Assembly: GCA_000421325.1 (NCBI GenBank)
Contig: ATWQ01000015.1
Location: 1 to 43,677, forward strand
DNA from: an alpha proteobacterium SCGC AAA536-K22
GTDB taxonomy: Bacteria > Pseudomonadota > Alphaproteobacteria > Puniceispirillales > Marisalimonadaceae
DNA: 43,677 bases
Reading direction: 5' to 3'
Within the stretch, counting starts at the first letter, position 1. Each line of letters opens with the position of its first letter. A program made the position numbers and the translations under genes. Shown here in pieces: positions 1 through 43,677 of the stretch. The notes beneath the pieces are model-generated. The model was not told where the DNA came from. It made no database searches and was given only the letters and a program-made list of their open reading frames with translations.

Positions 1-110
1 AAGCTTTTGTCATTGACGGATTCATGGATTTTGCTAAGCTATTGATATAGTTGGAGTTTAGACTAAACCATTGCTCTGGTTAGGCATCACACCTCATCTC
101 GAGCGCACCA
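1..110 (+). repeat. Direct repeat copy 1, ending in tRNA-Arg 3' end sequence
   Basis: Bases 1-95 are identical to 6481-6575; after one mismatch at 96 the next 14 bases match again, to 110. The last part (from about 94) reproduces the 3' end of tRNA-Arg including CCA, so the repeat looks like an element end joined to an att core. A short palindrome, gtttag-a-ctaaac, lies at 56-68. The window begins exactly at the repeat, so an assembly cause for the break is likely. Confidence 0.85.
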
Positions 111-178
111 ATTCTTTCTTTTTAATATCAATTAGTTAAAAGAATAGAAACTAAATACACCTCAGAGAATACTCAGTT

Positions 179-198
179 TTGACACAGATTTGACACAG
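179..198 (+). repeat. Tandem ttgacacag pair
   Basis: The nonamer ttgacacag occurs at 179-187 and again at 190-198, an 11-base period of about one helical turn. It lies in otherwise featureless AT-rich DNA between the first att-like core and the tRNA remnant. It may be a protein-binding pair; related tgtgac words occur next to the primase gene. No function can be assigned. Confidence 0.35.
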
Positions 199-259
199 TA
201 AGGCAGTAAAATGTACAAACATTAAATAATAAACCTGTGACAAAATAAGGGTTTAAAGG

Positions 260-322
260 GGTCAGCTGGATAGAGCACTAGACTTCGAATCTAGGGGTCA
301 GGAGTTCGAATCTTCTCGAGCG
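260..322 (+). pseudogene. Decayed tRNA-Arg (anticodon TCG) remnant
   Basis: From the D-arm to the 3' acceptor strand this stretch matches the intact tRNA-Arg at 7872-7948 almost base for base. The anticodon loop reads CTTCGAA instead of CTACGAA, so the anticodon would be TCG rather than ACG. The 5' acceptor strand is lost (bases around 251-259 cannot pair with CGAGCG), and the 3' end reads cgtatc instead of cgcacca. It cannot fold a normal acceptor stem, so it is called a remnant. It is followed on the same strand by integrase debris, the same order as at the intact tRNA. Confidence 0.8.
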
Positions 323-403
323 TATCAAAAATGAGGCCGGCTTATGGTTTAGTATCTAAATTCCTTAAATTAATTTTTAGTAGCTTGGAGAATTTAAACA
401 ACG

Positions 404-620
404 TTGTATAGAAGATCACCACATTACTTGTATAAAAAAAGGACATTATTACTTCATAATGTATATGTAATCAGATTTACAAACAAGGTATAACAAAAAT
501 AGAATAATTGTTTCTTTAATAACACCACCAGAACAAAAAATTATCTGATTGTCTTGAAACTCATTGGAACAAATTATGAATAAAATTATTTCATACTAAA
601 AAACTTAACCTTAGTCATTT
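404..620 (+). pseudogene. Degenerate tyrosine integrase 5' fragment
   Basis: Starting with TTG at 404, the translation LYRRSPHYLY closely matches the start of the intact integrase (MYTRSPHYLY). After a small deletion the match continues in another frame through segments such as SDLQTRYNKNRIIVSL against SDLKTKFNKNRVVISL, with several in-frame stops. Nucleotide similarity continues to about 620 and then disappears. The DNA at 335-403 also resembles the leader between the intact tRNA and its integrase. This is therefore a dead paralogue of the 6662-7795 gene, in the opposite orientation and beside its own tRNA remnant. Confidence 0.78.
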
Positions 621-853
621 AAACTAAACGCACTTTCGAAAAGAGTAAGCATGACTGTGAGGCAGGATCTTACTACTGGACAAGCCATCATCACAAACAA
701 CTTTTCAATGCATCTGCATGTCTATTGTAAAGATTTTAATAAGTTCTCCGCTAGACAGAATTAGGACACGAAACTAGCAGGTTTTCCTCCTTCCGAGCCC
801 ATTAACCGGCTCATATTAGAAGAAGCTCTTCTATAATCATAAACTTATGTGAT
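621..853. other. Non-coding gap with no recognised gene
   Basis: No convincing coding sequence is visible. Bases 795-812 form a short hairpin (gagcc, 8-base loop, ggctc). The stretch lies between integrase debris and the 3' end of the truncated gmhB-like gene and is probably decayed sequence. Confidence 0.4.
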
Positions 854-1263
854 TTACTTGGTAAGAGATAATTTTAGCCTTTGTACGTTAGGTATTGATT
901 TGATAAATGTCTCCAAATCCACATCACCATCAAAAAGAAATCCAGGTACACCTGCATACTCAGCAGCCATTAAGTCAGTTTGCTTATCGCCCACTAAAAA
1001 ACTGTTCGTTACATCCACATTCCAGGTCTCAATCAAATTTGTAATCATGCCTGGATTTGGTTTTCGCCAAGGATGATTATGATGACGATATTGTTCCTCA
1101 ATCGCATACTCGTGATAAGGACAAAAGCGAACATCATCAATGTGGCCATTAAACTCTTCTAGGTCGTAAAAAATCTTAGCCATGACCGTATTATAAGCTT
1201 CCACGGTGAACTTACCCTTGGCAATTCCAGCCTGATTCGTTACTATAAAAACAAAAAAACCAA
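854..1263 (-). pseudogene. 5'-truncated GmhB-like HAD-IIIA phosphatase
   Basis: The translation resembles D-glycero-beta-D-manno-heptose 1,7-bisphosphate 7-phosphatase and the related HAD-IIIA histidinol-phosphatase domain. Visible motifs are the Thr motif II region (FIVTNQAGIAKG), the zinc-type loop CPYHEY, the KPNPGM lysine motif III and the acidic motif IV LVGDKQTDLMAAEYAG. About 136 residues remain. The N-terminal part, with the catalytic DxD nucleophile motif, is absent: upstream of about 1263 the frame runs into unrelated residues because that DNA encodes the primase on the other strand. It is therefore almost certainly inactive. Family members make LPS heptose precursors; no partner genes are nearby. 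A chimeric join cannot be excluded. Confidence 0.72.
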
Positions 1264-1377
1264 GCTGATTTAGGTAATGGAGAGAGATTTGCACGACACA
1301 ATAAAGGCAAGGCAATTTTTTGCATTGAACAAAAATGTTGGTATGCATATGAAGAAGGACGATGGCTAAATCAAACA

Positions 1378-2604
1378 ATGTCTGTTTTTAAAATGGCAGA
1401 AAAAACAACTAAAGATATAAACGCTGAAATAGCTAGTCTACCAGATTTTTCGGATCAAATAAAAAAATGGGCTAAAAACTCAGAAAACGTTACGAGACAA
1501 AAAGCGATGTTGGAAACTGCAAGACATCACTTGGATACTAATTTTAATAAATTTAATAATAATAAATTTTTATTTAATTTAAATAATGGCACTTATGATC
1601 TCAAACAATCAAGGATAAGAAACCATGAACCAAAAGATTTAATAACAGCAAAAACAAGTTTTAATTTTGATCCTGATGCTAATTGTCCTGAATGGATTAA
1701 GTTTATTGATCAGGTAACAAATCAAAATATTGATCTTCAAAAATATATCCAAAAACTTTGTGGATATTGCCTAATCGGAGAAAGAAATGAGCAGATTATT
1801 GTCTTTATTGTAGGTCCTGGTGCCAATGGGAAAAGTGTTTTTATAAATACACTGTCACATGTTTTTGGTGATTATGCAGGCGTAATTAACGCCAAAGCGC
1901 TTATTTCTGGAAATTATGGATCTATACCAAGTGACATTGCTGGTTTGTACGGCAAAAGATTAGTAACTTTGTCTGAGTTTCCTGAGGAAGCCACATTAAA
2001 CACAACTCTTATAAAATCAATAACTGGTAATGATAAATTAACAGCTAGACATTTATATCAGAGTTGGTTTGAATTTTACCCCGAGTTTATGTTGATGTGT
2101 GCAATGAATCAAATGCCTGAGATAAGAGAAGATGATATAGCATTTTTTAGAAGGCTAAAACTTATTGAATTTACAAAAACTTTTTCAGAAGAAGAGATGG
2201 ATAAAAATTTATCTAACAAACTTAGGAATGAATCTGAAGGTATATTTAATTGGTGTTTTGAGGGTTACCAACTCTATAAAAGTGAAGGATTAAAAGATGC
2301 TGAATGTATCAAAACATCACTTAAATATTATATTGAACGCAATAGTCCTCTTATTGAGTTTTTTAAGCAACATATATTAGTAACGAATGAAGAGACTGAC
2401 AAAATTTCTATTAACAGTATGTGCGATTATGCGAATGAGTTTTCAAAAAGTTTGTATGGAACAATAATTGAAAAAAATACAATATATAAATTTTTTAAAT
2501 CTCAAGGACATTTTCCAAAACAAAAAAGGATAAGATCAGAAAGAATACGATGCTATCTAGGGTTAAAATATATATCATTAAGTGACGGTGAAGTTCCATT
2601 TTAG
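1378..2604 (+). CDS. P4/D5-type primase-helicase, 5'-truncated
   Basis: This matches the C-terminal helicase half of phage/plasmid P4-family primases (D5 N-like plus SF3 ATPase). Walker A GPGANGKS is at residues 146-153, a Walker B-like RLVTLSEF lies near 194, and the sensor/arginine region CAMNQMPEIR precedes FFRRL. A winged-helix-like tail follows. The first ATG is at 1378, but the same frame is open upstream to 1249. Residues encoded from about 1264 (ADLGNGERFARH) match the conserved DLGNAxRF segment of this family, so the true gene started further upstream and has lost its primase (AEP) domain at the join with the gmhB-like remnant. In intact elements this protein opens and primes a small replicon. 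As it stands it could supply only a helicase, if expressed at all. Confidence 0.85.
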   Translation: MSVFKMAEKTTKDINAEIASLPDFSDQIKKWAKNSENVTRQKAMLETARHHLDTNFNKFNNNKFLFNLNNGTYDLKQSRIRNHEPKDLITAKTSFNFDPDANCPEWIKFIDQVTNQNIDLQKYIQKLCGYCLIGERNEQIIVFIVGPGANGKSVFINTLSHVFGDYAGVINAKALISGNYGSIPSDIAGLYGKRLVTLSEFPEEATLNTTLIKSITGNDKLTARHLYQSWFEFYPEFMLMCAMNQMPEIREDDIAFFRRLKLIEFTKTFSEEEMDKNLSNKLRNESEGIFNWCFEGYQLYKSEGLKDAECIKTSLKYYIERNSPLIEFFKQHILVTNEETDKISINSMCDYANEFSKSLYGTIIEKNTIYKFFKSQGHFPKQKRIRSERIRCYLGLKYISLSDGEVPF

Positions 2605-2695
2605 TGTCACACTTGTCACAAGGGATTAGGAACTTTTTTATATATATTTTTTTTTATACAAAAAGTTAATAAATAGCAGTGACATTTGTGACACT
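2603..2695. other. Possible replication origin: inverted TGTCAC motifs around AT-rich DNA
   Basis: Agtgtcacacttgtcac (2603-2619) and gtgacatttgtgacact (2679-2695) are inverted copies with two mismatches. They enclose about 60 bases that are almost pure A/T, with a T9 run. The block starts at the primase stop codon. Paired iteron-like words flanking an unwinding-prone segment beside a P4-type helicase resemble the origin layout of satellite replicons. A strong transcription terminator is less likely, because the arms are 60 bases apart. Origin function is inference. Confidence 0.4.
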
Positions 2696-2736
2696 TATCT
2701 TGTTATTTTTTGAACAATCCTAGCATTATCCTAGAT

Positions 2737-2850
2737 CCATGGTCCTTGGATGATTTTACTTTTATCATGGTTTAAAGACCCAAAGATAACTTCCTTGTGA
2801 AACAAAACTATCGAACACTCATGATACCTTGAACCAAGAACCAAGGACCA
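2737..2850. repeat. GGTCC/GGACC-rich inverted repeat in a 303-base gap
   Basis: Ccatggtccttgg (2737-2749) and ccaaggacca (2841-2850) are inverted copies; gaaccaagaaccaaggacca adds further near-repeats. The same vocabulary (ccatgg, ggtcc, ttgacc) recurs at 6340-6415, 6597-6655 and 7850-7866, always outside genes and only within the island zone. Nothing else is recognised between the primase and the DUF1501 gene. Confidence 0.5.
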
Positions 2851-2907
2851 ATGCCCATGTATCACCGTACTAAGGGTGGTGAAAAGTTATGTTTTATTAG
2901 TTTTAAT

Positions 2908-4065
2908 TTAAATAATATCAGAGTTTACAAATTTAGAAAAAGGGTTGTCGTCAATATTAAAATGTTTCCTTAAAACAAATTCATATATGGACCTATAATC
3001 AACTTTATAATTAATATTATTATTCCACAAATTACTTAAATCATCATACTGACCTGTGATACCTCCTTCAATACTTCCACCTAAAATAAAATGGGGAGCT
3101 GCCATACCATGGTCAGTACCTCTAGATCCATTTTCGTTAGCTCTTCTTCCAAATTCAGAATAAGTCATAATAAGAGTATCCTTCCAAACTCCAATATCCT
3201 TAAGAGCATTTATTGTAGATGAAAGAGAGGTATCTAAATCTCTTAATAAATTTCTATGAGTGTTTGATTGATTATTATGCGTATCAAAACTGCCTAGTGC
3301 TACTTTGTAAACAGGAATATATACATCAGAAGCAATTAAATTACATACATTGGTTAATTGTTTACCTAATTGACCACCTCCAAACGAGTATTTGTTTTTA
3401 ACTTTACTAAATTTATTAGTTAAGGTTTTTAATAAACTTGAGTTTTCTTTTCTTTTTTTTATTATTTCATTTAATAATCCAAAGCTTTTTCTTGTATCTA
3501 CTGGAACAACAGTGTCTCTAATTTCAATTTCCTCTGGCTCTAAACCTATAGCGGTTGGTCCTAAAAACCCATTTTGTCCACCTCTGAAAATTGAATTTGA
3601 GTTATCCAAAAACATACCTTTTGCATCTGTAGATAATTTGTTACTATATTTGTTTAAAGAGTCTACAAGCCACCCATTTCTATATTGTTTTTTGCCGTCT
3701 CCACCTGTTTCCCATATATCAATTGATCTAAAATGTGATAAAATAGCGTGGGGATATCCTAAATTTTGAACGATCTTAACGTTTCCATTTTCATATGTTT
3801 TAGCAATATTTTTTAAACTATAATGAAGTCCGTTATCTTCAGAAATTGTCAGTATTTTATTTTTTTTTATTCCAATATTTGGCCTTAATCGATAATAGTA
3901 TTTCTGATTTAATGGAATAACTGTATTAAGCCCATCATTAGCTCCTTGAAGTTCAACTAAAATTAAAATTTTTCTATTTAATTTTGACCAAACAAGCGAA
4001 GGAAATCCTGAAAAAAGAAAAGTATAACCTGCTAAAGATAAAAACTCCCTTCTACCTTGAATCAT
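2908..4065 (-). CDS. DUF1501 family exported protein with Tat signal
   Basis: DUF1501 is a sulfatase/alkaline-phosphatase-fold family of exported proteins with uncertain substrates. The N-terminus has a twin-arginine signal (RREFLSLAG, residues 5-13) followed by a hydrophobic stretch. Family landmarks are ELQGANDGLNTVIP near residues 38-51, HFRSIDIWETG, GSFDTHNNQ, YSEFGRR and GTDHGMAAPHFILGG towards the C-terminus, the last carrying likely metal-binding D/H residues. The length of 385 is normal. Its ATG overlaps the TGA of the upstream DUF1800 gene (ATGA), so the two are co-translated; this pairing is widespread in bacteria. The gene is intact although it lies between degraded island genes. 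Function is unknown. Confidence 0.88.
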   Translation of the reverse strand: MIQGRREFLSLAGYTFLFSGFPSLVWSKLNRKILILVELQGANDGLNTVIPLNQKYYYRLRPNIGIKKNKILTISEDNGLHYSLKNIAKTYENGNVKIVQNLGYPHAILSHFRSIDIWETGGDGKKQYRNGWLVDSLNKYSNKLSTDAKGMFLDNSNSIFRGGQNGFLGPTAIGLEPEEIEIRDTVVPVDTRKSFGLLNEIIKKRKENSSLLKTLTNKFSKVKNKYSFGGGQLGKQLTNVCNLIASDVYIPVYKVALGSFDTHNNQSNTHRNLLRDLDTSLSSTINALKDIGVWKDTLIMTYSEFGRRANENGSRGTDHGMAAPHFILGGSIEGGITGQYDDLSNLWNNNINYKVDYRSIYEFVLRKHFNIDDNPFSKFVNSDII

Positions 4066-6230
4066 TTTAATTGGTATCCTTCGTGACTTAATATATTTAT
4101 GTAATCCTCATTATTAAAACTTAAATCTAAATCAGGTAGTAAAATTTCAGACAACTTTAAATCAATATTATGAATTTTGTTAGTATCAAAGTGAGTATCA
4201 AATGTTTTGATGCTGTGCATTTCGTAATAATTTAGTCCGTATCTTTCAATTCCACACTTAAATCCATTATCGTTTTTTGATAAATTATAGGAGTTAGCAG
4301 GATATGAAAATATTTTTGTAGAGTGTTTTTTTGAGTTTTTGTTGAGAATTTTTTTAACTTCTTTAACTCTTTCACTTAAAAAAATTTTAGCTGCCGAATT
4401 AGTCTGAAGTCTAGTATAATATTTATCTTTTTCTAGAACATGTTCCATTGACAAAAGAAGATGATATAATAGTTTTTTAGTAATACTATTTTGTTTATTA
4501 AATCTTTTCATTTTGGGACCTGTTGGGAAAGAACTTGAGATATGTCTGGTCGCTCTATATTCTGAAAAAGAACCTGCATCCCAGTTACTAATAATTTCAG
4601 GATAACTATAGCCATGATAAAATTTAAACCTGTTGAATTGTTTATAGCTTTTATTACTATTTTTATCTGTACCAAACTCTATCTCAATGCCTTTCCATTT
4701 TTTCCCCATAAATTGCACGTTATAAAAAAATGTTTTTAAGCCAACAGAATTTCTAGTTTCAAAATCATCTGGTATATAACCTAATAAAATTGTTTCAACT
4801 ACAAACTGTTCTTTGCTACTTTTATCAAAAAAAGCCTTCAAATCATTATTATATTTATCACTTTCTTCATCACCAAATAATTTCGCATCCATTATATTTT
4901 CTTCTTTATTAAAAATATTTTGAAAAGCTGACGAAATATGCTTTATTCTTGAATTCAATTTTTGTCCACTTAGCCAATCCTTACCTACTGACCAGCCCGC
5001 AATATTTGGAGGGTTAAATAATTTTTGTCCAGATGTCTCCATTAATTCAATTAAATTATAATGACTTTTAACATCTTTGCCAGACACGTTAAGTGTTCTA
5101 GCTGTACCGTAAAATAATTCAAGAGGTGATTTAACAAGCGATAGTTTATTATTCCAAAAACTTTTAAGCATTAATACGCCTCTAAGCATTTCAGATATTT
5201 GATAATCATGCTTTCTAAAATGTGATACTAAAAATGATAAATCTTGAGTATTTGGTTTTTTTAAATCCACATATTCTTGGTAAAATTTTAAGGCAATATA
5301 CTCACCAAAAGATGGATGGTTAGTTAAAATTTTAAAAAACTCTTCATCATTTTTATATTTTTTTCCAAAGGCTGTATAAGTTTCAGCTGATTGTTTGTAT
5401 TGGTATAATTTGTATTGTTCCGTAATATGATTTATAGAGTTTCCAGACAGATGCTTTGCAAAATTTTTTATGTCATTTTCAGTATAATTACCTTCGCCCA
5501 AACTAAATAATTCAAAAAATTCTCTAGCTAAATTTTCATTTGGATTTCGAGCAAAGCTTTTTTCATTGTTCAAGTATACTATCATTGCTGGATCTCTAAT
5601 AATATTCTTAAGAAAACTCACAAAGTTTTTGTTGGTATTATTTCTTATTATTTTTAGATGAGTATAAAAGGAATGTTTTTGTTTATACATGTTAAAATTA
5701 ACTGAAAAATGATTAAGCCAGAAAATAGCTAATCTCTCATATTGCGGTGTTTTGCTTGATACTAATTTTTCTAGCCACGTTGTCTTTAGGGATAAAAGAA
5801 AGGATTGATCATCGCAATTAATACGATGAGCTTTTATTCCACGTTGCATAAAACTTGTAGGAATTGCTTCATTAGTCCACCTAGGCCATATAGTATTGTC
5901 TTTGTATTTACTTAAGTTTAAAACAATGTCGTTTATGGCTTCTCGCCTTGACTTGCCTATATGTAGTTTAATTCTATCAACTGGTGCTCCAAACCCAATT
6001 CTTTTCTCTAGCCTAATTGCCTCTTTTTTTGTTATAATTTTATCTAAGTGACTATCCTCAAATTTGTTCAAATCAAAAATAAGATCTTTTCTAATTTTAG
6101 GTTTTGTGGTTGATAATGATTTACTACTGGTTATTATTCCACCTTTAAAAGTGGTTTTAGCAAAGACATAATTGATAGAATAGGTAGAGGACTGAATTAT
6201 TATAAACAAATAAAATAAAACTTTAATCAC
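4062..6230 (-). CDS. DUF1800 family exported protein
   Basis: This is a large DUF1800 protein of 722 residues. It has an N-terminal signal peptide (hydrophobic residues about 3-24) followed by the family's opening RIGFGAPVDRI near residue 76, the segment ERLAIFWLNHFSVN, and the hallmark NENLAREFFELFSLGEGNYTE around residues 230-250. The C-terminal third is less typical. The start is GTG at 6230, with an AGGAG about eight bases upstream. It is the first gene of a two-gene operon with DUF1501. The pair is usually predicted to act outside the cytoplasmic membrane; the biochemical role is not established. It is the only intact cargo between the two long direct repeats. Confidence 0.85.
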   Translation of the reverse strand: MIKVLFYLFIIIQSSTYSINYVFAKTTFKGGIITSSKSLSTTKPKIRKDLIFDLNKFEDSHLDKIITKKEAIRLEKRIGFGAPVDRIKLHIGKSRREAINDIVLNLSKYKDNTIWPRWTNEAIPTSFMQRGIKAHRINCDDQSFLLSLKTTWLEKLVSSKTPQYERLAIFWLNHFSVNFNMYKQKHSFYTHLKIIRNNTNKNFVSFLKNIIRDPAMIVYLNNEKSFARNPNENLAREFFELFSLGEGNYTENDIKNFAKHLSGNSINHITEQYKLYQYKQSAETYTAFGKKYKNDEEFFKILTNHPSFGEYIALKFYQEYVDLKKPNTQDLSFLVSHFRKHDYQISEMLRGVLMLKSFWNNKLSLVKSPLELFYGTARTLNVSGKDVKSHYNLIELMETSGQKLFNPPNIAGWSVGKDWLSGQKLNSRIKHISSAFQNIFNKEENIMDAKLFGDEESDKYNNDLKAFFDKSSKEQFVVETILLGYIPDDFETRNSVGLKTFFYNVQFMGKKWKGIEIEFGTDKNSNKSYKQFNRFKFYHGYSYPEIISNWDAGSFSEYRATRHISSSFPTGPKMKRFNKQNSITKKLLYHLLLSMEHVLEKDKYYTRLQTNSAAKIFLSERVKEVKKILNKNSKKHSTKIFSYPANSYNLSKNDNGFKCGIERYGLNYYEMHSIKTFDTHFDTNKIHNIDLKLSEILLPDLDLSFNNEDYINILSHEGYQLK

Positions 6231-6480
6231 AATAATATTCTCCTATATATAAGCATATTATTATCATAAAAACTTATTGTAAAGATTATATCAATGAGAC
6301 ATTTTAGGATAATAAATACATCCCACCATCTCCACCAACCCATCCTTGAACCCTGGTCCGTGTTCCATGGACTACGGTCAATGGGAAGATCACCCCCTGA
6401 CCATTGACCATTGTTGATTAGGAAAAGGGTGCAGTAACCCCGGATCATGGGCTTTATCTCTTGTAGACAAGGTTGTAGAC
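6231..6480. other. Island intergenic DNA with GGTCC words and a tandem 11-mer
   Basis: There is no credible gene. Bases 6340-6415 are rich in interlaced ggtcc/ttccatgg/tgaccattgacc words like those at 2737-2850. Ttgtagacaag occurs twice (6461-6471 and 6473-6483). The same word precedes and overlaps the start codon of the intact integrase on the other strand (about 7797-7807), suggesting integrase-leader debris. Confidence 0.45.
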
Positions 6481-6590
6481 AAGCTTTTGTCATTGACGGA
6501 TTCATGGATTTTGCTAAGCTATTGATATAGTTGGAGTTTAGACTAAACCATTGCTCTGGTTAGGCATCACACCTCTTCTCGAGCGCACCA
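6481..6590 (+). repeat. Direct repeat copy 2, ending in att core
   Basis: Identical to 1-95 over 95 bases and to 97-110 after one mismatch, in the same orientation, exactly 6480 bases from copy 1. It ends in the tRNA-Arg 3' sequence. This fits the far end (P arm plus core) of an element that entered the tRNA-Arg remnant at 260-322, which would make 323-6590 the inserted element. Confidence 0.85.
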
Positions 6591-6622
6591 AAAACGTCCG
6601 TGGACAGTGGTTAAGTGTCTGA
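6574..6622 (+). other. att-like site, inverted relative to 7840-7888
   Basis: The 20-mer tcttctcgagcgcaccaaaa (6574-6593) is identical to the 3' end of tRNA-Arg plus three bases. The similarity runs on through ccgtgga-gtggttaagtgtctga to 6622. The partner lies at 7840-7888 on the minus strand. The two sites face each other across the integrase, so a recombinase acting on them would invert rather than excise the segment. Confidence 0.6.
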
Positions 6623-6661
6623 TTTTCATGAATAAACGATTCCCTGACCAAGGACCTTTAA

Positions 6662-7795
6662 CTAAATCTTATTCATCCAATCATATTTAACTTCTAACGT
6701 ATATCCAGATCCATAAGATTGGCCTACAGTTTTTGTTGACCAACCTCCAATCGCATCAACAATATCAGAGGGACATTGGACGGCTCTAAGTCTATCTCTT
6801 AAGCTATGTCTAAAAGAATGAATTACGCAATCATCTGGTATTCTTGGCTTCAGCCATTTGTTAAGTCCATTACTTGCTGAGTTAGCATTGCACTTTTCAT
6901 CGTTTGTGTACCTTGGGAAAGCAAATTGGTTGTTTTCACTTATGATTTTTTTTGCTGCCCATAGAGAAGCTCCTATAAGAGGAATAGTTCTATTACTCCC
7001 TTTGGTCTTAAGTCGTCTCCATGGGTGATTGATTATGTTAACATGAGGCATTTCTGTACTTAATATTATATCACTTGTGAGTAAACCAACTGCTTCTGAT
7101 AAACGCATGCCTGTGTCACTAATCAAGGCAATTAACCACCTGTTGTCATCGTTTAAGTTTTTACATTCAGTTTGAATATTTCTTATAATTTTAATTGGAA
7201 TTGGGAGTCTAATTTTTTTCTTATTGTCGTCTGGAATGAATGTTCCTGAAAATGGATTTTTCATATTAATACCAAATTCATTTACAGTGATGTTGATCAC
7301 TGCGTTGATGGACGAAAATATACGTTTAACAGAAGAAGTGGATAATCCTTTTTTAAATAAGAAATCTCTGTACCTTGCAGCATCAATAGACTTTAAGGAG
7401 GTGATATCTACGTCACCAAAGCATTCTATTGTATAAGATATATTTCTTAAAGCAGTTCGATGAAAAAGCTCACCTTTACCAATACCTTTTAACTTGATGT
7501 AAGTGTCTAATGCTTTACTTAGTTTTACTGTTTCTGTTTTTGATTTTTGGTTATCAAGAAAACTGAGCTTTAATTCTTTGGTGTGGAACAATTCTAATCT
7601 TAGTGTGTTCCAATAAGTTTCAAGACGATCAGTTAATTTATTAGCAGATTCTATAGCTTTTTGTTTTGACGATGTTCGTAGAGAAATTACCACTCTATTC
7701 TTATTAAATTTTGTTTTTAAGTCTGATGGCACCTGTCTTGTGAAGTAATAAATACCATTTCTTTGATATAAATAATGAGGTGATCTTGTATACAT
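6662..7795 (-). CDS. Tyrosine recombinase/integrase (tRNA-Arg type)
   Basis: A 377-residue phage-type integrase. The N-terminus (YLYQRNGIYYFTRQVPSDL) is an arm-binding domain like DUF6538, followed by a SAM-like core-binding domain (about residues 85-175) and the catalytic domain. Catalytic landmarks are the Arg in DTGMRLSEAVGL, the HSFRH motif, GGWS and the nucleophile Tyr in QSYGSGY near residue 360. All appear intact. The start codon lies 76 bases from the 3' end of tRNA-Arg, the classic position for an integrase using that tRNA as attB. A decayed relative lies at 404-620. It probably mediates site-specific integration, excision or inversion at the repeated tRNA 3' end sequences here. Confidence 0.92.
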   Translation of the reverse strand: MYTRSPHYLYQRNGIYYFTRQVPSDLKTKFNKNRVVISLRTSSKQKAIESANKLTDRLETYWNTLRLELFHTKELKLSFLDNQKSKTETVKLSKALDTYIKLKGIGKGELFHRTALRNISYTIECFGDVDITSLKSIDAARYRDFLFKKGLSTSSVKRIFSSINAVINITVNEFGINMKNPFSGTFIPDDNKKKIRLPIPIKIIRNIQTECKNLNDDNRWLIALISDTGMRLSEAVGLLTSDIILSTEMPHVNIINHPWRRLKTKGSNRTIPLIGASLWAAKKIISENNQFAFPRYTNDEKCNANSASNGLNKWLKPRIPDDCVIHSFRHSLRDRLRAVQCPSDIVDAIGGWSTKTVGQSYGSGYTLEVKYDWMNKI

Positions 7796-7839
7796 CCTTG
7801 TCTACAGCCTCCGAGTTCCTAAAAATTAATTCAAGGAAT

Positions 7840-7888
7840 TCAGACACTTAACCACGGTCCACGGATGGTTTTGGTGCGCTCGAGAAGA
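7840..7888 (-). other. attL-like site overlapping the tRNA-Arg 3' end
   Basis: The core tcttctcgagcgcaccaaaa (7869-7888, minus strand) spans the T-arm and acceptor 3' strand of tRNA-Arg plus the bases beyond CCA. The adjacent leader ccgtggaccgtggttaagtgtctga is shared with 6594-6622 and more weakly with about 335-375. The site sits between the tRNA and the integrase start. Confidence 0.65.
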
Positions 7889-7948
7889 TTCGAACTCCTG
7901 ACCCCTAGATTCGTAGTCTAGTGCTCTATCCAGCTGAGCTACGAGCGC
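7872..7948 (-). tRNA. tRNA-Arg (anticodon ACG)
   Basis: A 77-base gene with encoded CCA. The acceptor arms GCGCTCG and CGAGCGC pair fully. The D-arm (AGCTCAGCTGGATAGAGC), anticodon stem CTAGA/TCTAG with loop CTACGAA, and T-arm with TTCGAAT are all present. Anticodon ACG (read as ICG) decodes CGU/CGC/CGA. It serves as the attachment site for the adjacent integrase, and its 3' end is repeated at 94-110, 311-322 and 6574-6593. Confidence 0.97.
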
Positions 7949-8059
7949 ATTTGTTAAAAACTAATCAATAGTTATCTACTTAAAGAATTATAATCAAGTA
8001 AGAAATAAATATTATAATTTTGTAAATTTTGGTGTAATAAGCATTATAAAGATTTTTAA

Positions 8060-8560
8060 ATGAGAAAAATGAGCAATATAAACACATATGATAAATCATT
8101 TCCTGTCTCTTGGGAAGAACTTCATAGAAACAGCAAAGCTCTTGCTTGGCGACTATCTGATATGCAACCTTTCAAAGGTATTATAGCTGTTACAAGAGGT
8201 GGTCTTGTTCCTGCAGCAATTGTAGCTAGGGAGTTAGATATAAGGTTAATAGATACAGTTTGTGTGTTATCATATAATCAACAAACAAAAGGTGAAGTTA
8301 ACGTCTTAAAAGAATCAAGTATAGCAAACAATGGACAAGATTGGTTAATAGTAGATGACCTAGTTGATACGGGTGAAACTATAAAAGCTATAAGATTAGA
8401 TTTACCTAAAGCACATTATGCTACGGTTTATGCTAAACCCAGTGGAAGAGAACAGGTGGATACATTTATAACCGAAGTTTCTCAAGATACATGGATATAT
8501 TTTCCTTGGGATATGGAAATGAAGCCTGCTCCTACTATTTCAGAACGAACTCAAAAATAA
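8060..8560 (+). CDS. gpt: Xanthine-guanine phosphoribosyltransferase
   Basis: A purine salvage enzyme transferring phosphoribose from PRPP to xanthine or guanine. The 166 residues align well with E. coli Gpt (152). Landmarks are [20 protein letters not shown] (residues about 40-59), IDTVCVLSY near 64-72, and the PRPP-binding loop [10 protein letters not shown] at 96-105, ending in [10 protein letters not shown]. The start is ATG at 8060; a second ATG at 8069 is an equally possible start. It is transcribed divergently from tRNA-Arg and marks the beginning of the conserved chromosomal backbone to the right of the island. Confidence 0.93.
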
Positions 8561-8639
8561 TCATATTGACTATCTAAGGCAAAGTGTCTAATAAAATAGT
8601 GAAAATTAATTAGAGGCTGTACCCAAATACAGAATTATA

Positions 8640-8774
8640 ATGAAACGAACATTCCAACCAAGTAATTTAGTTAGAAAAAGAAGACATGGATACAGAAGTA
8701 GAATGTCCACAGTTGGTGGAAGAAATGTTATCCGTAATAGAAGAGCAAAAGGCAGAAAAAAGCTTTCTGCTTAG
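8640..8774 (+). CDS. rpmH: Ribosomal protein L34
   Basis: A 44-residue basic protein beginning [20 protein letters not shown], with the conserved R-rich tail [12 protein letters not shown]. This is the signature of L34 of the large ribosomal subunit. It lies immediately upstream of rnpA, the near-universal bacterial order. Confidence 0.97.
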
Positions 8775-8836
8775 TTAAAAAGTCAAAGTTAAACTTATTT
8801 ATTTTATTTAGTTAAATATCTCCAAGAGTTGATAAA

Positions 8837-9178
8837 ATGAAAATCAAAACCTTAAAAAAAAGGAAAGATTTTGTATTATCCAACAAGTTTGGACAAAAAT
8901 CGTTTAACAAAAATTTTATTCTCCAAAAATTTAGTCCACCAGATCAAAATAATCTAGATCTAATGTTCGGCTTCACTGCTACAAAAAAAATTGGGAATGC
9001 TGTAAAAAGAAATAGAGCAAAAAGAAGAATGAGGGCTTTAATTTCAATATTTTTGAAAGAAAAAGCTTATTGGTTTGATGATACTTGCACTTATATTCTA
9101 ATAGCTAAAAAGTCATTAATTAAAGCATCTTTCTTAGATTTAAAAACTGAAATGAAAGAATGTCTAGATAAATTATGA
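8837..9178 (+). CDS. rnpA: Ribonuclease P protein component
   Basis: The protein subunit that helps RNase P RNA cut the 5' leader from pre-tRNA. It has 113 residues and is strongly basic. The RNR signature runs through FTATKKIGNAVKRNRAKRR (residues about 46-64). It lies 62 bases after rpmH, and its TGA overlaps the ATG of yidD (ATGA), so translation of the two is coupled. Confidence 0.94.
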   Translation: MKIKTLKKRKDFVLSNKFGQKSFNKNFILQKFSPPDQNNLDLMFGFTATKKIGNAVKRNRAKRRMRALISIFLKEKAYWFDDTCTYILIAKKSLIKASFLDLKTEMKECLDKL

Positions 9179-9399
9179 TAAATAAGTTTTTAACATTTTC
9201 TGTGATCAGTCTTATCAATTTATATAAATATTTGATTTCCCCTTTGTTAGGTAATAATTGTAGATTTTTACCTACTTGTTCAGAATATACAAAAGAGGTC
9301 ATTATTAAATTTGGATTGGTGAAGGGAACTTCTTTAGGTTTTAAGAGAATTATAAAATGTCATCCTTGGGGGAAAAGTGGTCATGATCCAATTAAATAA
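9175..9399 (+). CDS. yidD: Membrane protein insertion efficiency factor YidD
   Basis: A small (74-residue) amphipathic protein with the YidD signature: YKYLISPLLGNNCRFLPTCS (residues about 16-35), then EYTKEVIIKFG and a C-terminal KCHPWGKSGHDP. It is thought to act at the inner face of the membrane with YidC. It overlaps rnpA by four bases and precedes yidC, the usual cluster. Confidence 0.95.
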   Translation: MINKFLTFSVISLINLYKYLISPLLGNNCRFLPTCSEYTKEVIIKFGLVKGTSLGFKRIIKCHPWGKSGHDPIK

Positions 9400-9501
9400 T
9401 TTAATTTTTTCATTTCTTTAAATAATACGAACTTTAGGGTAAACAAGAATATCTTGTATCTAAAATATATTTTAAATTAATTATAAATTAAGTGAGATAA
9501 A

Positions 9502-11226
9502 ATGAATCCAGAAACTCGAAATTTAGTTGCAGCAATTTCTTTGTCTATGGCTGTGTTGATTGGTTATCAACTTTTATTTGTTGAGCCTAAAAAAGAACTT
9601 TATCAACAAGAGAATATTGTAAAAGACAGTGATGACACTTCAAATATACCTATGCCACAAAATTTAGATAATGGAATAATAGCCTCAGATAATACAGAGC
9701 CAAAATATTCAAATAAGCCTGTACCTAGAATATCAATGATTAGTAAAGAAGTATCAGGATCCATATCCCTAAAAGGTGCAAGAATAGATGATATTACTCT
9801 CACTCAGTATAAAGAAACTTTAGAACCTGAAAGTGAATTGATAAAATTATTATTAAAATCTAATAGTAATTCCCCATATTTTATTGAATTTGGATGGAGT
9901 AGCCCCGACGGCATAAAAGTTCCAAATGGTAAATCCTTATGGAAGTCATCTGGTAATCTTTTAACACCGGATAAAAATGTAACACTTAAGTGGTCTAACA
10001 CAGAAAATATTACTTTTTATCAAGATATCAGTATTGATAACAGTTTTATGATAACAGTTAACCAAAGGGTAGAAAATAATTCTAATAATTCTATAACATT
10101 ATACCCGTATGGTTTGATAAGAAGAGCAGGTGAGCCAGAAACGATTGACTTTTTCGTATTACATGAAGGTCCTCTTGGGGTGTTTGATGGAACTTTATCT
10201 GAAAAAAGCTATGGAGATCTAACCGAGGCAGGAAAAAAAGGAATAAACATTAAACCAAATGAATCGGGAGGTTGGATTGGACTAACTGATAAATATTGGT
10301 TGACTGCTTTGTTGCCGGATCAAAATGAGAAATATAATTTCACTTACAGAAAATTAAATTCTAATGGTGGTCAATATCAAACAGATTTTTTAGGTAAAGC
10401 AGTAACTGTTGCATCAAAATCAAAAGGTGAGTTTTTATCTAGGACTTTTGCTGGAGCCAAAAGATTAGCTCTATTTGATGATTATGAACAAAGATATAAC
10501 ATAAAACACTTTGATTTAGCGATTGATTTTGGTTGGTTTTATTTTCTTACTAAACCATTCTTTTATGCTTTGTCTTGGGCAAATGATTATTTAGGTAACT
10601 TTGGATTAGCAATTTTAGCAATTACAGTAATTGTAAAATTATTATTTTTCCCATTAGCAAATAAATCATATAAAAGCATGGCTAAAATGAGGATACTTAC
10701 ACCACAAATTCAAAAATTGAGAGAAAGAGTTGGAGATGATCGTCAAAAATTAAATCAAGAGATGATGAATTTGTATAAAAAAGAGAAGGTTAATCCTGCT
10801 GCAGGGTGCTTACCTATTTTAGTTCAGATTCCAGTCTTTTTTGCACTCTATAAAGTTTTATTTGTCTCTATCGAAATGAGACAAACACCTTTTTTTGGAT
10901 GGATTAAAGATTTGTCTGTTCAGGATCCAACTAGTGTTTTTAATTTATTTGGACTATTACCTTATGGTACATCTATGCTCCCAGACTTTTTAAATCTTGG
11001 AATATGGCCTTTGTTAATGGGTGTGACTATGTTCTTACAGCAACGATTAAACCCAACACCGCCAGACCCAATTCAGGCAAAGATTTTTGCCTGGATGCCA
11101 GTTGCATTTACATTTTTATTAGCAACCTTCCCTGCTGGGTTAGTAATATACTGGACATGGAATAATTTACTTTCTATATGTCAACAATGGGTAATAATGA
11201 ATAAAATGAACAAAGAGTCTAAATAA
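9502..11226 (+). CDS. yidC: Membrane protein insertase YidC (OxaI family)
   Basis: Inserts and folds inner-membrane proteins, alone or with SecYEG. The 574 residues follow the Gram-negative layout. An N-terminal membrane anchor (about residues 8-26) is followed by a large periplasmic beta domain (about 60-340). The five-helix conserved core begins near WFYFLTKPFFYAL and includes NPAAGCLPILVQIPVFFALY, with the hydrophilic-groove Arg region upstream, and ends with FPAGLVIYWTWNNLLSICQQ. A 102-base AT-rich gap separates it from yidD, where an internal promoter is possible. Confidence 0.96.
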   Translation: MNPETRNLVAAISLSMAVLIGYQLLFVEPKKELYQQENIVKDSDDTSNIPMPQNLDNGIIASDNTEPKYSNKPVPRISMISKEVSGSISLKGARIDDITLTQYKETLEPESELIKLLLKSNSNSPYFIEFGWSSPDGIKVPNGKSLWKSSGNLLTPDKNVTLKWSNTENITFYQDISIDNSFMITVNQRVENNSNNSITLYPYGLIRRAGEPETIDFFVLHEGPLGVFDGTLSEKSYGDLTEAGKKGINIKPNESGGWIGLTDKYWLTALLPDQNEKYNFTYRKLNSNGGQYQTDFLGKAVTVASKSKGEFLSRTFAGAKRLALFDDYEQRYNIKHFDLAIDFGWFYFLTKPFFYALSWANDYLGNFGLAILAITVIVKLLFFPLANKSYKSMAKMRILTPQIQKLRERVGDDRQKLNQEMMNLYKKEKVNPAAGCLPILVQIPVFFALYKVLFVSIEMRQTPFFGWIKDLSVQDPTSVFNLFGLLPYGTSMLPDFLNLGIWPLLMGVTMFLQQRLNPTPPDPIQAKIFAWMPVAFTFLLATFPAGLVIYWTWNNLLSICQQWVIMNKMNKESK

Positions 11227-11240
11227 GAAAGTTTTAAAAC

Positions 11241-11876
11241 TTGTTATATGAAGACGTAGAAATTGAAAAAGCCCGTAAAATATTTTCTGGTGAATGCAAG
11301 TTTATTGCTGCTGCCCTTAGTCCAAATGCTATTCCCTCTGAAGAGGGCAACGAAGTTGCATTTGCAGGCAGATCTAATGTAGGGAAAAGTTCGCTTGTCA
11401 ACGCATTAACAAACAGAAAAACTTTAGCACGTACTAGTCAAACACCTGGAAGAACAAGGCAATTAATATTTTTTGATCTTACTTACCAAAACAATAAGCT
11501 TAGATTAGTTGATTTGCCAGGATATGGTTATGCCAAAGCTCCTAAAAAAGATATTCAATCTTGGACATCTTTAACTGTAAAATATTTAAAGGGTAGACCA
11601 TCACTTAGAACAGTATGTTTATTAGTTGATTGCAGGCGAGGAATCGGAAATTTTGATAAACTTATAATGAAGGAACTAGACGAAGCAGCGGTTGGTTGGA
11701 TTTTAGTTCTTACAAAAATTGATAAATTAAATATTGAAGAAATTGAAAATATTAAAGACGTATCAAACAAAGTTATATCTAAACATCCAGCCGCTTATCC
11801 TGAAATAATGATTACCTCTAGTCTTAAAAATAATGGTATTGATTTACTAAGGACATATTTGGCAAGTTTTGCATAA
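11241..11876 (+). CDS. engB: Ribosome biogenesis GTP-binding protein EngB/YsxC
   Basis: An essential TRAFAC-class GTPase in large-subunit assembly. G1 GRSNVGKS is at residues 43-50, switch I SQTPGRTRQ near 66, G3 DLPGYG at 91-96 and G4 TKID near 149. The length of 211 is normal. The start appears to be TTG at 11241, 14 bases after yidC; the nearby ATG at 11248 is out of frame and quickly stops. It belongs to the rpmH-yidC operon. Confidence 0.94.
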   Translation: MLYEDVEIEKARKIFSGECKFIAAALSPNAIPSEEGNEVAFAGRSNVGKSSLVNALTNRKTLARTSQTPGRTRQLIFFDLTYQNNKLRLVDLPGYGYAKAPKKDIQSWTSLTVKYLKGRPSLRTVCLLVDCRRGIGNFDKLIMKELDEAAVGWILVLTKIDKLNIEEIENIKDVSNKVISKHPAAYPEIMITSSLKNNGIDLLRTYLASFA

Positions 11877-11937
11877 AAATGATAAAATGATAATTAATTT
11901 AAAATTTATGATATTAAGTATAATTATAATTTAATAA

Positions 11938-12864
11938 ATGGTTAAAATATTGAGTGAAAATAAAAATAAAATTCAATCTGAATGGCTAAAAAAAGCTGAC
12001 TTCCTTACTGAAATATTACCTTTTATGAAGCGTTATGCAAATAAAGTGATAGTTGTAAAATTTGGTGGTAATGCAATGGGCAAAAAGGAATATGTTGATA
12101 GTTTTGCTAAAGACATTGTATTATTACAACAAGTTGGAATGTTACCTGTTGTTGTTCATGGGGGTGGTCCCCAAATAGGAGAAATGTTATCTAAATTACA
12201 GATAAAAACAGAGTTTATAAATGGCCTTAGAATTACAGATGCTGCTACTATAGATGTGGTTGAAATGGTTCTTAGTGGTGTAACAAACAAATCAATAGTT
12301 ACAGCTATTTCAAATTCTGGAGCTAAGTCAGTTGGAATTTCAGGTAAAGATGGAAACCTGATTACTGCTAAAAGGTTATTAAAAGTAGATAACAATTCTG
12401 ATTCGAATGTAGAAAAAGCGATTGACTTAGGTTATGTTGGTGAACCTGAAACAATTGACCCTCAGGTTATAAATGCCCTTATTAATGAAAAAATGATTCC
12501 TGTTATTGCACCTGTTGGTATGAGTTTAGAAGGACAGACTTATAATATAAATGCTGATACTGCTGCAGGAGCGATTTCTGCAGCAATGAAAGCTTCTAGA
12601 ATGATTATGTTAACAGATATTTCAGGTGTTCTTGATCAAAATGGCAATTTAATTCCAGAACTAACAATCACTCAAGCTGAAGATCTCATAAATAATAAGA
12701 TTGTTGTTGGAGGTATGATACCCAAACTCAAAACATGTATTGATGCAGTTCGAGGTGGAGCCGAAGCTTCAGTAATTATGGATGGAAGAATGTCTCATTC
12801 ACTATTATTGGAATTATTCACAGAACATGGAGTAGGTACTATTATACGAAAAGATTTAAATTGA
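11938..12864 (+). CDS. argB: Acetylglutamate kinase
   Basis: Second step of arginine (ornithine) synthesis: phosphorylates N-acetylglutamate. It is an amino-acid-kinase fold of 308 residues with KFGGNAMG at 41-48, the substrate glycine-rich HGGGPQIG near 75, NADTAAGAISAAMKA and MLTDISGVLD in the ATP-binding half, and the C-terminal GGMIPKLKTCIDAVRGG. The N-terminal helix of about 30 residues is typical of the arginine-inhibited hexameric form, which suggests feedback control. The engB-argB-HAD-dapD-dapE order is typical of alphaproteobacteria. Confidence 0.95.
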   Translation: MVKILSENKNKIQSEWLKKADFLTEILPFMKRYANKVIVVKFGGNAMGKKEYVDSFAKDIVLLQQVGMLPVVVHGGGPQIGEMLSKLQIKTEFINGLRITDAATIDVVEMVLSGVTNKSIVTAISNSGAKSVGISGKDGNLITAKRLLKVDNNSDSNVEKAIDLGYVGEPETIDPQVINALINEKMIPVIAPVGMSLEGQTYNINADTAAGAISAAMKASRMIMLTDISGVLDQNGNLIPELTITQAEDLINNKIVVGGMIPKLKTCIDAVRGGAEASVIMDGRMSHSLLLELFTEHGVGTIIRKDLN

Positions 12865-12886
12865 ATTTCAAAAAAAGTTAAAATTA

Positions 12887-13576
12887 ATGAATAATTTGCA
12901 GGCTATGGATTTTGAAAAAAATTACGATTATTGGATTTTTGATCTTGATAATACTATTTATGATTTTAACTTAGGATTATTTAGACGAATTTCTCAAAGA
13001 ATGACTATATATATAAAAGATTTTTTCAATCTAAATCATAATGAAGCTCTCGAATTACAAAAAAATATGTATAAAAAATATGGTTTGACACTAAGAGGCT
13101 TAATAATTGAAAAAAAAATCGATCCAGAGCCATTTCTTCAATTCGTCCATGATGTAGATTTTGATGATTTAAAAATAGATAATGAATTAAAAAAATTATT
13201 AAGTAAAATCAAAGGTCACAAGTCTATTTATACTAATGCATCATTTAATCATGCTAAGAATATATTAACGTCTATGGGAATATTTGAAGAATTTGAAATA
13301 ATTTTTGATATAAAAGATTCAAATTATATAGCAAAACCAGATCATAACTCTTACTTAATGATGAAAGCGAAACTTGGATTAAATGATAAGAATATAAATA
13401 GAAGTATATTTTTTGAAGATACGGCAAAAAATTTAAAACCTGCTAGTGAGCTCGGTATGAGTACGGTTTGGATAGAAAATGATTTCAATAGAGATGAGGC
13501 CAATATTTTAAAGGAATATATTAATTTCACTGGATCAGATATAAAATCTATCCTAAGTAATATGCTAAATTCTTAA
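12887..13576 (+). CDS. HAD-family pyrimidine 5'-nucleotidase-like phosphatase
   Basis: A haloacid-dehalogenase phosphatase of 229 residues. Motif I is FDLDNTIYD (residues about 18-26), motif II is YTNAS, the lysine of motif III is in AKPDH, and motif IV is FFEDTAKNL. The pattern matches the pyrimidine 5'-nucleotidase/SDT1 group, which usually sits between argB and dapD in alphaproteobacteria. The substrate is probably a UMP/CMP-type nucleotide, but the genomic position gives no proof. ATG 12905 is an alternative start, six codons downstream. Confidence 0.82.
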   Translation: MNNLQAMDFEKNYDYWIFDLDNTIYDFNLGLFRRISQRMTIYIKDFFNLNHNEALELQKNMYKKYGLTLRGLIIEKKIDPEPFLQFVHDVDFDDLKIDNELKKLLSKIKGHKSIYTNASFNHAKNILTSMGIFEEFEIIFDIKDSNYIAKPDHNSYLMMKAKLGLNDKNINRSIFFEDTAKNLKPASELGMSTVWIENDFNRDEANILKEYINFTGSDIKSILSNMLNS

Positions 13577-13613
13577 ACCAAAAGTTATAAAAATTTAAAT
13601 TGAAGGACATACA

Positions 13614-14474
13614 ATGGATATTGAAAAAATAAAGTCAATAATTGATAGAGTGTTTGATAACAATGAAGACGTTAACCCAAGCACATCGGGAGAAGTTAGA
13701 GATTCTATTGAAACTGCTTTGGATTATTTAGATAAGGGTGAGTTAAGAGTTGCAGAACCATTAGGGAGGAGTAATTGGCAAGTAAACCAGTGGCTAAAAA
13801 AGGCTGTATTATTATCTTTCAAAATAAATGATATGAACGTGATTTCAGGTGGACCACAAAGTGTAAATAATGATCCAGCTAATTGGTGGGATAAAATACC
13901 ATCCAAATTTTCTGGATGGAATAAAGAAGAATTTAAACAAGCCAGCTTTCGTGCAGTTCCAGGAAGTGTTGTAAGACATTCTGCTTTTATTGCACCTAGT
14001 GTCGTTTTAATGCCTTCTTTTGTAAATATTGGTGCTTATGTAGATTCTGGGAGTATGATTGACACTTGGGCAACTGTCGGATCTTGTGCACAAATTGGTA
14101 AGAATGTTCATATATCAGGTGGTGCAGGTATCGGTGGGGTCTTAGAACCTATTCAAGCAGGACCAGTCATAATCGAAGATAACTGTTTTGTAGGTGCAAG
14201 ATCTGAAGTCGCAGAAGGTGTTGTAATTGAGACTGGTGCAGTCTTATCGATGGGTGTGTTTATAGGTGCTTCAACAAAAATTATCGATAGGAATACTGGT
14301 GAAGTTTTTGTTGGAAGGGTACCAGCATATTCTGTTGTAGTACCTGGTTCACTCCCTGGAAAACCTTTGCCAGACGGATCACAGGGGCCAAGCTTGTATT
14401 GTGCTGTTATAGTTAAGAAAGTTGATGCTCAGACTCGTTCTAAAACATCTGTTAATGAATTGTTAAGAGATTAG
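13614..14474 (+). CDS. dapD: 2,3,4,5-tetrahydropyridine-2,6-dicarboxylate N-succinyltransferase
   Basis: The succinyl-CoA-dependent step of the lysine/diaminopimelate pathway. It has 286 residues: an N-terminal helical domain including [13 protein letters not shown] and [15 protein letters not shown], then a left-handed beta-helix of hexapeptide repeats (about residues 120-245, such as [20 protein letters not shown]), and the C-terminal strand [20 protein letters not shown]. It lies 12 bases from dapE, its downstream pathway partner. Confidence 0.96.
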
Positions 14475-14486
14475 ATATGGATTTTT

Positions 14487-15653
14487 ATGTCTGATAAAAT
14501 AAATCCCGTAGAATTAACTTCTGAGTTAATTAGATGTGAGAGCATTACGCCAAAATCTGACGGATCTATTGATCTTATTATCTCTTATCTAGAACCTTTG
14601 GGATTTACTTGTACAAAAATTGATTTTGGAGAAGGTAACGAAAAAGTTGAAAATTTATATGCCAAATTTGGTAATTTAGAACCTAACATTTGTTTTGGTG
14701 GACATGTAGATGTGGTTCCAACAGGCGATATTGAGAATTGGTCTATAAACCCATTTGGTGGAGATGTCAAAAAAGGTAAAATGTGGGGTAGGGGTGCTGC
14801 TGATATGAAATCTGGAATAGCTTCATTTATTGCGGCTGTTTCAGAATTTTTAAAATTCAATAAAGATTTAAATAATTATGGAAGTATCTCCCTCATTATT
14901 ACCAGTGACGAAGAAGGTAAGGCAATAAACGGAACTAAAAAAATAGTTGATTGGTTAATAAGTAAAGGAGAATCAATATCTGGTTGTATTGTTGGAGAGC
15001 CAACTAATGTTAACGAAGTAGGTGATACAGTAAAAATTGGAAGAAGAGGAAGTTATACAGGTTCTATAATTGTGAGAGGTATACAAGGGCACGTTGGATA
15101 TCCTCATTTAGCAGAAAACCCAATAAATTCTTTACTGAAAATGTTAGAACCTTTGTTAAAAGTTTATTTAGATGATGGAACCAAAGAGTTTCAACCTAGT
15201 TCTGTTATGATTACTAGTATTGATGTAAATAATGATGCTAGTAATGTTATTCCAGGAGAAGTTAAAGCCAGATTTAATATAAGGTTTAACACTTTGCACT
15301 CTATTGCTTCACTTACGGACATGTTAAAAAAACAATTTGATTCTATTACAACAAAATATGAATTTGAATATTTTTGTAATGCTGAACCATTTCTTACAAG
15401 TGATGAATTACTTAAATCAACACTTCAAAAAGCAATTCAAGAAGTTGTAAAACTTAATCCACAAAATTCTACTTCAGGTGGTACCTCAGACGCTAGATTT
15501 ATTACTAAAATATGTCCAGTTATAGAATTTGGCCTAGTTGGAAAAACAATGCATAAGGTAGATGAAAATGTTGAGGTAAATGATATTTTAAAACTAACAA
15601 ATATTTATAATACGTTTTTATACAATTATTTTGGAGTTAAAAAAATTGATTAA
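14487..15653 (+). CDS. dapE: Succinyl-diaminopimelate desuccinylase
   Basis: An M20 zinc hydrolase releasing LL-diaminopimelate. Metal ligands and catalytic residues are visible in GGHVDVVPTG (His73), WGRGAADMKSG (about 97-107), TSDEEGKAINGT (catalytic Glu and ligand Glu) and VGEPT, with the C-terminal ligand His in GKTMHKVDE. The dimerisation insert lies at about 180-290. The length of 388 is normal. It overlaps the start of the next gene. Confidence 0.95.
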   Translation: MSDKINPVELTSELIRCESITPKSDGSIDLIISYLEPLGFTCTKIDFGEGNEKVENLYAKFGNLEPNICFGGHVDVVPTGDIENWSINPFGGDVKKGKMWGRGAADMKSGIASFIAAVSEFLKFNKDLNNYGSISLIITSDEEGKAINGTKKIVDWLISKGESISGCIVGEPTNVNEVGDTVKIGRRGSYTGSIIVRGIQGHVGYPHLAENPINSLLKMLEPLLKVYLDDGTKEFQPSSVMITSIDVNNDASNVIPGEVKARFNIRFNTLHSIASLTDMLKKQFDSITTKYEFEYFCNAEPFLTSDELLKSTLQKAIQEVVKLNPQNSTSGGTSDARFITKICPVIEFGLVGKTMHKVDENVEVNDILKLTNIYNTFLYNYFGVKKID

Positions 15654-16227
15654 TCCACCTCCTAGTCCTTTGGTTGTAAAGGATGGTTTTGTTTCAGCTT
15701 TTAAATTCATGTCAAAGAAAGATACCATTAGTAGTGTTTTTAACTTAAATAGTAATAGTTTTTGGGATAGCTGTTGGATTGTATTTTTTGTTAATGCAGT
15801 TGTTTCAACACTTGCTTCATACGGTATTAAAGCTAACCTTGATGGAGATTTTCAAAGTGGGATATTGCCAAGATTACTTTTAATTACAGTAATAGATATT
15901 TGTTTGTTTTCAATATTAGTTAATACAATTTTTGAAAAAATTGGTAAAGGTGATGCCTTTTACAAATTTATTATTCCGTTTAACTGGATACAGTCTTTTC
16001 AAGCAATTTTAATGCTTTCTTTTGCTATATTAGGATTAATTTTACCTCCATCAATTTTTGTTTTTTTTGGAATTGGTGTCGTTATTTGGGTAACTTTTTC
16101 TCTCTGGAGGATTGGAAAAGAAGAGGTTGGTTTATCTGGTTGGGGGGCAACAGGAATGATTTTTTTATCAGTCGTTATAGAAGCAAGTCTAGGTATGTTT
16201 TCTAGATCATTATCAATGACAATGTAA
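15646..16227 (+). CDS. Multi-pass membrane protein of unknown function, dapE-linked
   Basis: A hydrophobic protein of about 193 residues with roughly four to five membrane helices, for example WIVFFVNAVVSTLASYG, LLLITVIDICLFSILVN, FQAILMLSFAILGLIL and FFGIGVVIWVTFSLW. The frame opens at TTG 15631, but a GGAG at 15633-15636 fits TTG 15646 better, which gives an 8-base overlap with dapE. Alphaproteobacterial genomes often have an uncharacterised (sometimes YIP1-like) membrane protein between dapE and truA. No catalytic motif is visible. It is convergent with truA. Confidence 0.7.
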   Translation: MINPPPSPLVVKDGFVSAFKFMSKKDTISSVFNLNSNSFWDSCWIVFFVNAVVSTLASYGIKANLDGDFQSGILPRLLLITVIDICLFSILVNTIFEKIGKGDAFYKFIIPFNWIQSFQAILMLSFAILGLILPPSIFVFFGIGVVIWVTFSLWRIGKEEVGLSGWGATGMIFLSVVIEASLGMFSRSLSMTM

Positions 16228-16228
16228 A

Positions 16229-16248
16229 AGCTAATTATATAATTGGCT
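16229..16248. terminator. AT-rich palindrome between convergent genes
   Basis: Agctaattat and ataattggct form a near-perfect 10-base inverted repeat (one mismatch). It spans the three-base gap between the membrane protein stop and the truA stop. It could be a weak bidirectional terminator, but it lacks a GC-rich stem. Confidence 0.25.
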
Positions 16249-17067
16249 GTCGTATATAATTGGCCACGTGTCATTTAGTAAATTCTCTGGGTATTTAACT
16301 CTTTCTAAATAAAGACCATCTGCTGGAGCAGTGGGACCTGCTAAATTTCTATTTTTACCTTTAAGAATAGTTAAAATTTTTTCAGGGTCCCATGTGCCAT
16401 CTCCAATTTTAACAATAGTTCCAGCAATTATTCTTACCTGACTATGCAAAAAGCTTTTGGCAGAAACTCTCATTATTACTTCTTCACCCTCACAAGAAAA
16501 AGATACTTCATCTATAGTTCTCACGGGAGATTTAGCCTGACATTTTATAGTTCTAAAACTTGTAAAGTCGTGTTTCCCAATTAAATATTTAACTCCTTCT
16601 TGCATTAAACTGATATCTAATTTTTTTCTAAAATGCCACACTTTCCCTTTGTCTAAGCCAGGTGGAGCAGCGCGACACAGAATTCTATATTTATAAAAAC
16701 GTTTTATCGCACTAAATCGTGCATTAAATTCTGCTTTAACAGGTTTAGTAGAAATCACTCTTATATTACTGTCTCTTAATAAAGAGTTGAAAGCAGAGAT
16801 AATATAAAAAGGATGTCTTGATGTTAATCTATGACCTTTTGGTAAATTTATATGAGCAATTTGACCAAGGGCATGTACTCCAGCATCGGTGCGGCCTGAG
16901 CCTTGAATCTCAAACTCTTCATTAAAAATATTTTTTGCTGCGTCTTCAAGACTACTTTGTACAGATATACCTTCATTTTGTTTCTGCCAGCCAACTAGAT
17001 CATTGCCATTATATTCAATCAACAATGCGTATTTAATAGTATTATTAATTTCCAAATTTTTCACCAA
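16231..17067 (-). CDS. truA: tRNA pseudouridine(38-40) synthase
   Basis: Converts uridines 38-40 of the anticodon arm to pseudouridine. The 278-residue protein has catalytic Asp61 in GSGRTDAGVHALGQ, the substrate segment FNARFSAIKRFYKYRI, and the C-terminal LHSQVRIIAGTIVKIG and DGLYLERVKYP. Its start overlaps the 3' end of fmt by 23 bases. It is the last gene of def-fmt-truA. Confidence 0.95.
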   Translation of the reverse strand: MVKNLEINNTIKYALLIEYNGNDLVGWQKQNEGISVQSSLEDAAKNIFNEEFEIQGSGRTDAGVHALGQIAHINLPKGHRLTSRHPFYIISAFNSLLRDSNIRVISTKPVKAEFNARFSAIKRFYKYRILCRAAPPGLDKGKVWHFRKKLDISLMQEGVKYLIGKHDFTSFRTIKCQAKSPVRTIDEVSFSCEGEEVIMRVSAKSFLHSQVRIIAGTIVKIGDGTWDPEKILTILKGKNRNLAGPTAPADGLYLERVKYPENLLNDTWPIIYDSQLYN

Positions 17068-17974
17068 TATGAATATTTTTAGAATTTAAAAAATCAATGG
17101 CAGAAATAACTTTCTTTCCAGATTTTTGGAGAGCTTTTATTTCTAAAGCTGATTTGCTTCCACAAGCTATAATAATTTTCTGATTTGTTTCAATTATAGT
17201 TCCTGGTTCAGAACTATGAATAATTTCACTAAGATCTGTCTTGATAATTTTTATAATCTCATCTGAATATTTAGTGTGCGTGCCAGGAAAAGGACTAAAT
17301 GCCCTAACTTTGTTAAAAATTTCAACGGCAGTTAATTTCCAATCAATCTCAGATTCATTTTTTTGAATTTTATTGGCATATTTAATACCATAACTTTTTT
17401 GAGTTATGGTTTGAACAACGCCGTCTCTATAATCTTTAATAGCCTGAACCAGTAACTCTGCTGTAAATTGTGATAATTTATCGTGGATTATTGTAGAATC
17501 GTCATGTTTATTAATATCAACTATTTCAGATGAAATTATAGGTCCTGTATCCATACCTTTTTCCATTAGCATAATACATGACCCGGTCTTAGTATCACCA
17601 GCTTCTATGGCTCTTTGAATTGGAGCTGCCCCACGCCATCTAGGTAATAGACTTGCGTGGCCATTTATACATCCATATTTTGGAACTTTAAGATATTTTT
17701 CGGGAAGAAGTAAGCCATAGGCTACAACAACTACAATATCTGGTTTCAGCAGATTAAATTCAGAAAATATATCTTCATCTTTTAAAGTGATAGGATTTAT
17801 AACATTCAGATTTAATTCTCTTGCAGTGATCTCTACAGGAGATTTTTTTGTTTTCATTCCCCTTCCATTCGGACGGGCAGGTTGAGAAAAAACAGTTATG
17901 ACATTAAAATTAGCTGCAACTAATTTTAGACTAGGGACTGCAAAATCGGGTGTTCCCATAAATATTATATTCAA
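17045..17974 (-). CDS. fmt: Methionyl-tRNA formyltransferase
   Basis: Formylates initiator Met-tRNA using 10-formyl-THF. The 309 residues include the formyltransferase domain with INGHASLLPRWRGAAPIQ (catalytic Asn104/His106) and the catalytic Asp142 in KGMDTGPI. The C-terminal tRNA-binding beta-barrel contains FNKVRAFSPFPGTHT. It is coupled with def upstream and truA downstream. Confidence 0.96.
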   Translation of the reverse strand: MNIIFMGTPDFAVPSLKLVAANFNVITVFSQPARPNGRGMKTKKSPVEITARELNLNVINPITLKDEDIFSEFNLLKPDIVVVVAYGLLLPEKYLKVPKYGCINGHASLLPRWRGAAPIQRAIEAGDTKTGSCIMLMEKGMDTGPIISSEIVDINKHDDSTIIHDKLSQFTAELLVQAIKDYRDGVVQTITQKSYGIKYANKIQKNESEIDWKLTAVEIFNKVRAFSPFPGTHTKYSDEIIKIIKTDLSEIIHSSEPGTIIETNQKIIIACGSKSALEIKALQKSGKKVISAIDFLNSKNIHIGEKFGN

Positions 17975-17996
17975 TTATTCCTCATGTTTAAAAATT

Positions 17997-18563
17997 TTAA
18001 TTTTTTGTATATTCTTTAATAGCTTTTTTAAGAATTATTTCTTTTTTTAATTTAGAGATATGATCTATAAAAAGAATACCATTTAAATGATCTATTTCAT
18101 GTTGTATACAAGTTGCAAGCAAACCATTAGCCTCAAGAGTTACACTTTTTTTATTTTCGTCTATATAGCTCACTTTCAGAGACGATGGCCTTTTTACATT
18201 TGCGTTATATCCAGGTATAGATAAACAACCTTCTTCTCTTTCTTCTATGTTTTTACCAAAAGAAATTATTTCAGGATTAATCATCTTGATTGGAAAAGGT
18301 TCAAGTTTTTTGCTCTTAATTTTCTCATTATACTCTTCTTCTGATATGTCTTTAGGCTCAAAGTTATTTTTTCCACAATCCATCACAATTAACCTTTTAT
18401 CAATTGAGATCTGAGTTGCAGCTAAACCTATTCCATTAGCATGGTACATAGTCTCCAACATATCATCTAAAATAGTTAGAATATTTTTATTAACATCAAC
18501 TACTAGTTTTGCCGTAATTTTTAAAAATGGATTAGGTACCTTAATTATTTCCATGATGCTCAT
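17997..18563 (-). CDS. def: Peptide deformylase
   Basis: An iron/zinc metalloprotease removing the N-formyl group from nascent proteins. All three motifs are present: GIGLAATQ (44-51), EGCLS (111-115) and HEIDH (155-159). The 188-residue length is slightly above average because of a charged insert around residues 68-90 (KDISEEEYNEKIKSKKLEPF). The first ATG is at 18563, and a second, at codon 4, is also possible. It is the first gene of the operon and divergent from rmuC. Confidence 0.96.
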   Translation of the reverse strand: MSIMEIIKVPNPFLKITAKLVVDVNKNILTILDDMLETMYHANGIGLAATQISIDKRLIVMDCGKNNFEPKDISEEEYNEKIKSKKLEPFPIKMINPEIISFGKNIEEREEGCLSIPGYNANVKRPSSLKVSYIDENKKSVTLEANGLLATCIQHEIDHLNGILFIDHISKLKKEIILKKAIKEYTKN

Positions 18564-18651
18564 TTGTAAGATAATCCTTATTATATATTATTTTATAGTA
18601 GTTAATTTATAATCAATTTGTAATATTATACTATTTACAAATGGAGTTAAA

Positions 18652-19698
18652 ATGGATTTCAAATATTTAATAATATTTTTTATATCTCTTATAATTCTCT
18701 CAATTATAATTTTTTTAATATGTAAAACTTATTTTCAAAATAAAAATAATATTGATAATCAAAGCGTCTCTTCACAAGATGAAATAAGTCAAATATCTGA
18801 ATTAAAAGGAGCGGTTTCTCAACTAAGTAGTACTATAGAAGAAAGGTTAGGAAATTTTGGATCATCTATAGGTAATAGCCTAACCCAGCAAACGCAAAGT
18901 ACCCAAAAATCTTTGATGGAAATGCATGCACGATTAGCCGTAATAGACAGAGCCCAAGAAAATATAAATTCTTTATCTAATCAAGTGACTGATTTGCAGA
19001 ATATTTTATCAAACAAACAATTAAGAGGTGCTTTTGGAGAGGTTCAGCTTGAAAATATTGTAAAGGATGCACTTCCACAAAATGCGTATCAATTTCAATA
19101 CACGCTTATGTCAAATAGCAGAGTTGATTGTATAGTTAAAATGCCCGAGCCCCCTGGCCCAATTTGTATAGACTCTAAATTTCCGTTAGAAGACTATAAA
19201 AAATTTACAAGTGCTACAAACGATCAGGAAAAGAAAGATAATTTAAAGTTATTTCACAATGCAGTTCAAAAACATATAAGAGATATTTCTGAAAAATATA
19301 TTTTACCTGGTGAGACTGCAGATTCAGCTATAATGTTTTTACCAAGTGAATCTATTTATTCAGAAATAAATATAAGATTTCCTAAATTAGTTAATGAAAG
19401 TAGAAATAAAAAAGTATATATGGCAGGTCCGGATAATTTAATGCTTCTACTCCATACCGTTAGGGCAATTCTGAGGGACGCGACAATGAGTCAAACTGCT
19501 GGAAAAATACAAATTGAGGTTGATAAATTAGGTAATGATTTAAACTTACTATCTGATAGAATATTTAAGTTAGATAAACATTTTGATTTGGCAAGAAAAG
19601 ATTTGGATGAAATAAAAATTTCGCATAGGAAAATTGAAAATAGAGGAAATGTAATCACTTCAATCGATGTTAATGAAAAAAAACAATTAAGTGATTAA
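18652..19698 (+). CDS. rmuC: DNA recombination protein RmuC homologue
   Basis: RmuC proteins limit certain inversions and recombination events and resemble endonuclease-fold enzymes. This 348-residue protein has an N-terminal membrane helix (about residues 4-25), a coiled coil (about 40-120), and the conserved RmuC domain starting RGAFGEVQLENIVKDALP. The nuclease-like core SRVDCIVKMPEP..CIDSKFPLEDY lies near residues 162-185, followed by FLPSESIY. It is convergent with recR, with only one base between the stop codons. Confidence 0.9.
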   Translation: MDFKYLIIFFISLIILSIIIFLICKTYFQNKNNIDNQSVSSQDEISQISELKGAVSQLSSTIEERLGNFGSSIGNSLTQQTQSTQKSLMEMHARLAVIDRAQENINSLSNQVTDLQNILSNKQLRGAFGEVQLENIVKDALPQNAYQFQYTLMSNSRVDCIVKMPEPPGPICIDSKFPLEDYKKFTSATNDQEKKDNLKLFHNAVQKHIRDISEKYILPGETADSAIMFLPSESIYSEINIRFPKLVNESRNKKVYMAGPDNLMLLLHTVRAILRDATMSQTAGKIQIEVDKLGNDLNLLSDRIFKLDKHFDLARKDLDEIKISHRKIENRGNVITSIDVNEKKQLSD

Positions 19699-19699
19699 G

Positions 19700-20296
19700 C
19701 TATAACAGGTTTCTCGCCTTTAAAGCTTGTGCAATTGTTCCATCATCTAGGAAGTCTAATTCTCCTCCAACAGGTAAACCATGAGCAAGTCTTGTTATTT
19801 TTAAATCTAATTTACTTAATCTTTCTGCAAGATAGTGAGCAGTTGTTTGTCCATCAAGCGTAGCCGATATTGCAATAATCACTTCTGTAAATACTTTAGT
19901 TTCCAATCTTTTTTCTAAAGAATTAATGCTTAGTTGATCAGGATTAATACCATCTATAGCTGATAAAACCCCACCTAAGATATGATACTTTCCATTATAA
20001 ACATTCGATCTTTCTAATGCCCATAAATCCGCAACAGTTTCAACAACGCATAATAAGTTTTGATTTCTAGATGAATTTTTACATATGTGACAAATATCAT
20101 TTTCGTCAAGATTTCCACATTCAATACATTTTTTTATATTATTAGCAACATTGTTCATATCTTCAATAAGAGGAAGAAGTAATTTTTCTTTATCTCTAAG
20201 TAAATATAAAACTGCTCTTCTAGATGATCTAGGTCCTAAACCAGGAAGTTTAGAAACTTTTTTTATTAATTTTTCTAGAACTTGTTCTGACATCAA
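19700..20296 (-). CDS. recR: Recombination protein RecR
   Basis: A RecFOR pathway clamp that helps load RecA at gaps. Its 198 residues comprise an N-terminal HhH (LPGLGPRSSRRAVLYLL, about 18-34), a Cys4 zinc finger (CIECGNLDENDICHIC, about 57-72), a Toprim domain beginning LLCVVETVADLWALE, and a C-terminal Walker-B-like segment ending RLAHGLPVGGELDFLDDGT. It lies 18 bases downstream of dnaX, an almost universal pair. Confidence 0.96.
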   Translation of the reverse strand: MMSEQVLEKLIKKVSKLPGLGPRSSRRAVLYLLRDKEKLLLPLIEDMNNVANNIKKCIECGNLDENDICHICKNSSRNQNLLCVVETVADLWALERSNVYNGKYHILGGVLSAIDGINPDQLSINSLEKRLETKVFTEVIIAISATLDGQTTAHYLAERLSKLDLKITRLAHGLPVGGELDFLDDGTIAQALKARNLL

Positions 20297-20314
20297 TATT
20301 TTCCAAGTATAATC

Positions 20315-21964
20315 TTAATTAGAGTCTTTATCTTCAATAGAAGTAATTTCAGCTTGAGGAAAATGTTTAAATACCTCTGCAAAATGGGGATTAGATTTTA
20401 TTTGTTCTTTATTTTTATCCAATTCACTATTTTGTTTTTCTATAATTGTTTTTTCACCCTCTTCTTCAGATTGAGATATAACCCAACTAGTCTTAGTTAT
20501 ATTTTCTAGAGTTGATGATAATTTTTTTAAGATTTCTGAATCTGTATTATCTTTCAATCTTATTTTAATAAATCCTTCAGAATAGGATATTAAATGTACA
20601 TTGTTTATAAGTTGAGCGTGAAGTAAAGCCTCCTTATTTACCAGAAGTAAATTTAACATTTCATCAAACGTTTTAGGAACATCAACATTTTTTATTTGAT
20701 TTTCATAAGTTTTTACTTCGTCTAAGTTGTTTTCAATATTAGATTTTTTTACATTTTTATCATTGTCGCTATTTAAATTAATTTTTGTTTGATTTGATAT
20801 TTTTTCTAAAAACTCAATAGGGTCGGGCATTAACGATCCATAACACAATTTAATAATTGCCATTGAACCTGCTTGTTGTTCGTTTGGAGCATATCTTAAC
20901 TCTTCAACGCTTTTGATTAAAATTTGCCATAATTTAACTAATTTTGGAAGACCATGTGAGGAAATTTCAGAGATGCTTTTTTGTAAAGCTTCAGTAATAT
21001 TTGGATCAAACTTAATAACACTTATTCTAGATGCTAAGTGACTAATTTCCAATAAATTTGATATAATTTGGACAGGTTGAACTCCATTTTGTAAAATATT
21101 ATCATAGACTTTAAGAGCTTCCTCACACTTATTAAGAAGACATAATTCAAATAATTCTAAATTTTTTTCATAACCGCCTAAGCCTAACATTTTTAAGACA
21201 ATCTCATTTTTAATGTCGTCTTGGCATAGTGATGCAGCTTGATCTAGTAATGATAATGCATCTCTAACAGACCCTTCACTCGCTTTACATATTTGATAGA
21301 TTGAATCATTTTCATATGAAATGTTTTCGGCTTCGCAAATTCGATTTAAATGAATTGTTAATGTCTCTATATCAACTCTTTGGAGATCAAATTTTTGACA
21401 TCTAGAAATTATAGTAGCTGGGATTTTTTTTATTTCTGTAGTTGCAAAAATAAATTTAACATTTTGTGGGGGTTCTTCTAAAGTTTTTAACAAAGCATTA
21501 AAAGCTGCATTGGATAACATATGTACTTCGTCTATTATATATACTTTGTATCTTGCGTTATTTGGCGAATACATAACTGAGTCAATAATTTCTCTGATTC
21601 CATCGACACCTGTCCTACTAGCTGCGTCAACTTCAATAACGTCAAGAAAATTACCTTTATTTATTGATTTGCATGGTGAACAATTATTACATATTTCAAA
21701 AGCTGGTTCTTTTTTATTCCCATCTGCAACGCAATTTAGAGCTTTTGCTATTATTCTTGCCGTCGTAGTTTTGCCAACACCTCTTATGCCCGTCAGAAGA
21801 AAAGCATGTGCCAATCTCCCATTATTAAGGGAATTACTAAAAGTTTTTACAAGTGTATCTTGTCCAATTAGTTCACTAAAATCATTTGGACGGTATTTAC
21901 GAGCTAAAACTCTGTAATTTTTTGTTTCAACAATATTAGTTATCTGAAATCTCGTTTTTTTCAA
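20315..21964 (-). CDS. dnaX: DNA polymerase III subunit tau (and possibly gamma)
   Basis: The clamp-loader ATPase. The 549 residues include LARKYRPNDFSELIGQ (20-35), Walker A GIRGVGKTT (59-67), a zinc module (Cys78, 92, 95, 98), Walker B IIDEVHML (about 139), SRC sensor ATIISRCQKF and the collar domain to about residue 370. A charged, Lys/Asn-rich linker and a tau-specific C-terminal domain follow. An A7 run in the linker (codons 405-407) is a candidate -1 slippage site. ffs lies immediately upstream and recR downstream. Confidence 0.96.
   Translation of the reverse strand: MKKTRFQITNIVETKNYRVLARKYRPNDFSELIGQDTLVKTFSNSLNNGRLAHAFLLTGIRGVGKTTTARIIAKALNCVADGNKKEPAFEICNNCSPCKSINKGNFLDVIEVDAASRTGVDGIREIIDSVMYSPNNARYKVYIIDEVHMLSNAAFNALLKTLEEPPQNVKFIFATTEIKKIPATIISRCQKFDLQRVDIETLTIHLNRICEAENISYENDSIYQICKASEGSVRDALSLLDQAASLCQDDIKNEIVLKMLGLGGYEKNLELFELCLLNKCEEALKVYDNILQNGVQPVQIISNLLEISHLASRISVIKFDPNITEALQKSISEISSHGLPKLVKLWQILIKSVEELRYAPNEQQAGSMAIIKLCYGSLMPDPIEFLEKISNQTKINLNSDNDKNVKKSNIENNLDEVKTYENQIKNVDVPKTFDEMLNLLLVNKEALLHAQLINNVHLISYSEGFIKIRLKDNTDSEILKKLSSTLENITKTSWVISQSEEEGEKTIIEKQNSELDKNKEQIKSNPHFAEVFKHFPQAEITSIEDKDSN
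20744..20750 (-). promoter_or_regulatory. Candidate -1 frameshift heptamer A AAA AAA in dnaX
   Basis: On the coding strand the frame reads gtA AAA AAA tct aat. The heptamer is in the X XXY YYZ phase needed for tandem -1 slippage. After slippage the next codons are ATC and TAA, so the product would end one residue past the site, about 408 residues long, just after the ATPase and collar domains. E. coli dnaX uses A AAA AAG with the same kind of early stop to make gamma. No clear upstream SD-like element or strong downstream hairpin is visible. Confidence 0.45.
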
Positions 21965-21974
21965 ACTTTAAAAC

Positions 21975-22062
21975 GAAGGGCCTCACAACCCGCTATCATT
22001 GTTACGGCTGCTTCCTTTCGGACCTGACCGGATTGGCAAGAATTACGTCCGTGTGACCCTTC
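21975..22062 (-). ncRNA. ffs: 4.5S signal recognition particle RNA
   Basis: The minus strand contains GGTCAGGTCCGAAAGGAAGC, the conserved apical Ffh-binding loop of bacterial SRP RNA. The flanks GAAGGGTCACACGG and the 3' partner TTGTGAGGCCCTTC pair to close a long hairpin of about 88 bases, the short alphaproteobacterial form. It lies directly upstream of dnaX, a common arrangement. Confidence 0.95.
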
Positions 22063-22118
22063 ACAAATATATATGTTATAAATCATAATAATATGCAAGA
22101 AAATCTATGTTTTTAAGC

Positions 22119-22970
22119 TTAATTTTTTCTTGTTCGGCTGTAAGTTCCAATAATTTTAACTGAATTAGGTTCGCTATAAAAATACATCTCTTCTAAAGCG
22201 TTTTGCATAGCTTTAGTTTCTGGATGTCCCTCCGCATCAACATAAAATCTTGCAGCGTTCATTTCTTTGCCACCTATATAACTCTCAAGTTTTGTAAGGT
22301 TTATTCCATTTGTAGCAAATCCTCCTAAAACTTTATATAATGCTGCTGGAACTGATCTTACTTCAAAAATTATAGTCGTAACTGGTATTGATATCTTGAT
22401 TGACGGTACCTGAGGTTTTTTTGCCATTATTAAAAATCTAGTAGTATTGTGTTCTGCATCTTCAATATTGCTCTTTAAAATCTTTAAGCCATATATATTA
22501 GCTGACATATTAGAAGCTATTGCAGCAGTTGAAGGATCTCCTAATCTTGATATTTCTTCAGCTGCTCCAGCTGTATCAATATGTTGAACAGGTAATAGTT
22601 TTTGTTTTTTAATAAAATTTCTACATTGAGCAAGGCCTTGAGCATGACTCTTAACGTATTTTAAATCGTCTAGATTAGAATTTTTAAGACCCAATAAATG
22701 ATGATTAACTCTTTGGAAATGTTCACCTACAATAAACAAACCACTTTCTGGGATTAAGTGGTGAATATCTGCTACTCTTCCTGCCAAAGAATTTTCAACA
22801 GGAACCATTGAATAATCGGTTATTCCATTTTTAGTAGAATTCAACATATCTTCAAACGAATTACATGCTAAGGTTTTAGAATTTGGGAAGTACGCCTCAC
22901 AAGCCATATTTGAATACGCTCCTGCCATACCCTGAAAAGCAATTACTAAATCATTTTTTTCGTTATTCAT
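22119..22970 (-). CDS. pheA: Prephenate dehydratase
   Basis: Decarboxylates and dehydrates prephenate to phenylpyruvate for phenylalanine synthesis. The 283-residue monofunctional form starts with the PDT domain (IAFQGMAGAYSNMACEAYFP, about 10-29). The catalytic threonine motif is NTTRFLIM, and a C-terminal ACT domain (about 200-280) has LTKLESYIGGKEMNAARFYV, the usual phenylalanine-sensing site. No chorismate mutase domain is fused. It follows kdsB on the same strand with a 43-base gap. Confidence 0.94.
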   Translation of the reverse strand: MNNEKNDLVIAFQGMAGAYSNMACEAYFPNSKTLACNSFEDMLNSTKNGITDYSMVPVENSLAGRVADIHHLIPESGLFIVGEHFQRVNHHLLGLKNSNLDDLKYVKSHAQGLAQCRNFIKKQKLLPVQHIDTAGAAEEISRLGDPSTAAIASNMSANIYGLKILKSNIEDAEHNTTRFLIMAKKPQVPSIKISIPVTTIIFEVRSVPAALYKVLGGFATNGINLTKLESYIGGKEMNAARFYVDAEGHPETKAMQNALEEMYFYSEPNSVKIIGTYSRTRKN

Positions 22971-23013
22971 AATTTATCTCTAATTTTTTTGTTCATTTTA
23001 ATTATATGAATAG

Positions 23014-23772
23014 TTAAGATAAGTCTCTAAAATAATTTTCAGCTTTCTTCAAATCTAGATCAGTATCTACACCAATTGGGTGTTCAGAGGTAACTATAGT
23101 GTATATATTTATTCCAGCCTCCAGGGCACGAAGCTGTTCAAGCTTCTCTGATATTTCAAGTGGTGAAGGTTTTAAATTTATAAATCTCTCTAATACATTT
23201 CTTTGCCAGGCATAAATACCTATATGATGCCATATATTAGTATTACCAGTAGGTATACAAGCTCGGCTAAAATACATAGCTTTTCCAACATCGTTTAGCT
23301 CAGGATTATCCTTTGAGAAAGCTGTTGCTACCTTTACAACAGATTGGTCATGAAATTCTTCTGGCGTTGCTTTTACTATAACAGTGGCAATTTCTTTTTC
23401 CGGATCGGTAATAACTTCTGCTAATTTTCTTATCAAATTACCTGATATATTAGGGAGATCACCTTGTAGATGAATAATTTTTTTATATTTCTTATGAGGA
23501 TCAAATATTTCAAGAGCTTCAAAAATTCTGTCAGATCCACTCTCATGTTCATTTGAAGTCATTAAAACTATGCCTCCATAATCTTTAATTGTATTTGCAA
23601 TTAATTCATCGTCAGTCGCAACAACGATAGGAATATTTAGGTTCGCTTCTTTTGCACAATTGTATGTATGAATTATTAAGGGTATTCCGTTAATTTTCAG
23701 TAAGGGTTTTTTGGGTAATCTTGAGGACCCTAATCTTGCAGGTATCATTATAATGGTGTCAGAAAAACTCAA
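23014..23772 (-). CDS. kdsB: 3-deoxy-manno-octulosonate cytidylyltransferase (CMP-Kdo synthetase)
   Basis: Activates Kdo as CMP-Kdo for the LPS inner core. The 252 residues show the nucleotidyltransferase start IPARLGSSRLPKKPL (about 11-25), VATDDELI, the family segment HESGSDRIFEA, LQGDLPNI with the metal-binding Asp, and the C-terminal SEHPIGVDTDLDLKKAE. This indicates an LPS-bearing Gram-negative. It is divergent from the cytochrome c gene; the kdsB-cycM-pheA neighbourhood is typical of alphaproteobacteria. Confidence 0.96.
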   Translation of the reverse strand: MSFSDTIIMIPARLGSSRLPKKPLLKINGIPLIIHTYNCAKEANLNIPIVVATDDELIANTIKDYGGIVLMTSNEHESGSDRIFEALEIFDPHKKYKKIIHLQGDLPNISGNLIRKLAEVITDPEKEIATVIVKATPEEFHDQSVVKVATAFSKDNPELNDVGKAMYFSRACIPTGNTNIWHHIGIYAWQRNVLERFINLKPSPLEISEKLEQLRALEAGINIYTIVTSEHPIGVDTDLDLKKAENYFRDLS

Positions 23773-23912
23773 TTTAATAACTCCTCAACTTACTTTAATG
23801 ATATCTTATATTTTAAAAAACTAAATAATTAGATTTTTAAACTTTTATACTTGATGAAAGCATTTCTTGCATGTAAATAATTAAATTATTAAATATTTTA
23901 ACGGATTAATTT

Positions 23913-24446
23913 ATGGACGCTTTAAGAATTAATAAAATAGCCGCAGCATTATTGTCAGGTGTTTTACTCATTATGGTTTTTGGAAAAATTGGAAATATTC
24001 TTGTTGATCCTAAAATAGATATCTCTAATGCATATCCAATAGAAGTTCCTGAAAAAAACCAGATAAAATCAAAAGTAGTTGAAGAAGTTGTGATTGAGCC
24101 TATTCTTGCTCTTTTAGCTACCGCCAACCTAGAAAGCGGACAAAAAATTTCAAAGAAATGCGTTGCTTGTCATGGTTTTGACGCTGGTGGTCCAAATAAA
24201 GTAGGTCCTAATCTGTATAATATTGTAAATAAAGATCAAGGCAAAGCTGACTACGCTTACTCAAAAGTTTTAGCATCATTGTCGGGTAAATGGTCTTACG
24301 AAGAATTAAATAAATTTTTGTATAAACCTAAATTATATTCAAAAGGAACAAAAATGAATTATGCGGGTTTATCTAAAACAAAAGATCGAGCTAATTTAAT
24401 AGCCTGGCTCAGAACAAAAAGTGATAGTCCAGTTTCTCTGCCTTAG
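23913..24446 (+). CDS. cycM: Membrane-anchored cytochrome c (CycM/c552-like)
   Basis: A class I cytochrome c tethered by an uncleaved N-terminal helix (about residues 9-30) with the haem domain in the periplasm. The haem motif CVACH is at 83-87, followed by GGPNKVGPNLYNIV. The likely sixth ligand is Met148 in KGTKMNYAG. The 177-residue length and fold match the alphaproteobacterial CycM family, which carries electrons between the bc1 complex and terminal oxidase. Confidence 0.92.
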   Translation: MDALRINKIAAALLSGVLLIMVFGKIGNILVDPKIDISNAYPIEVPEKNQIKSKVVEEVVIEPILALLATANLESGQKISKKCVACHGFDAGGPNKVGPNLYNIVNKDQGKADYAYSKVLASLSGKWSYEELNKFLYKPKLYSKGTKMNYAGLSKTKDRANLIAWLRTKSDSPVSLP

Positions 24447-24485
24447 ATTATTTATTTTTGCTTAGTCCTATATAGAGGTTAAGTT

Positions 24486-25277
24486 ATGAATGAAGCAGAA
24501 TTTAAAGAAATTTCAGATTTTTTAAATTTGTTAGCAGATGCTTCAAAAAAAATTACTCTAGAAGGGTTTTTATCAGATAAATCGTTGCAAATAAAAAATG
24601 ATGGAAGTCCCGTTACTGAATTTGACAAAAATTCTGAAAAGATTATGTGTAAATTAATATCAGAAAAATTTCCTGATCATAATATATTAGCCGAAGAAGA
24701 AGGATCCAAAAAATTAGATTCTGATTATACATGGATTTTAGACCCTATTGATGGGACTAAGAATTTTATTATTGGAAGACCTTTGTGGGGAACATTAATT
24801 TGTTTAGCTTTTAAAGGTCTGCCTATAATTGGTTTAGCTGATTTTCCGGCTCTTAATGAAAGATGGTTAGGTTTTAAGAGTAATTGTTTGTTAAACAACT
24901 CTAATTTTAAATCAAATCATCTATTTACTAATAAAATATCAGAAGCAATTGTTGGTTCCACAGATCCGAGTCTGTTTTCTGAAGAGGGCCGAAAAAAATA
25001 TCAAACCTTGATTAATGCCACAAGATATCATGTGTGGTCTGGGGATTGTCACAATTATTGCTTAGTTATGAAAGGTGGACTTGATTTAGTTGTAGAGCAG
25101 GGACTAGCTGCATATGACATTTTACCTCTTATTCCAATACTTAAATCTCAAGATATAATTATAACAGATTGGAATAGTAGACAGTTATCTCTTAATAAAA
25201 ATTTTTCTAGTAAATATTCAACAGTAGTTGCTAAGGATACTAACGTATACAAATCTACAATAGATATTTTGAAATAA
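24486..25277 (+). CDS. hisN: Histidinol-phosphatase, inositol-monophosphatase family
   Basis: A Mg-dependent phosphatase of the IMPase superfamily, 263 residues. Metal-binding motifs are Glu70-72 (LAEEEG), DPIDGTKNF (86-94) and the C-terminal WSGDCHNY (about 179-186). The spacing and the VTEFDKNSE segment fit the HisN group (histidine synthesis), but inositol-1-phosphatase or 3'-phosphoadenosine phosphatase activity cannot be ruled out. GAGG lies eight bases before the ATG. It follows cycM on the same strand. Confidence 0.8.
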   Translation: MNEAEFKEISDFLNLLADASKKITLEGFLSDKSLQIKNDGSPVTEFDKNSEKIMCKLISEKFPDHNILAEEEGSKKLDSDYTWILDPIDGTKNFIIGRPLWGTLICLAFKGLPIIGLADFPALNERWLGFKSNCLLNNSNFKSNHLFTNKISEAIVGSTDPSLFSEEGRKKYQTLINATRYHVWSGDCHNYCLVMKGGLDLVVEQGLAAYDILPLIPILKSQDIIITDWNSRQLSLNKNFSSKYSTVVAKDTNVYKSTIDILK

Positions 25278-25291
25278 GTGCAAGACTGTAT

Positions 25292-26749
25292 TTATTTTTT
25301 TTGACAATATTTTAAAATCATATTTACAATATTTCTTAATCCCATTGCCTCACCACCAACAGGAAATCCAGGCCTTGAAGTAGTGTTCCAAGCCATTAAA
25401 TCAACATGAGCCCAATTAGTTTTTTCATTGACAAATTTTTTAAGGAATAACGCTGCAGTTATGGCTCCTCCAGTTCCAGATGATCCAGTACTACTCAGAA
25501 CACCGTAATTTTTTTTAAGTTGTGTTTCATAAGATTTAAACAAAGGCAGTTTCCACATGGGATCAATCTGTTCTATTCCTTCATTAATAATATTATTGCC
25601 TAATTCTTCATTGTTTGTAAATAATGCAGGTAATTCGGTGCCTAATGCAACTCTTGCAGCACCTGTTAGCGTAGCAAAATTAATGATAAAATCATGTTTA
25701 GTTTTACTTTCCTGACTATATGTTAGAGCGTCAGCAAGTAACAATCTACCTTCTGCATCAGTATTCCCTATTTCAACAGGAGTTTTATTCCTTGAAAAAA
25801 CGACATCTAATGGCCTCATAGATTTTTCAGATACCGAGTTTTCAGCTAGCGGTAATATAACTCTTAAATTAACATTACAATTTATTGACATTAACGCATA
25901 GGCTATTCCAAGGACAACTGCACTACCACCCATATCTTTTTTCATTAATAGCATGCTATTAGACGGTTTTAGATCTAATCCTCCACTATCAAAAGTAACC
26001 CCTTTTCCTATTAATGTAATATTGGGAAAATTATTTTTTTTATTTTTGCACCATTGTATATTAATAAGAGCAGGTTTGTTTTCTGAAGATCTTCCAACAA
26101 TATTTATCAGTGGAAAGTTTTTTTTAAGTTGATCTTCTTTGTAAGAAGTAATTTTTGGAGAAAATTCTTTTAAAAACTTTTTAATAATTTTTTCATAATT
26201 ATAGGGTGTTAGAATATTAGGTGGCAAGTTTATCAAATCTCTTGTTAGAAAAATACCTCTAATTTCTGCAAAACATTTTTCTAATAAAACTTTTGAAATG
26301 ACGATTTTAGCTTGACGTGAGCATAAAGTTCTACTTTTAGTTAAATTTTCTTTTTTCTCCTCTATAGAAAAATTGTAAAATGATAATCCCCATCCAAGAA
26401 AAAAATTATACTTATCGCTATCTTCAAACATAGATACAAAGTTAGTTTCCCACTTTTTATCAGGCAATTTTCTTGATAGCTTCGCTGCTTGGTCAATAAT
26501 ACTTTTTTTTGGTTCTTTTAAAGCTCTAATTATAATAATAGCACCAGCAAGAGAACCATTCTTATCTGGGAAAAATCCAAAATTATCTTTTTCTAAATCA
26601 AATGCAGATTTTAAAAAACGTTTTTGTTCAACATTGACTAGATCTGTTGAATCTAAATATTTTAAATCACTAAAAATATAAAGAGGAAGCGATTTAATTT
26701 TTTTATTTTCACAAAATCCAAGTAACTTTTTATCAAAACTATATAACAT
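25292..26749 (-). CDS. pepA: Leucyl aminopeptidase (M17 family)
   Basis: A cytosolic two-metal aminopeptidase, 485 residues. The C-terminal catalytic domain has GKGVTFDSGGLDLKPS with metal-binding Lys and Asp, LMKKDMGGSA, and the signature NTDAEGRLLLADAL, followed by TLTGAARVALG. The N-terminal macro-like domain is divergent, as is usual. It is convergent with hisN (14-base gap) and divergent from the ArnT-like gene. Confidence 0.94.
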   Translation of the reverse strand: MLYSFDKKLLGFCENKKIKSLPLYIFSDLKYLDSTDLVNVEQKRFLKSAFDLEKDNFGFFPDKNGSLAGAIIIIRALKEPKKSIIDQAAKLSRKLPDKKWETNFVSMFEDSDKYNFFLGWGLSFYNFSIEEKKENLTKSRTLCSRQAKIVISKVLLEKCFAEIRGIFLTRDLINLPPNILTPYNYEKIIKKFLKEFSPKITSYKEDQLKKNFPLINIVGRSSENKPALINIQWCKNKKNNFPNITLIGKGVTFDSGGLDLKPSNSMLLMKKDMGGSAVVLGIAYALMSINCNVNLRVILPLAENSVSEKSMRPLDVVFSRNKTPVEIGNTDAEGRLLLADALTYSQESKTKHDFIINFATLTGAARVALGTELPALFTNNEELGNNIINEGIEQIDPMWKLPLFKSYETQLKKNYGVLSSTGSSGTGGAITAALFLKKFVNEKTNWAHVDLMAWNTTSRPGFPVGGEAMGLRNIVNMILKYCQKK

Positions 26750-26835
26750 TATTTTATAACCTTTATTTATATTATAAAATTATAACATTACTTTAAAATT
26801 ATGGTATTTCTATTTAATTAATTAGAGCATGTTTT

Positions 26836-28563
26836 ATGAAAAAGTTATGGAATATTAATAATTATTTTAAAGATTTAACAAAGTTAAATATTTTAACTTT
26901 AGGAACTCTAATATTTCTAATTCTTGTTGCTATTTTTTCAGGACAGAACTCTATTCCTCCAATAGATAGAGATGAAGCTCGTTTTGCTCAAGCTAGTAGA
27001 CAAATGGTTCAGAGTAATGATTACGTAAATATAAAATTTCAAGATGAAATCAGAGCAAAAAAACCAATTGGCATTTATTGGCTTCAAGCATTTTCAAGTA
27101 AAGTTTTTGGATCAGAAGAGATAGGATCTTTCAGGGTACCATCTTTGTTCAGTTCTTTAATTTCAATATTGTTTGTTGGTTTTTTAACAAGATTAATCTT
27201 TCCTTTATACCAAACTATAGTAGTCACGTTATTGTTTGCTTCATCTATTACTTTTATGGGTGAAGCTCATTTAGCAAAAACTGATGCAACTTTATTATGT
27301 CTAATATGTATCCAACAATATTATTTACTTAAGCTTATATTAAATGAAAATACATCGTTTAGAGTTAAATATTTATACCCAGTAATTATATGGTTTACTT
27401 TCTCATTTGGTGTATTAGTGAAAGGTCCTCTTTCATTTGCAATTTTAATTCCTACAGTAATACTATTTTGTTTTTTTCAAAAATCTTTAGATTTAATTAG
27501 AGTTTTAAAACCTATTCTTGGAATTATTATTTGTGCTTTTATAATTCTACCATGGTTTTTTGCGATTGAAGAGGCGACTCAGGGAGTTTTTTTACAAAAA
27601 GCTTTTAACGAGGACTTTTTTAGTAAATTACAAAGTGGACAAGAAGGTCATGGAGCTCTACCAGGAACGCATTTGTTAATTTTATCAATAGCAATATGGC
27701 CAATAGCCACATTTTTGCCATGCCTAATATTATTTTGTATACAGAATAAAAATAACATAATTGTTCAATTTTTAGTAAGTTGGATAGTTCCATTTTGGAT
27801 TATTATTGAAATAATCCCAACTAAACTTTTCCATTATTCATTACCAGTCATTCCAGCAATAGCAATTCTAGCAATTGGTGGCATGTTTCAATTTAAATCT
27901 AACATAAAAAAAATTCAGAATACTTTATTAAAAAAAATCATATACTTTTCTTCAGTTTTATTTGGTTTGGGTGGCGTTTTTATGGGTATAGGACTTTTCT
28001 ATACTTGTTACAAATTCAATGTAGAAAAAGACTTAAGCATTACATTTCTAACATTTTTAATCATATTAATTACAATTTTAGTTTTCTTTTTATCTCTTCT
28101 ATTAATTTTTAATATTAGAGCTCTTAATAAAATAAGCCAAATTTTTTTTTACAATCTTCCACTTTCAATAATAGCTTTAGGAGCAACGTTCAATATTATT
28201 AATTTTAATTTTATTATACCAAAGCTAGACTATTTATTCCCAAGTAAAACTCTTGCTAACAAGATAGAGCTAATTAACCCTGAAACTATAACTTCTGCTG
28301 GTTATCATGAACCAAGTTTAGTTTTTTTGTTAAATGGGAATGTTTTATTATCTAAACCTCATGAAGCAGCTATATTTATGGCGGAGGGTAAAAAAAATAT
28401 TAGTTTGATAGAAAAAAATTCACTTAGTGAGTTTTTAGAGGCAATACAAGAGTTAAACTTAAAAGTAAAAATAGTTGATACTATAAAAGGATATAATATA
28501 GCTAAAGGAAGACATGTAGAAATAAATATTTTTGAAAATCAAAAGTTTGACCAATCGAATTAA
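26836..28563 (+). CDS. ArnT-like integral membrane glycosyltransferase (GT-C)
   Basis: The PMT/ArnT family transfers a sugar from polyprenyl phosphate to lipid A or other acceptors at the outer face of the inner membrane. The 575 residues have a first membrane helix at about 18-36, the catalytic-loop motif IDRDEARFAQASRQM just after it, the second family segment KKPIGIYWLQAF, and about ten to twelve helices in total, with LVKGPLSF and KLFHYSLPVIPAIAI. It is followed closely by a GT2 and a LAB-N gene: a compact sugar-lipid modification module. Confidence 0.88.
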   Translation: MKKLWNINNYFKDLTKLNILTLGTLIFLILVAIFSGQNSIPPIDRDEARFAQASRQMVQSNDYVNIKFQDEIRAKKPIGIYWLQAFSSKVFGSEEIGSFRVPSLFSSLISILFVGFLTRLIFPLYQTIVVTLLFASSITFMGEAHLAKTDATLLCLICIQQYYLLKLILNENTSFRVKYLYPVIIWFTFSFGVLVKGPLSFAILIPTVILFCFFQKSLDLIRVLKPILGIIICAFIILPWFFAIEEATQGVFLQKAFNEDFFSKLQSGQEGHGALPGTHLLILSIAIWPIATFLPCLILFCIQNKNNIIVQFLVSWIVPFWIIIEIIPTKLFHYSLPVIPAIAILAIGGMFQFKSNIKKIQNTLLKKIIYFSSVLFGLGGVFMGIGLFYTCYKFNVEKDLSITFLTFLIILITILVFFLSLLLIFNIRALNKISQIFFYNLPLSIIALGATFNIINFNFIIPKLDYLFPSKTLANKIELINPETITSAGYHEPSLVFLLNGNVLLSKPHEAAIFMAEGKKNISLIEKNSLSEFLEAIQELNLKVKIVDTIKGYNIAKGRHVEINIFENQKFDQSN

Positions 28564-28607
28564 AGTAGCTATTGATTGCTATTATCTCAATTAGAACAAA
28601 ATTAGTA

Positions 28608-29339
28608 ATGACCAAAATAACTGAAATATCTGTAGTTATCCCTGTAAAAAATGAAGCGGGTAATATTGATCAGTTAATAAAAGAAATTGCAAAATCATTA
28701 AAAACAACAAATTATGAAATAATCTATGTAAATGACGGTTCTGTCGATAATACAGAAACAGAATTAAAAAATAATTTAAAACAAAATAATAGATTGAGGG
28801 TAATTAGTCACAAAATTAGCCAAGGCCAATCTGCAGCTTTACGTTCAGGCGTTATAGCATCTACGTCCCCATTAATAGCAACTCTAGATGGAGATGGACA
28901 AAACGATCCTTCTGATCTTAAAAAAATGGTTGAACTTATTAAAAAGTACAATAATGAACTCACTTTAATTGGAGGTGTCAGGATAAATAGGAAAGACAGC
29001 AAAACAAGGTTATGGGCATCTTCTTTTGCAAAATATTGTCGATATTTTTTACTTAAAGATAAACACCCAGATTCAGGATGTGGTATAAAAGTTTTTCATA
29101 AAGAATTATTTATAAAACTTCCTTATTTTGACCATATGCATAGATTTTTATCTGCTCTTGCACTTAGAGAAGGAGCCAATGTTTTAGAATTTGATGTAAA
29201 ACATAGAGAAAGGATAGTTGGAAGTTCCAACTATACAAATATAGGTAGGTTATTGGTTGGAATTTTTGACGTTTTAGGGGTGATTTGGTTAAGAAAAAGA
29301 ATGCCTAAAAACACTTCCTCTAGAGAAATATACAAATGA
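28608..29339 (+). CDS. Family 2 glycosyltransferase (polyprenyl-phosphate sugar synthase type)
   Basis: A DPM1/ArnC-like GT2 expected to load a sugar onto undecaprenyl phosphate for the neighbouring GT-C enzyme. Motifs are VVIPVKNEAGNI at the N-terminus, YEIIYVNDGSVDNT, and the metal-binding DGDGQNDPSDL with a DxD-like core. There are no long C-terminal membrane helices. ATG 28608 is preferred: the frame opens at a TTG at 28572, but the preceding 12 codons lie outside the conserved fold. Confidence 0.88.
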   Translation: MTKITEISVVIPVKNEAGNIDQLIKEIAKSLKTTNYEIIYVNDGSVDNTETELKNNLKQNNRLRVISHKISQGQSAALRSGVIASTSPLIATLDGDGQNDPSDLKKMVELIKKYNNELTLIGGVRINRKDSKTRLWASSFAKYCRYFLLKDKHPDSGCGIKVFHKELFIKLPYFDHMHRFLSALALREGANVLEFDVKHRERIVGSSNYTNIGRLLVGIFDVLGVIWLRKRMPKNTSSREIYK

Positions 29340-29352
29340 TTAGAGATTTCAA

Positions 29353-29730
29353 ATGAACTTCATTTCTTTTTTATCAATTCAAATTGAAAAAACAGCTCTT
29401 TATTTAAATGATATTATAATATTTGTATTACCATTTTTAGAGCCGTACTTAACTAATCATCCTGAAGCCATAATGATAACGATTGGTTTTGGTGGACAGG
29501 CTTTATTTGCTACTCGTTTTATAATTCAATGGCTCAGTAGTGAAAATGCTGGAAGATCTGTTATACCCTTAGCTTTTTGGTATTTTTCAATATCAGGAGG
29601 ATTAGTTTTATTAACCTATGCAATTTGGAGGCAGGACCCTGTAATTATTGCAGGTCAGTCAGTTGGCGTTTTCATTTATGCAAGAAATCTATATTTTATT
29701 AATAAAGAAAAAAAGAAACCAATTAATTAG
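29353..29730 (+). CDS. LAB-N (lipid A biosynthesis N-terminal) domain membrane protein
   Basis: A 125-residue protein with about three to four membrane helices, matching the small LAB-N family named after the N-terminus of some LpxB proteins. The landmark is GFGGQALFATRFIIQWLSSE (about 49-68), followed by SVIPLAFWYFSISGG and VGVFIYARNLYFI. It is commonly found beside GT2 and ArnT-like genes, as here, and is thought to help present the lipid-linked sugar. Its role is inferred from context. Confidence 0.88.
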   Translation: MNFISFLSIQIEKTALYLNDIIIFVLPFLEPYLTNHPEAIMITIGFGGQALFATRFIIQWLSSENAGRSVIPLAFWYFSISGGLVLLTYAIWRQDPVIIAGQSVGVFIYARNLYFINKEKKKPIN

Positions 29731-29784
29731 TTCTGAAATAAAATAAGCCAGACCATTTATAATTTAATTAATTTGAAGCAATAG

Positions 29785-30768
29785 TTAATTGAATTCGTTT
29801 TTAATTGGTCTCGATAATAGTTTTTTTATTATTTCATCTATATTCGCTTCTCTATTTAGTATTTTTTTTATAGAGGTCATTATAGGTAACTCTATGTTAA
29901 GTTTTTGAGATAATGCAATTGTAGCATGAATTGCATTCAAACCCTCTACCAGCTCTTTTGGTGGCTCATTGTTATTTTTCACAATTTTCATTCCATACGC
30001 CATATTTCTTGAATGTGGACCGCTACAAGTTAGAGACATATCACCGATACCAGCTAGACCAAAGGCAGAATTATAATTTCCTCCTGCTTTTTTAATTAAT
30101 TCAGATGTTTCGGATATGCCTCTGGTAATTAAAGCAGCTTTTGCATTATCACCTAATCCTAAACCTTCAATTATACCAGCCCCAATTGCGATTATATTTT
30201 TAACAGCCCCTGCAATGGAAACACCTTTTGGATCATTACTAGGATATAATCTAAGATTTGAGTTGTGGAATAATTTACAAATTGAGTTAGCTTTTTCAAT
30301 ATCCTTATTTGCAATGACAGCTGCTGCAGGTTGATTATTAGCTATCTCATCAGCAAAGGTTGGTCCTGTTAATATAGACAAGGTCATTTTAGGAAAATCA
30401 CATTCAACAACCTCAATAAATGTTTCTCCTTTATTTGTTGCAAAACCTTTTGATGTAATAATAACGTGAATGTTTTTATCTGATAACAAAGCTATTTGAT
30501 TAATTACATCTAATACCCTTTTACTTTCTGTTGTAATAAAAATTAAATCACATTGTTTAATTATTTTATTTTTATCCACCGAAGCTTTTATCAAAGGGCT
30601 TAACTTAGTTTGAGGAAATTTTTTTGATACATGATTATTAATATCTGCTTCTCTAATCTTGTCAGAAACAATAAGTGTTGATTTGTGTCCAAGGGAAGCA
30701 AGAGTGATAGCTAAAGCTTGACCCCAGGCTCCACCACCATAAAAACATATATTTGAATAAGAGGACAT
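29785..30768 (-). CDS. gpsA: Glycerol-3-phosphate dehydrogenase [NAD(P)+]
   Basis: Makes sn-glycerol-3-phosphate for phospholipids. The 327 residues include the Rossmann start FYGGGAWGQALAITLA (about 9-24), TGPTFADEIA, the catalytic lysine segment AGAVKNIIAIGAGIIEGLG and the C-terminal GLAGIGDMSLTCSGPHSRN. Its ATG directly abuts the TAA of tsaD, and this pairing is common in alphaproteobacteria. Confidence 0.96.
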   Translation of the reverse strand: MSSYSNICFYGGGAWGQALAITLASLGHKSTLIVSDKIREADINNHVSKKFPQTKLSPLIKASVDKNKIIKQCDLIFITTESKRVLDVINQIALLSDKNIHVIITSKGFATNKGETFIEVVECDFPKMTLSILTGPTFADEIANNQPAAAVIANKDIEKANSICKLFHNSNLRLYPSNDPKGVSIAGAVKNIIAIGAGIIEGLGLGDNAKAALITRGISETSELIKKAGGNYNSAFGLAGIGDMSLTCSGPHSRNMAYGMKIVKNNNEPPKELVEGLNAIHATIALSQKLNIELPIMTSIKKILNREANIDEIIKKLLSRPIKNEFN

Positions 30769-31866
30769 TTAAGCTTTTACTCCATTTTTACCTATTTTAA
30801 GTTGTATAGGATTTATGTAATGTGCCTCTGGATCTAATGGCCACCTTGGTCTTGGTTTGAAATCTAAATTAGTTTCACCTTCACGATTATACTTTTCATA
30901 GCCAGCCCAAGCAATCATTGCGCCGTTATCAGTACATAGACTTAATGGAGGTGCAAAAAAGAGTACATCAGTTTCTAGGCATAGTTTTTTTAACTCCTCA
31001 CGTATGAATAAATTAGAAGCAACACCGCCTGCTACAACTAATTTGATTTTAGTTTCATTAACTATCATCTCTTTGAATTTGCTAATTGCAAATTTAGTTC
31101 TATCTACAAGACAGTCAGATATTGACTTTTGAATGCTTGCACATAAATCCTTTACAACAGTTTTATTTAACTTGTTTCTAGTAACAGTTTGATTGAAAGC
31201 TGTCTTTAATCCTGAAAATGAAAAATTAGGGTTTTTTGAATTATACATTGGCTTTGGTAAATCAAAGCTCTTATGATCACCATCAATGGCCATTTTTTCT
31301 ATCATAGGTCCTCCCGGAAATCCTATGTCTAGTATCTTTGCTGCTTTATCAAAAGTTTCTCCAGCAGCATCATCAAGAGTAGAACTTAACCTAACATATT
31401 TTCCATATTCCAACACCGCTATTATTTGTGTATGTCCTCCAGACACTAGAAGTAATAAATATGGATATTTTACATTATCGGTTAAACGAGCAGTAAGCGC
31501 ATGTCCTTCAAGATGATTAACGGCAACATAAGGCCTATCAAGAGACATTGCTAAAGATTTAGCAAATACCGTTCCTACAATCACACCTCCAATCAAGCCA
31601 GGACCACCTGTTGCTGTGATTAAATCCATATCTTGTAATTCTAAGTCTGCTTCATCCAAAGCTCCATGAATGGCATAATCTATATTCGACAAATGATCTC
31701 TTGCAGCAATTTCAGGAATAATTCCACCATACTTAGTTAAATTTGAATTTTGATTAATAACTATATTAGACAAGATTTTTTTTTCAGAAGTTACTATTCC
31801 AATAGCCGTGTCATCACAACTCGTTTCAATCCCTAAAATATTTTTACAATTTTTCTTGCTCATCAA
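30769..31866 (-). CDS. tsaD: tRNA N6-threonylcarbamoyladenosine transferase TsaD
   Basis: The ASKHA-fold catalytic subunit that installs t6A at position 37 of ANN-decoding tRNAs. The 365 residues include the opening LGIETSCDDTAIGIV (about 11-25), the metal-binding NHLEGHALTAR, LLVSGGHTQI, and the C-terminal CTDNGAMIAWAGYE. It is divergent from hemC across a 156-base intergenic region that should hold both promoters. Confidence 0.96.
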   Translation of the reverse strand: MMSKKNCKNILGIETSCDDTAIGIVTSEKKILSNIVINQNSNLTKYGGIIPEIAARDHLSNIDYAIHGALDEADLELQDMDLITATGGPGLIGGVIVGTVFAKSLAMSLDRPYVAVNHLEGHALTARLTDNVKYPYLLLLVSGGHTQIIAVLEYGKYVRLSSTLDDAAGETFDKAAKILDIGFPGGPMIEKMAIDGDHKSFDLPKPMYNSKNPNFSFSGLKTAFNQTVTRNKLNKTVVKDLCASIQKSISDCLVDRTKFAISKFKEMIVNETKIKLVVAGGVASNLFIREELKKLCLETDVLFFAPPLSLCTDNGAMIAWAGYEKYNREGETNLDFKPRPRWPLDPEAHYINPIQLKIGKNGVKA

Positions 31867-32022
31867 ATTTCCATAGAAACAAAATTTTAGTATAAAATAG
31901 ATTTTAATCTAAATAACGCAAATATAAATTAATATTGTATCTTTTAATATTTACTATAATTGTATTAAAAATGTTCAAGTCAAATAGTAAGTCCTAATTA
32001 GTTAAAGTTTGATAGAATTAAA

Positions 32023-32937
32023 ATGAAATTTAAAATTAGAATTGCTTCTCGTAAATCAAAGTTAGCACTATGTCAGGTAGAAATAGTTAAAAGTTACTTT
32101 GATTTAGGAATTGAAACTGAAATATTAGAGGTAACTACTGCTGGTGATCAAATTTTAAATAAATCTTTATCAGAAATTGGAGGAAAAGGTCTTTTTATAA
32201 AAGAGCTAGAAAATTTTATTTTAGATGGTTCTGCAGATATTGCAGTACACTCTATGAAAGATATGGAAACAGAGATTGCTAAAAATACTCAAATATCAGC
32301 TGTTCTTCCAAGAGGTGATAGAAGCGATGTGTTATTGGGTAAATACTCAACATTAGATGATTTACCTTATAACGCAGTCATTGGGACTAGTTCTGTTAGA
32401 AGAGCGGCTTTTACTAAATCATATAGACCAGACTTGGTTATAAAACTTTTAAGGGGAAATGTAGGAACTCGTATACAAAAGTTAGAAGATGGACATTTTG
32501 ATGCAATCATTTTAGCTCAGGCAGGTTTAGATAGATTAAAAATTAGTGTTGGTACAACAATACCAAAAGAAATAATGCCACCAGCCGCAACTCAAGGAGC
32601 TATTGCAATTCAATCGACTACCAATAAAAACAATCAAAATGAAAAAGATTTAAATAATTATTTATTTAGTATTAATGATAGTAAAACATATTTTGAAATT
32701 TTAGCCGAAAGAAGTCTTCTAAAAACCTTAGATGGTTCGTGCCGATCTCCTATATCGGCAAGTGCGTATGTTTTAGAAAATGATCATTTAAAGTTATATG
32801 GCGCAATTGCCAGGCCAGATGGTACTAAGGTAGTTAAATCTGAAATAACAGGATTAAAAAAAGATGCAGTTTTGTTGGGTAAAAATTTAGGAATAGAAAT
32901 GATAAGTAGATCAAATGGTGAAGTTATATATAAATAA
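32023..32937 (+). CDS. hemC: Porphobilinogen deaminase (hydroxymethylbilane synthase)
   Basis: Polymerises four porphobilinogens in haem synthesis. The 304 residues include RIASRKSKLALCQ at the start, VHSMKDMET, GTSSVRRAA, LRGNVGTRIQKL and the dipyrromethane-cofactor cysteine in GSCRSPISA near residue 240. It is the first gene of a four-gene operon with hemD, a mitofilin-like gene and hemY. Confidence 0.97.
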   Translation: MKFKIRIASRKSKLALCQVEIVKSYFDLGIETEILEVTTAGDQILNKSLSEIGGKGLFIKELENFILDGSADIAVHSMKDMETEIAKNTQISAVLPRGDRSDVLLGKYSTLDDLPYNAVIGTSSVRRAAFTKSYRPDLVIKLLRGNVGTRIQKLEDGHFDAIILAQAGLDRLKISVGTTIPKEIMPPAATQGAIAIQSTTNKNNQNEKDLNNYLFSINDSKTYFEILAERSLLKTLDGSCRSPISASAYVLENDHLKLYGAIARPDGTKVVKSEITGLKKDAVLLGKNLGIEMISRSNGEVIYK

Positions 32938-32945
32938 AAATTAAA

Positions 32946-33713
32946 ATGAAGGAGTTTTATATTACTAAATTTGATCAAATAACTTTGATACTTAGAGAAG
33001 CTAATGATGCCAAAAAAAACTCAGAATATCTCACTGAAAGAGGTGTTATTTCTAAACCCTTTCCAATAACCTCAATAAAGTACAAAGATTATAGTAGTTC
33101 TAAAATTCTTAATCATAAATACAATTATGCTGTAATAACAAGCCCCAAAGCTATAAAAGTTTTAGATAATATAGTTTCAAATAATAAAACAGTATTTTTA
33201 AAATCTTCTAAAATTTTTACTATCGGTCTAGAAACTAAGGATAAACTTAATAAAATTAGTTTTAGTAACGTACTCAATGCAAATAGTAACTCAGAATCTC
33301 TAATCGAATTAATATTAGAAAACACTTGTCAGAGTGATTTTGGTTTATGGATTGCTGCTAAAGACAGAAGTATTGAGCTTAAAGAAATTTTAACAAAGAG
33401 AAACAGAAAAATAGAAATATTGGAGGCATATAGAACTTTACCAATTTTAAAATTATCTGAACCAATCAAACAAGATTTAATCAATTATAAACAATTAAAT
33501 TTAATTGTTTTATCATCCAGAAATGTCTCAATTACTAAAGATATTTTAGATAATTATAATTTATTTAAAGAGGTTAATATTAAATCAACATTATTTGTAA
33601 ATAGTAATAATGTTGCTCAAAAAGCTAAAAATCTTGGTTGGTTAAATATTAAAATTATCAAGAAAAATTTTACTAAAGATATCTTAAATTATATATTAGA
33701 ATTACCTAAATAA
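32946..33713 (+). CDS. hemD: Uroporphyrinogen-III synthase
   Basis: Closes and inverts hydroxymethylbilane to uroporphyrinogen III. The 255-residue sequence is poorly conserved, as usual for HemD, but keeps the two-lobed pattern: LILREANDAKKNSEYLTERG, AVITSPKAIKVL and a C-terminal LNLIVLSSRNVSI lobe. Identification rests mainly on position, eight bases after hemC and before mitofilin/hemY, together with this pattern. Confidence 0.85.
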   Translation: MKEFYITKFDQITLILREANDAKKNSEYLTERGVISKPFPITSIKYKDYSSSKILNHKYNYAVITSPKAIKVLDNIVSNNKTVFLKSSKIFTIGLETKDKLNKISFSNVLNANSNSESLIELILENTCQSDFGLWIAAKDRSIELKEILTKRNRKIEILEAYRTLPILKLSEPIKQDLINYKQLNLIVLSSRNVSITKDILDNYNLFKEVNIKSTLFVNSNNVAQKAKNLGWLNIKIIKKNFTKDILNYILELPK

Positions 33714-33727
33714 CTAGGAATGTTGAT

Positions 33728-34609
33728 ATGGTAGACACTAAAACTCAAAGAAATAAGAGTGATAAAGATACTATCATTGACATGGAGCCTGTAAAAGAGC
33801 CGCAAAAAATAAGTTTTTTTAAAACTAACAATTTTCTAGTGCCTTTTATTTGTATTTTGTTTTTTTTATTAATATCAATTTGGTTAATATTGTTCTATTT
33901 GCCAGCTTTTTTTCAAGAACAAACTAACAGAATTAATGAATTGGCAAATAAAATTCAAAAGATCGATGAGAAGGAAAGTGAAAAAATAAATATTTTAAAC
34001 CAAGAAATTGAGTTGTTGAGAAATAGAATAAAAAAAATTGATTTAAGTACAAATGAAGAAACTAAGTTTGATATAAAAGATCTTCAAAAATCTTTTTTAT
34101 TTGTTAAAGAAGAACTCGAAAAGGTTTCTACTAAATTATTTGTTTTAGAAAAAGACAATAAACAAGTTTTTATTAAAAAAGATGAACCAACAAATAAAGT
34201 ATCTCCAATTAATTCTGTAGGGAATGAAGTTAATATCTTTGAACCAAATAAAGACCTTAAAAACAATGAAAATCAATTAATAATTGAAGCAAAAAGCATT
34301 GTAGAAAAACTTCTTGCTAAAAAAGATCTAGAATCTTTTTCGAATGAAGAATTATATTTAACTGAACAAAGTTACTTTGAAAAATTTAAGAACTACCTGG
34401 CAGGTTTTTTAAAGCTTAGACATTATTCTAACAGCTTATCTCCACGAGGGTTGATTACTAAAGCTGAATTGGAATTGGAAAGTGGGAATTTATATAATTT
34501 TTTATCTTTGATTAAGAAGTTACCAAATAATTGGAAGGAACCTATAAAAGATTTTATTTTTAAACTTGAGAATTTTTTACAAACAATTGATCAAAAGGTG
34601 GGTAAGTGA
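33728..34609 (+). CDS. Mitofilin-like inner membrane protein of the hem operon
   Basis: A 293-residue protein with a cytoplasmic N-terminal tail, one membrane helix (about residues 35-58) and a long coiled coil (about 65-145), followed by a helical C-terminal domain resembling the bacterial mitofilin/Mic60-like proteins encoded between hemD and hemY in alphaproteobacteria. These proteins are proposed to shape intracytoplasmic membranes, but the role in this organism is unknown. It overlaps hemY by four bases (GTGA). Confidence 0.75.
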   Translation: MVDTKTQRNKSDKDTIIDMEPVKEPQKISFFKTNNFLVPFICILFFLLISIWLILFYLPAFFQEQTNRINELANKIQKIDEKESEKINILNQEIELLRNRIKKIDLSTNEETKFDIKDLQKSFLFVKEELEKVSTKLFVLEKDNKQVFIKKDEPTNKVSPINSVGNEVNIFEPNKDLKNNENQLIIEAKSIVEKLLAKKDLESFSNEELYLTEQSYFEKFKNYLAGFLKLRHYSNSLSPRGLITKAELELESGNLYNFLSLIKKLPNNWKEPIKDFIFKLENFLQTIDQKVGK

Positions 34610-35997
34610 TTTTCAAAATTTTAAAATTAATTATATTTATTTTACTGATTTGGTATTTATCAGAATTTTTTGCTAACTCTGAAGGTGAAACCTCTGTAAA
34701 TTGGATGGGATGGGGTATTCAAATACCTACGGATAGATTTGTTTTAATATTGATTTTATTTTCTATTTTAATAATTTTTATTGATAGAATTTGGCTTGCA
34801 TTTTTAAATTTTCCCAAGGCAGCTTTTAGAAGATCCGAAGTTAATAACAATAAAAAAGTAGAACAAAAACTAGTCAAAGCATTTTTACTGGCCAGTCATG
34901 GAGAATTTGAGTCCGCTGCAAAAGAAGCTTCTCTTGTTGCCAAAAACACCAAAGATAAAAATTTAGGAAAATTATTAAGCACACATTTAGATGTTTTTAA
35001 AAACTTAAATGAAAACTCTACAAATAAAAAAGAGTTATCAAAAAATTACTTTAAGCAACTTACCGCTGAACCTTCAACGGCATTTGTTGGTCATTTAGCT
35101 TTAATGAGACAAGCAATATTAGATAAAAAAGATACAAATGAAATTATAGAAGAGGCAGAAAAGGCAATTAAATTTGAGCCAAAATCAAAGCAAATTTTAA
35201 AAGTCTTACTTTTTTCATATGCAAAAGTAGGTGATTTGTCAAATTCTCTTGTTTATCTAAATAAATTAAAAAATATGAAATATGTAAGCCTTAAAACTCA
35301 TCAAAATATTGCTTCAGATTTAAATTATATGTGTGCATTAGATTATTTAGAAAAAGGGAATATCAATTCTGCAACAAATCATCTTAAAGAGGCCTTTAAA
35401 CAAAAACCAAATCATATTTTAGTATCAATAAAATTAGCAAATTTGCTGAAAGGTATTGGTTCAAAAACTAAATCAATCAATCAATTAGAAAAAACTTTTT
35501 TACTTACATCAAATCATGATGTTTTAGACGAGTTGTCAAAAAAGTGGGATTTAAAAACATCTGGTGCACGTGTTGCAAAAGCAATAAATTTGCTAGGTAA
35601 AAAATCATCTAAAGAAATAAAAAATGATCTTAAAATTGCAGTAGCTTGTTATGCGATTTCAGAAAAAATTTGGGGTGAAGCAGAAAAATTATTAACCGAA
35701 GTGCCTGAAAATAAGCTCACCAACAGGGCCTATCAAGCCTTTGCAGATATAGCAGGTTCTCAAAACAATCCTGAAATAGTTAAAGATAATTTAGAAAAAG
35801 CTGCCAATGCTCTTGAAGGGTTTAATTACTTTTGTTCATCTTGTGGAAACAAAAGTAATCAGTGGGAACTACATTGTCCAAAATGTGATCACTTAAGTAC
35901 TATCAAATGGATGAAAATGAATGATGTTGAAATACAAGATAGTATCTCTTTGCCGAACTTTGCTCCATCTACAGACAAAAATTTAATCAGTTATTAA
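34606..35997 (+). CDS. hemY: HemY-like TPR membrane protein with C-terminal zinc ribbon
   Basis: A HemY family protein of 463 residues, starting at a GTG within the GTGA overlap. Two N-terminal membrane helices (about 4-20 and 43-60) flank the HemY segment, and TPR-like helices extend over about residues 85-410. The C-terminus carries two CxxC pairs, FCSSCGN and HCPKC, before STIKWM, a rubredoxin-like ribbon similar to that of LapB/YciM. The protein is linked genetically to haem synthesis; it is not the HemY protoporphyrinogen oxidase of Gram-positives. It ends 15 bases inside the convergent LysE-family gene. Confidence 0.83.
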   Translation: MIFKILKLIIFILLIWYLSEFFANSEGETSVNWMGWGIQIPTDRFVLILILFSILIIFIDRIWLAFLNFPKAAFRRSEVNNNKKVEQKLVKAFLLASHGEFESAAKEASLVAKNTKDKNLGKLLSTHLDVFKNLNENSTNKKELSKNYFKQLTAEPSTAFVGHLALMRQAILDKKDTNEIIEEAEKAIKFEPKSKQILKVLLFSYAKVGDLSNSLVYLNKLKNMKYVSLKTHQNIASDLNYMCALDYLEKGNINSATNHLKEAFKQKPNHILVSIKLANLLKGIGSKTKSINQLEKTFLLTSNHDVLDELSKKWDLKTSGARVAKAINLLGKKSSKEIKNDLKIAVACYAISEKIWGEAEKLLTEVPENKLTNRAYQAFADIAGSQNNPEIVKDNLEKAANALEGFNYFCSSCGNKSNQWELHCPKCDHLSTIKWMKMNDVEIQDSISLPNFAPSTDKNLISY

Positions 35998-36627
35998 AAT
36001 AAAATATTTGATTGCTTTAAAAACCAAATAAAAAGAAAAAAATATTAAAACAGACCCTAAAATTAAAAAAATTAATTTCTGTCTTAATCTTATATAATTT
36101 TCAACAACTTTTATACCTACTGAATAGGAAACTAAGATATACCAAGCTGAGTCAATTATCCCAGCTAAAAATGCCATTCCAAATTTTGTGTAAATACTAT
36201 AATCTTGATTGATAAATTGACTAAAAATTGATGTAAAAAAAATTAATATTTTTGGATTGATTAGAGAAGTTGTCAATCCAAGTACTATGCTTTCTATGGC
36301 TGTTTTGGGTAATTTTATTTTATTATCAACCTCTTTTTCAAATGGTTTTGATAAAAGTATTTTAGAACCTACATAAATAAGGAAAATAGCACCTAAGATT
36401 TGAATAATGGGTATAATAGACGGTAAAATACTGACAATCATACTTAAGCTAAAAATAGAAATTAATGCATAAACAAATATTCCAAATCCATGCGCCAATG
36501 AAGCTATAAAGCCTGAGATGAAATTTTTTGAATTAGTTAAATAAATAATCACAATTAAACTTGGTCCAGGTGTCATAGCACCAATTAGACAAACCAAAAA
36601 AATTGTTAACCATTCAAAAAAACTCAT
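35983..36627 (-). CDS. LysE/RhtB family amino-acid exporter
   Basis: A small six-helix exporter of 214 residues. The family start GAMTPGPSLIVIIYLTNSKN (about 16-35) follows the first helix; next come GFIASLAHGFGIFVYAL and the FIYVGSKILLSKP-type third helix, with TSLINPKILIFFTSIFSQF in the middle. The substrate cannot be deduced. Its C-terminal codons overlap the end of hemY on the other strand. It lies 14 bases after trmL. Confidence 0.87.
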   Translation of the reverse strand: MSFFEWLTIFLVCLIGAMTPGPSLIVIIYLTNSKNFISGFIASLAHGFGIFVYALISIFSLSMIVSILPSIIPIIQILGAIFLIYVGSKILLSKPFEKEVDNKIKLPKTAIESIVLGLTTSLINPKILIFFTSIFSQFINQDYSIYTKFGMAFLAGIIDSAWYILVSYSVGIKVVENYIRLRQKLIFLILGSVLIFFSFYLVFKAIKYFILITD

Positions 36628-36641
36628 AAAATATCCTTGCC

Positions 36642-37106
36642 TTACACCAAATCCTTATACGCATTTTGTCTTAATGCTTCATACACAGTTATTGCGACAG
36701 AATTACTTAGATTAAGACTTCTACTTTTTGCAACCATAGGAATTCGCAACTTATTAGTATTTTTTATCTGTTTTAAAATATTATCTGGTAATCCACTTGT
36801 TTCGCTGCCAAATAAAAAACAATCATTTTTTTTGAAACTGACTTTACTAAAATTTTTCTTTGCAAATTTTGTAAAAGCATAAATTTCATTGAATGTTATC
36901 GATTTCAAGCATAAATCCAGATCATCATAAATAAAAAAATCAGCATCCTTTTTGTAATCTAGACCTGCTCTTTTAAGTGCGTTGTCATTAAGATTAAACC
37001 CTAATGGTTTTATTAAGTGCAACTTTGTTCCAGTATTGGCGGCCAATCTCATAATATTTCCTGTATTAGGAGGAATTTCAGGATTAAATAAAATAATGTG
37101 GAACAT
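36642..37106 (-). CDS. trmL: tRNA (cytidine/uridine-34 2'-O)-methyltransferase
   Basis: A SPOUT methyltransferase modifying wobble position 34 of tRNA-Leu. The 154 residues contain IILFNPEIPPNTGNIMRLAA (about 4-23) with catalytic Asn/Arg, LFGSETSGLP in the SAM knot (about 97-106), and the C-terminal SLNLSNSVAITVYEALRQ. The short size, without an extra RNA-binding domain, is typical of TrmL. Confidence 0.94.
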   Translation of the reverse strand: MFHIILFNPEIPPNTGNIMRLAANTGTKLHLIKPLGFNLNDNALKRAGLDYKKDADFFIYDDLDLCLKSITFNEIYAFTKFAKKNFSKVSFKKNDCFLFGSETSGLPDNILKQIKNTNKLRIPMVAKSRSLNLSNSVAITVYEALRQNAYKDLV

Positions 37107-37154
37107 ATACTTTTCTTTACTATTTAATCATTAAGTAAACTTTAAGTGTTTGGT

Positions 37155-37604
37155 TTAATCTAATGATCCTTCAAGTATATATTTTAGAATTCTCATAACT
37201 TGATGTTGATCTTTTGCTACAGCAGCGGCAGCAGCGTCTACTTCTTTGAGGGCATGTTGATGCTCCTCATTATGAATTACTATAATTGACTTGTTTAGAG
37301 CAGCTGCATATCCTGCGTCAAATGCGGCATTCCATTGCTTGTATTTCTCTCCAAATTTTACAATAACAACATCACAATCTTTTATTGATTTTCTTGTTTT
37401 TATAGAATTTATGTTTGCGCCCTTGTTATCTTTCCAGAAGTTTTTTTCTTCATTACCTAGAATTTCAACTCCACAATTATCTGACGCTTCGTGATTTGTA
37501 ATTGGAGAAGAAAAGGAAATTTGTAAATATTCTTTACTACATAAGTCTATTATTTCTTGGCGCCAATCACTGTGAATTTCACCTGAAAGATATACGTTTA
37601 ACAT
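37155..37604 (-). CDS. YtoQ family protein
   Basis: A 149-residue protein matching the YtoQ family: LNVYLSGEIHSDWRQEI at the start, SSPITNHEASDNCGVEILG, CDVVIVKFGEKYKQWNAAFD in the middle and HQVMRILKYILEG at the end. The fold resembles nucleoside 2-deoxyribosyltransferases (the VVIVKFG and FDAGYAAAL segments), but the activity is unknown. An alanine run (AAAAAVAK) lies near residue 132. Confidence 0.85.
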   Translation of the reverse strand: MLNVYLSGEIHSDWRQEIIDLCSKEYLQISFSSPITNHEASDNCGVEILGNEEKNFWKDNKGANINSIKTRKSIKDCDVVIVKFGEKYKQWNAAFDAGYAAALNKSIIVIHNEEHQHALKEVDAAAAAVAKDQHQVMRILKYILEGSLD

Positions 37605-37615
37605 TTCTAACTCCT

Positions 37616-38836
37616 TTAAATTTTATTTTGAGGTAATAATTTGGGTGCCTGTGTCATTGTAATAGCTAATGAAATACTTGCGACAATAGCTATTATAAAC
37701 ATTCCAAACAAAATTATATCATAATTAATGTTTAAGTCTAAAAGTTTGCCAACAACAGCAGGGCCAATCGCTGTTCCAAAAACCATTGTAGATGTTGATA
37801 AAGATCTAACGGATCCCAAATTTTTAGTACCATAATACGTTGGCCAAAAAGTTCCTCCAATAGTCATTGCTAAACCTTGTGTCATGCCTAAACATGCTAG
37901 CCCAAACATAGCGTTTATGTAGGTACTACTAAAAGAAAATATTAGTAAACCTAACCCCATGGGAATAAGGTAGAATGGTAAAATTTTTTCAACGCCAAAT
38001 TTGTCTAGCATCCAACCTGAACTCAAAGTGGTTAAAATTGACATTCCAGTATAGAAGGGGAATAAAGCTGTAAAAGAAATTAAGGACCAGTTTTTTACTT
38101 CGGTAAGATGAACCATATTAAAAAAGAATGCAGTCGAAAAGATTGGAGGGATTAAAAAAGGTACAATTACTGCCCAGAAAACCCAATTATTAAGAACTTC
38201 TTTTCTTGTCCAATGCTTGTAACTCATTCCTAATTGATTAGTAATATTCTCCTGTTTACTATTTGGTATTCTTTCGTTTGATAGAAGATTTAATATGATT
38301 GGCAGTATCAACAACAATATTATCATTCCAATTATCCAGCTATTTCTCCAACCTATAATTGCAAATAAACTAACAAATATAACTGGAAAAATTGCCTCAC
38401 CAATTGAAAATCCCATAATTGAAATCGATAATGCCTTTCCTTTATTTTTTCCATACCATTTGCCTATGGCAACAGCAGGTATATGAGTGAGCATCCCTTG
38501 TCCAAAAAACCTTAATCCAAAAATTATAAAAGGGAGAAGCCAAATTATACTGACAAATGTCATAGATAGGCAAAGTAGACTTAAGGAAATAATAACAATT
38601 TTTATGTTTAAAGTAATTTTATATTTATCGATATATCCACCAAAAATTAGCATTGCGATAGCTGAGGCTAGTGTTCCACCTGAATAGATGAATCCCCAAT
38701 CTCCGTGCGATAAATCAAACGTTTGTCTTATTTCTCCAGCAAATAATGAAATAAAAAATGTTTGTCCAAAACATGAACAAAAATATAAAAAGGCAGTTGC
38801 TATTAACCATCTAGCATTTTGTATTAAGAAATTCAT
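37616..38836 (-). CDS. Major facilitator superfamily transporter
   Basis: A 12-helix MFS permease of 406 residues with the motif-A-like loop GGYIDKYK between helices 2 and 3 and the related GWMLDKFG between helices 8 and 9. It resembles the monocarboxylate/oxalate-type group, but the substrate is not readable. It lies between a dioxygenase and YtoQ on the same strand, so it may import the compound handled by the DapA-like and PhyH-like enzymes encoded upstream in the corrected gene order. Confidence 0.85.
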   Translation of the reverse strand: MNFLIQNARWLIATAFLYFCSCFGQTFFISLFAGEIRQTFDLSHGDWGFIYSGGTLASAIAMLIFGGYIDKYKITLNIKIVIISLSLLCLSMTFVSIIWLLPFIIFGLRFFGQGMLTHIPAVAIGKWYGKNKGKALSISIMGFSIGEAIFPVIFVSLFAIIGWRNSWIIGMIILLLILPIILNLLSNERIPNSKQENITNQLGMSYKHWTRKEVLNNWVFWAVIVPFLIPPIFSTAFFFNMVHLTEVKNWSLISFTALFPFYTGMSILTTLSSGWMLDKFGVEKILPFYLIPMGLGLLIFSFSSTYINAMFGLACLGMTQGLAMTIGGTFWPTYYGTKNLGSVRSLSTSTMVFGTAIGPAVVGKLLDLNINYDIILFGMFIIAIVASISLAITMTQAPKLLPQNKI

Positions 38837-38899
38837 AAGGATCCATTGATATCATTCTATTAAGATTATATGATCCTTAAATAATATTAAGGCAATAGT

Positions 38900-39874
38900 T
38901 TAAATTTTTAATTCACCTATGTCTTTATTTTCAATACCAAGAAAGGTATCTGTTGGGTTCCCAATCCTTCCATACCCGTTCCATACTTTAAAACCAAACA
39001 ATTCTTTTTGATAATTATTAAGTTGTAAAAAAATTTCTTTCTTTATTCCTAATGTAAAATTTTCTTGAGGTCTAAACTGTGGACCACAAAAAGTTATTAA
39101 TATAGCTAATCTTTCTTCTTTAGAAATATTTGCACCTGTTCCATGCCACACTCTTCCGTCTGTTATTATTGCACACCCTGGAGGTCCTTCTGCAGATATA
39201 GTTTCAATGTTTTTATCAATATTTTTATCAGGATGACGACCAAATAAGTGAGAACCTGGAACTATCAAAGTACCTCCATTTTCTTTATTCATACCATTTA
39301 ACATAATTAATACATTTGAAACCACAGGCCGTGATATAAGTTCATTATTATAAACAATATTCTTATTAACTTTGATATTAAATTTTTTTCTGTCTATAGA
39401 GCCGGAAGGCAAAAAATCTTCGTCTCTTTTTACAGGGTCAGGTAACCACCACTGATCTGTATGAAGGTCCATAGCAACGCCTCCAGGCTTAGCTATGTTC
39501 GCTCCAAAGCTAGAGATTAGATACTCACTACCAACTACTTGCTTGATACAATCGACATAGTTGTGATGTTCTAAAATTTCTAAAAATACAGCACCCTTAT
39601 TAGGAAGCATCCATACTCTTTGGTTGATGCCTTTATTATTTTTATTTTTATTAAATTCGCCCCATTTTTTAGTTTTGCTACCATCCTCATATGCAATATT
39701 TAATTTCTTTTCAGCTGCTGCCTGCTCTATCAATCTTTCCAAAACTTTTTTATTTAGATCAGAAGGAATAGCATTTTCTAAAAGGCAATATCCCCATTTT
39801 TTAAGATCATTTTTGGCAACTTCAATCGATTTTGTTGGTTTAGGATAATTTTTATTCAATTTATTATTCTCCAT
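38900..39874 (-). CDS. Phytanoyl-CoA dioxygenase (PhyH) family oxygenase
   Basis: A non-haem Fe(II)/2-oxoglutarate oxygenase of 324 residues. The facial triad is visible as HTD in DLHTDQWWLPDP (about residue 138) and the distal His in DGRVWHGTGANIS, followed by the 2-oxoglutarate Arg in KEERLAILITF. PGSHLFGRHPDK is a typical loop. The substrate is unknown. Rejoining the split DapA-like gene would place it directly after that aldolase, suggesting one catabolic operon. Confidence 0.9.
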   Translation of the reverse strand: MENNKLNKNYPKPTKSIEVAKNDLKKWGYCLLENAIPSDLNKKVLERLIEQAAAEKKLNIAYEDGSKTKKWGEFNKNKNNKGINQRVWMLPNKGAVFLEILEHHNYVDCIKQVVGSEYLISSFGANIAKPGGVAMDLHTDQWWLPDPVKRDEDFLPSGSIDRKKFNIKVNKNIVYNNELISRPVVSNVLIMLNGMNKENGGTLIVPGSHLFGRHPDKNIDKNIETISAEGPPGCAIITDGRVWHGTGANISKEERLAILITFCGPQFRPQENFTLGIKKEIFLQLNNYQKELFGFKVWNGYGRIGNPTDTFLGIENKDIGELKI

Positions 39875-39902
39875 TTAATCCTAATTGGCTAAAACCTCCA
39901 CA

Positions 39903-41120
39903 TTAAATTAAATTTAAATTTGTTAATGCATTTTTAACCAATTTTTTTTGATCATCAGTAGCAGGTGCTGTAGGTCTTCTTGCAAACCCGCTTTCAAGTC
40001 CTTGAAGATTTTGGGCATATTTACATAAAGAAGGCATGTTATCTAAACCAATTGCATCCCATAATGGCATTAACCTCTCATGAAGATCTTTAGCTTCGTT
40101 CCAATCTTCTGCTATTACAGCGTTCCACAATTTGACGGATGGTCCAGGTGCGGCTGTTAAGATTGCAGCAATAGATCCAGGAGCACCAAGTTGGTATGAA
40201 GAGTAAAGGAGTGCGTCTACAGCACTAAAAATCATATTCTCTGGTTTTGCTCTTCTTATAAGATCAGCGAAAAGTTTCATATCTCCAGCTAATATAACTA
40301 TGATGGCTCCAATCAAGACCTCAGTTTCTAACTTTTCTTTAAAAATTAAAACACCAATTATAGAAACAAAAACTAATTGAAGATATGTAAATGGTTGCAG
40401 TAAAGAAGCTTCACTATGTTTAAATGCATTAATCATTAGAAAGTGTCCACCAGCGCCAAGCATACAAACAACAAGTAACCATAACCAATGCAAGTTTTCT
40501 ATTGAGGTATAAAAAAATGGCCCTATTGAACCTAATATAACAAAACCAGTTATGCCAGTATAAAAAAGACTAGTGTCAGGACTGTCTTCACTTGATACAT
40601 ATCTTGTCAAAATTTGGTAAATCGCAAAGGCAAAGGCGCAAACCAGTGCAATCAAAGATAATGGGTCAAAAACTTTAGAACCGGGTCTTAGCATAATCAA
40701 GATCCCCAAAAATCCTACTAGAATTGCACACCATCTTCTCCATCCAACTTTTTCTCCCAAAAAAAATACTGATAAAGCCGCCACAATAAGGGGACAACTT
40801 GCAAAAATAGCATGGGTTTCAATAAGTCCTATTTTAAAGAAAAGATAATGTGCAAAACACATTTCAATCGCTAAAATGGTACCACGAATAATTTGTATTT
40901 TTTTATACTTACTCTTAGATACAATAATTACACTTTTATTTCCTATACCATTTATTGAAATTACAAATAAAAATAAAAAGAAATATCGAAACATGTTGAT
41001 AGTAATGACATTATAATAATCTGTTAAATACCTAGTGAAGCCATCCATTAGAGACAGACAAAATATTGCGGACACAATAAAAATTATGCCCTTAGTATTT
41101 GAAGAAAATTTTGTGGGCAT
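39903..41120 (-). CDS. Chimeric ORF: EamA (DMT) transporter joined to DapA-like C-terminus
   Basis: Residues 1-277 are a ten-helix EamA permease: two repeats, with FFKIGLIETHAIFASCPLIVA and VFLGEKVGWRRW in the first and HSEASLLQPFTYLQLVFVSI and IFKEKLETEVLIGA in the second. It stops short of the usual last few residues. Residues 278-405 are instead the C-terminal part of a dihydrodipicolinate synthase family protein, identical over the shared 95 bases to the gene at the right edge. The junction falls at gctggaga, where only those bases are common. No known family fuses these two folds. The ORF is best read as two genes artificially joined: a truncated transporter (about 40290-41120) and a DapA-like tail (39903-40289). 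Confidence 0.85.
   Translation of the reverse strand: MPTKFSSNTKGIIFIVSAIFCLSLMDGFTRYLTDYYNVITINMFRYFFLFLFVISINGIGNKSVIIVSKSKYKKIQIIRGTILAIEMCFAHYLFFKIGLIETHAIFASCPLIVAALSVFFLGEKVGWRRWCAILVGFLGILIMLRPGSKVFDPLSLIALVCAFAFAIYQILTRYVSSEDSPDTSLFYTGITGFVILGSIGPFFYTSIENLHWLWLLVVCMLGAGGHFLMINAFKHSEASLLQPFTYLQLVFVSIIGVLIFKEKLETEVLIGAIIVILAGDMKLFADLIRRAKPENMIFSAVDALLYSSYQLGAPGSIAAILTAAPGPSVKLWNAVIAEDWNEAKDLHERLMPLWDAIGLDNMPSLCKYAQNLQGLESGFARRPTAPATDDQKKLVKNALTNLNLI
40195..40289 (-). repeat. 95-base inverted repeat, internal copy
   Basis: The reverse complement is identical to 43583-43677 over all 95 bases. It encodes the DapA-like segment starting AGDMKLFADL. The base at 40290 differs from its counterpart 43582, which marks the join with the transporter gene. 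The other border coincides with the end of the window. Confidence 0.95.
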
Positions 41121-41142
41121 ATTATTTTTAACTTTCAGAACT

Positions 41143-42027
41143 TTAATAAAAATTAATAGTTTTATTTATACCATTATCAAGTGAAGTGTATTTAAAATCC
41201 TTGAAAGTTTTAGATGGTTCACCTCCAAGTATTTCTTCGACTACACTTAATGGTTTACCACTAAATTTTACATTTGCATTTGGTATATTCTTTTTAATAA
41301 TAGAAACAAAATTTTCAACGCTTGTTGTTATTCCATTAATATTCATAGTTATTGCTCCAACAGGAGCTTTATCAATTAATCTTTCAACTAAATTTGTAAC
41401 ATCTTCAACATATACAAAACCAACCTTCCCTGAAAAACCAACTGTGTATTCAAAATTTTGTTTTGCTGCTTTACAAGCTAAGGTAACACCTGCAGTTCCA
41501 CCAACTTCTCTTCCAGGCCCATAAATTACAAATGGCCTTAACCCAACACTAGAAATTAAAGATTCATTAAAATAGGCTCTAGCCATTCCTTCAACAGCTA
41601 ATTTAAAGGCACCATAATGTGTTTCAGGAAATGGATTATATTTATCTTCATTACCATAAACTCCGCCACTACTAGTATAAATAAGAAATTTAATATTATT
41701 TTTTTTTATGGCCTCAAAAACATTAATTGAACCTTTAACATTTACTTCAGCTCCCAAAGACGGATTAGAACTACAATCTGGTGTCATCAAACCAGCTAAA
41801 TTTAAAATATAATTCATGTCTTCAGTCGCTTTTAAAACTTGTTCATAATCAGAAATGTCACCTTCAATAAAGTTTATTTTATTAAGGTCATTACCTATGA
41901 GATTTTTAAGCAAGTCTGTTTTAATTCTAAGATCAAATATGGTTATCTTAAGATTTTTTTTTAAAAGGGCTTTTGTTATCCAACTTCCAAGAAAACCACA
42001 TCCACCAAATATAAGTATATTTTTCAT
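41143..42027 (-). CDS. NAD-dependent epimerase/dehydratase (extended SDR)
   Basis: An extended short-chain dehydrogenase of 294 residues. The Rossmann motif GGCGFLGSWI is at 7-16, with ADxxD-type EGDISDYEQVLKA and NLAGLM. The catalytic YTSSGGVYG and Y-x3-K (YGAFK) and the substrate loop RPFVIYGPGREVGG are present. The substrate is probably a nucleotide sugar or related polyol. Its ATG abuts the stop of the hydrolase gene upstream, and the transporter follows after 22 bases, so the three form an operon. Confidence 0.88.
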   Translation of the reverse strand: MKNILIFGGCGFLGSWITKALLKKNLKITIFDLRIKTDLLKNLIGNDLNKINFIEGDISDYEQVLKATEDMNYILNLAGLMTPDCSSNPSLGAEVNVKGSINVFEAIKKNNIKFLIYTSSGGVYGNEDKYNPFPETHYGAFKLAVEGMARAYFNESLISSVGLRPFVIYGPGREVGGTAGVTLACKAAKQNFEYTVGFSGKVGFVYVEDVTNLVERLIDKAPVGAITMNINGITTSVENFVSIIKKNIPNANVKFSGKPLSVVEEILGGEPSKTFKDFKYTSLDNGINKTINFY

Positions 42028-42984
42028 TTAAGCGCTTCTATTACATAACATTGATTTTGCAGCACCGCCTATTTCCTTTATACATTCAAGCGATTTTGGA
42101 AAATGTTTTGAATTTGATAAAAAACCATGAATTTGCCCTGAGTATAATTTGTAGGTCACTTTATTACCAAAATATTCTAATCTTTTTTTATATGCTACAC
42201 CCTCATCTAACAGTGGATCCAACCCTGCTGCAAAAATGAATGTTTCCGGCATATTCTTTAGATCACTTGTGAATAATGGTGAAGCTTCCCAGTTCACTGA
42301 GTCTTTTTTACTTTTTAAATAATGATCAATAAAATAATTCATGGTTTCATAGGTCAAAGTCATTCCATCCAAATTTATATCCATTGATCTCATAGTTAAG
42401 GTTAAATCAACACATGGGTATATTAGAATTTGTCCTTGAATAGGGACAATATTTTTTTTAGAGGAATTAATAGCTAATACTGTAGCTAAATTCCCTCCTG
42501 CACTGTCTCCACAAACAAACAAATTATTTAGGTCTATACTGAATTCATTTTCAAAATCAGATAGAGATTGAAGTACGTCCTTTGACTCAGACAAAGCATG
42601 AGGAAATTTATATTCTGGTGAGAGACTATAATCGACTGCAACAACGATCATTTCTGCTTCATTGCAAATAGATCTACAAGTATAATCATGTGTCTCTAAA
42701 TTTCCCATTACAAACCCTCCGCCGTGAAAAAAAACTATAATTGGCGTTTTAATATTTTCATTAAAGTTATCAGGAAAATAGAACCTCAAATTGATGTCCT
42801 TATCGGATCTACTCTTTATTCTTTTATTTTTAAAAGCAGAGATTTTAGGAGGTATCAAATTATCTTCTTTTAACTGTTTTAAACGTTCCTCCCTAAGGTT
42901 TTTGGGCTCTAATAGGTGATGAAGTTTAGAGTTATTTTTTACACGCTGTTCTAAGAAAATTTTTGTTTCTTTATCTATAATCAT
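42028..42984 (-). CDS. Alpha/beta hydrolase (hormone-sensitive-lipase family esterase)
   Basis: An HSL/GDSAG-type esterase of 318 residues with oxyanion motif HGGG at 87-90, nucleophile Ser161 in CGDSAGGNLA, acid Asp in GLDPLLDEG near residue 256 and catalytic His in GQIHGFLS near 287. The N-terminal cap (about 1-70) is present and no signal peptide is seen, so it is likely cytoplasmic. It is the first gene of a minus-strand operon and divergent from the DapA-like gene. Confidence 0.9.
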   Translation of the reverse strand: MIIDKETKIFLEQRVKNNSKLHHLLEPKNLREERLKQLKEDNLIPPKISAFKNKRIKSRSDKDINLRFYFPDNFNENIKTPIIVFFHGGGFVMGNLETHDYTCRSICNEAEMIVVAVDYSLSPEYKFPHALSESKDVLQSLSDFENEFSIDLNNLFVCGDSAGGNLATVLAINSSKKNIVPIQGQILIYPCVDLTLTMRSMDINLDGMTLTYETMNYFIDHYLKSKKDSVNWEASPLFTSDLKNMPETFIFAAGLDPLLDEGVAYKKRLEYFGNKVTYKLYSGQIHGFLSNSKHFPKSLECIKEIGGAAKSMLCNRSA

Positions 42985-43087
42985 GACTATCTTCTCAATT
43001 TATTTCCTTTATTTTTTATCTTAATTTTTATAATTTATTAATTTATACTAATTTAAGAATCAATAAAACTCTAGGGGGAAGAGAAAC

Positions 43088-43677
43088 ATGACCAAGCTAA
43101 AAGGTATTATTGCGCCTTTCACAACTCCATTTACTGAAAATGGAGATATTAACTTAAACTTGATTAAGCCACAAGTTGATTGGTTGATTGAAAACGGTGT
43201 TCATGGGTTAGCCGCTGGAGGAAGCACAGGAGAAGGTCATGTTCTTAATAGAGACGAGTATGTATCCCTTATGAGAAAAACATCAGAAGCATTAAACAAT
43301 AGAGTGCCCCTAGTAGCTGGAATAATTGCCAATTCAACTTCTGAAGTAATAGCTAGAGGTCAGTCTGTGAAATCTCTAGATGTTTCTGCGCTTCAAATAA
43401 CTCCACCTAGTTATTTATTTAGACCAGACGATGATGCTATGGTTAAACATTTCCAAGAAATACATAAAGAATGCAAAATTCCTATTCTTATTTATAATGT
43501 TGTTCCGTGGTGCTATTTATCTCCTGACTTACTTTTAAGAATAATGGATGAAGTTCCCGGTGTGTTAGGGGTCAAACAAAGTGCTGGAGATATGAAACTT
43601 TTCGCTGATCTTATAAGAAGAGCAAAACCAGAGAATATGATTTTTAGTGCTGTAGACGCACTCCTTTACTCTTCATA
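43088..43677 (+). CDS. Dihydrodipicolinate synthase family aldolase, 3' end cut by window
   Basis: A class I aldolase of the DapA/NAL family. Seen here are residues 1-196: IIAPFTTPFTENGDI at the start, the pyruvate-carboxylate motif GGSTGEGH, Tyr136 in IYNVVPW and the Schiff-base Lys163 in GVKQSAGD. GGGGGAA lies just upstream of the ATG at 43088. The missing C-terminus appears on the minus strand at 39903-40289; 165 residues before the repeat plus 128 from it give 293, the normal family length. It lacks DapA-specific context (dapD/dapE are elsewhere) and neighbours a dioxygenase and MFS, so a catabolic 2-keto-acid aldolase is more likely than lysine synthesis. Confidence 0.88.
   Translation, partial: MTKLKGIIAPFTTPFTENGDINLNLIKPQVDWLIENGVHGLAAGGSTGEGHVLNRDEYVSLMRKTSEALNNRVPLVAGIIANSTSEVIARGQSVKSLDVSALQITPPSYLFRPDDDAMVKHFQEIHKECKIPILIYNVVPWCYLSPDLLLRIMDEVPGVLGVKQSAGDMKLFADLIRRAKPENMIFSAVDALLYSS
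43583..43677 (+). repeat. 95-base inverted repeat, terminal copy
   Basis: Identical to the reverse complement of 40195-40289, ending exactly at the last base of the window. Together with the 95-base repeat at the left end it looks like a k-mer overlap at an unresolved assembly branch. Confidence 0.95.

Follow-up and report, generated by a model that had tools for sequence, protein, structure and literature searches.

Inverted chimera as the most likely source of an apparent EamA transporter–aldolase fusion in the draft genome of a marine bacterium

Among the chimeras of multiple displacement amplification (MDA) for which figures appear in passages of Lasken and Stockwell (2007; PMC1855051), 406 of 475 were inverted, 337 of these 406 joined segments less than 10 kb apart, and words of 2–21 nt were present at more than 70% of the chimera junctions. 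Extracts of a further account (PMC10945365) place most of the segments joined in amplification chimeras about 500 bp apart, with distances of up to 5000 bp, and put chimeras at less than 0.07% of unmapped reads. For SPAdes, the relevant passages of PMC7065516 give the setting -sc -k 25,55,95, the largest k being 95; that run concerned mini-metagenomes, with 200 bp trimmed off contig ends and contigs below 2 kb dropped. Two marine single-cell recipes name the same assembler, one of them with the options --careful --sc (PMC6122165) and the other PMC4681846, and the relevant passages of neither give values of k.

The window analysed here, 43,677 nucleotides long, is the whole of contig C15 of an alphaproteobacterial draft genome, and position 43677 is the end of that contig. 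Close to this end lies an apparent fusion of a transporter with an aldolase, most likely an ordinary laboratory and assembly artefact in the draft genome of this marine bacterium. The features concerned are the following.

37155..37604, minus strand: YtoQ-family protein (TIGR03646, 232.8 bits, cut-off 155.35; conserved order)
37616..38836, minus strand: MFS transporter (PF07690, 1.7e-34; conserved order)
38900..39874, minus strand: PhyH-family protein, whose true place is downstream of the aldolase (PF05721, 2.4e-14; conserved order)
39903..40289, minus strand: C-terminal 128 codons of the aldolase gene, almost certainly displaced by a chimeric join (PF00701, profile 164–287)
40195..40289, minus strand: 95 bases common, exactly and inverted, to the contig end 43583–43677; probably a graph overlap (k=95) that the contig carries in duplicate
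40284..40289, minus strand: putative chimeric junction, word gctgga (Ala-Gly codons in both genes), at most 6 nt (blastn block ends)
40290..41120, minus strand: EamA-family transporter, residues 1–277, true tail absent (Pfam EamA, 3.6e-27)
41143..42027, minus strand: NAD-dependent epimerase/dehydratase-family protein, adjoining EamA on the same strand (PF01370, 6.9e-31; conserved order)
42028..42984, minus strand: alpha/beta hydrolase (Abhydrolase_3), divergent from the aldolase (PF07859, 1.1e-64; conserved order)
43088..43677, plus strand: N-terminal 196 codons of the DHDPS-family aldolase, cut by the contig end (PF00701, 5e-37, profile 1–191 of 289)
43583..43677, plus strand: second writing of the 95-nt repeat, at the contig tip

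The minus-strand frame 39903–41120 (405 amino acids) contains a Pfam EamA match followed by a match to PF00701 (DHDPS; residues 278–400, profile 164–287), and the plus-strand frame 43088–43675 matches PF00701 at profile positions 1–191. The two aldolase halves match complementary parts of this DHDPS/N-acetylneuraminate lyase profile, which the intact orthologue in the related locus L047 (8386–9267) matches as a whole (positions 1–287 of 289; 4.2e-54). The N-terminal part shows 94–96% identity to the unbroken genes of the nearest five relatives (G001, G034, G035, G022 and G032), the C-terminal part 95–97% identity to the same gene in loci L046–L050. When rejoined, the halves specify a protein of 293 residues with tyrosine at 136 and lysine at 163, in YNV and GVK stretches which align with the solved synthase 3flu; 279 of the 293 residues (95%) are identical to those of the L047 gene. 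These results bear out the preliminary description, according to which the transporter frame runs into the C-terminus of a split DapA-like gene whose halves rejoin as a 293-residue aldolase with Tyr136 and Lys163. The gene differs from the DapA equivalog (TIGR00674, 4-hydroxy-tetrahydrodipicolinate synthase) in that the intact L047 orthologue, at 160.8 bits, falls below the cut-off of 206.15, whereas a separate gene on contig C14 lies above it (335.6 bits); because of the latter, the broken gene was rejected as the lysine-pathway dapA.

The 95 identical bases which both copies had been said to share were recovered, by computation from the window, as an exact inverted repeat with arms at 40195–40289 and 43583–43677 and 3293 nt between them; the second arm is the contig tip, since the window is all of C15. 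Using blastn, window 34688–40289 matches L046 1–5601 and window 40284–43677 matches L046 8900–5507 reversed, both at 89%. These two blocks, each collinear with L046 but of opposite orientation, have an overlap of 6 nt in the window and of 95 nt in L046. Loci L047, L048, L049 and L050 gave the same two inner block ends; with L051 and L053, which are more distant, the start of the second block is at 40321. Transporter and aldolase have a word of no more than 6 nt in common at the join (gctgga, 40284–40289), its Ala-Gly codons being present at this place in both genes. Among the ten relatives displayed none possesses all six bases, nine sharing five and L051 four, and 6 nt is to be read as an upper bound, the species' own EamA continuation not having been recovered. 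Of the longer word proposed originally, gctggaga, the short word stands and the remainder is already aldolase.

The orthologous locus in relatives, which had been put forward as a check, carries an aldolase frame unbroken across the join position in 77 of 77 named loci, and an EamA–aldolase fusion was found in none of the 77 among the best-hit pairs. The gene order predicted in the preliminary description, with EamA, epimerase and hydrolase divergent from aldolase, PhyH, MFS and YtoQ, occurs in full on one contig in 35 of these loci; EamA divergent upstream together with PhyH downstream of the aldolase was seen in 37. Within the genus, 27 of 36 genomes have the aldolase gene at 82% identity or more and without a stop. 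The transporter had been thought to lack its true last residues, and all 37 loci with a near-complete match do possess EamA's own tail, AGL[F/Y]TFWRE: the true protein extends 15–23 residues past residue 276, AG is present in every one of the 37 tails, and the length is 293 amino acids in L046–L050, L052 and L068.

A search of the readable part of the species' own genome, with L047 12030–20000 as the only query and scores for 40 of 176 first-look candidates, did not recover most of the 5.9 kb that should follow EamA. Four own-genome matches were listed. That on C48 (1759 nt, 87%) starts about 5.9 kb further on and was rejected as the continuation, as was that on C11 (dctP gene, 81%), a gene whose neighbourhood is found elsewhere in G034; those on C16 (88 nt, 76%) and C14 (110 nt, 69%) fall deep within the query and were likewise not accepted. 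The true continuation could sit in 42 contigs which read as N. A second intact, full-length aldolase would have spoken against a chimera in the preliminary description, and no second close copy was found in the contigs searched, that is, those other than these 42 short ones (49,116 bases).

The tips of the contigs were scanned for exact overlaps, 84 of the 184 tips (C51–C92, reading as N) being dropped and 100 kept. At least nine of the 100 have exact matches of 25 nt or more, with lengths of 95, 95, 95, 98, 98, 80, 80, 83 and 83, the count being a lower bound with the interiors of C1–C40, C15 excepted, mostly outside the comparison; the two 80s represent a single overlap approached from either end, and the two 83s likewise. 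An exact 95-nt tip overlap starting at a branch point is what a contig end in a de Bruijn graph looks like (SPAdes, k 95), and since 95 is the largest k in a single-cell-mode setting of this assembler given in the passages of PMC7065516, the repeat probably reflects an overlap in the graph and not a duplication. A k of 95 is likely, but not clean, because tip overlaps of 98, 80 and 83 nt occur beside those of 95. The present assembly also has contigs down to 506 bases, unlike the run described in those passages, from which contigs below 2 kb were dropped.

The opposite orientation of the two blocks, the intact relatives, the exact repeat at the tip and the few matches to the sequence expected after EamA all favour what the preliminary description had considered probable: the transporter–aldolase fusion almost certainly arose as an inverted DNA chimera, which the assembly then took up into the contig. 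We hold with high confidence that the true chromosome carries an intact aldolase gene with phyH, MFS and ytoQ after it, and with hydrolase, epimerase and EamA on the other strand, running away from it. The locus resembles the inverted MDA chimeras in the passages of PMC1855051 in that the second segment is inverted relative to L046–L050 and that L046 5601 is joined to 8900, 3.3 kb away and within the 10 kb given there, the intervening sequence being skipped. The junction word (gctgga, at most 6 nt, with relatives sharing 4–5 of its six bases) may or may not answer to the words of 2–21 nt given there. Beside the chimeras in the extracts of PMC10945365, a spacing of 3.3 kb is within range but not typical. 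Those of PMC1855051 were, in the passages cited, single reads, whereas the present one is known from an assembled contig, and amplification of the sample is presumed.

Two causes had been named for the join, and of these a mis-joined graph path is a poorer fit than an amplification chimera, given a word of at most 6 nt and a likely k of 95. Such a word cannot join paths in a de Bruijn graph with this k, and molecules carrying the junction therefore probably existed before assembly. A 3' end being extended through the EamA gene, at or near gctgga, may have been displaced in the course of whole-genome amplification and may have re-primed 3.3 kb off, on a displaced strand of that molecule; annealed at the gctgga of the aldolase, it would have been extended in inverted orientation. 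The assembler would then have come upon one aldolase 95-mer by two routes, the first leading out of the genuine N-terminal half and the second out of the chimera, and would have taken the chimeric path, perhaps since the real EamA continuation was absent. The contig would have stopped at this branching 95-mer, and for that reason the 95 bases would be written twice.

A link between two graph paths made by scaffolding or gap closing, with no chimeric molecule involved, is improbable: although the contig end resembles a graph overlap and the join adjoins sequence which the assembly search did not find, there are no Ns at the join and the word is too short for a k-mer path, and amplification chimeras most often take the form of an inverted join over a few kb in the passages of PMC1855051 and PMC10945365. 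Such a purely computational misjoin was rejected on these grounds. Very unlikely, and likewise rejected, is a true chromosomal inversion or inverted duplication which broke the aldolase and made a real EamA–aldolase fusion protein. Its absence from the 77 named loci speaks against this, as do the 95 exact bases that end precisely at the contig tip; a simple inversion would place the true EamA tail after 43677, where the contig stops, and neither half constitutes a whole aldolase (profile 1–191 versus 164–287). The frame is open for 405 codons and both of its parts score with Pfam, but about one in three joins should fall in frame. Hardly to be entertained is a real inverted duplication in one cell, a recent private rearrangement of the lineage by which the transporter became joined to the C-terminus of the aldolase and the latter was left broken.

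With an inverted chimera as the preferred reading, the fused protein ought not to be annotated or used as a transporter–aldolase domain-fusion link, nor should the aldolase of the present species be scored as a pseudogene. A simple screen is suggested, in which a contig tip that occurs again within the same contig, exactly and inverted and over a length equal to the assembler's k, would flag likely chimeras in assemblies of amplified DNA.

The names of many near relatives carry AG- and AH- codes, which we take to be single-cell plate names. From the relatives and from the incompleteness of the species' own genome we infer that the sample underwent whole-genome amplification; both the amplification chemistry and a single-cell origin are presumed for it.

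The apparent fusion of an EamA transporter to an aldolase in this draft genome (92 contigs, 79.8% complete, of which C15 is wholly the window) is very probably not real as a gene fusion. What the preliminary description saw in the sequence holds, and its reading of the join as an inverted chimera is supported. Two frames are concerned:

39903–41120, minus strand: EamA-aldolase frame, EamA to residue 277 and the C-terminus of a DHDPS-family aldolase from residue 278
frame leaving the contig at 43677, plus strand: N-terminal part of the aldolase, with a DHDPS-family profile match

The minus-strand frame covers positions 164–287 of the DHDPS-family profile and the plus-strand frame positions 1–191. 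The 95 identical bases of the preliminary description proved to be an exact inverted repeat, 40195–40289 being complementary at 95/95 bases to 43583–43677, the extreme tip of C15, across a spacer of 3293 bases. Merged at these common bases, the halves gave the predicted 293-residue aldolase with Tyr136 and Lys163, identical at 279/293 residues to the intact gene of a relative, locus L047. In the L047 orthologue the stretches holding these two residues align to the IYNV and GVK stretches of 3flu, a synthase of solved structure. Tyr136 and Lys163 would be the catalytic tyrosine and the Schiff-base lysine of the family.

The near relatives of the genome in the named collection are SAR116-cluster alphaproteobacteria, many of whose names are presumably single-cell plate names. 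Against one of these, L046, the window falls into two blocks of opposite orientation, both at 89% identity: 34688–40289 matches L046 1–5601, and 40284–43677 matches L046 8900–5507 reversed, so that the blocks have gctgga, 6 bases, in common in the window and 95 bases in L046. L047, L048, L049 and L050 likewise give two blocks, which end on the inside at 40289 and 40284; with L051 and L053, which are more distant, the second one starts at 40321. Farther to the left, the window keeps collinearity with stretches fetched from genomes G035 and G022 between about 7.9 kb and 40289, and over the remainder of the contig the join at 40284–40289 is the sole inversion.

The locus was compared in 77 named loci encoding an aldolase relative. 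The aldolase frame is open from N-terminal through C-terminal match, to contig limits, in 77/77, and EamA running into the aldolase C-terminus was not found in any of the 77. With neighbours scored at 45% identity or more, EamA lies divergently upstream in 38 loci and PhyH downstream on the same strand in 41; both are present in 37, one alone in 5 (L074, L085, L123, L125 and L126, whose contigs begin or end within the locus) and neither in 35, by their titles mainly more distant relatives. The contigs of L125 and L126 (AG-426-B08 and AG-426-I14) begin at most 1 base apart inside the aldolase gene. The complete predicted order, EamA-epimerase-hydrolase divergent from aldolase-PhyH-MFS-YtoQ, was seen in 35/77. 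Five of these 35 (L072, L075, L095, L112 and L124) are titled MAG, without a plate-type isolate name; read from their titles they may be metagenome bins, and the full order would then be independent of single-cell amplification, the MAG label alone being a weak sign that some plate-named records also bear. In all 37 loci whose EamA match extends to residue 270 or beyond, the transporter has its own tail, AGL[F/Y]TFWRE plus a few residues, running 15–23 residues past residue 276, and the claim that the window's transporter lacks its true last residues is borne out. Among 36 same-genus genomes of the unnamed collection, 27 carry the aldolase at 82–96% identity in stop-free frames; the other 9, including the 90% complete G013, gave far weaker aldolase matches only.

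The intact gene is a DHDPS-family aldolase whose orthologue scores below the DapA cut-off. By score it is not the lysine-pathway enzyme; a separate gene above the cut-off lies on C14. The families of its conserved neighbours (a PhyH-type protein, an alpha/beta hydrolase, an epimerase-family protein and two transporters) suggest, as a guess, a small catabolic cluster.

Two causes had been offered for the join, amplification chimera and mis-joined graph path. Of the 475 chimeras of Lasken and Stockwell, 406 were inverted, and in 337 of the latter the segments lay less than 10 kb apart; more than 70% of junctions were primed at complementary words of 2–21 nt (PMC1855051); a second study describes chimeras as rare, mostly inverted and mostly about 500 bp, up to 5000 bp, apart (PMC10945365). 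An inverted join of segments 3.3 kb apart accords with such an origin, and the word shared at it is at most 6 nt: a strand ending at gctgga in EamA would have re-primed at the gctgga of the aldolase, 3.3 kb behind, giving the C15 contig. The shared word is explained by a chance likeness of two codons, since EamA and the aldolase both encode Ala-Gly at this point (37/37 EamA tails); in EamA of 10 printed relatives, 5 of its 6 bases are present in nine and 4 in one. Because a 6-nt word cannot form a k-mer path, molecules carrying the junction probably existed, which makes the mis-joined path less likely.

Exact tip overlaps were sought across the 92 contigs; with 42 contigs reading as N dropped, 100 tips were readable and at least 9 had exact matches, three of 95 nt (both C15 ends and C50), two of 98 nt (C49) and reciprocal pairs of 80 nt (C1–C22) and 83 nt (C7–C21). 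One mini-metagenome study gives a single-cell-mode SPAdes run with -k 25,55,95 and trimmed contig ends (PMC7065516). We infer a k of 95 for the C15 assembly and read the repeat as an overlap left where the graph branches at one 95-mer rather than as a duplication; the overlaps of 98, 80 and 83 fit this simple picture imperfectly. At the opposite contig end, an exact 95-nt direct repeat (1–95 and 6481–6575; 111 nt at 99.1%) suggests another unresolved knot in the graph, and the C49 and C50 tips match 6412–6509, 1267–1364 and 1183–1277. The gene adjoining the repeat at 6481–6575 is presumably an integrase (6662–7795), and near it lies:

7872–7948: tRNA-Arg

A long contig of G035 (C3) starts at the equivalent of 6486, with 95.8% identity over 1465 nt (6486–7950); a variable integrated element could be the cause of this shared break.

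In L047, the 5.9 kb after EamA hold what we take, from translations, to be an SDR gene, a TRAP transporter and a 3-hydroxyacyl-CoA-dehydrogenase-like gene. Searched with this sequence (40 of 176 candidates scored), the genome itself yielded a dctP on C11 in a neighbourhood different from that of EamA, C48, which resumes about 5.9 kb past EamA, and matches of 88 and 110 nt; its 49,116 bases reading as N could conceal the missing continuation. An unamplified gap beside EamA would have left the chimeric path as the assembler's sole way onward. The C11 dctP gene (L143, G000:C11:62440-63525) is 93% identical to the G034 copy adjoining EamA, but its flanking sequence corresponds to a different locus of G034 (C4), in which the dctP portion reaches only 84%; the two dctP loci may have undergone gene conversion or replacement.
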